From Flavobacteriales bacterium (lineage in GTDB: Bacteria > Bacteroidota > Bacteroidia > Flavobacteriales > ECT2AJA-044), in the NCBI GenBank assembly GCA_021296215.1, contig JAGWBA010000011.1, positions 1 to 44,707 of the forward strand: DNA of 44,707 nucleotides. The letters are read 5' to 3'. The notes beneath the pieces were generated by a model that was not told where the DNA came from, searched no databases, and was given only the letters and a program-made list of their open reading frames with translations. The stretch's first letter is position 1; every line of letters begins with the position of its first letter. The translations under genes were made by a program, and so were the position numbers. Positions 1 to 44,707 of this stretch are shown one piece after another.

Positions 1-856
1 CCTCCGGAGCAGAGAGCTGAATCCTACTCTCGGCTAAATCGGGCACGAATATCTCGGTACAGGAAAGGGCAATCAGAAGATCTCGGTCGGACACATAGAC
101 TCGAAATTCGGAATCAGCATTCATCAGATACCACATGTAGAACGCTTGGTAAAAAGCCTGAACATCGACGTAGAAGGCATTCACGTACACACGGGATCAG
201 ATATCTTGGATGCCGATGTTTTCATAAGAGCAGCGGAGATTCTCTTTTCCGTGGTCGAAAGGTTCGACTCGGTCAAGTTCATCGACTTTGGGTCGGGGTT
301 CAAGGTCGCCTACCGGCCGGGCGGACTCGATACTGATATTGAAGCTTTTGGCGAACGATTTTCCGAATCCTTCAATCAATTCTGTGCCCGACAAGGAAAA
401 GAATACACGTTAAAATTTGAACCGGGCAAATTTTTAGTGAGCGATGCCGGATACTTCCTGGTTCATGCCAACGTTATCAAACAAACGACCAGTTGCGTGT
501 TCGTCGGAGTCGATTCGGGCTTTAATCACCTCATTCGCCCCATGTTCTACGATGCTTACCACCACATCGAGAATTTGAGCAGACCCGGTGGCCCCGAAAA
601 GGTATACACCGTAGTCGGTTATATCTGCGAATCGGACACCTTTGGAGTCGATCGGCGACTGGCCGAAGTCCAACAAGACGATATTCTAGTGATGCACAAT
701 GCCGGGGCCTGTTGCTTCACCATGTCTTCGAATTACAACAGCAGAAACAGACCTGCCGAAGTGTTGTTACACAAAGGAGAAGCTTTACTTATCAGGGACC
801 GCGAGACCTTTGAGGACATCTTACGACATCAGCTAGACCCCGATTATATAAAATAA
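1..856 (+). CDS. lysA: Diaminopimelate decarboxylase, 3' part (5' end outside window)
   Basis: PLP-dependent decarboxylation of meso-diaminopimelate to lysine, the last step of lysine biosynthesis. The family signatures visible are GHIDSKFGIS near base 90, the HVHTGSD strand (about 185), FDFGSGF-type (about 285), the FEPGKFLV loop and, near the end, a GAxCFTMSSNYN stretch that contacts PLP. A TTG at 146 is in frame, but the conserved SVGHIDSKFGIS lies upstream of it, so coding clearly starts earlier. Reading back in that frame gives LNPTLG, then TAA at 35-37, then IGHEYLGTGKGNQKISVGH. Decarboxylases of this fold commonly carry an NP..G.GH segment here, so the frame seems to continue across the stop. 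The stop may be a nonsense mutation or a base error at the window edge. The 54-base gap to the next gene carries a possible promoter. Confidence 0.9.
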
Positions 857-884
857 AGAATGCCTCAATTGGCGTTGAAATGAT

Positions 885-892
885 TAAATTGC
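885..892 (+). promoter_or_regulatory. Possible -7 promoter box for the desaturase gene
   Basis: TAAATTGC resembles the Bacteroidota -7 element TAnnTTTG with one base fewer in the T run. It lies 18 bases before the desaturase ATG, in the short gap after lysA. No convincing -33 element is seen. Confidence 0.3.
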
Positions 893-910
893 AGTGCCTT
901 AATATATTCT

Positions 911-1996
911 ATGAAGTTCAAGAAAGTCACTTTCCCACGAACGCAAGATGCCGAGTTCATTAAAACACTCCGCGAACGCGTAAATATCTATTTCAAGGAG
1001 AATAACATAAGTCGATATGCGAACGGACAAATGGTGTTCAAGACCATTTTCATGATCCTGTTGTACGCTGTCCCTTATTTCTTGCTCGTTTTCGGGGCTG
1101 CTGATCTTTGGTGGGAGCAGCTCATCCTTTGGTCGTTCATGGGGCTCGGCATGGCCGGAATTGGTCTCAGCGTGATGCACGATGCAAATCACGGAGCTTA
1201 CTCAAGGAATGCCGCGATCAATAACGTTCTCGGACATACGATCAACGTGCTTGGAGGATTTGAGACGAACTGGAAATTGCAGCACAACGTATTGCACCAC
1301 AGCTATACGAACGTTCATGGCATGGACCAGGATATCAAATCGGTACCGGTATTGCGCTTTACTCCGCACGATCGCCGTTTTTGGTTCCATCGCTTTCAGT
1401 TCTTGTACGCTTGGTTCTTTTACTCGCTCATGACCCTGTATTGGATGACCGCCAAGGACTTTGTACAGCTCGTTGGTTTCAAGCATCAAAATCTAGCAGA
1501 TGTGCCACAAAAATTCGGAAACCTGATGTCGAGAATGATCACTTGGAAGGTGATTTACTACGTGTACATCATGGCCATTCCGATCATCGTGGTTCCCGGA
1601 GCTTGGTACTGGGTTTTGATCGGTTTTGTGATCATGCATTTGATCGCAGGAAGTATACTGAGTGCGATATTCCAGCCCGCTCACGTAATGCCGGATACAG
1701 AATTTCCGGTCCCAAGCGAAAAGGGAACTATGGAGAACAACTGGGCCATTCACCAACTATTGACCACAACGAATTTTGCTCCTCGCAGCAGATTCTTCAG
1801 CTGGTTCGTAGGTGGGCTCAATTTCCAGATCGAGCATCACTTATTCCCGAACATCTGCCATGTTCATTATAAAAAGATCTCGAAGATCGTTCGCGAAACA
1901 GCCAAGGAGTACGGACTCCCGTATTACTCTCAGCCGAATTTCGCCATGGCCTTGATTCAGCACACACGCTTTCTTAAAAAATTAGGGAAATCGTAA
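911..1996 (+). CDS. Membrane fatty acid desaturase (acyl-CoA / acyl-lipid type)
   Basis: Diiron integral-membrane desaturase that introduces a double bond into acyl chains at the cytoplasmic membrane. The three histidine boxes are present in order: MHDANHGAYS (about residue 93), QHNVLHHSYTN (about 122) and FQIEHHLFPN (about 303); the QxxHH third box is typical of front-end (linoleoyl-CoA type) desaturases. Hydrophobic segments lie around residues 43-90 and 205-250. There is no N-terminal cytochrome b5 domain, so a separate electron donor is expected. Length 361 aa is normal for the bacterial group. The stop codon at 1994-1996 abuts or overlaps the start region of the FAD reductase, suggesting cotranscription. 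Substrate and regiospecificity cannot be read from the sequence. Confidence 0.93.
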   Translation: MKFKKVTFPRTQDAEFIKTLRERVNIYFKENNISRYANGQMVFKTIFMILLYAVPYFLLVFGAADLWWEQLILWSFMGLGMAGIGLSVMHDANHGAYSRNAAINNVLGHTINVLGGFETNWKLQHNVLHHSYTNVHGMDQDIKSVPVLRFTPHDRRFWFHRFQFLYAWFFYSLMTLYWMTAKDFVQLVGFKHQNLADVPQKFGNLMSRMITWKVIYYVYIMAIPIIVVPGAWYWVLIGFVIMHLIAGSILSAIFQPAHVMPDTEFPVPSEKGTMENNWAIHQLLTTTNFAPRSRFFSWFVGGLNFQIEHHLFPNICHVHYKKISKIVRETAKEYGLPYYSQPNFAMALIQHTRFLKKLGKS

Positions 1997-3063
1997 ACGT
2001 AGCCATCATCGGCGCGGGTCCGGCCGGATGCGCTGCTGCCCTGGCCTTTCGCGATTCCAACCTATCTGTAGCACTTATAGATCGTGCCCATTTTCCGCGC
2101 GATAAAACCTGCGGCGACGCGCTTCCTGGACGAACATTTCGATATGTCAATCAACTCGTGCCGGGAAGCGAAGGGGTCTTCTCCGGAATTGATGACAAAC
2201 AGGTGCTCAGCTCATCAGCGGTTTACGCCAAAGGGCGCAAGGTTCTGACCAAATCGTGGGTACTCCCCGCGGTGAATAGTCCGCGACTTCATTTCGACAA
2301 TTACCTTTTTGAATCGGTTATCACACATACGAACACTCGGGTGTATCGGGGTATTCGGATCACGGATATCGAGAGGTTTAATGGACATTTTGTTCTAAAT
2401 GACCAATCGGGAAAGGAGGTGATACAAGCGGAATCGGTGATCATTGCTGTAGGTGCCAATGCCAATCTTCGAGAACAAGTTTTGGGTCGTCGGGTAGTCA
2501 CAGGGAATTACGGTGTTGCCGTTAGTCAGTATTTCGAAGGTGTTGACATCTCAGAGGACCAAAACCACCTCTTCGTACCCTATCGACAGAAAATTCCCGG
2601 ATACTTTTGGATATTCCCTCTTGGACAGAATCAGTTCAACGTAGGCTACGGGCTCCTCAGCAAAAAGAAAGTGTCGGTATCCAAGATGTTCGAAGACATC
2701 CTTCATGGCGACCCACATATCGCCAAGCATTTTAACGAGGCCAAAGCATTGGGCAAAATAAGAGGGCATAAACTTCCTTTCCCATCATTCAGCTGGCCCT
2801 TGACGAGCGATGGAGCGCTCATTATCGGAGATGCTGCGGAGCTGATGGATCCTTTGCTCGGTCACGGGATCGATAAGGCCATGCTAAGCGGCATCATCGC
2901 AGTCGAGACGCTCATCGATGCATTTGCGCAAGGCGACCTTTCAAAAGAATCCCTCGGCGTTTATGAAGAACGGATCGAAAAGGAAGTGTATCCGGAGATC
3001 AAATCGAACGCGCGGTTGCTTCGGATACTCTATCCGATCATGAGATTCGTGAACCTGTTCTGA
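1993..3063 (+). CDS. FAD-dependent oxidoreductase, geranylgeranyl-reductase-like; start codon missing
   Basis: Flavoprotein of the geranylgeranyl reductase / FAD-binding monooxygenase superfamily. The N-terminal dinucleotide motif VAIIGAGPAGCAAALAF is encoded at about 1999-2049, followed by DKTCGDALPG (the CGD motif of this family), a GD element near 2830 (IIGDAAELMDP) and LLGHGIDKAMLSG (about 2860), which binds the flavin. The frame is open from an upstream TAA at 1975-1977, but no ATG, GTG or TTG occurs before GTG at 2158, which would remove the whole FAD motif. The natural start position is probably GTA at 1993, where GTG would give a 4-base GTGA overlap with the desaturase stop; ATC (1990) and ATT (1981) are other in-frame options. 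The substrate may be an isoprenoid or lipid, but this is not determinable. Confidence 0.8.
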   Translation, partial: VNVAIIGAGPAGCAAALAFRDSNLSVALIDRAHFPRDKTCGDALPGRTFRYVNQLVPGSEGVFSGIDDKQVLSSSAVYAKGRKVLTKSWVLPAVNSPRLHFDNYLFESVITHTNTRVYRGIRITDIERFNGHFVLNDQSGKEVIQAESVIIAVGANANLREQVLGRRVVTGNYGVAVSQYFEGVDISEDQNHLFVPYRQKIPGYFWIFPLGQNQFNVGYGLLSKKKVSVSKMFEDILHGDPHIAKHFNEAKALGKIRGHKLPFPSFSWPLTSDGALIIGDAAELMDPLLGHGIDKAMLSGIIAVETLIDAFAQGDLSKESLGVYEERIEKEVYPEIKSNARLLRILYPIMRFVNLF

Positions 3064-3081
3064 AATGCGTATTTATTGCGC

Positions 3082-3089
3082 TACTTTTG
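3082..3089 (+). promoter_or_regulatory. -7 promoter box for the endonuclease gene
   Basis: TACTTTTG is an exact match to the Bacteroidota -7 consensus TAnnTTTG. It ends only 4 bases before the ATG at 3094, so a transcript would start at or very near that ATG. The in-frame TTG at 3076 lies upstream of the box and is unlikely to be used. Confidence 0.55.
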
Positions 3090-3093
3090 TTTC

Positions 3094-4152
3094 ATGCGAC
3101 ACATCATTACGCGTTTAATCATGGTTCCCTCGTGTTCGGTATGGGCACAGGGAAACTACTATCAAAACGCCCTTGGATTGCGCGACGACTCGCTAAAAAC
3201 GGCGTTGCACGACATCATCGATAATCACAACCCCTTCCCATATACGAGTTCGGGAACCGACACCTGGGACATTCTGAAGGACACCGATCGCGATCCCAAC
3301 AATTCCGATAACGTCATTCTATTGTATTCGGGCCGATCCGTAGATGCGGATCAGGAGTACAATAATGGAGCGGGCTGGAATCGAGAGCATGTTTGGACTA
3401 AATCGCGTGGCAACTTCGGCACGAGCCAGGGAGCTGGAACCGATGCACATCATTTAAGACCGTGCGACATCAGTGTAAACAGCGTTCGTGGAAACAGAAA
3501 TTTTGACGATTGTGCGAGTTGTGTTGATGTGATCGATGAAGGAACCGACACGGGCAGCGATTACGACAATGTCGACTGGACCTTTGAACCTAGAGATGCT
3601 GTAAAGGGTGATGTGGCGCGAATGATCTTTTATATGGCCGTGCGCTACGAAGGCGGTGGCGGAGACCCCGACCTGGAACTTACCGATGTATTGCAGCCTC
3701 AAGGGTCAACACAACCGCTTCACGCCCGCATGAGCACGTTGCTCGAATGGCACAGAAACGATACGGTCGACAATTTCGAAATGAACCGTAACGAAGTCGT
3801 TTATGGGTATCAGGGAAATCGCAATCCGTTCGTGGACCACCCCGAACTGGCTGAGCACCTGTGGGGGTTGCTACAGCAGATCCATTGGAATGGCCAGAAC
3901 ACGATAGGGATCAACGAGCCCGAGGAGAGTACGTTCACCGCTTTCCCGAACCCGACCGATGATGTGGTACAATGGAATGAAGTGGCTGAAATGGCCCAGG
4001 TATTCGATTTAAGCGGAAAGCTGCTGATCACCGTAGAGTGGACGGATCGAATCTTGATGTCGAATGCCGGGATCGCGGCCGGAACGTACGTGCTGGTGGT
4101 GCATCGTGCCGCAGGCACAAAAGAGATCAACCGCATCGTATATCGCCCTTAA
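3094..4152 (+). CDS. Secreted endonuclease I family nuclease with C-terminal sorting domain
   Basis: Extracellular non-specific DNase/RNase of the EndA/NucM (endonuclease I) family. The catalytic beta-beta-alpha-metal motif is visible as GWNREHVWTKSRG (about residue 95), with a downstream ADAHHLRP-type segment (GTDAHHLRPCD) and a NxxRGNRNF stretch. The N-terminus is a short signal peptide ending near VWAQ. The last 70 or so residues (AFPNPTDDVVQW to KEINRIVYRP) have the FPNP start, central G.Y and basic end of a type IX secretion C-terminal sorting domain, so export across the outer membrane and processing there are inferred. The ATG at 3094 (352 aa) is preferred over TTG 3076 because of the promoter box. 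The next gene's ATG directly follows this stop. Confidence 0.9.
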   Translation: MRHIITRLIMVPSCSVWAQGNYYQNALGLRDDSLKTALHDIIDNHNPFPYTSSGTDTWDILKDTDRDPNNSDNVILLYSGRSVDADQEYNNGAGWNREHVWTKSRGNFGTSQGAGTDAHHLRPCDISVNSVRGNRNFDDCASCVDVIDEGTDTGSDYDNVDWTFEPRDAVKGDVARMIFYMAVRYEGGGGDPDLELTDVLQPQGSTQPLHARMSTLLEWHRNDTVDNFEMNRNEVVYGYQGNRNPFVDHPELAEHLWGLLQQIHWNGQNTIGINEPEESTFTAFPNPTDDVVQWNEVAEMAQVFDLSGKLLITVEWTDRILMSNAGIAAGTYVLVVHRAAGTKEINRIVYRP

Positions 4153-5139
4153 ATGCATATTCTGATCGTTCATACGGCTAAGATCCCCGTGTACCATTAT
4201 GGCGGAACGCAGCGCGATATCTGGTATCAGGGAAAGCTTTCCGTAGAGCTGGGACATCGGGTAACGTACTTGGTCGGTGAAGGATCACGCTGTGAATTCG
4301 CCGAGGTGCGGATTTTAGACCGAGAGCGGCCCATCGCGGAGCAAATTCCGGAGGATGTTGACGTCCTTCACTTTCATTACAACGAAGCTGCAGCGGCGAC
4401 CATTGAAAAGCCCTATTTGATTACGATTCACGGGAATTGGGGTAAGGACGAAGCCATAGACCCCAATACGGTATTCATTTCAAAGGACCATGCTTGGCGT
4501 CACGGTGGTGATGTTTACGTGTACAACGGGATGGATTGGCGCGATTACGGCGTTCCCGATCTGGAGAATGACCGGGACTTTTTTCACTTCCTGGGGAAGG
4601 CGGCCTGGAGCATCAAAAACGTTCGCGGAGCTATTGATGTGGTAAAGCAGGCTGATGAACGGTTACGGGTATTGGGTGGCGTCCGTTTCAACTTCAATAT
4701 GGGCATACGGTTCACATGGAGTCCAAGAATCTCGTTTCACGGCATGGTTGGCGGGGAAGAAAAATACAGGCTCATCAACGGGTCAAAGGGGCTGATATTT
4801 CCCGTATTGTGGCCTGAACCCATGGGGTTGGCGGTCATCGAATCCATGTATTTTGGCTGCCCGGTTTTTGCTACTCCATATGGCTCGCTTCCTGAATTGG
4901 TCCCCTCTTTTGCAGGTACGCTGACGAATGACTCTGCAAGTATGGCAGGGGCCCTTTCCAAAGCTTCTGAATTCGATAGATCAGAGATCCACCAATACGC
5001 CAAAGAGAACTTCAACGCCCTTAAAATGACCGAAGGGTATCTTGAATTGTTCGACCATGTACTTTCGGGGAAAAGCGTTCACGAATCGCCATTGAAAGTG
5101 AGAAAAACCCTGCCGAACAAGGCCTTAGGGTGGTTTTAG
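4153..5139 (+). CDS. Glycosyltransferase family 4
   Basis: GT-B fold retaining glycosyltransferase. The N-terminus MHILIVHTAKIPVYHYGGTQ has the donor-domain glycine-rich loop, and the C-terminal half carries the GT4 signature FPVLWPEPMGLAVIESMYFG with the E-x7-E pair, followed by CPVFATPYGSLPELV. Length 328 aa is a little short for the family but both Rossmann-like domains are present. No signal peptide or membrane segment is seen, so it should act at the cytoplasmic face. It starts immediately after the nuclease stop and is probably cotranscribed. No other polysaccharide genes are adjacent, so acceptor and sugar are unknown. Near the end, ACCCT and AGGGT arms (about 5107-5132) followed by GGTTTT could form a weak terminator overlapping the coding end. 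Confidence 0.88.
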   Translation: MHILIVHTAKIPVYHYGGTQRDIWYQGKLSVELGHRVTYLVGEGSRCEFAEVRILDRERPIAEQIPEDVDVLHFHYNEAAAATIEKPYLITIHGNWGKDEAIDPNTVFISKDHAWRHGGDVYVYNGMDWRDYGVPDLENDRDFFHFLGKAAWSIKNVRGAIDVVKQADERLRVLGGVRFNFNMGIRFTWSPRISFHGMVGGEEKYRLINGSKGLIFPVLWPEPMGLAVIESMYFGCPVFATPYGSLPELVPSFAGTLTNDSASMAGALSKASEFDRSEIHQYAKENFNALKMTEGYLELFDHVLSGKSVHESPLKVRKTLPNKALGWF

Positions 5140-5188
5140 GTGTATTGTGGCACAATAGTATACTTTTCTGGAACAATTTTGAACTTCG

Positions 5189-5226
5189 ATTAGGTTGATT
5201 CTCTGGACATTAGCATCAAACCTAAT
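5189..5226 (+). promoter_or_regulatory. Imperfect inverted repeat in leader of small secreted protein gene
   Basis: ATTAGGTTGAT (5189-5199) and ATCAAACCTAAT (5215-5226) are complementary apart from one bulged A, with a 15-base loop. The structure ends 4 bases before the ATG at 5231, so in RNA it would cover the ribosome-binding region; in DNA it could be an operator. Which of these applies is inference. Confidence 0.5.
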
Positions 5227-5230
5227 TGTC

Positions 5231-5749
5231 ATGAAACCCTACCTCACCCTCAGTATCATTTTGATCTCGAGCGCACTTTTTGCGCAGTCGAGTGACATTC
5301 CAGAGTTCACTGTTTGTACAGACAGTCGACAAATTCATGTTCATGCAGAAGAAGCCACCGTTCAGTGGGTGAATTGCGATACTCGCGAAGAGATCCCCGG
5401 CGCCGATTCTGACAATTTCCTGCCTCTAAAGAATGGCTATTATTCAGCTATCGTAACTGTGGGAGATCGAGCGTATCAAACTTCGTGTATCGAAGTAAAT
5501 GGATGGCCTGCTGAAATGACCAAAGGTGAGCCTGTGGAACTACACACACGAGTAGAGGCCGTAGAATGGATCATGAACCAATCGGACGATGAAGTTCACA
5601 TTTTTAATGAAGATGGAGTTTGGATAGACACCTATTACAGCGGTTTCGCTACTGACTCTGAACTCTCCTCAGGAAGATATAAAGTAGCGATACATACCGT
5701 GACGGATCAATGGATGATCCGAGACCTAATCGTATCGTATGAAGATTAA
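5231..5749 (+). CDS. Small secreted protein of unknown function
   Basis: I do not recognise a family. The 172-aa product begins with a clear signal peptide (MKPYLTLSIILISSALFAQ, residues 1-19) and contains an early pair of cysteines (FTVCTDS and WVNCDT) plus a third in QTSCIEV. The rest is rich in beta-forming residues and acidic (VHIFNEDGVWIDTYYSG). An in-frame start at 5195 would lengthen the N-terminus, but ATG 5231 puts the signal peptide at the front. It is preceded by a leader hairpin and followed by a terminator, so it looks like a single-gene transcript. A periplasmic or extracellular adhesin-like or beta-sandwich role is only a guess. Confidence 0.7.
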   Translation: MKPYLTLSIILISSALFAQSSDIPEFTVCTDSRQIHVHAEEATVQWVNCDTREEIPGADSDNFLPLKNGYYSAIVTVGDRAYQTSCIEVNGWPAEMTKGEPVELHTRVEAVEWIMNQSDDEVHIFNEDGVWIDTYYSGFATDSELSSGRYKVAIHTVTDQWMIRDLIVSYED

Positions 5750-5820
5750 AACATTTAGGTAATGGCTGACAACACACGTTAATGGTATACGAGTAGAATT
5801 CGTGTTGTCCTCCAAAAGAG

Positions 5821-5851
5821 TCCCGGCATTAAGTCCGGGATTTCTTTTTTT
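5821..5851 (+). terminator. Rho-independent terminator, possibly bidirectional
   Basis: TCCCGG (5821-5826) pairs with CCGGGA (5835-5840) across an 8-base loop and is followed by a T-rich tract to 5851. It lies after the small secreted protein gene and directly against the 3' end of the regulator gene on the other strand; that strand has only a four-T run beyond the hairpin. A further weak pair, ACAACAC / GTGTTGT, flanks 5769-5808. Confidence 0.85.
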
Positions 5852-8800
5852 ATGCCGAAACCGAAGATGGAGGCACTCCAAAATGCTCTGTAAAACAGCG
5901 GGTGAAATAATTGGCACTGCTGAAGCCCACAGCATACCCAACCTCCTTGACTGAATATGAACCGATCCTTAAGAGTGCCATGGCCTTTTTCATGCGGTAG
6001 GTCCGAATGAACTGGGTTGCCGACAGTCCGGACACAGCCTTTAACTTACGATGTAGACTAGAACGACTTACACCAAGCACTTCAAACATCATGGATACGT
6101 CAAAATCTTCCCGACTGAAGTTTTCGCTAAGTACCTCCTGAGCTTTGAGAATGAAGGGATCCTCCGTAGGCACTTCAGTATTATCCGACTCTTGATTCAA
6201 GTACTCATTCCTGAAAGAATCGCGCAAGGTCTCTTTTGGCTTGAGGAGATTCCCAATTCGAAGAACAAGCTCCTGTTTGCTAAAGGGTTTAACCACATAA
6301 TCGTCTGCCCCTGTTCGCAATCCGGTCAACTTGGTCTCCAAGGCACTCAATGCGCTGAACAAAATTACCGGAATGTGACAAGTCTCATCTGTACCTTTCA
6401 CCATCGAACAGAGCTCGATACCGTCTACTTCAGGCATCATGATGTCGGTCAAGACTACGTCCGGAATCAATTCCAAAGCCTTGGCAAATCCCTCCCGACC
6501 ATTCTCTGCCTCTGCGATCCGGTATTCCGTCATGAGGGAGACCTTCAGGTAACTGCGGAGGTCGTCATTATCCTCCACGATCAAGATCAAAGGCTGATCT
6601 TCGTTTTCATGCTCTTCTACTCCGTTTTTACCCCATGACTCGATAGTGGGTATTTCTATTTCGAAATGCGATTCTTCTTCTTCTCGTTCCGATGATTCGT
6701 GGAAAGGTATGGTCAGAACGAAACTTGCACCGCCAAGTGAGGAGTGCTCTATCCAAAGATCTCCGCCCATTAGGTCGGCGTATTCCTTTGAAAGGGCCAG
6801 CCCACTTCCGGTTCCGCCGGCTCTGTAGGAATCGCGTTTTCCAACCTGATAAAAAGGCTTGAACACAGATTCGTGGTCCTCTGAATCTATACCTGGTCCA
6901 TTATCCTCTACTTTTATTTCAAAAGAATTCTCGGAATAACCTAAGGTTACATTTACCTGCCCCTTTTCAGGTGCGTACTTTATTGCGTTCGACAGGAGAT
7001 TCACCAGTATGCGTTCGACCTTTTGTCCATCATAGCCAACAGTTCTAGTCTCCGGCACCTCTACAGAAAGAGTGATCTCTTTCTCGCGAGCCAAGGTCTC
7101 CATACGCTCCGATACCCCATTCACGAATCCCGACAGCTCTCCAAGCATGAACTCGGGTTGAAGCATCCCCTCTTCGATCTTGTTTAAATCGAGCAGCTGA
7201 CTCACGAGCTGAAGCAGGTCACGTCCATTGCGTTGTGCGATATTGAGCAAGTACCTTTCACGCTCATCCGTCGAATCCTTGGACAGATCATTTATAGGAC
7301 CTAAGAGTAAGGTCAGGGGCGTTTTGAATTCATGAGAAATGTTCGAAAAGAATCGGATCTTTGCCGCTTCAAGTTCTTTGACCCTTTTGGCCTCGTTTCT
7401 TTAGAATTGCAACTAATTTCTCAGGGCAATTCTCCTGTTTCGGAACCGAATGAATCCGGCACCTGAAATGATCATGATCACGATATAAACCGCAAAGGCC
7501 ATTGGGCTCCTGAACCATGGAGGCCTTACATGCACTGGAATACTCATTATGGAACCATTCTCGGTGCCCTTCCAGTCGATAGCTTTTATACGAAGCTCGT
7601 ACTTCCCTTCGGGAGGCTCTAATAGGGAGACAACGTTGCTCGACCCCAAAGGAATCCAATCTTCTTTATCGGATATACTGTAGAAGTACCTCGTTTCGCT
7701 CGTTCTTGTGTAGTAAGGCCACAAGAACTCAAATCTCAACTGACGAGCTTCGGAGGATTTAAACTCCCAGAATTTACCGGGTGAAGGAGGCCGAGATTTC
7801 GGAACCGGCCTTCCGTTGCTAAAACACTGAATCTCCTTTAACTGAATGGGAATATCCTTAGGTTTTAGAACTAGATCCGTTGGGTCAAAAACGGTCAGAC
7901 CTTTCATTCCACCAAAGGCCAATTTATTCTTCAGTTTTACGGAAGACCGCGTGTTGAACTCGTTCCCTTGGATTCCCGTTCCGTAGGAATAATTCAAAAA
8001 AGCCTGCTTGGTCGGGTTAAATCTAAAGAGCCCTCTGTTGGTACTCATCCACAGGTAGCCAAGCGGGTCTTCTTCCAAGGAATAGACCGTAGTATTGGTT
8101 AGACCCTCTTCTACTCCATAAGAGATTACTTGGTCATTCTCCGGAAAATAATACAGCAGTCCGCTACCCCGGATAGTCATATATAAGCCGCCCTCGTCGG
8201 TACCGTGAATATCCGTGATCTGATAATCCGGGGACATGCTTTTGCCATAGGTACCATCGGGGTACAGGCGATGAAGGCCAAATAAGCTACCCATGAACAA
8301 GGTACCGTCACGAGCTTTGAAGACACAAGTGGCCGAATTCATCCATCGAGTGATAGAATCCTTGCAAAACCGCACCGCTTCAAATTCACTACTTACCTCA
8401 TCGTAGTACAAAGCATAAGACGAGGCAAAGGCAATGATGCGTCCATCGGCAGTCTCATGAAAGAGTTTAACTCCCCCATCAATTCCGTATCCCGTCTCTT
8501 TTCCCCTATCAAAAAATCGAACGCGTCCGTGTTCATCTTTGAGGATCACCCCCGATTGAGTAGCTACCCATTCCCTTCCTTTAAGATCAGAGAAGTAGTC
8601 CTTCACACTGTATCGGTCGCTGTCGTCGCGGAACGGTTTCACCAAGGTCGCAAAGTCCTCAAAAGTGGAGGTGCGCTCGTTCAGCTTCATTAAATCCCTG
8701 AATAGAAATACGATCTCATTGGACGGCCCCAACCGTAGCATAGGAATGTAGTTCTCGAGGTTCTCGCTGCCCGCTCGTCGCCCCCCATTGGCAAAGTATT

Positions 8801-9896
8801 CAAATGGTGTATCCCTCGGGCTGCAGATATAAAACCCTTCGCCATTTCCGCCGATCAATATTTGACCATCCTTGAGACGAGCGAACTTTTGCGCCGAGAT
8901 ATCGGAACCTATCCTCAACTTGCTCATTGGAAACAGTGCCGAATCCGCCTCCTCGTCGTACAGAAACAATCCCTCCAAACAATTGATCCACAGAATTCCG
9001 TTTCCATCGCGAATCATAGATGAAATACTCACTCCGGGGAAGTGCCTCCGAAAATCTATGCTCTTACTTTTTCAGGTTCGCAAATCGAACTTGATCATGA
9101 CCCCCCTCAAAGAGGTTAAATACAGCTTATCTCCTTCCTTCAGTATCCAACGGAAGTGATCAAATTTCCACTTCGTGGGCGGATCCTCACCTAAAAACAA
9201 CTCGACTTCAGTAAACGTAGGAGCATCACCTAGAAAATCCACGCTGTAAAAAAGCTTATTGACGCTGGTTATCCAAAGCGTATCTCCACTTACCTCTATA
9301 TCGTAGACCGATCCATACGGCCTTCCAAACTCTATCGATGGATACCTGTTCGCCGCTCAGGAATCCAATGCTTCAACCTCGCTCCAGTCGCTACCAACCG
9401 AAATCTTACCTATGCGACCAAGCCGATCTAAAAACACGATCTCACCGGAGGGCATTTCCCTAAAGGTCTTGATCTCACCCCAGCGCTTATCGACCAATTG
9501 CGTATCGGAAGGAATCCGATGAACGTTCTGACGTTCCCGATCGATCACGTTGATCTCTCCATCCATCATGCCCAACCACAAACGCCCGAAACGATCTTCG
9601 AACATGGCGTTAACCTCATTCAAACTCAAGGAGTTAGAATCGGCCGGATTATGATAAAAGTGATCGAATTCAACACCGTCATAGCGGTCGAGTCCGCCCG
9701 GTGTGGCCAACCAAATATACCCTCGATGATCTTCGAGTATATTCATGACCAAGCCCTGCGACAATCCTTGCTCGGTCGTCACTAGCTCATACTCGTAATA
9801 GGCATTCCGTTCAAACTCCCGTTCCCCGTCGTAGGCAGGAACGAAAAGGAGTACTAAAAGCATGATCGAAAGCCGGTGGTAGACTTTCGCATTCAT
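5850..9896 (-). pseudogene. Hybrid two-component system regulator (HTCS), four in-frame stop codons
   Basis: Without stops this is a 1348-aa one-piece sensor/regulator, the usual HTCS length. Order: signal peptide (1-25), periplasmic propeller repeats (for example GLSQGLVMNILEDHRGYIWL, LEEDPLGYLWMSTNRGLFRF), Y_Y_Y domain (about 720-790), one membrane helix (about 795-820), HisKA with the phospho-acceptor in FFSNISHEFKTPLTLL (His 855), HATPase (about 925-1040, DNGPGID), receiver (about 1104-1217, VVLTDIMMPEVDG and VVKPF) and AraC-type HTH (about 1267-1348). All pieces share one frame, interrupted by TGA at 9357-9359 and 9072-9074, TAG at 7413-7415 and TAA at 7401-7403. The last two fall between the membrane helix and HisKA. 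Such proteins sense oligosaccharide outside and switch on the neighbouring utilisation genes; here the likely target is the upstream alpha-glucan operon. Function as one protein is doubtful unless the stops are base errors. Confidence 0.88.
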
Positions 9897-9925
9897 AGGG
9901 TTAGGTTATTCAAAAGATGGGCTTT

Positions 9926-11715
9926 TTATTCAAGTACGAACATTACCGCCGTTCCGGGCACCGTATAATTCTCATTATCAAATCGGTACGCGACGGCCGT
10001 GGTCGAACTATTCAATAAAACCAGTCCATTTTTAGGGTCCTGGAAACGGAATCCAACGAACGAATTCGAAGTTCCATCGAGCCGGGTAAAGCGTTCTGAG
10101 TGTTCTTCCTTACTGTATTTTCCAATGCCTGGTTCCTTGCGGAACGATATGCACCTTCGCACCCATTCAGAACCCTCCGGATACGTTTCGAGCCGAGACC
10201 AATCGAGCCGATTAATACTGTCCGGAGATTCGTAGGAGTTCTCTACTCCGTACTTAGTGCGGTAAAACTCGGTTCCGGCATGTAAAAAGGGAATTCCTTC
10301 AGAAAGTAGTACTCTGCCCAGAGCTAATTGATGTCTCCTGCGCAGTAACGAATCCGATTCTTCGGGTAACGAAATTCTCAGTTTATCCCACAGGGTGTGA
10401 TTATCGTGGCAGCTCACATACGATATGAAGTTCGGATATCGGCCCGAACCTTCGAAGTTCAAGCGAACTCCTGGCAAACCTTTGTCATCGCCTTGAACCC
10501 AACCCCGATCGTGTTCGTCGAAGACCGACCCTTTGAAGCCATCTCGAACATCATCGCTAAATATGGCCACTTCCGGAAATTGGTCCGCATTGTCCTTCAA
10601 CGCCAACTGACCGTCCGGCAAGGGTGAACTCCCCGCTTTCCACGGCTCACCGTAAAGCAACACATCGGGCCGCAGACCCCGCAATTCAGAAGCGATCGCA
10701 TTCATGGTCTCTATATCGTGAATGCCCATGAGGTCGAATCGAAAGCCATCAATATGATACTCGTTCATCCAATACTTCAGCGACTCGATCATGAACTGCC
10801 GCACGGCCGGATGCTCGGACGCGATCTCGTTACCACATGCCAACGCATTGCTAAAGGATCCGTCCTAGTTCATGCGATAAAAGGTTCCCGGCGCCAAGAC
10901 CTCAAAATAACTGTCCTGCGTTAGTCGCGTATGGTTGTAAACCACATCCATGACCACGCGAAGGCCTTGTTGATGCATCGCTTGAACCAACTCCTTCAGC
11001 TCTCGAATTCGGACCGCGCCATCGGTCGGATCCGTACTGTAGCTGCCCTCCGGAGCATTGTAGTTCAGCGGATCGTAGCCCCGGTTGTATTGCGGCTCGT
11101 TCAAGCGCGTTTCGTCCACCGAGTAAAAATCAAAAATGGGCAACAAATGAACATGAGTAACTCCGAGCGACGCAATGTGCGGCAATACCACGGGCGGCTC
11201 CGCCAACCCCTTGAAGGTTCCCGGATGCTGTGCTCGTGGACCGGGATCGATAGTAGCATCGCGCACGTGCAGCAGTTCATGATCGATTCGCCCAGCGAGC
11301 CCAATGCGGGAGGTGTGTCCGACTCCCAACCGGCCGGATCCGTTCTATCTAGATCGATCACCTGCGCCCGCACGCCATTCGTTCCGACCGCAACGGCAAA
11401 CGGATCGGGTACAGCGCGGGACCAAGCCCCCTCTCGATACACCGAAAACGCATAATACGCTCCGGCCAAATCGCCCTCGAAACTTCCGAACCATGTATTG
11501 TCATCACCAGCCTGCAGAATACAATTCGCCGTATCCGGTCCACCCAAATCGGCGGCGTAATAATGAATGCGCACCGAATCCGCCTTCGTGGCCAACAGCT
11601 TGAACGAGGATCGCTCCGGGGTGTAAGTCAGTTCAAAATCTTTTGGTGGTTCGGATGCCTTGCGGCACGATAGGCAAGCGAGCATACAAAGGCCAACGAA
11701 GCGGATGCTTTTCAT
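9926..11715 (-). pseudogene. pulA: Type I pullulanase (GH13), frameshift plus in-frame stop
   Basis: Debranching enzyme cleaving alpha-1,6 bonds of pullulan, glycogen or limit dextrins. The N-terminus is a lipoprotein signal (LCMLACLSC), then a CBM48-like region (about 30-130). The GH13 core shows YNRGYDPLNYNAPEGSYS (pullulanase signature), region I VVMDVVYNHT, region II DGFRFDLMGIHD (nucleophile Asp), region III LLYGEPW (acid Glu) and region IV SYVSCHDNHT. The frame changes near 11278-11290: the N-terminal frame ends in LGSLGES while HELLHVRDATIDP continues one frame over, consistent with one lost base. A TAG at 10865-10867 then interrupts YRMN / DGSFSNALACGNE, after which the frame runs on unbroken. 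Repaired, it would be about 597 aa. It lies 29 bases before the HTCS gene and 23 bases after the barrel gene, so the three form an operon. Confidence 0.88.
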
Positions 11716-11738
11716 TTTTATTCCATTGAATTAAGGGC

Positions 11739-12356
11739 CTAAAATAAATACCCTACTCGAAAACCCGCGTAGTGATGTGCCTCGAGTTCTTTTACATCGG
11801 GACTCGACCAGTTGAATTCGACGCTAAGTATCACCCCCCTCTACTGGGCTTCTACGCCGGCCATTCCATTCAACCTTCCAACATTCATTTGGTCGCGATG
11901 GAGCGCTTCGGGGTCCGATCCAAAAGGCGCTCCCGGCAAAGTAGCATCGTAAAGCACTGCGGTGGCGTCGATCCCGAACTTAGCTCTGACGTAGGTACGG
12001 TCTGCGGTTCGAGGCGCAAGGGGGGAATCCACCAATCCAACATAGGCGGTACCTCCTATACCGGCCGAGGTGTTCAGTGAACCGACATCGGTCCCGTATC
12101 GGCCCGAGAGGGCCCAAAAACGATCTCCAACGACATAATGAAGTTCGAACCCGAATTGCACAATGGGCATGGATCTTAGTTGCGCATCCCGGCCGTAGGC
12201 GGTGGAACTCCCTTCGAGCCGCGAATGGACCTCGTTTTGCAGTTCGCCTCCACGAACTTCGTCGCCCATGACCCCGCCCGAACTGTTTATGTTAAGCCGT
12301 GTACTACCGCCATTCGTCCATGCGGAGCGCTCGATCGCAAGAGACAGCGTAGCGGT
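11739..12356 (-). pseudogene. Outer membrane beta-barrel protein, N-terminally truncated, internal stop
   Basis: The sequence has alternating polar and hydrophobic strands with aromatic ends (IVQFGFELHYVVGDRFWALS, VILSVEFNWSSPD) and finishes in HHYAGFRVGYLF, typical of the last strand of a Bacteroidota outer membrane barrel. Only the part from 12269 has a normal start codon, but barrel-like sequence (TLSLAIERSAWTNGGSTRLN) continues upstream to a TAG at 12357-12359. There is no signal peptide. A TAG at 11841-11843 interrupts GVEAQ / RGVILSVEF, with the frame intact on both sides. The upstream end runs straight into the oppositely oriented DUF6624-like gene, leaving no promoter. First gene of the pullulanase/HTCS operon; a glucan-related surface role is inferred only from position. 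Confidence 0.6.
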
Positions 12357-12380
12357 CTAGGGGCGGTTTCCGGGCAAACC

Positions 12381-12959
12381 ATGCCCGAACCGGTCACTTT
12401 CCCGGAAGGTGTTTACGAGCTCGATCAAGGAGTGCGCCGCGAACTCATGGGAGCCACCGACAGCATGTCGTTCGAGAAGGCGATAGACATTTACCGCGAA
12501 GAAATGGAGCGGATCGATGAGGCCAACTTGGATACCATGCTCGGTATTTGGCGCAAGTACGGTTGGCTTTCACCCGACCAGGTCGGCGGTAAAGGCGCAC
12601 ACGCGCAGTGGCTCGTTGTGCAGCACGCTCCGCTCGAGATTCAACTCGAGTACGTTAGTGTCATGAAAAAAGCAGCTGAAAAAGGTGGTCTGAGAAAATC
12701 GAACCTGGCCACCTTCTTGGATCGCGTAAATCTTCGGCAAGGGCTCCACCAAACCTATGGTTCCCGGATCGGCTATGGGCCCGATGGACAAGCTTACATT
12801 TCGCCGGTGAAAGATCCCGAAAACCTCAACGAGCTTAGAGAAGAGATGGATATGTCGACCATCGAAGAGTACGCCGAGAAAATGAGCATTCAATGGAACC
12901 TCCAAAACTACGTCGACAGCTTACCCATTTACCGCGTTTGGGAATGGGGATCGCAGTAG
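12381..12959 (+). CDS. DUF6624-like protein, probably lacking its signal peptide
   Basis: 192 aa from ATG 12381. The pattern LDQGVRREL near the start, then LDTMLGIWRKYGWLS, VGGKGAHAQWLVVQHA, NLATFLDRVNLRQGLHQTYGS and ISPVKDPENLNELREEMDM matches what I know of DUF6624 proteins (DQ..R, KYGWP, AWLIVQHA, LxDRxxxxxGxxQxYG, PIxDxxNxxxRR). No enzymatic role is established for the family. In-frame codons just upstream read GLGAVSGQTMPE, which looks like the end of a signal peptide whose hydrophobic start has been replaced by sequence of the opposite-strand barrel gene. This suggests a 5' truncation at about 12345-12360. The open frame back to 12180 is antisense to the barrel gene and is not counted. 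It converges on the serine hydrolase with 1 base between stops. Confidence 0.65.
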   Translation: MPEPVTFPEGVYELDQGVRRELMGATDSMSFEKAIDIYREEMERIDEANLDTMLGIWRKYGWLSPDQVGGKGAHAQWLVVQHAPLEIQLEYVSVMKKAAEKGGLRKSNLATFLDRVNLRQGLHQTYGSRIGYGPDGQAYISPVKDPENLNELREEMDMSTIEEYAEKMSIQWNLQNYVDSLPIYRVWEWGSQ

Positions 12960-12960
12960 G

Positions 12961-14304
12961 TCATTCTTTCTTAAAATCGGCCACAAACTGCCCTTGTTCC
13001 AGGTGAAAACAGCAGAATTCGCCCGACTCATCCTTTGAGAAGGTCATTACGATACCCGCGCGCTCCAAAGTGAACACGTCGTCTCCTTGAGGCTCCAACG
13101 GCAATTCGGGCTGTCCTTCGGCTTGAGCCGTGAGCTGCGCGCCATTGGTTCGGACTTCTATCGGTAATGGGAATGTTTCGCTTTTGTAGGTCCCCTCGAG
13201 CGAATGTAGGTACTCAGGGCTCAGGTCTACCTGCACGAACGTCGGCATTTCGAGGATATCGCCGTAAAATGCGGATGCCGCAACAGCGCGCATTTCATCG
13301 ATATCGTAGCGGACTACATTAGCCGTGAAGGCGATCGCCAAATCATCCTCCGGCACATAAACCAGCACTGCGGCGAAGTCGTCGATTCCCCCATTGTGTC
13401 CGAATCCCTCTTTACCGTGCACATCAATCGGAAAGATCCCCAATCCATATCCATCTTCCACGGTGGTCATCTGACTCAGTTGATCATCACCAATGAGTTT
13501 CCCCGAAAACAACGCCGTAATGAAGGTCGTTAGATCCTCGGCGGTGCTCACCATGCTTCCGGCCCCGTGCGGAATACTCATATCCGTTTCGGTCGAGGGG
13601 ATCCACCGGCGGCCATCCCATTCGTAGCTTTGGGCTTCATTCTGACCCTGCGGGTCGATGGGTCCACCGTAGTAGGTTCGCTTGAACTTGAGCGGCTTGG
13701 TGATCTTTTTCTCAACGAGTTGCGCATAAGATATGCCCGTTTCCTTTTCGAGAATGTATCCGAGAAGGACGAAATTCGAATTGCTGTACGAATGCTTGGT
13801 TCCCGGTGCAAACGCAGGTTCGAACTCGTAAATGCGTTGCAGCATTTGTTCGTGCGTTTGTGCCGTTTCCATGTACTCGAGGTATTCAGGATCGGAGGTG
13901 ATTGAATATATCCCACTTGAATGATTGAGCATTTGTTTGATCGTGATGTTCGCCGCGTTGGGGACGGACGGGTACCAGTTACTTAAAGGATCGTCCAAAC
14001 TCACATCCCCTTTTTGGACCAACTGCATAATCATGACGGCCGTGAAGGTCTTGGAGATGGAGCCGATACGGAAGGCGGTTTTATCGTCGGGGGCTACATT
14101 TCCGCTTTCATCGGTATTGCGCACTCCGATCGATTTGGAAAACAGCAATTTCCCATCGGCCCGCAGGGCCAAAGCACCCGAAGCGCGCTGGTGGGCATTA
14201 AGCGTGTCGAGATAATTCGAAAGTTGTTGGGTATTAAAATCCTGCGCGAAGATCGCCGCAGAAAACAAGACGAATTCGATCGCTAAAAGTTGGCGCTTCA
14301 ACAT
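12961..14304 (-). CDS. Serine hydrolase, class C beta-lactamase / esterase family
   Basis: Exported serine hydrolase of the beta-lactamase class C (AmpC/EstB/D-aminopeptidase) superfamily. The signal peptide ends near AAIFAQ (residue 21). The active-site SxxK is in FRIGSISKTFTAVMI (about residue 82), the YxN element in HSYSNSNFVLLGYI (about 168) and the third motif HNGG near residue 308 (FGHNGGIDDFAA). A C-terminal domain of about 100 residues (LEGTYKSETFPLPIEV onwards) matches the lipocalin-like DUF3471-type extension seen in such proteins. Length 447 aa is normal and the frame is intact. Substrate unknown: peptide, ester or cell-wall fragment are all possible; antibiotic resistance should not be assumed. 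Confidence 0.88.
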   Translation of the reverse strand: MLKRQLLAIEFVLFSAAIFAQDFNTQQLSNYLDTLNAHQRASGALALRADGKLLFSKSIGVRNTDESGNVAPDDKTAFRIGSISKTFTAVMIMQLVQKGDVSLDDPLSNWYPSVPNAANITIKQMLNHSSGIYSITSDPEYLEYMETAQTHEQMLQRIYEFEPAFAPGTKHSYSNSNFVLLGYILEKETGISYAQLVEKKITKPLKFKRTYYGGPIDPQGQNEAQSYEWDGRRWIPSTETDMSIPHGAGSMVSTAEDLTTFITALFSGKLIGDDQLSQMTTVEDGYGLGIFPIDVHGKEGFGHNGGIDDFAAVLVYVPEDDLAIAFTANVVRYDIDEMRAVAASAFYGDILEMPTFVQVDLSPEYLHSLEGTYKSETFPLPIEVRTNGAQLTAQAEGQPELPLEPQGDDVFTLERAGIVMTFSKDESGEFCCFHLEQGQFVADFKKE

Positions 14305-14345
14305 ATAGTGAAATCGTTTATTGAAGGACTAAGGTAAGAAAATGA

Positions 14346-15542
14346 CTAGGCGCGCACCTGCACTCCCTTCTCGGCTTTTCGGCGAATCACCTCCTTTGTC
14401 AGGAGCGTAAGCTCGCGTCCGGCCTGCCCTTCCACTGAGGTATTTTCTTCGGCGCGACGAAACAAATAGGGCATGACGTATCGCACCGGACCAAATGGAA
14501 AATATTTCACCACGTTGAAACCGCGGTCGGCCAGGTTGAAGCTGATGTGATCGCTCATTCCAAAGAGCTGCGAAAAGTAAACGCGCTTGTCGTCCTTGGC
14601 TATGCCGTACTTTTCCATGAGATCGACTCCTAGTTGAGAGCTTAGTTCGTTATGGGTTCCCGCAACGATGGCCATTTGATCGATGTGCTCCAAGATGAAG
14701 CGGAAGGCCTCATTGAAATCGCGGTCGGTATCGTCCTTGGTCTTTTGGATGGGATCGGTATAGCCTTTTTCGCGTGCGCGTTCCCTTTCTTTTTCCATGT
14801 AAGCCCCACGGACGATCTTGATGCCCACTTGAAAACCATTCTTTACGCCGTCTTCATAGAGGTACTTCAGGTAATCGAGGCGATCGTGCCGATACATCTG
14901 AAGTGTATTGTATACGATAGCGCGATCCTTGTTGTACTTGGCCATAAGGTCGCGAACCAATTCATCAACAGGATTCTGAATCCAGCTTTCTTCGGCATCG
15001 ATCAGCAGCGGAAACCCTTTCTCGGCCGATTTCGCAGCAACCTCATCGACCCGCGTTTTGGCCCGCTCCCACTCGGCTTCTTCCTTTGAAGATAGCTGTG
15101 CGCCCGATTGAATTTTTTCGAGTAAGCCAAAACGAATGAGCCCGCTCGGTTTAAGAACGGTAAATGGTATTCCCTGTACACTTTCGGCCCGATCAATGAT
15201 CTCGAGTGCTACGTGCTGCGCATTATCAAGCACATCGCTAGTTACCTTACCTTCTACCGAATAATCGAGAATCACCTCCACGCCCAGTCCGCGCAGTTGC
15301 GCCAAGGTACGCTCGCACTCCTCCATGGTTTCTCCTCCGCAAAAATGGTCGAAGACCGTAGCTCTAATGATGGGCTTGATAGGTAAATGCAAGAACAGGC
15401 CGATCTTGGTCAAGGCCTTTCCGATAGATACGAGCCACGGATAGTTGAGCATGCTGAACAGGTAGTAAGCCCTGCGCAATTCGCGGTCGCTTTTGGCTCT
15501 GAAAGCAACGCTAGTATCATCAAAATGTATTCTCTCGGCCAA
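14346..15542 (-). CDS. Proline dehydrogenase
   Basis: FAD enzyme that oxidises proline to pyrroline-5-carboxylate, the first step of proline catabolism; the stand-alone PRODH of Bacteroidota rather than bifunctional PutA. Family features: FCGGETMEEC, ILDYSVEGK, TVLKPSGL, LLIDAEESWIQ, VGIKIVRGAYMEKERERA (substrate and FAD loop), VAGTHNELSS and PFGPVRYVMPYLFRRAEENTS (C-terminal RRAxEN motif binding proline). The open frame reaches 15605, but a perfect -7 box TATATTTG (15593-15600) lies inside that extension, so the start is downstream. TTG at 15542 (MAERIHFDDTS) is the only canonical option; homologs usually begin at the residue equivalent to ATA at 15528-15530, just before HFDDTSVAF. Divergent from aroB with facing promoters. 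Confidence 0.9.
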   Translation of the reverse strand: MAERIHFDDTSVAFRAKSDRELRRAYYLFSMLNYPWLVSIGKALTKIGLFLHLPIKPIIRATVFDHFCGGETMEECERTLAQLRGLGVEVILDYSVEGKVTSDVLDNAQHVALEIIDRAESVQGIPFTVLKPSGLIRFGLLEKIQSGAQLSSKEEAEWERAKTRVDEVAAKSAEKGFPLLIDAEESWIQNPVDELVRDLMAKYNKDRAIVYNTLQMYRHDRLDYLKYLYEDGVKNGFQVGIKIVRGAYMEKERERAREKGYTDPIQKTKDDTDRDFNEAFRFILEHIDQMAIVAGTHNELSSQLGVDLMEKYGIAKDDKRVYFSQLFGMSDHISFNLADRGFNVVKYFPFGPVRYVMPYLFRRAEENTSVEGQAGRELTLLTKEVIRRKAEKGVQVRA

Positions 15543-15592
15543 TGAAGTCAACTTTGCGTTAATCCCACCGGGGATATTACGGCAAATATAAG

Positions 15593-15600
15593 CTTGTTCA
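15593..15600 (-). promoter_or_regulatory. -7 promoter box for proline dehydrogenase gene
   Basis: TATATTTG on the minus strand is an exact TAnnTTTG match and overlaps the first codons of the longest possible reading frame, which rules that start out. It leaves a leader of about 45 bases before TTG 15542. Confidence 0.6.
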
Positions 15601-15612
15601 AGCATTCTCCTG

Positions 15613-15620
15613 TATATTTA
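15613..15620 (+). promoter_or_regulatory. Probable -7 promoter box for aroB-aroA
   Basis: TATATTTA matches TAnnTTTG except at the last base and lies 21 bases before the aroB ATG at 15642. It faces away from the proline dehydrogenase promoter 12 bases away. Confidence 0.45.
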
Positions 15621-15641
15621 ACGCCTCTAAGCCGAGACCCT

Positions 15642-16742
15642 ATGTCCCCATCACTTCTCGAGACCAACGACTACCCCATTTACTTCGGCGAACAGGGCAT
15701 TCGCGCGCTGAACGAATCGCTCCGCAGCGGTGACTACAGCTCCGTTTTCGTGCTGGTCGACGAGAATACCGAACAGGCTTGTCTCCCCATTTTCCTGCAT
15801 TTCGCCGATGCCGTTGAGCACGCATCGACCATTCGGATCTCCTCGGGTGAGGAGCACAAGGATATCGACACTTGTCGCAGTATTTGGTACGAGCTCCTTA
15901 CACGTGGAGCCGATCGGCATTCACTGCTGATCAACCTCGGAGGTGGGGTCATTACCGACATGGGCGGGTTTGCCGCAGCGACCTTCAAACGGGGAATCGA
16001 TTTCATTCACGTGCCAACTACTCTGTTGGCTCTGGTCGATGCTTCGGTAGGCGGAAAAGTCGGGATCGATTTCGAAGGAGCCAAAAACCAAGTCGGCGTA
16101 TTTGCCCAGCCCGGGGCCGTGCTCATTTTTCCGAAGTTCCTCAAGTCCCTCAGTAAACAGCATTACCTCGCCGGTTTCGCCGAAGTGATTAAACACGGAC
16201 TCATCGCCGATGCCGATTACTGGAGGCGTTGCACGGAAACCTCCTTGGCCGATACCGACGACCTACAGGGGCTCATTTACGAGTCGATCCGCATCAAATA
16301 CGAATTCGTAAAGCGCGATCCATTTGATCGCGGCAACAGGCACGCGCTGAATTTCGGGCATACGGTCGGACACGCGCTCGAGAGTCATTTCTTGATCGAC
16401 GATGAGCGCATGCCTCTCCTACACGGCGAAGCGGTGGCAGCGGGCATGGTGATCGAAAGTTACCTCAGCTACCGAATGGCCGGGTTACCGCACGACCAAT
16501 TGGACGAGATATCCGGATTTATTTTGGATCTTTTTGGGAGCGCGCCCTTGCGGGCAGATGAGGGAGTCGCCGTCCTCGAGTGGATGCGCAAGGATAAGAA
16601 GAACGTTTCGGACGAAATTCGCTTTTGTCTGATCCCAAAAATTGGCGAATTCAAAGTAGGTGAAGCATGTTCCGACGAACTCATACACGAAGGATTGAAT
16701 TACTACCTTCAACGAGCCGAGTTACAACCAAAAAAGCACTGA
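15642..16742 (+). CDS. aroB: 3-dehydroquinate synthase
   Basis: NAD- and metal-dependent cyclisation of DAHP to 3-dehydroquinate, the second step of the shikimate pathway. Signatures: SGEEHKDIDTC, LLINLGGGVITDMGGFAAAT (NAD-binding GGGV.D), FIHVPTTLLALVDASVGGKVGID, KNQVGVFAQPGAVLI, GFAEVIKHGLIAD and the metal ligands in HALNFGHTVGHALES and HGEAVAAGM. ATG 15642 gives 366 aa, close to the usual length; a TTG at 15594 lies upstream of the promoter box and is rejected. The aroA gene starts 1 base after this stop, so the two are cotranscribed. Frame and all catalytic elements are intact. Confidence 0.96.
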   Translation: MSPSLLETNDYPIYFGEQGIRALNESLRSGDYSSVFVLVDENTEQACLPIFLHFADAVEHASTIRISSGEEHKDIDTCRSIWYELLTRGADRHSLLINLGGGVITDMGGFAAATFKRGIDFIHVPTTLLALVDASVGGKVGIDFEGAKNQVGVFAQPGAVLIFPKFLKSLSKQHYLAGFAEVIKHGLIADADYWRRCTETSLADTDDLQGLIYESIRIKYEFVKRDPFDRGNRHALNFGHTVGHALESHFLIDDERMPLLHGEAVAAGMVIESYLSYRMAGLPHDQLDEISGFILDLFGSAPLRADEGVAVLEWMRKDKKNVSDEIRFCLIPKIGEFKVGEACSDELIHEGLNYYLQRAELQPKKH

Positions 16743-16743
16743 A

Positions 16744-17976
16744 TTGAGCACCATCCGCCTTCAATGGTCCCTTTGGAAGAACGAGGAGGTTCGACTGCCC
16801 GATTCAAAATCGTGGTGGAACAGGTACTACTTGATCAAAGCCCTTAGCGGACAATCACTTTCGGAGCCCAAAATTTACCAAGCCGATGACGTGCATAGAA
16901 TGTACGATGGGCTAACGCAAACTGGAGCCGAGATCAATGTTGGCGGCGCGGGTACTGCGTATCGATTCATGACCGCAAATTTGGCGCTCCGAGCCCGGCG
17001 ATCGGGCCGAACGTTCCGCCTCGACGGAAACGATCAAATGAGAAAAAGGCCCATTCGCGCATTGGTTGATGCTCTACGACTCCTTGGCACCCGCATTGAA
17101 TACGTAGGCAATAAAGGATATCCACCACTACTCATACAGCCCGGAAATCTGAAGGGTGGTACACTGCACTGGAGCAATCGCGAGTCGAGTCAGTTCGTCA
17201 GTGCCCTGATGATGATCGCGCCATATTTGGACGAAGGGCTACAGATTCGATGGTCGGGCCGGTTGGTATCGGGCAGCTACATCGACCTCACACAAGAAAT
17301 TATGGAGGCATGTGGTGCTACCATCCAGCGCGAAAAGCATAAGATCGTGATCGAACCGGGTGAATACAGCGAAGACTTCCACATCCGCCCGCAGGGCGAT
17401 TGGAGCAGTGCGGCATTTTGGCTGAGTGCTTTGATGCTGCGCGGACGCGGTAGTGTGACCTTGCGCGATCTGTACCCCGGCACTCACCAAGGCGATGAGT
17501 GCCTCCTCGGAATTTACAAGAGTTGGGGCTTGCAGGCCACACCGACACAGGTGGGCATGCATGTTGCGTTGCTCGATCGAAACTTGCCCGAACGGCTCGA
17601 CATCGACTTGGGTGACGCGCCGGACTTGGTTCCGACCATGGCTGCCACTGCCGTCGGACTCCGGATGGTGGGGCGCATTAAGGGCATTGGACATTTGCGG
17701 TTCAAAGAGAGTAACCGGCTCGAATCGCTGAAGGCCGAACTGGAAAGATGGGGCGCTACGGTTGAGATCGGTGAAGATCAGCTAAAGTGGGGGTCATTCG
17801 CCAAACCGCAAGAGGACATCGTACATCGGACCTATGGCGATCACCGAATGGCCATGGCCTTTGCACCTTTGGCACAAATCAAGGAGATCAAGATCGAAGA
17901 CCCGGAAGTGGTAGCTAAGAGTTATCCACTGTTCTGGGAAGAAGGCGAAAAGCTGGGGCTGGCTTCGAGTTCTTAA
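16744..17976 (+). CDS. aroA: 3-phosphoshikimate 1-carboxyvinyltransferase (EPSP synthase), divergent
   Basis: Transfers enolpyruvyl from PEP to shikimate-3-phosphate. Recognisable elements: LPDSKSWWNRYYLIKAL (KSxxNR PEP/S3P loop), GGAGTAYRFM (GNAGTA), DQMRKRPIRALVDALRLLG, ESSQFVSALMM, GDWSSAAFWLSA, DLGDAPDLVPTMAATAV (catalytic Asp), LRFKESNRLESLKAEL (catalytic Lys-Glu) and YGDHRMAMAFAPLA. The start is TTG 16744, one base after the aroB stop. The protein (410 aa) is unusual in two places: two Trp replace the small residues between KS and NR, and the usual GNAGTA reads GGAGTA. Catalytic Lys, Arg, Asp and Glu are kept, so an active enzyme is expected. Confidence 0.92.
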   Translation: MSTIRLQWSLWKNEEVRLPDSKSWWNRYYLIKALSGQSLSEPKIYQADDVHRMYDGLTQTGAEINVGGAGTAYRFMTANLALRARRSGRTFRLDGNDQMRKRPIRALVDALRLLGTRIEYVGNKGYPPLLIQPGNLKGGTLHWSNRESSQFVSALMMIAPYLDEGLQIRWSGRLVSGSYIDLTQEIMEACGATIQREKHKIVIEPGEYSEDFHIRPQGDWSSAAFWLSALMLRGRGSVTLRDLYPGTHQGDECLLGIYKSWGLQATPTQVGMHVALLDRNLPERLDIDLGDAPDLVPTMAATAVGLRMVGRIKGIGHLRFKESNRLESLKAELERWGATVEIGEDQLKWGSFAKPQEDIVHRTYGDHRMAMAFAPLAQIKEIKIEDPEVVAKSYPLFWEEGEKLGLASSS

Positions 17977-18013
17977 TTCTTAGTTGGTTGATTAGTACCA
18001 AAATTTAGATTTA

Positions 18014-18052
18014 TAGCTTCAATCGAAAAGCTAAAGCTTACGGCTTATGGCT
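18014..18052 (+). repeat. Intergenic hairpin and AGCTAAAGCTTA element upstream of the dehydrogenase
   Basis: TAGCTT (18014-18019) pairs with AAGCTA (18028-18033), and the right arm is part of AAAGCTAAAGCTTACGGCTTATGG. A closely similar element, AGCTAAAGCTTATG, occurs beyond the dehydrogenase at about 19247-19260, and a CTTTAG array lies at 19096-19119. The whole gap 17977-18089 is AT-rich and holds no gene. Confidence 0.45.
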
Positions 18053-18089
18053 ACAAAAACATAGACCTCAACACTAAACGCTAAGAACT

Positions 18090-19072
18090 ATGGTAATGAA
18101 AGCCGCATATCGCGAAATATACGGAGGGGCTGAAGTGCTCGAATGGCGCGAAATACCTACTCCAGAACCTAGTGCCAATGAGGTGCGGGTTAAGGTTGTC
18201 TACACGAGTGTGAACAGGGCGGATTCTGAAGTCGTGATGGGGAATTACTGGTTATTCCGGCTTTTTACCGGCCTTTTTCGCCCGAAATACCCGGTTCCGG
18301 GGGCCGATGTATGCGGCATCATCGATAAAATTGGCGCTGGGGTGACTCAATTCCAAGTGGGCGACCGTGTAGTTGGTTTAAACGACAATAGCCATCCGAC
18401 ACAGGTCGAATACTCGGTATGGCCCGAAAAGAGCAGTTTGCGTAAAATACCAAGCGAAGTTTCGTTCAAGGATATCATTGCCTGTGCCGAAGGCGGATAT
18501 TATACGCTGAATTTCATCAATAAGGTGAATATGAAAACCGGTGATCGGGTTATGGTAAATGGAGGAACCGGAGCTATAGGCTCTTCGGCCATACAGATCC
18601 TGAAGCAAATGGGGTGTACCGTTGTAGCTACTCGCGGACCGAGCACCTCGAGCTCGTTCGGTGCTTAGGGGCGGAGCAGGTCATTGATTACACACGGGAC
18701 GATTTCACGAGAGTCGACGATCAGTTCGACTTCATCTTCGATTCGGTCGGAAAAAGTCGATTCAAGTATTGCAAACGAATCATGAAGCCCCGTGCAGTTT
18801 ACATCAGTTCTGAACTGGGCCCAAAGGCCGAGAATATCTGGTTAACACTGGCCGGATTGTTCACGAAAAAGAAGCGGGTAAAGTTTCCTGCTCCTTCGAA
18901 TCCGGCCGAAAACCTCGAAAAACTCATCGCCCTAATTTCCGAAGGCTCATTAAAGGGTGTGGTCGCTAGAGAATATCCTCTTGAAGAAGTTCAAGAAGCT
19001 TACACCTATGTCATTGGTGGGCAAAAAGTCGGGGCCGTACCGGTGTCTCTAGGCGCAAATACCGGAGGGTGA
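18090..19072 (+). pseudogene. Zinc-less MDR alcohol dehydrogenase / quinone oxidoreductase, frameshifted
   Basis: Medium-chain dehydrogenase/reductase acting on aldehydes, enones or quinones with NADPH. The GroES-like half (MKAAYREIYGGAEVLEWREI, VPGADVCGIIDKIGAGVTQFQVGDRVVGL) and the nucleotide-binding half (VMVNGGTGAIGSSAIQILKQMGCTVVAT, then RTEHLELVRCLGAEQVIDYTRDDF) are both clear but lie in different frames. The change occurs at about 18636-18642, where one base is missing between VVAT and RTEHLEL; the first frame ends at TAG 18666-18668. Repaired it would be about 327 aa. The catalytic zinc ligands and structural zinc cysteines of true alcohol dehydrogenases are absent. Flanked by repeat-rich, AT-rich intergenic sequence. 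Confidence 0.85.
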
Positions 19073-19095
19073 CGGAAAAATCTATGAGCTGTAGG

Positions 19096-19119
19096 CTTAG
19101 CTTTAGCTTTAGCTTTAGC
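19096..19119 (+). repeat. CTTTAG hexamer tandem array
   Basis: Three perfect copies of CTTTAG at 19101-19118, preceded by the variant CTTAG. On the other strand it reads GCTAAAG, echoing the AGCTAAAGCTTA elements on both sides of the dehydrogenase. Confidence 0.8.
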
Positions 19120-19135
19120 AAAGATCAAAAAGGCC

Positions 19136-19196
19136 CCGTTCGTCCCAAAAATTAACCGTTCGTCCCAAAAATTAACCGTTCGTCCCAATTGGAACG
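19136..19196 (+). repeat. 20-bp direct repeat, about 2.6 copies, ending in a palindrome
   Basis: Unit CCGTTCGTCCCAAAAATTAA at 19136-19155 and 19156-19175, identical, then a partial third copy from 19176 that turns into CCAATTGGAACG. The last segment forms CGTTC ... GAACG around the palindrome CCAATTGG. There are no spacers, so it is not a CRISPR array. Confidence 0.85.
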
Positions 19197-19280
19197 TTGA
19201 CAAGTGCTTTAGTTAGTGAAGTTGAGCAGAATGCAGAACCAAGGAGCTAAAGCTTATGCCATTGGCATTTCAGAAGAAAC

Positions 19281-19415
19281 TGATTTCGGCTTGGCCGAAA
19301 CCTGATTCGCCATAGGCGAACCTGATGCAAAGCGCTTGATTTCGGTTCCTCCGAAACCCGATTCGCCATAGGCGAACCTGATGCAAAGCGCCTGATTTCG
19401 GCTCCTCCGAAACCC
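19281..19415 (+). repeat. 56-bp tandem repeat with two hairpins per unit
   Basis: Units at 19281-19336 and 19337-19392, and a partial third at 19393-19415. Each full unit contains TTTCGG ... CCGAAA and TTCGCC ATA GGCGAA. The bases inside the first hairpin differ between units (CTTGG, TTCCT, CTCCT) while the outer stem is constant. The array lies between the 3' ends of two convergent genes, where it could end transcription from either side. Confidence 0.85.
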
Positions 19416-19473
19416 ACTTATACCACTTATGAAACTGCTAGCACCGCAGATGGGCCTGAGTTGATCCTGTGGC

Positions 19474-22107
19474 TCAACCCTGAAAGAGTTCTTTTGCTTT
19501 TTCCAGCGCTCGGTCGATTCCGCCCGCTTCCTTACCCCCCGCAGAGGCAAAGAACGGCTGCCCGCCGCCGCCGCCTTTGATCTCTTGTGCGAGATCGCGA
19601 ATGATCTTTCCGGCATTCCAGTCTTTGGATTTCACTAAGGGTTCGCAGACCAAGAGGTTGAGGTTAGGCTTTCCATTATGGACGGTGGCTATTACGACCA
19701 CCAGGTCATCGTTTTCCGCCTTGAGTTCAAAGGCCAAGTTCTTGATACTTCCGGGATCCAGGTCAACTTTAGCCACGATCAACCGACCTCCGTCGATGGC
19801 AATGGCGTCTTTCAGCAGTTCGTCCTTGAGTCCGCCCGCCTTCTCAGCCAATAGCGATTCGATCTGACGCTGCATCTTGTGGTTTTCGTCGCGCAGCTGA
19901 GCGATCGACTTCAGTGGATCTTGCGACTTCAACAATACTTTTACCTGTTGTAAAAGTCCCTCCTGCTCGCGGAAATAAGCATCGGCCTTATCGGCCGTAA
20001 TAGCCTCAATACGGCGGATTCCGGCCGCAATGGCTGACTCGCTCACGATCTTGAAATGCCCGATTTGCCCCGTGCTCGGAACATGTGTACCTCCGCATAG
20101 CTCGAGGCTTTCGCCGAACTGAATAACCCGAACGGTATCTCCATACTTTTCGCCGAAAAGCATCATGGTGCCCATATCCTTAGCTGTACTCATTGGAACT
20201 GAGCGGTGTTCTTCGAGTTGAATATTTTGACGGACTCGTAGGTTCACCCAATCTTCCACGCGTTTGATCTCCTCATCGGACATCTTCTGGAAGTGGGAGA
20301 AATCGAACCGCAAATGATCCGGATGCACCAAACTTCCTCGCTGTTCTACGTGATCGCCGAGTACCTCGCGCAAGGCCTTATGAAGCAAATGCGTGGCCGA
20401 GTGGTTATTCTCCGTTCTTCTTCGAACTGAAGAATCGACAACAGCTTTGTACGTGCGGTCGGTGTAGCACGGCAACTCGGTGGTCATGTGTACGATCAAG
20501 TTGTTCTCCTTCTTTGTATCGAGGATCTCGATCTTATCGTCGTCGCACTGAATGTAACCGCGATCTCCTACTTGCCCCCCTCCTTCGGGATAGAATGGAG
20601 TGAGGTTGAAAGCGATCTGAAAGAGTTCTGCTTTTTTAGTTTTCACCTTGCGGTAGCGCGTTACCCGAACATCCGTCTCGAGGTAATCGTAGCCCACGAA
20701 CTCCTCTTTTTCGTCATGAGTGAGCACCACCCAATCATCGGTCGTCACTTCAGCTGCGGCGCGTGATCGCTCTTTTTGACGATTGAGTTCCTGTTCGTAC
20801 TCGGCTCTGTTCATCTCCATTCCGCACTCGCGCAAAATGAGTTCTGTTAGGTCCGTTGGAAACCCGTAGGTATCGTAAAGCTCAAAGACCTTGTCCCCGG
20901 CTAGTTCGTTACTCTTACTTTCGGAAAGGTACTGATCGAGGTGCTTAAGACCTTGTTCCAAGGTACGCAAGAAGGAAGCCTCTTCCTCTTGTATTACTTT
21001 CTCAATGAGGTCTTTTTGTTGACGCAATCCCTCGAAGAAATACCCCATGAGTTCATCGAGCACCTCGATGAGTTTGTAAATGAACGGTTCTTTTTGGTTG
21101 AGGAAGGTAAATCCGTATCGCGATGCACGGCGAAGAATTCGGCGAATTACATAACCCGCACCGTTGTTACCGGGTAATTGTCCATCGACGATGGAGAAAG
21201 CGATAGCTCGGACATGATCTGCGACAACGCGCATGGCGATGTCAGCCTTTTCGTTTTCGCCGTAAGTATGATCGGTTAGTGCTCCGATTTTGTCGATGAT
21301 GGGCTTGAAGACATCGGTGTCGTAATTCGACTTTACGCCTTGTAAAGCCATGCACAAACGTTCGAATCCCATTCCGGTATCGACGTGTTTTTTAGGAAGG
21401 TGAACCAGCGACCCATCGGCCAGTCGATTGTACTCCATGAAAACGAGGTTCCAGATCTCCACGACCAGCGGGTGGTCTTGATTGACCAACTCGGTGCCGG
21501 ACTGAGCACGGCGTTCTTCATCGGACCGCAGGTCGATATGTATTTCAGAAGAAGGGCCGCAAGGACCTTGATCGCCCATCTCCCAGAAGTTATCTTTTTT
21601 GTTCCCCATCAGGATCCGGTCTTCGGGAACGATGTTCGACCACTCGCGGAAAGCCTCGCGATCCATACCGAGGTCATCACCTTCATCACCTTCGAACACA
21701 GTCACGAACAGGCGATCTTTGTCGAGTCCGTAGACGTCAGTAAGCAATTCCCAAGCCCAAGCGATCGCTTCCTTTTTAAAATAATCGCCGAACGACCAGT
21801 TTCCGAGCATCTCGAACATGGTGTGGTGGTAGGTATCGTGCCCCACCTCTTCGAGGTCGTTGTGCTTTCCCGAAACGCGCAAACATTTTTGCGTATCGGC
21901 CACGCGGGCATGCTGAATTTCCGCATTACCCAAGATCAGGTCTTTGAACTGATTCATACCCGCATTGGTGAACATGAGGGTAGGATCGTCCTTGATCACC
22001 ATGGGTGCGGAAGGAAAGATATGGTGTTCTTTTTCGGAGAAGAACAACAAAAACTTGCGACGGATTTCCTGTGAAGAGATCATATAGCGGTCGAACTTTG
22101 CCGACAT
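19474..22107 (-). CDS. alaS: Alanyl-tRNA synthetase
   Basis: Charges tRNA-Ala and clears mischarged Ser/Gly. All domains are present: class II catalytic core (motif 1 near FTNAGMNQFKDLILG, motif 2 around VSGKHNDLEEVGHDTYHHTMFEMLGNWSFGDYFKKEA, motif 3 region GNNGAGYVIRRILRRASRYG), the editing domain with HSATHLLHKALREVLG and the zinc ligands of ELCGGTHV, and a C-terminal oligomerisation domain ending GGGGGQPFFASAGGKEAGG. Length 877 aa from ATG 22107; an internal ATG at 22083 (MISSQEIRRKFL) fits the usual start of bacterial AlaRS slightly better. The gene is intact, unlike many accessory genes here, and is divergent from the M23 peptidase gene. Confidence 0.97.
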   Translation of the reverse strand: MSAKFDRYMISSQEIRRKFLLFFSEKEHHIFPSAPMVIKDDPTLMFTNAGMNQFKDLILGNAEIQHARVADTQKCLRVSGKHNDLEEVGHDTYHHTMFEMLGNWSFGDYFKKEAIAWAWELLTDVYGLDKDRLFVTVFEGDEGDDLGMDREAFREWSNIVPEDRILMGNKKDNFWEMGDQGPCGPSSEIHIDLRSDEERRAQSGTELVNQDHPLVVEIWNLVFMEYNRLADGSLVHLPKKHVDTGMGFERLCMALQGVKSNYDTDVFKPIIDKIGALTDHTYGENEKADIAMRVVADHVRAIAFSIVDGQLPGNNGAGYVIRRILRRASRYGFTFLNQKEPFIYKLIEVLDELMGYFFEGLRQQKDLIEKVIQEEEASFLRTLEQGLKHLDQYLSESKSNELAGDKVFELYDTYGFPTDLTELILRECGMEMNRAEYEQELNRQKERSRAAAEVTTDDWVVLTHDEKEEFVGYDYLETDVRVTRYRKVKTKKAELFQIAFNLTPFYPEGGGQVGDRGYIQCDDDKIEILDTKKENNLIVHMTTELPCYTDRTYKAVVDSSVRRRTENNHSATHLLHKALREVLGDHVEQRGSLVHPDHLRFDFSHFQKMSDEEIKRVEDWVNLRVRQNIQLEEHRSVPMSTAKDMGTMMLFGEKYGDTVRVIQFGESLELCGGTHVPSTGQIGHFKIVSESAIAAGIRRIEAITADKADAYFREQEGLLQQVKVLLKSQDPLKSIAQLRDENHKMQRQIESLLAEKAGGLKDELLKDAIAIDGGRLIVAKVDLDPGSIKNLAFELKAENDDLVVVIATVHNGKPNLNLLVCEPLVKSKDWNAGKIIRDLAQEIKGGGGGQPFFASAGGKEAGGIDRALEKAKELFQG

Positions 22108-22161
22108 TCTATTGTTGATAACTGAATGTCAGGCAGTTACAAAACAAGCTTAAATAATGTG

Positions 22162-22169
22162 TATTTTTG
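22162..22169 (+). promoter_or_regulatory. -7 promoter box for the M23 peptidase operon
   Basis: TATTTTTG matches TAnnTTTG exactly and lies 78 bases before the ATG at 22247, in the gap divergent from alaS. The long leader has no obvious hairpin. Confidence 0.55.
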
Positions 22170-22246
22170 CAGCGCAATAAGTACTTAAAAGGGTACCGTT
22201 TTTGCCTGGTCAAAAGTGGTCCAAATTTAAGGAATCCGCAATCATT

Positions 22247-23218
22247 ATGGCGAATGTCAGATATTACTACGACAGCGAAACGCTGAGTTACAAAAAGATC
22301 GAGAAGAGCCCGAAGGACACGGTGCGCTCGGTTTTGCTGTTTCTTTCGGCCAGCGCGCTCTTTGCAGTGCTGATGTTGTTCGTATTGTTCACTTTCTTCG
22401 ACTCTCCAAAAGAGAAGCGATTGAAGCGCGAATTGGAGCAAATGACGTTTCAGTATGAGATGTTGAATGACCGCATGGATCAGATTCAGGTGGTCATGAA
22501 CGACATACAGGAGCGCGATGATCATATTTACCGAGTAATTTTCGAGACCGACCCCATTCCCGCGAGTATTCGGAAATCCGGGTTTGGAGGGGTAAACCGC
22601 TACAAGAAATTGGAAGGGTATCAGAATTCCAAGCTCGTTGTGGAGACTACCAAGAAGCTCGATCAGTTGAGCAAACAGGTCGTGATCCAGAGCAAGTCGT
22701 TTGACGAGGTCATCGAAAAAGCGAAGCGCAAAGAAGATATGTTGGCGTCCATTCCGGCGGTTCAGCCCGTGGCGAACAAGGATCTTAAGCGTATGGCCAG
22801 TGGGTACGGTTACCGGATCGACCCGATCTACAAGACCCGAAAGTTCCACGCCGGTATGGACTTTAGTGCGAATACGGGTACACCTATCTACGCTACCGGT
22901 GACGGGGTGGTAACACGAGCCGATCGCCGCAGTAGTGGGTACGGAAATCACGTTCGTATCGATCACGGATATGGTTACCTGACCCTGTACGGTCACATGA
23001 GCAAAATGTTGGTGCGTCCTGGACAAAAAGTAACTCGCGGCGAAATCATAGGTTATGTAGGAAACACCGGAAAGTCGGTCGGACCTCACTTGCACTATGA
23101 GGTGCACAAGAATGGCAAGCCAGTAAATCCGGTGAATTTCTATTTCAACGACCTTACTCCGGAGGAATACGAGATCATGATCGAGTTGTCTCAGCGCCCA
23201 ACGCAGTCACTCGACTGA
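22247..23218 (+). CDS. M23 family metallopeptidase (LytM/peptidoglycan endopeptidase), membrane anchored
   Basis: 323 aa from ATG 22247; earlier in-frame codons are not preceded by a start better than this. One membrane helix near residues 28-48 (SVLLFLSASALFAVLMLFVL), a coiled coil (about 55-100, KRLKRELEQMTFQYEMLNDR) and a C-terminal LytM domain. Zinc ligands are visible in FHAGMDFSANTGTP (H..D) and GPHLHYEVHKNGKPVNP (HxH), with the active-site HVRIDHGYGYLTLYGHMS between them. It should cut peptide cross-links or regulate an amidase at the inner face of the periplasm. First gene of a run with merR, lemA and two TPM genes, an arrangement I recall as common in Flavobacteriia. Confidence 0.93.
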   Translation: MANVRYYYDSETLSYKKIEKSPKDTVRSVLLFLSASALFAVLMLFVLFTFFDSPKEKRLKRELEQMTFQYEMLNDRMDQIQVVMNDIQERDDHIYRVIFETDPIPASIRKSGFGGVNRYKKLEGYQNSKLVVETTKKLDQLSKQVVIQSKSFDEVIEKAKRKEDMLASIPAVQPVANKDLKRMASGYGYRIDPIYKTRKFHAGMDFSANTGTPIYATGDGVVTRADRRSSGYGNHVRIDHGYGYLTLYGHMSKMLVRPGQKVTRGEIIGYVGNTGKSVGPHLHYEVHKNGKPVNPVNFYFNDLTPEEYEIMIELSQRPTQSLD

Positions 23219-23227
23219 TAATTTGCT

Positions 23228-23251
23228 ATCTTCGATTCCCCTATCGAAGAT
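23228..23251 (+). promoter_or_regulatory. Perfect inverted repeat before merR, candidate operator or leader hairpin
   Basis: ATCTTCGAT (23228-23236) and ATCGAAGAT (23243-23251) are perfectly complementary across 6 bases, ending 3 bases before the merR ATG. The left arm overlaps TATCTTCG (23227-23234), a near match to the -7 consensus. The position suits autoregulation by the MerR protein or, as RNA, a hairpin over the ribosome-binding region. There is no T tract, so it is not a typical terminator. Confidence 0.7.
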
Positions 23252-23254
23252 TGA

Positions 23255-23587
23255 ATGTCTGACCCCGCTACATCCAAGAAACTGTATTACTCGATCGGCG
23301 AAGTTGCCAAGATGTTCGATGTAAACACGTCGATGATACGTTATTGGGAGAAAGAGTTCGACATTTTAAAGCCTAAGAAGAACAAAAAGGGCAATCGTTT
23401 ATTTACTACAAAAGACGTTGAAAACCTCAAGGTGATCTACCACCTTTTGAAAGAAAGGGGGTTCACCATTGACGGGGCAAAGAAAAAGCTACGCGAAAAC
23501 AAATCGGACTCGGTGAATACCGCCGACGTAGTTGCGCGTTTGAAGGAGATCAGAAACACATTAATGGAAATCAAAAGACAATTATGA
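23255..23587 (+). CDS. MerR family transcriptional regulator
   Basis: 110 aa. The N-terminal winged helix is complete: LYYSIGEVAKMFDVNTSMIRYWEKEFDIL (helix-turn-helix, RYWEKE signature) followed by PKKNKKGNRLFTTKDVENLKVIYHLLKERGFTIDGAKKKL. Beyond residue 75 only a short dimerisation helix remains and there is no effector-binding domain and no cysteine metal site. It is therefore a minimal MerR protein of the kind found in this Bacteroidota neighbourhood. The perfect inverted repeat just upstream is a plausible binding site. Its stop overlaps the lemA start (ATGA), so regulator and target genes are translationally coupled. Confidence 0.92.
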   Translation: MSDPATSKKLYYSIGEVAKMFDVNTSMIRYWEKEFDILKPKKNKKGNRLFTTKDVENLKVIYHLLKERGFTIDGAKKKLRENKSDSVNTADVVARLKEIRNTLMEIKRQL

Positions 23588-24165
23588 AAAGGGGAACACT
23601 CATTCTCTTAGTGGTCGTTGGAGCTATTTTGCTCATCGGCTTTAGTATGTTCAATATCGCGACAGGCACGTACGACAAGGCCGTGGGGTATCAAGAATAT
23701 GTTGATCAAGCTTGGGGCGATGTGCAAAGCAGCTATCAGAGACGTGCCGACTTGATCCCTAATTTAGTGGCAACCGTTCAGGGAGCTGCCGAGAACGAAA
23801 AAGAGATCTTAGTGCAGGTGACGCAGGCTCGCGCAGGCATTACGGAAGCCACCACTCCTGAGGAAATGGAACTCATGGGTCGAAAGATCAACACGGCCAT
23901 CAATCTGGCCTTTGAGCGATACCCGGAAATCCGAAGTACTCAAAACTTTGCCGAGCTCCAGTCACAATTGGAAGGGACCGAAAATCGCATCAATGTAGCC
24001 AGGAGTCGGTATAATGAAGCCGTGGCGCGCTATAATACTTTTATTCGCGGATTTTGGAAGCGCCTGTACCTAGGTTGGTTGGGAGCCCCCGATGAATTCC
24101 CACGGAAAGACTCGTTCAGTGCGAAGGCAGGAAGCGAAGACGCGCCGGAAGTGAGTTTTGAGTAA
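23584..24165 (+). CDS. LemA family protein
   Basis: 193 aa. A single N-terminal membrane helix (LILLVVVGAILLIGFSMFNI, residues 5-24) is followed by the extracytoplasmic helical LemA domain: YDKAVGYQEYVDQAWGDVQSSYQRRADLIPNLVATVQG, then ENRINVARSRYNEAVARYNTFI. The R-R-x-D-LIPNLV element is the family hallmark. Biochemical function is not settled; LemA proteins co-occur with TPM-domain proteins, as here. It overlaps merR by 4 bases upstream and the first TPM gene by 1 base downstream. The hydrophilic C-terminal tail (KDSFSAKAGSEDAPEVSFE) is of the usual variable type. Confidence 0.95.
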   Translation: MKRGTLILLVVVGAILLIGFSMFNIATGTYDKAVGYQEYVDQAWGDVQSSYQRRADLIPNLVATVQGAAENEKEILVQVTQARAGITEATTPEEMELMGRKINTAINLAFERYPEIRSTQNFAELQSQLEGTENRINVARSRYNEAVARYNTFIRGFWKRLYLGWLGAPDEFPRKDSFSAKAGSEDAPEVSFE

Positions 24166-24605
24166 TGGCGAAACCTGTCGATCAATTCTTAACCACCGAC
24201 GAACAAGAGCAGGTCATTGCGGCTATAAAGCAAGCAGAGCTCAAGACTTCGGGTGAAATCCGCGTACATATCGAACGACATCACGAAGATGAGCCCTATG
24301 CACGGGCGACCGAAATCTTTGGAAAACTGGGTATGCACGAAACCGCCCAACGCAATGGGGTGTTGATCTATGTTGCCACAGACGACCATCGCTTTGCCAT
24401 CATTGGCGATGAGGGAATTGATGCGGTAACCCCTGATGATTTCTGGGAGTCGACGAAGGACGCCATGCAAACCCTCTTCAGAGTGGGGCGATTTGCGGAC
24501 GGATTAGTAGCCGGGATCATGAGTGTTGGAACCGAGCTCCTGCACCATTTCCCGTACCAAGACGACGACGAAAACGAATTGCCGGACGAAATCTCAACGT
24601 CGTGA
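24165..24605 (+). CDS. TPM-domain protein, short form without signal peptide
   Basis: 146 aa. The TPM domain core is visible: LTTDEQEQVIAAIKQAELKTSGEIRVHIE, then KLGMHETAQRNGVLIYVATDDHRFAIIGDEGIDAVTP and AGIMSVGTELLHHFP. No signal peptide and no confident membrane helix are seen, so it is probably cytoplasmic or peripheral, unlike its neighbour. TPM domains have been linked to acid phosphatase activity and, in plants, photosystem II repair; the role in Bacteroidota is not known to me. It starts within the lemA stop codon (TAATG) and its own stop overlaps the next ATG (TGATG), so the three are tightly coupled. Confidence 0.88.
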   Translation: MAKPVDQFLTTDEQEQVIAAIKQAELKTSGEIRVHIERHHEDEPYARATEIFGKLGMHETAQRNGVLIYVATDDHRFAIIGDEGIDAVTPDDFWESTKDAMQTLFRVGRFADGLVAGIMSVGTELLHHFPYQDDDENELPDEISTS

Positions 24606-25399
24606 TGAAAGCCAAGCATCTCATTCTTTTATTGGCCGTCTCAGTAACGCATCCGGCCGTAGGCCAAGATTTTCCACAACCGAAAAAAGGGCGAATTGTA
24701 CATGATTTTGCCGAGCTTCTCAACGAGCGCGAAGAGCAGGCCTTGGAGCGCAAGTTGGTGGCGATGAACGACACCACGAGCGTTCAGATCGCGGTCATTA
24801 CCATTGGTAGCCTTGGTGGATATGACGTGGCCGAATACAATATCAAGCCGAGTCACCTTTGGGGCATTGGTCAAGCGAAGGAAGACAATGGTATTTCCAT
24901 TCTCATAGCGAGGGACGATCGCCGTGTGAATATCTCGACCGGATATGGCGTTGAGGAATTCGTTACCGACGCATTAAGTCGTCGGATCATCGATCAATAC
25001 ATGGTGCCGGAGTTTCGCAATGGCCACTATTACGCCGGGCTGGACGCAGGTACCGATGTGCTCATCGGATTGGTGAACGGTCAATTCGATGCTTCACAAC
25101 TGGAAAAGCCGAAAGGCGAGCAAAAGGTTCCGGCAGGAGTCATATTCGTGATCGTATTGATCATCGTATTCGTTTTCGTGATGGCCTCGCGCGGTGGAAG
25201 AGGTGGCGGACGCGGAGGTGGCCGTAGAAGATCGGTCGCAACGGATGCCCTGTTAACGGCGTTTTTACTAAGTCACTCGGGTCGCTCCAGCTGGGGCGGC
25301 GGAGGCGGCTTTGGCGGTGGAGGCGGTTTCGGAGGAGGAGGTTTCGGCGGCTTTGGTGGCGGTGGATTTGGCGGCGGCGGAGCCAGCGGATCATGGTAA
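24605..25399 (+). CDS. TPM-domain membrane protein with glycine-rich tail (YgcG-like)
   Basis: 264 aa from ATG 24605. Signal peptide (residues 1-21, ending HPAVGQ), TPM domain (about 25-150: VHDFAELLNEREEQALERKL, VQIAVITIGSLGGYDVAEYN, GISILIARDDRRVNISTGYG), a membrane helix (about 180-197, VIFVIVLIIVFVFVMA) and a basic then extremely glycine-rich C-terminus (GGRGGGRGGGRRR, later GGGGGFGGGGGFGGGGF) ending SGSW. The order matches YgcG/DUF2207-associated proteins, with the TPM domain in the periplasm and the flexible tail in the cytoplasm. The stop codon sits inside a strong hairpin that probably ends the five-gene transcript. Confidence 0.9.
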   Translation: MKAKHLILLLAVSVTHPAVGQDFPQPKKGRIVHDFAELLNEREEQALERKLVAMNDTTSVQIAVITIGSLGGYDVAEYNIKPSHLWGIGQAKEDNGISILIARDDRRVNISTGYGVEEFVTDALSRRIIDQYMVPEFRNGHYYAGLDAGTDVLIGLVNGQFDASQLEKPKGEQKVPAGVIFVIVLIIVFVFVMASRGGRGGGRGGGRRRSVATDALLTAFLLSHSGRSSWGGGGGFGGGGGFGGGGFGGFGGGGFGGGGASGSW

Positions 25400-25419
25400 A
25401 AGTGCAACGCACTTTTACC
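25395..25419 (+). terminator. Perfect 11-bp hairpin at end of the TPM operon
   Basis: GGTAAAAGTGC (25395-25405) and GCACTTTTACC (25409-25419) pair perfectly across a 3-base loop. The stem includes the stop codon of the upstream gene. The T run is inside the right arm rather than after it, so termination efficiency is uncertain; it may act on both strands. The gap up to 25519 holds repeated TTAGTTCTT-like AT-rich sequence and no gene. Confidence 0.65.
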
Positions 25420-25519
25420 CGTTCTTAGTTCTTACTGTTTAGTTCTTGGTTACCCGAACTCTGTCCATAGTGATAATCCACTGAACAATAGAATGAACTT
25501 AACACTCAGAACTATGAAC

Positions 25520-26491
25520 TCAGTATCGTTTCCCCTCCAAGAGGTAACCCTTAACATACTGCTCTACCCCATTCTCCAAACTCGTAAAGGGCCTGTCGTA
25601 ACCGGCATTGCGCAATTTTGACATATCGGCTTCAGTGAAATACTGATACTTATCGCGGATATCTTCCGGGGTATCGATGAACGAAATATTGGGTTCGAGC
25701 CCCATACCTTTAAACGTCGCCGTAGCCAAATCGATGAAACTTCTGGCCTGACCCGTTCCTAAGTTGTACAATCCGCTGCTCTCCTTTTTCCGATGATGCA
25801 TGAGCCAGTACAAAACGTCAACGGCATCCTCCACATAAATGAAATCGCGCAGTTGCTCGCCATCCTTAAACTCGGGATTGTGACTTCTAAACAGTTTCAT
25901 TCCACCCGTAGACTGCACCTGATTAAAGGTGTGAAAAACCACACTCGCCATTCGGCCTTTGTGGTATTCGTTTGGACCATAAACATTGAAGAATTTAATA
26001 CCCGCCCAGAAATACGGTTTGCGCTTTTCCGCTAGTGCCCACTTATCGAAGTCGTTCTTTGAATCGCCATAGGGGTTCAGCGGCTTCAGGCGGTCCACGA
26101 TGTCGTGGTCATCCTTGTAACCAAAATCCCCCAACCCATAGGTCGCCGCACTCGACGCGTAGATCAAGGGCAATCCAAACTCCACGCAATTGTTCCAAAT
26201 TTCCTTGGTGTAATTGAGGTTTAGGCGATCAAAAAGCGCCACATCGAACTCCGTAGTATCGGTCCGCGCCCCGAGGTGAAACACGAACTCAACGAGCCGA
26301 TGATTCGCCCGAAGCCATTCCGGAAACTCATCGCGATGAACGGTTTCCATATACTCTTTCTCGGTCCAATTGGACTTCTTATCGGCTCTATCGAAATCAT
26401 CGACCAACACGATATTCTTGAACCCTTCGCGGTTCAATTTTCCTACTAAAACACTCGGGATGAATCCGGCCGCGCCGGTTACGACGATCAT
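25520..26491 (-). CDS. hldD: ADP-L-glycero-D-manno-heptose 6-epimerase
   Basis: Extended SDR enzyme epimerising ADP-D-glycero- to ADP-L-glycero-D-manno-heptose for the LPS inner core. 323 aa from ATG 26491. Family features: MIVVTGAAGFIPSVLVGKLN, FHLGARTDTTEFD, YASSAATYGLGDFGYKDD, LNPYGDSKNDFDKWA (YxxxK), GIKFFNVYGPNEYHKGRMASVVFH and LRDFIYVEDAVDVLYWLM. The dinucleotide motif is odd: the third glycine of GxxGxxG (GAAGFIGS in relatives) is Pro 12 here. The longer open frame to 26665 is antisense-like sequence inside mqnD and is not used. The start overlaps the mqnD stop by 4 bases, so the epimerase is translated with the menaquinone genes. Confidence 0.94.
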   Translation of the reverse strand: MIVVTGAAGFIPSVLVGKLNREGFKNIVLVDDFDRADKKSNWTEKEYMETVHRDEFPEWLRANHRLVEFVFHLGARTDTTEFDVALFDRLNLNYTKEIWNNCVEFGLPLIYASSAATYGLGDFGYKDDHDIVDRLKPLNPYGDSKNDFDKWALAEKRKPYFWAGIKFFNVYGPNEYHKGRMASVVFHTFNQVQSTGGMKLFRSHNPEFKDGEQLRDFIYVEDAVDVLYWLMHHRKKESSGLYNLGTGQARSFIDLATATFKGMGLEPNISFIDTPEDIRDKYQYFTEADMSKLRNAGYDRPFTSLENGVEQYVKGYLLEGKRY

Positions 26492-27324
26492 GCGCTCACG
26501 TATAGCGGCGTGTCGGCTGAATCGATGAGTCCTTGCCGCAGCATTTCGGCCCGCATGAAATCCACGGCCGCACGCCCATTCTCGCCCAAAGTTACGGTAT
26601 AATCGTTGACGTACAAGTCGATGTGCCGATACATCACCTCGCGCTCCATCTTCTGCGCATGACACCGCACGTACTCCTCGGTTTGTTCGGGGTTATTCCG
26701 AGCGAATTCAACGGATAAGCGCAGCATTTCTTCTATTTCCTTCTGAGCCTGCGGCTCGATGCGGGAGTTCACGGCAATGCCACCCAAGGGTATGGCGTGG
26801 CGCGTCTCTGCTTCCCAGAACTCACCGAGATCACGCACCTTGGCCAGACCCTTTTCCGCGTAAGTGAAACGATTTTCGTGAATGATGACCCCCATGTCCA
26901 CCTCGCCGTTCAACACCGCGTCTTCGATATCACTAAACAACATCGGCACTTTATTCTTCGCCTCAGGATAGGCAAAGCCCATGAGAAAATTAGCCGTTGT
27001 GCGTACGCCAGGTATCGCGATCCGTGCCTTTTGCGGGTCCAGCCCTTCGGTCTCCTTTCGAGCGATCAACAAAGGACCAACGCCCCGGCCCAAAGCGGTG
27101 CCGCTGTTGAGCAGTCGGTATTTATCGGTCAAATGCATCAGGGCGTTGAAACTCAGTTTTGTAATATCCAGATCCCCCTCCGCGGCTCGTTGGTTCAACT
27201 CCTCGACATCGAGTAAAACGGGTTCGAACCTCATATCTCCGGTATCGATTTTTCCATGAACCAGCGCATCGAAAATAAAGGTATCGTTAGGACAAGGCGA
27301 AAAGCCCAGGGTATAGGTCGTCAT
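26488..27324 (-). CDS. mqnD: 1,4-dihydroxy-6-naphthoate synthase (futalosine pathway)
   Basis: Converts cyclic de-hypoxanthine futalosine to 1,4-dihydroxy-6-naphthoate in the alternative menaquinone pathway. 278 aa with a periplasmic-binding-protein-like fold but no signal peptide. Conserved segments: TLGFSPCPNDTFIFDALVHGKID, DVEELNQRAAEGDLDITKLSF, LLNSGTALGRGVGPLLIA, IAIPGVRTTANFLM and GVIIHENRFTYAEKGL, including the His-Glu-x-Arg region that contributes the catalytic His. Overlaps mqnB upstream and hldD downstream by 4 bases each (ATGA). The mqnA, mqnC and mqnE genes are not in this window. Confidence 0.95.
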   Translation of the reverse strand: MTTYTLGFSPCPNDTFIFDALVHGKIDTGDMRFEPVLLDVEELNQRAAEGDLDITKLSFNALMHLTDKYRLLNSGTALGRGVGPLLIARKETEGLDPQKARIAIPGVRTTANFLMGFAYPEAKNKVPMLFSDIEDAVLNGEVDMGVIIHENRFTYAEKGLAKVRDLGEFWEAETRHAIPLGGIAVNSRIEPQAQKEIEEMLRLSVEFARNNPEQTEEYVRCHAQKMEREVMYRHIDLYVNDYTVTLGENGRAAVDFMRAEMLRQGLIDSADTPLYVSA

Positions 27325-28001
27325 AATTGGTTCAAATACGCGATCAGGGTATCATTGAGCGCTTCGACGGCCCGTTTCAACTCCCAGTTATCGCGGTTGC
27401 GTCGTTCGACGTAATTGCTAACGGACCTAATTTGCGTAAAGTTCAATCGGCCCACGCGACAGGCGTACATGAAGGCAGCGCCTTCCATACTCTCGACCTG
27501 AGGCTGAACACGGCGTTCGGTCTCTTCAATGGTGACCTCATTCCCATGCACTTTATTCACGGTAACCGCCCGAACTTGGGTCAGTTTAGCCAATGGACCG
27601 TCGGTCATTGGCTCCGGATGCTCTATGACTCCGCTGCTGAAAGGGAAATCGTCGTCTTCCAGCAAGTCTAGATCGATCAAACTCAAGAAATTCTCCCCGT
27701 CCTCGGCCCCCATTTCCGGGAACTCATCTCGTGTCACCTGAACTACCTGAGCCACGTCTAACGATCGATCAAAGGCCCCACAAACTCCCGCATTGATGGC
27801 GATGTCGTAATGAGCACGGGCAAAGGCATCGCCCAGCCAAAACGCCGTGGCCATCATGCCCACTCCGGTTGTAAGTACATCGATCTTGTGTCCACGGTGA
27901 TGGTATCGCACGGCTTTCGAATTCAACCGCTCCCCTTCGCCCAGGGATTGAATGAGGGATTTAATTTCAAGGGAGGTCGCGCTGACCAGCAGAATCTTCA
28001 T
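27321..28001 (-). CDS. mqnB: Futalosine hydrolase
   Basis: Releases hypoxanthine from futalosine, a step of the alternative menaquinone pathway. 226 aa, nucleoside-phosphorylase/MTA-SAH nucleosidase fold: MKILLVSATSLEIKSL, VLTTGVGMMATAFWLG, YDIAINAGVCGAFDRSLDVAQVVQV, QVESMEGAAFMYACRVGRL (substrate ribose ESMEGA) and QIRSVSNYVERRNRDNWEL (catalytic SN in place of SD). The VSNYVE.RNR.NW ending is characteristic of MqnB rather than MTA/SAH nucleosidase. First gene of a three-gene operon with mqnD and hldD, with a good promoter box 22 bases before its ATG. Confidence 0.94.
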   Translation of the reverse strand: MKILLVSATSLEIKSLIQSLGEGERLNSKAVRYHHRGHKIDVLTTGVGMMATAFWLGDAFARAHYDIAINAGVCGAFDRSLDVAQVVQVTRDEFPEMGAEDGENFLSLIDLDLLEDDDFPFSSGVIEHPEPMTDGPLAKLTQVRAVTVNKVHGNEVTIEETERRVQPQVESMEGAAFMYACRVGRLNFTQIRSVSNYVERRNRDNWELKRAVEALNDTLIAYLNQL

Positions 28002-28023
28002 AATATTCTATCTTAACGTCCCC

Positions 28024-28031
28024 CAAAGTTA
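28024..28031 (-). promoter_or_regulatory. -7 promoter box for mqnB-mqnD-hldD
   Basis: TAACTTTG on the minus strand is an exact TAnnTTTG match, 22 bases before the mqnB ATG. On the opposite strand, TATCTTAA (28009-28016) is a weaker candidate for the divergent solute-binding protein gene. Confidence 0.55.
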
Positions 28032-28038
28032 GCATCCC

Positions 28039-29025
28039 ATGCGCACATTTTTAGTGATTTTTTTCATCACTTTTTCAAGCCTGACCATAGCCCAAGAAGC
28101 CAACCTGAAATTGGTGGCGGACTATTGGCCGCCATTCACCAACGAGCCCAACCAAATAGCTTTTGCCCAGAGCCTGGTATATGAGGCCCTAAGTCGGGCC
28201 GATGTTCAAGCAACCACCACGATTCTTCCGTTCGATGACGTTTTAGCATCCTTGCGCAGTGGAGATGCCATGGGAAGCCCGGCCTTGTGGTTCTCATCGG
28301 ACCGAGCGCAGCATTTACTGTATTCAGAACCTTACCTCGAAAATCAAGTGATCTTGGTCGGAGCAAAAGGCGCGGATGTCAGTGCCCGATCGCTTGTAGA
28401 CCTCCGGGGAAAACGCATTGCCGTGGTTCAAGGCTACGCTTATGGAAACATGGACGAATCGGGCGTTATACTGATTGAAGGTGCCGATCAACAAGCTTGT
28501 TTGATCCGTGTTTTGAACGGTGAAGCGGACTACATGCTCGTCGATGCGCTATTGGTGAACTACGTGATGCAGCGGCAAGCCGAGCAGATGGTTGATAATC
28601 TCGCCGTAGGCGAAAACGTGCTTTTACATAAACCCCTTCATTTTGCGGTTAGGAAGGACATGGAGGGAGCCGAGAGTTTGATCGCGGCGTTCAATGCTCA
28701 GATCGAAGAAATGCAGAACGACGGAACGTACAACCGAATTCTGGAGTTGAACTCCATTCAGAAGGATGTGGACGGCGATGGTAGGCTCGATTACGTTCTG
28801 AGTTCCGATGCTTCCGGGTCGGCGCCGATGATGGCGAGTGATGCCTATCGTTTGTATCACGATCAGCAGGCGGAGACCCGGGGGTCATTTTATGTCGATG
28901 GTCAGCGTTATGCGACTTTGGATGAAGTTACGGCAGCGCACGGACATAATCCTGAAGCCCTGAGAGTTGAACAGGAAGTTCGCGGAGATAAGACCGGTGT
29001 TTATCTGTGGAATTTCGACCTCTGA
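28039..29025 (+). CDS. Periplasmic solute-binding protein (SBP family 3) with EF-hand-like loop
   Basis: 328 aa. Signal peptide (residues 1-18, ending TIAQ). The family 3 binding fold follows: LKLVADYWPPFTNEPNQIAF, LVYEALSRADVQATTTILPFDDVL, FSSDRAQHLLYSEPYLENQVILV, LRGKRIAVVQGYAYG, and a final NAQIEEMQNDGTYNRILEL typical of amino-acid-type SBPs. After it comes DVDGDGRLDYVL, an Asp-rich EF-hand or thrombospondin-3-like calcium loop, and about 70 residues that I do not recognise. No ABC permease or ATPase lies nearby, so it may be an orphan sensor-type binding protein. A DUF6090-like gene follows after 4 bases. Confidence 0.82.
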   Translation: MRTFLVIFFITFSSLTIAQEANLKLVADYWPPFTNEPNQIAFAQSLVYEALSRADVQATTTILPFDDVLASLRSGDAMGSPALWFSSDRAQHLLYSEPYLENQVILVGAKGADVSARSLVDLRGKRIAVVQGYAYGNMDESGVILIEGADQQACLIRVLNGEADYMLVDALLVNYVMQRQAEQMVDNLAVGENVLLHKPLHFAVRKDMEGAESLIAAFNAQIEEMQNDGTYNRILELNSIQKDVDGDGRLDYVLSSDASGSAPMMASDAYRLYHDQQAETRGSFYVDGQRYATLDEVTAAHGHNPEALRVEQEVRGDKTGVYLWNFDL

Positions 29026-29029
29026 GCCG

Positions 29030-29851
29030 ATGTTCAAAGTGTTCAACAAACGGAGGTCGACGTCGCTCCAGAACGGTAAGGCAGGTCGCTATTTATCTTA
29101 TGCAGTAGGGGAGATCATTTTGGTCGTGGTTGGGATCCTGATCGCCCTGCAAGTAAATACTTGGAAGGAAGGGCGGAAAAACAGGGATACGGAGCGGAAA
29201 TACCTCGAAGCGCTCCTTGAAGACATTCACCTCGATCTGGAACACAATGAGGGTGTGGTGAATAATTCGACCCACAACCTTACGGCAATGAATAATGTGC
29301 GCGAGGCCATTCGTTCAAAGGCACTTTTTGAAGAGCTCGAATTCGGAACTTTTCCTCTTTCCTCGCAGAATGATACGATCAAATTTATAACGAGCATGGG
29401 CCGAATGGGATTCATGATCCTTCATCAATACTAGCTAAGCACTTTTGATGACATGAAATCTGCCGGCAAGACGTCGTTGATCCGCGACCCCGACTTGAAG
29501 AAGGCGATCTTTGAATACTATCAAACGATGGAGCGACTCGATGATTGGACGCACATCAAGCGCGTTGATCATCAGCGCATGACGCGAATACTTTCAGAGG
29601 TCATGCCCCACGAGCTCCGGCTATGGGTCAATTACCGAGTTCCGGAAAAAGATTCCCTTTGGCGGGCTGCTGCGCCGGATCCGGAATTGATGAGGGAAGC
29701 GCTGAAACAACACCCGGATTTTGAAGCGGCTTTGGAAGGCGTGATCTTCACGGCCAACCGGTTGATTATTGAACGGGCCTGGCGCGATGGCGAAGCTCAT
29801 CGGCTCGAGGAACTTCTCGTGGCATACCTGGAACGCGATCACTCCGAATAA
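29030..29851 (+). pseudogene. DUF6090-like membrane protein, interrupted by an in-frame TAG
   Basis: The reading frame 29030-29851 would give 273 residues. The N-terminus matches DUF6090 proteins: basic stretch, GKAGRYLSYAVGEIILVVVGILIALQVNTWKEGRK (one membrane helix, residues about 25-45), then RKYLEALLEDIHLDLEHNE. TAG at 29432-29434 (codon 135) falls between GFMILHQY and LSTFDDMKSAGKTSLIRDP, a position where relatives continue with STF..L.SSGKL.LI. The frame after the stop is fully open to the natural end. Function of the family is unknown; it is often found in Bacteroidota beside envelope genes. Two separate products could be made from the halves, but the second half lacks an obvious ribosome-binding site. 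Confidence 0.8.
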
Positions 29852-29861
29852 GTCGGTGGGC

Positions 29862-30587
29862 TCAATCACCCATGCCGATCACGATCCCCGCTTGAATGCC
29901 GTAGTTATTTGACCACATTTTCATATCGCGCAGCTCGCCGGCGACTAAATCCGTTATGAATGTAACTCCTGAACCTTCGGTCCAGAGGTCTTCTACCCCT
30001 CCCGAGCCGTTCCGGGGCACCTGGTAGTACGGCATGATTCGGATTCCGACCGCTTCACCCAGGGCCAAAACGACTTGCGCATTAAATGTCGTTGCCCCAT
30101 TCATATGCAGTCCTTCATTCGCTCTGCGCCATTTGTTTTGATCCGTTGACCAGTTGTAAAGCTTAAAGTTGTACAGGTCCATGGAGGCGCCTACGCTAAA
30201 GCGCGACAATTCACTCCGCCAAATGTTGTAGAAGACGATGTAGCGAAATCCGTTGTGCTTGACTCGGAACGAATTCTCGAAGGGCTGACCCCAGGGGTCA
30301 ATGCCCTCCAAGGTGCCTAGGCCTGCTTTTTTGTAATCGAAGATCATCTCGATACCCCAATGTTCGTCGGTAGCACCAAAGCCCCAAACTATACCTGACA
30401 TGTCGCTGAGGTAACCGATTTGTTTTTCATCGGTGCCAAAGTAAAGGTTCGTGGCTTCCACGACTCGATTTACATTGTTGTTCGATTGGGTCATGGTAGC
30501 CCATTGATAGCCGCCTGTGAAGTACCGCTGCGACTGTGCGCTAAGAGCAACCGCGGCGGTTGCGGTAAGGAGTAAGAACTTTTTCAT
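29862..30587 (-). CDS. Outer membrane beta-barrel-like secreted protein
   Basis: 241 aa, intact. Signal peptide (MKKFLLLTATAAVALSAQSQ, residues 1-20). The mature part alternates short turns and amphipathic strands (GFRYIVFYNIWRSELSRFSVGASMDLYNF, AVGIRIMPYYQVP) and ends NYGIQAGIVIGMGD, consistent with an eight- to ten-stranded outer membrane barrel, though a periplasmic beta protein cannot be excluded. No named family recognised. Its ATG overlaps the stop of the upstream lipoprotein gene by 3 bases, so the two are coupled and may work together at the surface. Confidence 0.72.
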   Translation of the reverse strand: MKKFLLLTATAAVALSAQSQRYFTGGYQWATMTQSNNNVNRVVEATNLYFGTDEKQIGYLSDMSGIVWGFGATDEHWGIEMIFDYKKAGLGTLEGIDPWGQPFENSFRVKHNGFRYIVFYNIWRSELSRFSVGASMDLYNFKLYNWSTDQNKWRRANEGLHMNGATTFNAQVVLALGEAVGIRIMPYYQVPRNGSGGVEDLWTEGSGVTFITDLVAGELRDMKMWSNNYGIQAGIVIGMGD

Positions 30588-31072
30588 TCGAATGGTTTTC
30601 CGGTGAGTTCAATGGTGACCGTGTGCTCACCGTTGCGGTAACGTTTCCATGTTTCTCGGCCATCGGCCGGATACTCAATGCGGTGTTCTACCCAATCGTA
30701 CAGTTTAGCGGGATCGGGGTTGATGAAGTCGATATAGATCAAATTTTCATTGAGTGCTATCACATTATTCCAATTGCTTTAGGTACTAATCGCCGGACCA
30801 AACATTCCGGCCCAATCCGGTGAGCTCGAAAAGGACCATAGCGTGTGCTCAACGGTATCGCTTAAAGTGCTGTTGGCATTATTTTGAAAGAAGACCAAGC
30901 GACCACAATCGGTACATACCGTACTGTCGCCATCATCGGTCTTTAGTACGAAGGCGTCGACATTGTATACCCCGGATTTATTCTCGAAGAATTCTTTTCC
31001 GGTGACGACGTCTTTATTGCACGCCGAAGCCATAATGGCCAGTAGCGCAATGAAATAGAGGGGTTTGATCAT
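30584..31072 (-). pseudogene. Small lipoprotein, interrupted by an in-frame TAA
   Basis: From ATG 31072 the product starts MIKPLYFIALLAIMASACNKD, a lipoprotein signal with the modified Cys at residue 18. The frame meets TAA at 30779-30781 (codon 98) after WAGMFGPAIST. It then continues without another stop through SNWNNVIALNENLIYIDFIN and ends GKPFE at TGA 30584-30586, which overlaps the next ATG in the common ATGA arrangement. That precise coupling argues that the original gene ran to 30584. No family recognised; two Cys in VCTDCGRLVFF could form a disulfide. Repaired length 162 aa. Confidence 0.7.
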
Positions 31073-31143
31073 GACCTGTTGATTTACGGTAGCAAGTTGC
31101 AACAGCAAAAGCCTCAGGTCAATAGGACATTTGTACTAATTCT

Positions 31144-31518
31144 TCAACCGGGCCATACGGAAGAATCGTAGGCCAAGAAGAGCGTAACGCTGGCCATGAT
31201 CTTTTCGAACAGAGAGGTAGCCAATAGGTTCCCGACCGTATTCAGGGCGAACAGCCCACAAAAAACCCATAGGGCGATGCGAACGTAGAGTGAATTTTGC
31301 CAGTGACCTATGAACCCGGCCCTTAGAGCCACGATGGCCATGGCGATCAGGTTAACAATCATAGAAACCGTTTCCATGACCACGAGTTGTTCCTGGTCTT
31401 GGAGTCGACCACCCCAAAGTTTATCCATCGGCATGAATCCGGCCCAGGCCAACAGGTGGAACATGGAGATCGCTCCGAATAGGATCAAGAGTGCTCGTGC
31501 TATGGACGTGATGTTCAT
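31144..31518 (-). CDS. Small multi-spanning membrane protein, unknown function
   Basis: 124 aa from ATG 31518. Four hydrophobic segments are visible: ARALLILFGAISMFHLLAWAG, LVVMETVSMIVNLIAMAIVAL, VRIALWVFCGLFALNTVGNLL and SLFEKIMASVTLFLAYD. The pattern resembles small uncharacterised Bacteroidota membrane proteins of about 120-130 residues. The open frame extends to 31701 but a promoter box at 31537-31544 and a normal ATG at 31518 mark the real start. The 183-base gap to the upstream gene holds no gene. No motif suggests a function. Confidence 0.75.
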   Translation of the reverse strand: MNITSIARALLILFGAISMFHLLAWAGFMPMDKLWGGRLQDQEQLVVMETVSMIVNLIAMAIVALRAGFIGHWQNSLYVRIALWVFCGLFALNTVGNLLATSLFEKIMASVTLFLAYDSSVWPG

Positions 31519-31536
31519 GATGATATTCTGAGCACC

Positions 31537-31544
31537 TAAATATA
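31537..31544 (-). promoter_or_regulatory. -7 promoter box for the small membrane protein gene
   Basis: TATATTTA on the minus strand matches TAnnTTTG except at the last base and lies 18 bases before ATG 31518. Confidence 0.45.
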
Positions 31545-31701
31545 TTTTATTTCGCAAGGGTTTCTTAAAAGCACTTGCCGTCAACGGCTCAAGGGGCCGT
31601 GTAAGCGATGAGGCCAGGTGAAGATTTGTATTGGACTCGGCGCAAACCCATCGGGCCGCGAGGCCCAGAATCAAACAAAAAAAACGTGCCGGGACAGACA
31701 T

Positions 31702-32082
31702 TCATCGCTGGCCGAGAAGCCAAAGGATGCGGTCCCAGGATAAAATGTAGTGAAGCACCGTAACAGCTAGGAAAACGGCGCCTAGTCGAGGGATCGACAA
31801 ATCGAAGCAGGCCCAAATGGCACAAGAGAATAGGGTCCACTCGAGGGCCAACCGAATGGGTCCGGGGGTTTGCACGAAGGTCTTTCCGGAGCGACTGGGA
31901 TCGTTCCTTGTGGCGAAAATGGCCCAGAGGCTCATGGCGAGTGTTGGGAAAAGAAGGGCCCACCAATAGTGCCGGCCTTGGGCGGCAATGTGGTATCCCC
32001 AAAATCCGAGGGCGAGTAGCATGGCGATTTCGAGGATGAATCGGACCGCTAAATTAAGAGGGTGGCTACCGAGGCGAAACAT
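31702..32082 (-). CDS. YrdB-like (DUF2568) membrane protein
   Basis: 126 aa from ATG 32082. Segments NLAVRFILEIAMLLALGFWGYHI, WWALLFPTLAMSLWAIFATRNDPSRSGK and VFLAVTVLHYILSWDRILWLL match DUF2568/YrdB proteins, which have four membrane helices and the conserved F.E...L..LGYWG opening and WG.F..P.dP.R linker. No biochemical function is known. An in-frame ATG at 32103 falls inside the likely -7 promoter box (32100-32107), so 32082 is preferred. The gene is divergent from queD. Confidence 0.78.
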   Translation of the reverse strand: MFRLGSHPLNLAVRFILEIAMLLALGFWGYHIAAQGRHYWWALLFPTLAMSLWAIFATRNDPSRSGKTFVQTPGPIRLALEWTLFSCAIWACFDLSIPRLGAVFLAVTVLHYILSWDRILWLLGQR

Positions 32083-32099
32083 AGTACAGCGGTTTAGTT

Positions 32100-32107
32100 G
32101 CAAGGTA
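32100..32107 (-). promoter_or_regulatory. Possible -7 promoter box for the YrdB-like gene
   Basis: TACCTTGC on the minus strand resembles TAnnTTTG and lies 17 bases before ATG 32082; it overlaps the alternative ATG at 32103. Confidence 0.35.
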
Positions 32108-32115
32108 TCAAGGTA

Positions 32116-32132
32116 CTCATTTGACGAATGAG
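32116..32132. promoter_or_regulatory. Inverted repeat in the divergent yrdB/queD control region
   Basis: CTCATT (32116-32121) and AATGAG (32127-32132) pair perfectly over a 5-base loop. A further outer pair, GGTAT (32104-32108) and ATACC (32149-32153), surrounds it. The element sits between the two facing promoters and could be a shared operator; no T run makes a terminator unlikely. Confidence 0.4.
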
Positions 32133-32163
32133 GAACTCACTATATTCAATACCTCAGGTGTCG

Positions 32164-32171
32164 TATCTTTG
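32164..32171 (+). promoter_or_regulatory. -7 promoter box for queD-chaN-fabD-bestrophin
   Basis: TATCTTTG is an exact TAnnTTTG match, 18 bases before the ATG at 32190. Confidence 0.6.
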
Positions 32172-32189
32172 CACCAAATTTAAGCAGGC

Positions 32190-32609
32190 ATGGCCTTAGT
32201 ATATATTCAGCGAAGGGAGCGATTTAGTGCGGCGCATCAATTGTACAACCCAAATTGGACTGTCGAGCAGAACGATGCGGTCTTTGGGAAATGTGCCAAT
32301 GAGAATTTTCACGGTCATAATTTCGCTTTGATCGCTACGGTCAAAGGAGAGCTGGATCCGGATACTGGCTTCGTAGTGAACTTGATAGACCTGAGTAGAT
32401 TGATGAAGGAAAAAGTGATCGACCAGGTGGATCACAAGAACCTGAACCGGGACGTGGATTTTATGCGAGGTAAGATGGCTTCGACTGAAATCCTTATCAT
32501 TGAGTTCTGGAACATACTAGCTCCGGAGATCGAAGCTTTAGGTGCGAAACTGCACAAGCTGCGATTGGAGGAGACGGAAAATAACTTTGTGGAGTATTAT
32601 GGGGAGTAA
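32190..32609 (+). CDS. queD: 6-pyruvoyl-tetrahydropterin synthase / 6-carboxy-tetrahydropterin synthase family
   Basis: Acts on 7,8-dihydroneopterin triphosphate, giving 6-carboxy-tetrahydropterin for queuosine or pyruvoyl-tetrahydropterin for biopterin. 139 aa, the usual subunit size. The zinc histidines are in FSAAHQL and ENFHGHNF, the catalytic Cys in FGKCANENFHGHN, and the rest of the active site in GFVVNLIDLSRLMKEKV, LDH-type VDHKNLN and ASTEILIIEFWNIL, ending LHKLRLEETENNFVEY. The CxxxxxHGH spacing fits this superfamily, but which of the two products is made cannot be decided without the rest of the pathway. It overlaps the next gene by 11 bases and shares its promoter. Confidence 0.88.
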   Translation: MALVYIQRRERFSAAHQLYNPNWTVEQNDAVFGKCANENFHGHNFALIATVKGELDPDTGFVVNLIDLSRLMKEKVIDQVDHKNLNRDVDFMRGKMASTEILIIEFWNILAPEIEALGAKLHKLRLEETENNFVEYYGE

Positions 32610-33465
32610 GAAGATAGCGTTAGTGCTAGCATTGGCTTTAGCTTTGACCGGAGGAGTATGGGCGCAGCCTAAAGCATCGGCTTGGTTCAACGCCGAAGGT
32701 AAAGAGGTCAAGTACGAAAAACTCAAGAAGGACTTGTTGAATGCCGATGTGATCCTGTTCGGTGAGCTGCATAACAATCCGATCTGCCACTGGGTGCAGT
32801 GGGAAATGACTGATTTTGTTAATCGCGAGGGAGAGGGTCGGTTGATATTGGGCATGGAGATGTTCGAGACCGATCAGCAGTTGGTGCTCGACGAGTACAT
32901 GAGTGGGCAAATGTCGGAGCGCAGTTTTAAGGGTCAAACTCATTTTTGGCCCAATTACTCTACCGATTACAAGCCGATAGTTGAATACGCCAAGGAGAAT
33001 GGCATTCCGTTGATCGCGACGAACGTTCCCCGCCGCTATGCCAACATCATTTATTTGAATGGTATGGCTGCGCTGGATTCGCTCCCCGCTGCGGCTAAAG
33101 CTTATTTCCCGGCCGGAGATATGCCACTCGACACTAATTTGAGAAGCTATCGCGAGATGCTTGAAATGGGAATGGGTCACGGCGGTTGGGACATGATACG
33201 CGCTCAGGCAATGAAGGACTGGACCATGGCATGGAGCATCAATAAAAATTTAGAAGAGGGCGACAGTTTCTTGCATTTTCATGGAACTTTTCACAGCAAG
33301 TACGGTGAGGGAATTGGCTGGTACTTGCGTCAGATGAACCCGAATTTGAAGATCGTTGTGATCGCTTCGGTGGAACAAGCAGAAATTGATGAATTAGAAG
33401 AAGATCATCTCGGTGAAGCCGATTACATCATCGCTATTCCCGAGACCATGACCAAAACTCACTGA
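32599..33465 (+). CDS. ChaN-like (DUF399) haem-binding-type exported protein
   Basis: 288 aa from ATG 32599, which lies inside the end of queD. Signal peptide MGSKKIALVLALALALTGGV to about residue 22 (WAQP). The mature part shows the ChaN/EreA-like core: NADVILFGELHNNPICHWVQWEM, RLILGMEMFETDQQLVLDEY, YKPIVEYAKENGIPLIATNVPRRYAN, HGGWDMIRAQAMKDWTMAWSI and FLHFHGTFHSKYGEGIGWYLRQ. The GELHxxP and FxxNxPRxYA motifs are characteristic. ChaN of Campylobacter binds haem; the role here is inferred only. No lipobox Cys is seen. One base separates it from fabD. Confidence 0.85.
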   Translation: MGSKKIALVLALALALTGGVWAQPKASAWFNAEGKEVKYEKLKKDLLNADVILFGELHNNPICHWVQWEMTDFVNREGEGRLILGMEMFETDQQLVLDEYMSGQMSERSFKGQTHFWPNYSTDYKPIVEYAKENGIPLIATNVPRRYANIIYLNGMAALDSLPAAAKAYFPAGDMPLDTNLRSYREMLEMGMGHGGWDMIRAQAMKDWTMAWSINKNLEEGDSFLHFHGTFHSKYGEGIGWYLRQMNPNLKIVVIASVEQAEIDELEEDHLGEADYIIAIPETMTKTH

Positions 33466-33466
33466 T

Positions 33467-34348
33467 ATGAAAGCATACGTTTTTCCGGGCCAAGGCGCTC
33501 AGTTCGTTGGAATGGGGCAAGACCTTTACGACAGGGGTGGTGCATTGAAAGAGCGCTTTGAGCAAGCAAACGACATTTTAGGATTCCGGATCACCGACAT
33601 CATGTTCAGTGGGACCGACGAAGAGCTAAAGCAAACAAAAGTTACCCAACCGGCCATTTTTCTCCATAGTGTGATCTCGGCTGAAGCCGTGGGTTCAGCG
33701 TTTACTCCGGATATGACCGCCGGGCATTCCCTCGGGGAATTTAGCGCGCTGGTTGCTTCGAAGTCAATGAATTTCGAGGACGGATTGAAATTAGTATCTC
33801 AGCGTGCGTTGGCCATGCAGGAAGCTTGCGAAGCGGAGCCTTCTACCATGACGGCGATTTTAGGGTTGGACTACGCTGTTGTTGAAGACCTTTGCAGCCA
33901 GGTCGACGGAATCGTTGTACCGGCCAACTATAACTGTCCGGGTCAACTGGTGATCTCAGGCGCATATCCGGCCGTTGAGGCCGCGTGTAAAAAAATGCAG
34001 GAAGCGGGTGCACGAAGAGCATTGATACTTCCAGTGGGGGGCGCTTTTCACTCGCCATTGATGGAGCCGGCTCGTGAAAAGTTAGCTGCCGCGATAGAGA
34101 ACACGTCGTTCAGTAATCCTATTTGCCCTGTATATCAGAATGTTCCGGCGGCCGCGGTTAGCGATGCCGGTGAGATCCAAAAGAACTTGGTGGCGCAATT
34201 GACGGCACCGGTGAAGTGGACTCAAAGCGTAGAGGCCATGGTGGCCGGTGGAGCTACGGATTTTATTGAAGTTGGACCGGGAAAAGTGTTACAAGGGTTG
34301 GTGAAGAAGATCCATCGAGAGGCGAATGTATCTTCTTTTAGCCTTTAA
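33467..34348 (+). CDS. fabD: Malonyl-CoA:ACP transacylase
   Basis: Loads malonyl groups onto ACP for fatty acid synthesis. 293 aa, intact. The fold and active site are clear: YVFPGQGAQFVGMGQDLYD (oxyanion QGxQ), TAGHSLGEFSALVAS with the GHSLGE nucleophile Ser, GARRALILPVGGAFHSPLM (catalytic His in AFHS), and FIEVGPGKVLQGLVKKI at the end. The gene is in a four-gene run with queD, chaN and bestrophin, not beside other fab genes. The spacing to both neighbours is 1-2 bases. Confidence 0.96.
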   Translation: MKAYVFPGQGAQFVGMGQDLYDRGGALKERFEQANDILGFRITDIMFSGTDEELKQTKVTQPAIFLHSVISAEAVGSAFTPDMTAGHSLGEFSALVASKSMNFEDGLKLVSQRALAMQEACEAEPSTMTAILGLDYAVVEDLCSQVDGIVVPANYNCPGQLVISGAYPAVEAACKKMQEAGARRALILPVGGAFHSPLMEPAREKLAAAIENTSFSNPICPVYQNVPAAAVSDAGEIQKNLVAQLTAPVKWTQSVEAMVAGGATDFIEVGPGKVLQGLVKKIHREANVSSFSL

Positions 34349-34350
34349 CG

Positions 34351-35367
34351 ATGCTCGTTCAACGCAGCATTGATTTTAGAAACCTGGTCTGGTATACGAG
34401 GGGAGGTATTCTATTCATGGCGATCTATTCGGCCGCTGTGGTTATCGTATATGGCATTTTCGGCCTTAAGTTCGTCAGCATACCGTGGGCTGTAATTCCG
34501 GTCGTGGGTGTAGCTGTTTCATTTTACCTGGGTTTTAAGAACAATTCGGCCTACGACCGAACCTGGGAGGCTCGAAAGATTTGGGGAGGCATTGTGAACT
34601 CGAGCAGAACCTGGGGGATCATGGCACGTGATTTCGTGCAGGATATGGACGGAATCGCGGGGTGGAGCGAAGAGCAGCTTAAAAAGATGCACCGCAAGTT
34701 GATCTATCGCCAAATTGCGTGGCTATATAAGCATCGTAGGCAACTTCTCGAACATAGAACTTGGGAGCATTACGAGCCCCACAACGAGCCCTATCGATTG
34801 AGTTTGGCGAAGAACTTTTTTAATCTCTCACGGGAAGAGGAGATTCAGTCATTCTTGGATCCAGAGGAACTCAAGTCGATCATGAATGCCAAGAATCCGG
34901 CCACTCAGTTGATCGCGAATCAAAGTGCTGACATTACGCAACTTCGCAAAGATGGGGTGATCACCGATTACCAGTATGTGAAACTCGCTGGACTGCTCGA
35001 GGAGTTTTACACGCTACAAGGTAAAAATGAGCGCATTAAAAACTTTCCCTTACCGCGACAGTACGCCACTTCCTCAATGTTATTCACCATTTTATTCATT
35101 TTTCTGCTTCCGTTAGGTCTCGTAGAAGCTTTTGATAAAATGGGCACTTGGATGGTATGGATGACCATTCCCTTCACCGTGATCGTAGGTTGGGTATTCC
35201 TGATCATGGAGATCGTAGGCGATTATGCTGAGAACCCGTTTGAAGGTTTGGCCTTCGATATTCCCATGACGAGCTTGTGTCGAACCATTGAGATCGACCT
35301 GCGGGAGATGTTGGGTGAAACCGATTTGCCCGAGCCTATTAAGCCGGTGGGCAACGTTCTGCTTTAA
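34351..35367 (+). CDS. Bestrophin family ion channel
   Basis: 338 aa. Family features: an N-terminal amphipathic start then two membrane helices (GGILFMAIYSAAVVIVYGIF and IPWAVIPVVGVAVSFYLGF), the conserved KNNSAYDRTWEARKIWGGIVNSSRTWG signature, and a second hydrophobic pair (SSMLFTILFIFLLPLGLVEAF, WMVWMTIPFTVIVGWVFLIMEIVG) followed by YAENPFEGLAFDIPMTSLCRTIEIDLREMLGE. Bacterial bestrophins form pentameric channels in the cytoplasmic membrane; ion selectivity (anion or cation) varies and cannot be read here. The stop codon shares the palindrome TTAA with the stop of the convergent rfbB gene. Confidence 0.94.
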   Translation: MLVQRSIDFRNLVWYTRGGILFMAIYSAAVVIVYGIFGLKFVSIPWAVIPVVGVAVSFYLGFKNNSAYDRTWEARKIWGGIVNSSRTWGIMARDFVQDMDGIAGWSEEQLKKMHRKLIYRQIAWLYKHRRQLLEHRTWEHYEPHNEPYRLSLAKNFFNLSREEEIQSFLDPEELKSIMNAKNPATQLIANQSADITQLRKDGVITDYQYVKLAGLLEEFYTLQGKNERIKNFPLPRQYATSSMLFTILFIFLLPLGLVEAFDKMGTWMVWMTIPFTVIVGWVFLIMEIVGDYAENPFEGLAFDIPMTSLCRTIEIDLREMLGETDLPEPIKPVGNVLL

Positions 35368-36428
35368 CGCTCTGCGTACATCTCTTTGTAGTAGTCTTGG
35401 TACGCGCCTGAAGTAACTCGGTTCATCCATTCTTCATTAGCCAAGTACCAGTCAATGGTTTCAGACAACCCCTCTTCAAAAGTTACTGAAGGTTCCCATC
35501 CAAGTTCGTTCTTGATCTTGTTGGCATTGATGGCGTATCGACGGTCGTGCCCGGGACGATCCGTCACATAGGTGATCAATGCTTCAGAAGTGCCCGGCTC
35601 GCGACCGAGTTTTCGATCCATCTGTTCTATGAGCGCTATAATGAGGTCGATGTTCTGCCATTCGTTGAATCCTCCGATGTTATATGTTTCAGCATTAACA
35701 CCTTCGTGATAAACGAGGTCGATCGCTCGCGCGTGGTCGATCACATACAGCCAGTCCCGAGTGTATTTTCCATCGCCGTATACCGGCAAAGGTTTATTGT
35801 TCTTGATGTTGTTGATGAATAAAGGGATCAATTTCTCCGGAAATTGATTAGGCCCGTAATTGTTAGAGCAGTTCGTTATCACATAGGGCAAACCATAAGT
35901 TTCACCGTAAGCGCGCACGAAATGATCACCACTGGCTTTACTGGCCGAATAAGGAGAATTTGGATCATATGGAGTAGTTTCCAAGAACAGTCCGGAGTCA
36001 CCCAAAGTTCCGTACACCTCATCTGTTGAAATATGATAGAACCGTTTTCCTGTATAGTCTCCTTTCCAGGCATCAACCGCCTCATTCAAGAGGTTTACGG
36101 TTCCAATAACATTCGTGCGAACGAAAGCCAATGGATCGCTGATACTTCTATCAACATGACTCTCGGCAGCCAAGTGAATTACACCGTCGAAGTCATAGCG
36201 GCCGAAAAGATCTTTCAGTGCCGCTACATCGTTTATGTCGATCCTCTCAAACTTGTAGTTCGTCGCCCCGTATACATCGCTCAGGTTTTCTAGGTTGCCC
36301 GCATAGGTCAAAGCATCGAGATTGACGATCAAGGTATCCGGATATCTATTCACCAGCACACGTACAACATGCGAACCAATGAATCCGGCTCCACCCGTTA
36401 CCAGTAGTGTTCGTTTGAATTCAGACAT
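35364..36428 (-). CDS. rfbB: dTDP-glucose 4,6-dehydratase
   Basis: Makes dTDP-4-keto-6-deoxyglucose, the branch point to rhamnose and other deoxysugars. 354 aa from ATG 36428. Extended SDR features: LLVTGGAGFIGSHVVRVLV, DALTYAGNLENL, VIHLAAESHVDRSI, FYHISTDEVYGTLGD (catalytic Asp-Glu pair in TDEVYG), YSASKASGDHFVRAYG and GDGKYTRDWLYVIDHARA. The longer frame to 36614 is rejected because it overlaps galE. The partners rfbA, rfbC and rfbD are not in the window, so the end product is unclear. Last gene of the sugar-nucleotide operon; 1 base after galE. Confidence 0.95.
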   Translation of the reverse strand: MSEFKRTLLVTGGAGFIGSHVVRVLVNRYPDTLIVNLDALTYAGNLENLSDVYGATNYKFERIDINDVAALKDLFGRYDFDGVIHLAAESHVDRSISDPLAFVRTNVIGTVNLLNEAVDAWKGDYTGKRFYHISTDEVYGTLGDSGLFLETTPYDPNSPYSASKASGDHFVRAYGETYGLPYVITNCSNNYGPNQFPEKLIPLFINNIKNNKPLPVYGDGKYTRDWLYVIDHARAIDLVYHEGVNAETYNIGGFNEWQNIDLIIALIEQMDRKLGREPGTSEALITYVTDRPGHDRRYAINANKIKNELGWEPSVTFEEGLSETIDWYLANEEWMNRVTSGAYQDYYKEMYAER

Positions 36429-36429
36429 T

Positions 36430-37455
36430 TTATTCTTGTTTTTTAAGTGCTTCTTCAAAGTTCCATGCGGAAGAGAGCATTTCTTCCAATGAACGCTTGG
36501 GCTCCCAACCGAGTATGTTGCGGGCTTTAGAGATATCAGCATAAACGGCCTCAACATCTCCAGGTCTTCTATCCACCAATTCATATTCAATGGAGATTCC
36601 GGTGGACGACTCAAATACGTTGATCATCTCGAGCACCGTGAATCCGTCTCCTGAACCGAGGTTAAATACCTCAAAATCTCCTTCACTCCTGCCGTCGATC
36701 AATCTCTGTACGGCGAGTATATGAGCATCGGCAATATCAACCACGTGAATATAATCCCGAACACAAGATCCGTCGCGAGTATTATAGTCGCCCCCGAATA
36801 CTCGAAGTTTCGCCCGTTTTCCGACAGCCGTTTCCGTGATGTATGGTACCAAATGGTGAGGTTCACCATCTTGGAATTCCCCAATGATCGATGATTCATG
36901 AGCACCGATCGGATTAAAATACCTGAGGGATATGACGTTCACTCCACTAACCTTGCTGAAGTCCTTCAGAATATCTTCACCTATCTTCTTCGTATTTCCG
37001 TAAGGCGATTCCGCTTCTTTTACCGGGGCATTCTCGCCAACCGGCAAAACATCCGGATTTCCATATACGGTGCAACTAGAGCTAAACACGATTGGAGCAA
37101 CCGAGTATTTTTCCATGCATTTCAGCAAATTCATGGTGGATATCAGGTTGTTCTCGTAATACTTGAGTGGATCATCCACCGATTCGTTCACCAGCAAGAA
37201 AGCGGCAAAATGAATTACTCCGGAGATGTCCGGATTTCTCTGAAAAACGCCATCCAACTCCTGTAGGTTGCACATCTCGATCGGCTCAAAGAGCAACTCT
37301 CGGCCGGTGATCTTTTCGATACGTCCTTTGACTTCGTAGTCGGATTCACTCAAGTTGTCGATGACCAAAGGCTCATACCCCTTTTCTATCAGCGACACAC
37401 ATGTATGAGCCCCAATGTATCCGAGTCCGCCCGTAACCAAGATCTTTGCTCCCAT
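36430..37455 (-). CDS. galE: UDP-glucose 4-epimerase
   Basis: Interconverts UDP-glucose and UDP-galactose. 341 aa: KILVTGGLGYIGAHTCVSL (GxxGxxG), VIDNLSESDYEV, VIHFAAFLLVNESVDDPLKYYENN, IVFSSSCTVYGNPD, ESPYGNTKKIGEDIL (catalytic Tyr-Lys, YxxxK), SLRYFNPIGAHESSIIGE and CVRDYIHVVDIADAH. The usual AxKAVGES stretch is replaced by AAFLLVNES, but the catalytic residues are kept. The start is 3 bases from the uxs stop and the stop is 1 base from the rfbB start, so transcription is shared. Other activities of the family (GlcNAc or GlcA epimerase) cannot be excluded. Confidence 0.92.
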   Translation of the reverse strand: MGAKILVTGGLGYIGAHTCVSLIEKGYEPLVIDNLSESDYEVKGRIEKITGRELLFEPIEMCNLQELDGVFQRNPDISGVIHFAAFLLVNESVDDPLKYYENNLISTMNLLKCMEKYSVAPIVFSSSCTVYGNPDVLPVGENAPVKEAESPYGNTKKIGEDILKDFSKVSGVNVISLRYFNPIGAHESSIIGEFQDGEPHHLVPYITETAVGKRAKLRVFGGDYNTRDGSCVRDYIHVVDIADAHILAVQRLIDGRSEGDFEVFNLGSGDGFTVLEMINVFESSTGISIEYELVDRRPGDVEAVYADISKARNILGWEPKRSLEEMLSSAWNFEEALKKQE

Positions 37456-37458
37456 GGG

Positions 37459-38445
37459 TCAGCGTTTTATGTACTTATCGAAATTGTAGTGAGCCGTTTC
37501 ATTCAATCGCTCCTTCGGCAGGCTCTTGAAGTATTCATAGGTGATCTTCAATCCTTCTTCGCGACTTACTTTAGGCTCCCATCCGAGGATCTCTCGAGCC
37601 TTGGAGATATCGGGTTGACGAACTTTGGGGTCGTCTGTCGGAAGATCTTTGAATACGATCTTTTGGTCCGTTCCCGTGAGCTTTATGATCTCTTCGGCAA
37701 ACTCCAATATGGTGATCTCATCGGGGTTGCCAATATTGACCGGATCGGAACAGTCGCTGAGTAATAAGCGGTAGATCCCCTCAACGAGGTCATCTACATA
37801 ACAAAAACTCCTCGTTTGTGAGCCATCTCCAAACACGGTCAAATCTCCTCCTCGGAGCACTTGTCCAATGAATGCGGGCAATACCCGACCATCATTCAAT
37901 CGCATTCGAGGTCCATAGGTATTGAAGATTCGCACGATACGGGTTTCTAAGCCGTGGAAGGTGTGGTAAGCCATGGTAATGGCTTCCTGAAAACGCTTGG
38001 CCTCGTCGTACACTCCACGTGGCCCAACCGGATTCACATTCCCCCAATAGTCTTCGCGTTGCGGGTGTACCAAAGGGTCACCGTAAACCTCAGAAGTAGA
38101 AGCGATGAGCAGCCGTGCATTCTTTTCTTTAGCTAGCCCGAGTAAATGATAGATACCCAGTGACCCCATTTTTAACGTTTGGATCGGGATCTTTAAGTAG
38201 TCGATAGGACTTGCCGGCGAAGCGAAGTGAAGAATGTAATCCAAATCTCCACTTACGTGAACGAATTTACTCACGTCATGATGGTAGAACTCGAAATCAT
38301 CGCGATGCATTAAATGCTCGATGATTCGCAAATCACCGGTGATCAAGTTATCCATAGCCGCAACTCGATAACCTTCGGCAAGGAATCTATCGCATAAATG
38401 ACTTCCCAAGAAACCTGCGGCTCCCGTAATCAGTACTCTGGGCAT
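37459..38445 (-). CDS. UDP-glucuronate decarboxylase (UDP-xylose synthase)
   Basis: Converts UDP-glucuronate to UDP-xylose. 328 aa, [82 protein letters not shown] (family-diagnostic), [45 protein letters not shown] and [17 protein letters not shown]. It follows ugd by 10 bases, so the pair forms the standard UDP-Glc to UDP-GlcA to UDP-Xyl route. No stops or frameshifts. Confidence 0.94.
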
Positions 38446-38455
38446 AGTTTATAGT

Positions 38456-39766
38456 TTATCGCACGACTTCTCGACCGATACTGCTGTAGAAATATCCACG
38501 CTCTTTCATCTCGTCGAGGTCGTACAGGTTTCTTCCGTCAAAAATGACCTTTGAGCCGATCTTATCTTCGACTTCATCGAAATCGGGGTTTCTAAACACC
38601 CCCCATTCAGTACAGATCACCAAAGCATCGGCTCCATCTATCGCTGAGTATTGATCATCAGTGTACTTGATCTTGTCTCCAATCAATCGCTTTACGTTGT
38701 CCACGGCCTCAGGGTCAAATGCAGTGATCTCAGTACCGGCCTCGGTCAACTTATCGATAATGTACAAAGAGGGCGCCTCTCTAATATCGTCGGTGTCGGG
38801 TTTGAAGGCCAATCCCCACATTCCGATCTTCTTGCCTTGGAGGTTACCCCCGAAGTAATCGAGCACCTTAGATACAATGACCACTTTCTGCTGCTCGTTA
38901 ACGCTCATCACGCTCTCGAGGATTTTAAAATCATAACCGTACTCACGGCCCGATTTTGCCAAGGCCTGAACATCTTTCGGGAAACAGCTTCCGCCGTATC
39001 CGATTCCGGGGAACAAGAAGTGCTTACCGATACGCGTATCCGTTCCAATTCCGATTCGGACCTTGTCTACATCGGCCCCTACTCGTTCGCAGAAATTGGC
39101 GATCTCATTCATGAAAGTGATCTTGGTCGCCAAGAAGCTGTTCGCAGCGTACTTGGTCAACTCGGCAGACTTTTCGCCCATGAAAATGATCGGGTTTCCT
39201 TGACGAACATAGGGCTTGTACAAGCTCTCCATGAGGTCCTGAGCACGCTCAGTACTGCAACCGACAACTATACGGTCTGGCTTCATGAAATCGTCCACCG
39301 CAAATCCTTCACGCAAAAACTCAGGGTTCGAAACTACGCCGAAATCAACCTGAGCATTGGCGGCCACGGCAGCAGTAACTTTCTCGGCAGTTCCTACCGG
39401 TACTGTACTCTTGTCTACGATCACCTTGTAGTCTCTGATCATCTTTCCCAAGTCATCAGCAACCCCCAAAACGTAGCTCAAATCGGCTGAGCCATCCTCC
39501 CCCGGAGGAGTTGGAAGCGCGAGAAAAATGATGTCGGCAGGGTGTACCGCCTCGGCCAAATCAGTCGTGAATTTTAATCGGCCCGCTTTGATGTTCCGCT
39601 CGAACAATACATCCAAATGCGGTTCGTAGATGGGCACTACGCCATTACGCATTTTATCCACCTTAGCTTCGTCGATATCAACACAAATAACTTTATTCCC
39701 CGTTTCAGCTAAACACGTACCGGTTACCAATCCTACGTACCCGGTACCTACTACTGCTATATTCAT
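38456..39766 (-). CDS. ugd: UDP-glucose 6-dehydrogenase
   Basis: Two-step NAD-dependent oxidation of UDP-glucose to UDP-glucuronate. 436 aa: MNIAVVGTGYVGLVTGTCLA (NAD), ICVDIDEAKVDKMRNG, FLALPTPPGEDGSADLSYVL, VVDKSTVPVGTAEKV, SNPEFLREGFAVDDFMKPDRIV, ELTKYAANSFLATKITFMNE, catalytic GYGGSCFPKDVQALAK, and KIGMWGLAFKPDTDDIREAPS. All catalytic residues (Cys in GGSCFPKD, Lys in TKYAANSF) are present. Overlaps the upstream aminotransferase gene by 4 bases. Confidence 0.97.
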   Translation of the reverse strand: MNIAVVGTGYVGLVTGTCLAETGNKVICVDIDEAKVDKMRNGVVPIYEPHLDVLFERNIKAGRLKFTTDLAEAVHPADIIFLALPTPPGEDGSADLSYVLGVADDLGKMIRDYKVIVDKSTVPVGTAEKVTAAVAANAQVDFGVVSNPEFLREGFAVDDFMKPDRIVVGCSTERAQDLMESLYKPYVRQGNPIIFMGEKSAELTKYAANSFLATKITFMNEIANFCERVGADVDKVRIGIGTDTRIGKHFLFPGIGYGGSCFPKDVQALAKSGREYGYDFKILESVMSVNEQQKVVIVSKVLDYFGGNLQGKKIGMWGLAFKPDTDDIREAPSLYIIDKLTEAGTEITAFDPEAVDNVKRLIGDKIKYTDDQYSAIDGADALVICTEWGVFRNPDFDEVEDKIGSKVIFDGRNLYDLDEMKERGYFYSSIGREVVR

Positions 39767-40890
39767 GACAATGGTGTTTTTACGGCTTTAATGATTACAT
39801 CTTGTTGTTCCTTGGTCATCTCACTGTGCATGGGCAAGCTAAAAACCTGAGCACACAATCGCTCGGTCACAGGGAAACTTCCCGATGTGTAGCGATCGTC
39901 TTGATAGGCCTTTTGCATATGTAGCGGCACAGGATAATAGATCATAGCAGGCACATCGCGCTTCTGCAACTCAGCCACTAAGGCGTCTCGGTCCCCATCG
40001 ACCAATTGCAATGTATATTGGTGGAAAACGTGGGTCGATTTATTTGCCCGCGCCGGCACCTTGATCTGAGGCATATCGGAGAATGCAGCGTCGTAATAAT
40101 CGGCCGCCTCACGGCGCGCTGCGTTGTACCGATCCAAATGGCGTAGTTTAATTCGGAGGATGGCCGCCTGGATACTATCGAGGCGTGAATTCACCCCAAC
40201 TTGGTCGTGATAGTAGCGGACTGACTGACCGTGGTTCGCGATCTGACGCAAGTTGTTGGCCAACTCATCGTCGTTGGTAAAAATGCACCCACCGTCACCG
40301 TAGCAACCCAAGTTCTTCGACGGGAAAAACGAAGTCCCTGAAACATGACCAATGGTACCGGTCTTCCTGACCGTTCCGTCGCTAAAAGTATAGTCCGCTC
40401 CAATGGCTTGGGCATTATCCTCAACCACATACAAATTGTGCTCCTCGGCGATCTTCATGATCTCTTCCATAGGAGCACTTTGTCCGAATAAATGTACCGG
40501 AACGATCGCCTTGGTCTTAGGCGTAATGGCCTTTCGAACAGCAGCGGGATCGATCTGGAAAGTATCTTCGTTTACGTCCACCAATACCGGGGTGTATCCC
40601 AGAAGCGCGATCACCTCTGCGGTCGCCACATAAGTAAATGTAGCCGTGATCACCTCGTCACCGGGCTTTAACCCAAGTCCCATAATGGCGATTTGCAGGG
40701 CATCCGTACCGTTGGCACAAGGTATGGCGTGTTTTACACCTAAATATTCTTCGATCTCCGATTGAAATGATTTTACCTCGGGACCGTTAATATAAGCTGA
40801 GGAGCGCACGACATCCAAAATGGCCGCATCGATCTCCTCTTTGATCAAGTCGTACTGCGCCGGCAGGTCGACCATCTGAAGTTTTCTCAT
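39763..40890 (-). CDS. DegT/DnrJ/EryC1/StrS family sugar aminotransferase
   Basis: PLP enzyme that aminates nucleotide-linked keto sugars for surface polysaccharides. 375 aa: MVDLPAQYDLIKEEIDAAI, YINGPEVKSFQSEIEEYLG, CANGTDALQIAI, ATFTYVATAEVIALLG, VVEDNAQAIGADYT (Asp for PLP nitrogen), GTSFFPSKNLGCYGDGGCIFTND (Lys that forms the Schiff base) and RLDSIQAAILRIKL. The MVDL..QY start and overall pattern resemble WbpE-like aminotransferases acting on UDP-3-keto-GlcNAcA, but no dehydrogenase of the WbpA/B kind is adjacent. First gene of the five-gene operon, with a good promoter box 25 bases upstream. Confidence 0.92.
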   Translation of the reverse strand: MRKLQMVDLPAQYDLIKEEIDAAILDVVRSSAYINGPEVKSFQSEIEEYLGVKHAIPCANGTDALQIAIMGLGLKPGDEVITATFTYVATAEVIALLGYTPVLVDVNEDTFQIDPAAVRKAITPKTKAIVPVHLFGQSAPMEEIMKIAEEHNLYVVEDNAQAIGADYTFSDGTVRKTGTIGHVSGTSFFPSKNLGCYGDGGCIFTNDDELANNLRQIANHGQSVRYYHDQVGVNSRLDSIQAAILRIKLRHLDRYNAARREAADYYDAAFSDMPQIKVPARANKSTHVFHQYTLQLVDGDRDALVAELQKRDVPAMIYYPVPLHMQKAYQDDRYTSGSFPVTERLCAQVFSLPMHSEMTKEQQDVIIKAVKTPLS

Positions 40891-40903
40891 AGCATGTAAT
40901 TAG

Positions 40904-40911
40904 TACCTTTA
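40904..40911 (+). promoter_or_regulatory. -7 promoter box for the barrel protein / waaA genes
   Basis: TACCTTTA fits TAnnTTTG except at the last base and lies 19 bases before ATG 40931; it faces the minus-strand box four bases away. Confidence 0.45.
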
Positions 40912-40915
40912 CAAG

Positions 40916-40923
40916 CAAATGTA
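40916..40923 (-). promoter_or_regulatory. -7 promoter box for the sugar-nucleotide operon
   Basis: TACATTTG on the minus strand matches TAnnTTTG exactly, 25 bases before the aminotransferase ATG. The two divergent boxes are so close that the promoters must share or compete for polymerase. Confidence 0.6.
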
Positions 40924-40930
40924 GCAATTA

Positions 40931-41737
40931 ATGGTAGGGAAGAAATTGATTCTTGGCAGGATTTCAAAACAACTATCACGGGTGATATTGCTCGTGCTTT
41001 TGGTTCAGGTCATAGCCGCCAACTTCGCCAATGCTCAGGTGACCGCACGCGACACTAACGCGGTGATCCCCATGATCCGGTTCTCGTATGCCTATCAACT
41101 TCCCTTTGGGGACCTCGACGATCGATTCAGCGACCACAGTGCCCTCACCCTCGACTTTACGGTCAAAACAAGCAAACGCCTCCTTTTTGGTGTTGGCGCG
41201 AGTTTCGAGTTCGGAGGCGGAGTGAAGGAGGTGACCATTCTCGACAGCATCGCCACCTCAGAAGGGCAAATAATAGACGCCACCGGGCGCTTTGCCGATA
41301 TCCGAATTTTCCAACGCGGTTTACGCGTCTACGGAAACATCGGTTACCTCTTGGGTGGCCCCGGCCCTAACCCTAATTCGGGATTCTACGCCATGGGCCG
41401 CATCGGCTACTGGCAGCATAAGATCCAGATCGAAAATCCGGGCGACATTACCCCGCAACTCAATCCTACCTACGCCAAATACTACGACCGCCTTACAAGC
41501 GGAATTTTCTTCTCCGAATCGCTCGGTTACCAATACCTCTCGAGCAACGGCTATTTCAATATGTTCGCCGCGGTGGAACTCTCGCAAGGCCTATTACAAG
41601 GTCGGCGTCCTTGGCAAATGGACCTGCGCGCGCCCTACGAAGAATCGCGCCTCGATATGTCCCTCGGCTTTCGCATCGGTTTCACCGTGGCACTCTACCC
41701 CAAATCGGACCGAAACGCCAAGTACTATTATTATTGA
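40931..41737 (+). CDS. Outer membrane beta-barrel protein
   Basis: 268 aa. N-terminal export signal (about residues 10-36: QLSRVILLVLLVQVIAANFANAQ). The mature part consists of alternating amphipathic strands (PMIRFSYAYQLPFGDLDDRF, SALTLDFTVKTSKRLLFGVG, FADIRIFQRGLRVYGNIGYLLGG, SGFYAMGRIGYWQHKIQI) and ends LGFRIGFTVALYPKSDRN, typical of a Bacteroidota outer membrane barrel. No named family recognised. Its TGA overlaps the waaA ATG (TGATG), so it is translated with the Kdo transferase; a link to LPS assembly or envelope is possible but inferred. Confidence 0.75.
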   Translation: MVGKKLILGRISKQLSRVILLVLLVQVIAANFANAQVTARDTNAVIPMIRFSYAYQLPFGDLDDRFSDHSALTLDFTVKTSKRLLFGVGASFEFGGGVKEVTILDSIATSEGQIIDATGRFADIRIFQRGLRVYGNIGYLLGGPGPNPNSGFYAMGRIGYWQHKIQIENPGDITPQLNPTYAKYYDRLTSGIFFSESLGYQYLSSNGYFNMFAAVELSQGLLQGRRPWQMDLRAPYEESRLDMSLGFRIGFTVALYPKSDRNAKYYYY

Positions 41738-42954
41738 TGAGCTTCCGGGTCCCACACTGGTACACCGTCGGCATAAAGGGTTATGGACTGGCTCTGCGCC
41801 TCGCGGCGCGATGGGTTCCTAAAGCCCAACTTTGGACTGCAGGCCGGGAAAATTGGCGAAAGAGGTACAAAGAACAACTTCAAGGTATTCATAAGCCGAT
41901 CTGGTTTCATTGCGCCTCACTTGGCGAGTTCGAGCAAGGCCGACCCGTTATCGAGGTCCTACAGGCCAAGCGACCTAACACCCCTATTGTGCTCACCTTC
42001 TTCAGTCCTTCGGGCTTCGAAGTCCGAAAGAATTACAACGGCACCGACGCCGTACTGTACCTTCCGCTCGATACACCCGCGAATGCGCGAGATTTCATCG
42101 AACTGGTAAACCCCTCGGCTGCCGTATTCGTCAAGTACGAACATTGGCTACATCTTCAGTCGGCCCTCGACGAGCGCAGCATTCCGCGTTTCCTCATTAG
42201 CGCGCGCCTGCGGCGCGATCAAATCTTCTTCCGTCCCTACGGAAAGGTTTTTCGCGATGCCCTCAGCCATTTCGAGCGCATATTCGTTCAAGATGCCGCT
42301 AGCCTCGATGCAGCCTTATCTTTGGAGATAACAGAGGTCGAAGTTGCCGGCGATACGCGTTTCGATCGAGTCGTTCAGATCGTTGAAGCGGCCAAGCGAG
42401 ACGAAAAACTCGATCGCTGGAAACCAGACGGAAAAGTTCTCGTGCTCGGAAGCTCTTGGCCCGCGGAAGAAGCCATTGCACAACAGTACTGGAAGGGACC
42501 CCTGATCATTGCCCCACACGAGATCCACGAAGATCACTTACGCGACATCGAAAAGCGTTTTCCCGAAGCTGAGCGATACACGAGCACGGACGACCTGACG
42601 AGTCGTGTACTACTTATAGACACCATGGGCATGCTCGCCAAACTCTATCGCTATGGAGATGCTGCTTTGATCGGTGGCGGATTCGGGAAAGGGTTGCACA
42701 ATACACTTGAAGCGGCGGCATGGGGACTACCAGTTTTCATAGGTCCGAATCACGAAAAGTTCATCGAAGCTAAAGAGCTCTTGCAAGCCGGAGCCGGCGT
42801 GAGCATGAAATCAGAAAACGATTGGGCCGCGATCCCCAACCCCGAAGAATGGGGCACCCTCGGAGCGCGAGCTTCGGAATATGTTCGCGCCAAAACCGGG
42901 GCGACCAACAAGATCGTCGATCACTTATTGCGAATTGTAGATCGTCGCGGTTGA
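41737..42954 (+). CDS. waaA: 3-deoxy-D-manno-octulosonic acid (Kdo) transferase
   Basis: Adds Kdo to lipid A precursor at the inner membrane using CMP-Kdo. 405 aa from ATG 41737, which overlaps the barrel-gene stop. Features: N-terminal hydrophobic patch, WRKRY, IWFHCASLGEFEQGRPVIEVL (catalytic GEFE), PIVLTFFSPSGFEVRKNYNGTDAVLYLPLDTPANARDF, KYEHWLHLQSALDERSIPRFLISARLR, FVQDAASLDAALSLE, AGDTRFDRV, GSSWPAEEAI, LLIDTMGMLAKLYRYGDAALIGGGFGKGLHN and EAAAWGLPVFIGPNHEKFIEA. A frame extending back to 41611 lies within the barrel gene. Its 3' end overlaps the convergent PagL-like gene by 30 bases. Confidence 0.95.
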   Translation: MSFRVPHWYTVGIKGYGLALRLAARWVPKAQLWTAGRENWRKRYKEQLQGIHKPIWFHCASLGEFEQGRPVIEVLQAKRPNTPIVLTFFSPSGFEVRKNYNGTDAVLYLPLDTPANARDFIELVNPSAAVFVKYEHWLHLQSALDERSIPRFLISARLRRDQIFFRPYGKVFRDALSHFERIFVQDAASLDAALSLEITEVEVAGDTRFDRVVQIVEAAKRDEKLDRWKPDGKVLVLGSSWPAEEAIAQQYWKGPLIIAPHEIHEDHLRDIEKRFPEAERYTSTDDLTSRVLLIDTMGMLAKLYRYGDAALIGGGFGKGLHNTLEAAAWGLPVFIGPNHEKFIEAKELLQAGAGVSMKSENDWAAIPNPEEWGTLGARASEYVRAKTGATNKIVDHLLRIVDRRG

Positions 42955-44145
42955 TCGCTTCGAGTGTGTAAATATTGTGTACCCTACCCCCCACTCGATC
43001 CAGTCGGCGGCGGCTCCATTCTGCGTTTTGAGTGCAATTTGAGCAAAGAACCGCGGGGTAAACTTGTAATTCAATCCACCCCGCGCCCAAACATCGCCCC
43101 GAGCGTCGATGGTCTTGTACACATAGCGACCCAATTGCGTCACCAATCCAAATTTCTCGATGTTGTACTCATGTCCCAGGTGCACACCGATATTCCGGTA
43201 GTCGCCTTTCACAGCTGGCTGCCCCATGTCCCACTCATCCGAGTTTTCGTAAAGGGATCCGCCGTAAAAGAAATCCACCCCGGCTGTCCAAGCACCTTTA
43301 TGACTGTACACCCTGCGAAAATCGAGTACGATACTGCTGGTTGCATACCGCAATCCTTCGGCCGAATCGCGCTCGGTCTGAACCGTTCCAATACTAACGT
43401 AAGTGTTTACATCGATCGACTTAGGCTTGGGTCGAGCGCCCCCGTATATTCGCTCCGGGCGGGCCGATAGTATCATATTGGGATCCTGAGCCTGGACGAA
43501 CTTTTGGAATGGGTTGAAATGGTATCGAAAACCGACATTGAATCCAACCATATTTAATCCGTAGTTCGGTGTAAATGAACGTCCATTCGAGAAATGGGTC
43601 AAATCGAGTCCGTAGGTCAAATCGATCTCGCGGTTGATCTCGCTTTTTCCAGCGAGGTTGATGTTGAAATACACCGTTGTGCGCGAGCCAATGGCGTCGT
43701 TATAGGGATTGGTCTCCGGGTCGTAGGCCTTAAGGTCGTATGTGAGTCCGGCCGCAACCTCCCAGAGCAAAACGTGTTTTCGTTCGGTATTGGTCAGGGG
43801 CTGTGAAAACCAAGCATATATCGCGTTCGGATTCCCCATGATCTCGGGGTCCCCGATGATTCCGGAATAATAGCCTATTCCGTAGCCGGGAAAATTGGCA
43901 TTGCTCTGCCGCCACTCCTTGCCGTACGACTCCCACCCCAATCGAATTTCGACTCCGGCATAGCCATTGTCCAAGAACCCTTCCAGGCCTTCCCCGGTGT
44001 ACAGGTGGGAGCCGCTGTGGCCCGTGATTTGCAAAAAGTTGAACTTACCGTAGTTGGGATCGGACACCGCTCGGTCCTACCAAGTCTGCCCGGTTACCCA
44101 TCCGCCCGAGAGGGCGAAAACCAAAATGGGTAAATACTTTTTCAT
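42925..44145 (-). pseudogene. Acyloxyacyl hydrolase (PagL-like lipid A deacylase), in-frame TAG after signal peptide
   Basis: From ATG 44145 the frame reads MKKYLPILVFALSGGWVTGQ, a good signal peptide, then TAG at 44077-44079 (codon 23) after TW, then DRAVSDPNYGKFNFLQITGHSGSHLY onward without interruption to 42925. The barrel carries the PagL-type active site in YGLDLTHFSNGRSFTPNYG (His and Ser in HxSN) and the following NMVGFNVGFRYHF. Repaired length is about 406 residues; longer than enterobacterial PagL (about 175) but usual for Bacteroidota members. It would remove the 3-O acyl chain of lipid A at the outer membrane, and its place beside waaA fits. It starts inside the stop of the upstream lipoprotein gene (ATGA) and overlaps waaA at its 3' end. 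Confidence 0.82.
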
Positions 44146-44513
44146 GGTTCCAGGCTGAAATTACGCGGGTGAGGTCGGTAGATGTTGCCCGACATGAAAT
44201 CGACGGAATGACTCACAGCCCGGGCCGTGAAGTCGAGGATGAAGTAGGCTGTTGAGACTTTTCGCGCCAGGGTGTCCGTTAGGATGACGCCTTTGTCCGG
44301 ATCCAGAATCTGGATAACGCTACTGTGTTGCACGACGGTTGCCGGGATCTTGAGTTTTCCGTTCGTAGGCGATCCGATCTCAACTTGATCGATGTATACG
44401 GTGACATCGGGCGAAATAGTTTCATCGAAGCGCAGGGTGTTGTTGCGACTTCCGAAAACAGTGGCGCAGGACGACAAGGCCGCTGCAGCCAGCAAGGTTA
44501 ATAGGTAGCGCAT
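44142..44513 (-). CDS. Small lipoprotein upstream of the PagL-like gene
   Basis: 123 aa from ATG 44513; an open frame back to 44645 lacks any support. The signal MRYLLTLLAAAALSSC has a lipobox (ALSSC, Cys 16). The mature part contains ATVFGSRNNTLRF and DVTVYIDQVEIGSPTNGKLKIPATVVQHSS, a pattern seen in small GSxN-containing lipoproteins of Bacteroidota that I cannot assign to a named function. It overlaps the PagL-like start by 4 bases, so both products are coupled. The sequence from 44514 to the window end is AT-rich and has no gene. Confidence 0.75.
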   Translation of the reverse strand: MRYLLTLLAAAALSSCATVFGSRNNTLRFDETISPDVTVYIDQVEIGSPTNGKLKIPATVVQHSSVIQILDPDKGVILTDTLARKVSTAYFILDFTARAVSHSVDFMSGNIYRPHPRNFSLEP

Positions 44514-44591
44514 AATGGTGTTTTGGTGAATGCAATGTACGTTATTCACCCTTTTCTTTATTAGACGAATGTCGGGAGGGGTTGAGTGGTT

Positions 44592-44615
44592 GATTAGTTG
44601 ATTAGTTGGATAGTT
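44592..44615 (+). repeat. 8-bp tandem repeat GATTAGTT
   Basis: Two perfect copies at 44592-44607 and a variant GGATAGTT at 44608-44615. The preceding GGTTGATTAGT also occurs after aroA at about 17986-17996. Confidence 0.6.
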
Positions 44616-44707
44616 CTTACGTAAGCGAATTGTAATACTCCCCATATTTCAGACCAACAATGCGGTTTTGTTAGTTAATAATTGGGTTTGATTAAAGATA
44701 GATTCTT

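Follow-up and report, generated by a model that had tools for sequence, protein, structure and literature searches.

How did two divergently oriented genes in a Flavobacteriales genome come to lose their 5' ends at one and the same point? A minus-strand gene for a barrel protein and a plus-strand DUF6624 gene meet there as remnants, and a sequence-only reading had proposed that one deletion took a divergent promoter and both signal peptides. The window (the whole stretch of DNA analyzed, 44707 bp) is contig C11 in its entirety, from a 2.53-Mb genome in 135 contigs. The family is represented by two genomes, this one and G001, a member of the same genus in one contig of 2.84 Mb, which served as the comparator. 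The window is collinear with ~43 to 83 kb of G001:C1, and synteny continues on both flanks of the LpxR/DUF6624 junction, which argues against a chimaeric contig. No named close relative was found when the DUF6624 pair was scanned against genome contigs, and a proline dehydrogenase scan of genome contigs returned 80 loci at a top identity of 56%, none of them from the window's genus. Literature listings on pseudogene-rich Flavobacteriales and on divergent-promoter deletions contained nothing about this locus.

Remnants of an lpxR and a DUF6624 gene

The minus-strand remnant (positions 11739 to 12368) belongs to the LpxR family (PF09982), as a six-frame profile search gave 50.3 bits over profile positions 101 to 321 of 323, and a 142-aa piece passed the profile cut-off (31.8 against 26 bits). 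In terms of the G001 protein, homology starts near residue 84 (profile position 101) and covers residues 84 to 292 and the stop codon, without the signal peptide and the N-terminal barrel strands. As the sequence-only reading had it, the frame meets a stop at 12357 and has no signal peptide. This TAG (12357-12359) aligns to Tyr87 of G001 LpxR and lies within homologous sequence, which runs three codons beyond it (NRP*TATL versus DRPYTATL) to 12368. A second in-frame TAG (11841-11843) aligns to V259. LpxR is a lipid A 3'-O-deacylase with a Salmonella structure (3FID), in which H122 is catalytic and D10 and D11 are cation-binding according to an excerpt of PMC6260217. When residues 31-147 of G001 LpxR were aligned to residues 20-137 of 3FID, the residue aligned with H122 was found to be retained here, whereas the places of D10, D11 and K67 fall in the lost part. 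The remnant therefore shares the C-terminal two thirds of the profile and the H122-aligned residue with LpxR, but has neither a start nor a signal peptide, and its frame is interrupted twice. Searches with the G001 LpxR protein and the PF09982 profile identified no second LpxR copy in the genome. Given the lost N-terminal part, the two TAG codons and the lack of another LpxR, LpxR activity in this species is very unlikely.

The plus-strand remnant (12360 to 12959) is a member of DUF6624 (PF20329), a family of unknown function, with 53.2 bits against a cut-off of 27 over profile positions 12-163 of 173. From 12360 its frame reads GAVSGQTMPEP, which had been taken for the end of a signal peptide without its hydrophobic start. 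This description held, since residue 29 of the G001 protein is the first with a counterpart here, leaving 28 residues missing, and no signal-like stretch lies upstream. The remaining frame is open for 199 codons and is 51% identical to G001 DUF6624 without internal gaps. It shares the domain with the G001 copy but not the native start and signal-like N-terminus seen there; a hydrophobic signal-like start also lies upstream of the DUF6624 match in another relative (L006). The first ATG within the surviving homology (12381-12383, plus strand) would, if used as a start, yield a signal-peptide-free protein. No second DUF6624 copy was found in the genome. In the literature searched, DUF6624 occurs in one paper, as a frequent neighbor in graspetide clusters, a setting unrelated to this locus.

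The two remnants were also compared with their G001 counterparts through outgroup scores. When scoring was limited to the residues that both share, G001 LpxR outscored the LpxR remnant at 7 of 8 outgroup loci, the pattern expected for a gene freed from selection. For DUF6624, bit scores over 18 outgroup loci were higher for the window copy in 7, higher for G001 in 9 and tied in 2. The window DUF6624 thus evolves no faster than that of G001, suggesting that the gene is still functional or lost its function only recently. LpxR may accordingly have been under no selection for longer than DUF6624, or under weaker selection initially.

Comparison with the intact pair in G001

In G001 (L022 8507-10049), LpxR and DUF6624 lie in the same order and divergent orientation, and both are intact with complete 5' ends. 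G001 LpxR (L022 8507-9385, minus strand) is an open frame of 292 aa covering profile positions 4-323 of 323, and G001 DUF6624 (L022 9366-10049, plus strand) is an open frame of 227 aa. Both begin with hydrophobic signal-peptide-like stretches (best 11-residue hydropathy of 3.41 for LpxR and 2.41 for DUF6624). Upstream of either remnant in the window, no such stretch was found in three frames, the best 11-residue hydropathy (1.2-1.5) being at the control level (median of 1.5 over 378 window frames). A normal pair had been expected to have two signal peptides and to be separated by 100-300 bases; both signal-like starts are indeed present in G001, but the two open reading frames overlap at their 5' ends by 20 bp. 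Outside the family no conserved pair was seen, as LpxR and DUF6624 occurred together at none of 26 outgroup loci within the fetched flanks.

At the window junction the two homologies meet within 12357-12375. Using tblastn, D84 of LpxR aligned at 12368 and G29 of DUF6624 at 12360, so the two blocks share 9 bp and leave nothing between them. The matching points in G001 lie at L022 9136 and 9450 (+314 bp), compared with -8 in the window, giving a net loss of 322 bp, with breakpoints located to within ~18 bp by one comparator whose two proteins are 42-51% identical to those of the window. This corresponds to 83 residues of LpxR and 28 residues of DUF6624. Since the N-terminal third of LpxR belongs to the family profile, its absence represents a loss here rather than an insertion in G001. 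The alignments thus support a deletion at the junction that includes both signal regions, as had been proposed, but the loss is larger than a promoter and two signal peptides, as 83 LpxR residues have also gone. A single event is the simplest reading, if not a proven one.

The promoter consensus of Bacteroidota is TAnnTT(T/G)G. A loose search for it gave no site near the junction, the sole match in 11700-12600 being at 12044 on the minus strand, which agrees with the earlier description of two remnants meeting without a promoter between them. G001 has matches at L022 9397 (minus strand, just upstream of lpxR) and 9316 (plus strand), although two matches in 800 bp could be at chance level. As had been suggested, promoters may have been lost with the deleted segment.

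Gene decay and sequence error

The junction does not stand alone. Besides the second TAG of LpxR, which is independent of the junction, other genes in the window are broken, among them the next ones on the minus strand, a sensor and a pullulanase-like gene. A hybrid two-component sensor gene (5850-9896, minus strand), the G001 orthologue of which is intact (1353 aa), contains four in-frame stops (9357 TGA, 9072 TGA, 7413 TAG and 7401 TAA) and no frameshift. A type I pullulanase-like gene (9926-11715, minus strand), not found at the corresponding place in G001, contains an in-frame TAG (10865-10867) and a frameshift near 11270-11330. The sole PagL match in the genome, a PagL-like gene (PF09411; 42925-44145, minus strand), has an in-frame TAG (44077-44079) directly after its signal-peptide-like start, which means that neither lipid A deacylase-type gene of this species is intact. 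Reassignment or readthrough of a stop codon was rejected as the main reading, because the in-frame stops of the window comprise TAG, TGA and TAA, even within one gene; no suppressor tRNA was present among the 13 tRNA genes of 40 stretches sampled outside the window, which make up about a third of the genome. Two further observations concern this contig: an alcohol-dehydrogenase-like gene (18090-19072, plus strand) is split by a frameshift near 18650, and the gene adjoining DUF6624 (12961-14304, minus strand) encodes a serine hydrolase of the beta-lactamase fold where G001 instead has a biopterin-dependent hydroxylase.

Lesions were counted by comparing 845 kb of this genome, made up of the window and 40 further stretches of 20 kb each, with 1.3 Mb of G001. 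Of the G001 open reading frames with a good match, 27 of 301 have a lesioned copy here (30 stops and 13 frameshifts). Five rows of this count (G000; L048 18355, L050 3507, L181 8371, L183 14647 and L056 9774) were removed by eye post hoc for upstream over-extension, likely antisense orientation or likely paralogy, after which 22 of 296 genes were lesioned (32 lesions). Not counted are the pullulanase and the stops at 12357 and in PagL, each of which is too close to the end of an alignment or lacks an orthologue at the G001 locus. In the reverse comparison 13 of 316 genes had a lesioned copy in G001, several of these rows being seemingly over-long or antisense frames, and the two genomes differ by a factor of only about two in these raw counts. 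Among the 13 are genes read as EF-Tu and RpoB at G001:C1 1589740-1598034, with frameshifts that are probably sequence errors of G001.

After the five removals, lesions were found in 4 of 160 genes with an identity of at least 80% and in 18 of 136 genes below this value. When lesions were permuted by gene length, none of 20000 permutations hit as few genes and none gave as low a mean identity. This dependence on conservation favors real decay over uniform sequence error, and the comparison suggests genuine gene erosion in this genome to which the assembly may add errors. Judged by eye, the broken genes are secreted or peripheral (peptidases, glycosidases, a sensor and a cbb3 oxidase-like subunit). 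A cbb3 oxidase-like gene at L185 9242-11413, 93% identical to G001, has one TGA opposite Trp with perfect identity on both sides, to be explained by a very recent break or by an erroneous base.

These data bear on the possibility that the two genes are normal in the organism, with reads of the divergent 5' region lost or mis-joined and the stops being base-call errors. Such an artefact would fit a draft of 135 contigs and the excess of nonsense over frameshift lesions in the sample, and PMC11017572 reports that surplus internal stops are often a sign of poor assemblies. It is nevertheless distinctly unlikely: lesions shun well-conserved genes and cluster in the same genes, no long repeat that could cause a collapse was seen by eye at the junction, and searches of the genome with the complete G001 LpxR protein and with the LpxR profile did not recover the missing segment at any other place. 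A succession of separate events, in which nonsense mutation of LpxR was followed by erosion of its 5' end and the DUF6624 start was lost in a later or overlapping deletion, is easier to entertain but still unlikely. The two stops that LpxR carries in addition to its 5' loss, and a decay that appears older than that of DUF6624, would agree with it; independent deletions, however, need not abut, and both losses stop at one point with nothing between.

That the compact arrangement is functional, with a DUF6624 that is now cytoplasmic, starts at ATG 12381 or further upstream and is still used, appears highly doubtful. The open, gap-free and non-accelerated frame speaks in its favor, as does a mechanically called open reading frame that reaches upstream to TTG 12180. 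Conversely, a hydrophobic signal-like stretch opens the protein in G001 and in at least one relative (L006), and no promoter-like site was found upstream of DUF6624.

Origin of the junction and its meaning

The most probable origin of the junction is a deletion of ~320 bp in an ancestral divergent lpxR/DUF6624 pair, as part of ordinary gene decay. The ancestor would have resembled G001, with divergent genes and overlapping 5' ends, and the deletion in the window's lineage would have fused lpxR at about codon 84 to DUF6624 at about codon 29. The same deletion would have removed the promoters inside the overlap, the two signal peptides and, from LpxR, the N-terminal barrel strands and the cation-binding region; one small deletion could take both 5' ends because the starts of the divergent pair overlap. 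LpxR would have been dead afterwards, as it has two stops, lacks a start and an export signal and retains only part of its active site, and DUF6624 is probably silent, or at best produces a cytoplasmic fragment from an internal start. We infer that the deletion is real in the organism rather than in the assembly.

An event of this kind is ordinary gene decay of a known type. As with ordinary bacterial pseudogenes that arise by deletion and nonsense mutation, deletion and stops affect dispensable genes, many of them in one genome, and an intact orthologue is present at the same locus in a relative; the difference is that here one deletion would have removed the 5' ends of two divergent genes. 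By itself, the LpxR/DUF6624 junction is one further gene-decay deletion, and it shows that divergent genes with overlapping starts can vanish through one small deletion. Seen alongside the stop in PagL and the damage to the sensor, pullulanase and dehydrogenase genes, it points to a genome that is eroding or poorly assembled. For annotators, short-protein open reading frames called at these broken genes are fragments. A tentative possibility, which we consider less probable than the deletion itself, is that the species no longer has either of its outer-membrane enzymes of the lipid A 3-O-deacylase type (the single LpxR and the single PagL gene both being cut off at the 5' end), and that this belongs to a recent erosion, rich in nonsense mutations, of genes for secreted and regulatory proteins, as might occur in a lineage moving to a protected or host-tied life.

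Follow-up and report, generated by a model that had tools for sequence, protein, structure and literature searches.

Does the inverted repeat that lies directly in front of a small merR gene of a Flavobacteriales bacterium give the operon around it an internal, autoregulatory switch? The window analyzed here is a stretch of 44,707 nt (contig JAGWBA010000011.1), in which the anticipated gene order, M23 peptidase-merR-lemA-TPM-TPM, was recovered, with alaS divergently oriented upstream. The elements relevant to the argument are as follows (G001 is the sister species discussed below).

22162..22169, plus strand: -7 box of the predicted M23 promoter, TATTTTTG, conserved in G001
22247..23218, plus strand: M23 peptidase gene, ATG at 22247
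23219..23254, plus strand: 36-nt spacer between the peptidase gene and merR, containing the dyad and found in this genus only; conserved blocks at 23222-23234 and 23240-23250
23227..23234, plus strand: -7 box variant TATCTTCG (TANNTTYG) of the predicted merR promoter, with the same sequence and distance in G001
23228..23251, no strand: inverted repeat, the proposed operator; the core common to the sister species is 23229-23250, TCTTCG-N10-CGAAGA
23239 (within a few bases), plus strand: predicted transcription start, from the placement of the box at -12 to -5 (PMC9723704)
23255..23587, plus strand: merR, encoding a 110-aa MerR protein with a helix-turn-helix (HTH) domain and a predicted dimer helix but no sensor domain
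23584..24165, plus strand: lemA, overlapping the merR stop codon
24165..24605, plus strand: first TPM-domain gene
24605..25399, plus strand: second TPM-domain gene, with a Gly-rich tail
25395..25419, plus strand: terminator-like hairpin (11 bp) at the operon end

Upstream of the peptidase gene, the divergent -7 boxes for alaS (TAAATTTG, 22222-22229, minus strand) and for M23 are both well conserved; the approximately 40 nt that precede the M23 start codon are shared without change by G001, which exceeds what a promoter box alone would need. At the other end of this gene (23201-23218), the peptidase of the window and its relatives share, across families, a conserved (N/T)QS(F/L)D as their final residues. 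We found no paper on a merR-lemA-TPM operon of Bacteroidota. In several Bacteroidales loci (L072, L075, L090, L101, L115, and L122), lemA-TPM-TPM adjoins merR on the opposite strand, so that merR and lemA-TPM stay associated even where they do not form an operon.

A MerR protein without a sensor domain

The MerR protein had been described as a DNA-binding half only, and this description is accurate: an N-terminal MerR-type winged HTH (Pfam MerR_1, E 1.7e-23) is its sole domain. The AlphaFold single-chain model (mean pLDDT 85) consists of the HTH, the wing, and one long C-terminal helix (residues 72-109), with a pLDDT below that of the HTH, after which the chain ends with no C-terminal ligand-binding domain. 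The nearest folds are those of DNA-bound RacA, CarH, GlnR, and the sensor-less HiNmlR; indeed, the ligand-binding domain is also missing from some accepted members of the MerR family, such as HiNmlR. The latter (PDB 5d8c, 5d90, and 5e01; bound to promoter DNA) similarly combines an HTH with a long helix and has no effector domain, although the two proteins are only ~22% identical in the structural alignment and are likened by architecture alone.

Nearly every sampled genome of Flavobacteriales and other Bacteroidia encodes this MerR once, in most cases next to an M23 peptidase; the genomes that lack it are mainly highly reduced ones (~0.3-0.6 Mb). Across Bacteroidia, there is hardly any variation in its recognition helix and wing. 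A search of viral contigs yielded no relative of this protein, and the literature searched yielded no target for it. What a single-copy, near-universal MerR of Bacteroidia regulates is a more general question than the dyad itself.

Conservation of the dyad in the sister species

The repeat is located where it had been reported, at 23228-23251, and has the reported form, ATCTTCGAT-TCCCCT-ATCGAAGAT, that is, perfect 9-bp arms around a 6-nt loop, ending 3 nt before the merR ATG (23255). Its 9-bp length alone is unremarkable and proves nothing: the window contains four perfect repeats with arms of at least 9 bp and loops of 3-10 nt, compared to 1.65 in shuffled sequences. The exact dyad pattern with up to three mismatches is expected only 0.06 times per window, in a test that is built on the found sequence itself. 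The credibility of the dyad rests on its conservation in G001, the sole other genome of the genus and family in our comparison with the genome of the window (G000), rather than on its length.

In G001, the gene order and the 36-nt length of the spacer are the same. The two spacers are identical in 25 of the 36 positions, with two blocks fully intact, TTTGCTATCTTCG (13/13) and CCTATCGAAGA (11/11), and with all five bases between these blocks changed. Across alaS, M23, merR, lemA, and both TPM genes, only 222 of the 688 fourfold-degenerate sites are identical (32%), and neutral sites are thus near saturation. Against this rate, the identity of the spacer has a binomial P of ~5e-6, and the pattern of two intact runs did not appear in any of 400,000 simulations; when the columns of the spacer alignment were shuffled, an equal dyad arose in 33 of 50,000 permutations. 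Over the 32 kb that could be aligned to G001, just two dyads with arms of at least 6 bp are common to both genomes, namely, TCTTCG-N10-CGAAGA at merR and one at 35829-35846 within an open reading frame (35364-36614, minus strand). The latter shows a paired change in G001, CAATTTC..GAAATTG to CAGTTTC..GAAACTG. G001 contains a single perfect copy of the merR core, at merR; G000 contains two, one at merR and one in an apparently coding stretch.

On this comparison, the merR dyad is a real, selected element, and its arms, unchanged around an altered center, fit base-specific recognition. A chance palindrome or a dispersed repeat is a very improbable explanation: some 1.7 inverted repeats of 9 bp are expected per window, but the core is kept in both species of the genus and the full palindrome is unique in the genome. 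The sole evidently non-coding copy of the core in either genome is the one at merR, as a local switch would predict.

Several other assignments of this sequence were considered and rejected. A dispersed repeat or regulon site is at odds with the lack of a second perfect copy of the palindrome in the genome, where near copies resemble chance matches. The dyad is not an intrinsic terminator: it is followed by TGAATGTC rather than a T run and is absent from the output of the terminator scan. Finally, the merR coding sequence does not extend upstream, given the in-frame stop codon immediately 5' of the ATG in the window.

A predicted merR promoter and its possible repressor

The overlap with a -7-like box, also part of the original prediction, holds as well: TATCTTCG at 23227-23234 differs by one base from the Bacteroidota -7 box TANNTTTG, the consensus of the primary sigma factor of the phylum, which occupies -12 to -5 (PMC9723704). 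Upstream of M23, in 94 loci, TANNTTTG is found 69 times (15.8 expected) and TANNTTCG 9 times (1.8 expected); TANNTTAG and TANNTTGG show no clear enrichment in these loci. The enrichment of TANNTTCG makes the TTCG form a credible -7 box, and both species have TANNTTCG 28 nt upstream of merR. Given the placement of the box, transcription would start near 23239, on the center of the dyad (23239.5), with a leader of ~16 nt. No -33 TTTG was detected ~19-21 bp upstream of the box in either species; in Flavobacterium johnsoniae, a -33 motif was not identified either (PMC7366714).

Conservation of the promoter by itself, with TATCTTCG as the -7 box and the right arm kept for some other purpose, for example, as start-site or leader sequence, would agree with the match of the left block to the variant consensus and with the lack of any known site for this MerR. 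It does not readily account for the 11 contiguous right-hand bases that are intact, nor for a jointly kept dyad of a length so rarely reproduced by column shuffling, and we regard it as improbable.

We favor, with a probability of roughly 0.48, a reading in which merR has an internal promoter of its own, overlapped by a repressor operator that is most likely bound by MerR. Under this model, the genus-specific spacer would carry the merR promoter, with the -7 box TATCTTCG and a start near 23239; the dyad would be the operator, with a core that spans the -7 box and the start of the transcript; binding of a dimeric repressor to it would keep RNA polymerase from acting there; and, with MerR itself as this repressor, negative feedback would be exerted on merR-lemA-TPM-TPM, apart from readthrough from the M23 promoter. 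An internal promoter at this position would act on merR and the downstream genes, not on the peptidase gene. Overlapping the predicted promoter of its own gene and conserved in the two species of the genus, the dyad has the position and conservation expected of a putative autoregulatory repressor operator. The choice of MerR as the presumed binder comes from proximity and protein architecture only, and the confinement of the dyad to two species counts against the model as a whole, as does the lack of a visible -33 box.

Characterized members of the family offer both parallels and contrasts. HspR is an autoregulatory MerR-type repressor that recognizes the HAIR element, CTTGAGT-N7-ACTCAAG (PMC6102357), and thus is a case of a MerR family repressor that controls its own operon through an inverted repeat within the promoter, whereas binding in our case is only presumed; furthermore, the Helicobacter pylori operators span ~70 bp at several heat-shock promoters, whereas the merR dyad is single and short and has a different half-site. 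The classical MerR operators (CueR, BmrR, and CadR) are dyads read by a winged-HTH dimer as well, but they are located inside a long, 19-20 bp spacer between the -35 and -10 elements and activate by distortion (PMC9909328), whereas the merR dyad is centered near +1, a difference that counts against the model. By analogy, its geometry would be that of a repressor site, like HspR, and not that of a classical MerR activator site. CvkR, a short repressor of the MerR type, likewise has an inverted-repeat motif, but it represses neighboring genes and differs in both motif and dimer mode; no binding of CvkR to its own core promoter is seen (PMC9938897), which counts against autoregulation by MerR.

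The main rival explanation places the function of the dyad in RNA: in transcripts that read through from the M23 promoter, the arms would pair into a hairpin next to the merR AUG, lower merR translation, and replace the stop-start overlap that is found in relatives. Folds are predicted in both species (approximately -10.3 and -12.0 kcal/mol, z of about -3.0 and -2.7), the pairing in G001 extends to TGCT/AGCA and includes the A of the AUG, and structure near the start codon is known to tune translation in F. johnsoniae (PMC6847099). Yet the six core pairs have the same sequence in both species despite saturated divergence, with no compensatory change among them; most of the conserved TTTGC is unpaired in the species of the window; and the left arm doubles as a good -7 box, so that transcripts begun there would lack this arm. 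The lack of compensatory changes in the arms, together with the unpaired conserved flanks, favors recognition of DNA, a choice that two species cannot settle, and we consider the RNA explanation unlikely, if less so than any of the other alternatives. A dual role, with a DNA operator over the merR promoter and RNA arms that hide the merR start in readthrough transcripts, such that peptidase-linked and independent expression are kept apart, is more doubtful still, and slightly more so than conservation of the promoter by itself.

Distribution of the dyad beyond the genus

In Flavobacteriales, merR is almost always located downstream of M23, usually with a start codon that overlaps the peptidase stop codon (TAATG); among the loci with M23 within 200 nt, the gap is below 12 nt in 66 of 90. 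Eight other genomes with the full five-gene order (L008/L050, L027, L030, L031, L038/L056, L042, L053, and L057) have a gap of -1, the merR ATG overlapping the peptidase stop codon, which leaves no room for the palindrome; in the ninth, L033, the gap is 95 nt and the dyad is absent. In the tree of M23 plus MerR, the genus of the window is placed among families with overlapping starts, although the deeper fork is weakly supported. From this position, the spacer was most simply gained in the genus, and the 36-nt spacer is probably derived.

No dyad conserved clearly beyond chance was found near the merR or M23 starts in other families, and the core upstream of merR (120) and M23 (98) at other loci was no commoner than, or barely above, shuffled sequences. 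In a scan of 296 genomes of the order, ATCTTCG-N10-CGAAGAT was detected in six, and its location at merR is known for the genome of the window alone. Alignment of the merR upstream regions across Flavobacteriales thus yields a divided answer, with the dyad kept in the sister species and absent outside the genus. The palindrome does not belong to the five-gene module as such, the order of which is conserved without it in nine genomes outside the genus, and the proposal for the whole module is thereby refuted on the condition originally set for it; of the internal switch originally proposed for this module, a plausible local switch within the genus survives. We conclude that the dyad is a genus-specific addition, a control element of an ordinary kind.

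This distribution bears on the identity of the binding protein. The DNA-reading residues of MerR are conserved where the dyad is absent, as would be expected if MerR acts elsewhere and the dyad is the operator of a different dimeric regulator encoded elsewhere in the genome; such a regulator should have further sites, but neither genome contains a second evidently non-coding perfect core, and we consider this explanation improbable, nearly on a par with conservation of the promoter by itself. Under the favored reading, with MerR as the binder, the near invariance of these residues and the lack of enrichment of the dyad elsewhere imply that the site arose only here, which counts against MerR as the binder. 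If correct, this reading provides a first candidate site of binding for a MerR that nearly all sampled Bacteroidia encode once, beside M23 and often LemA-TPM genes, and its half-site could seed a search for the actual regulon of this protein. It would also show a translationally coupled gene pair gaining an independent promoter-operator. Elsewhere in Bacteroidota, a 9-bp dyad of unrelated sequence, TGATTAATT-tgtg-AATTAATCA, precedes merR at locus L105 and was not seen in its neighbors.
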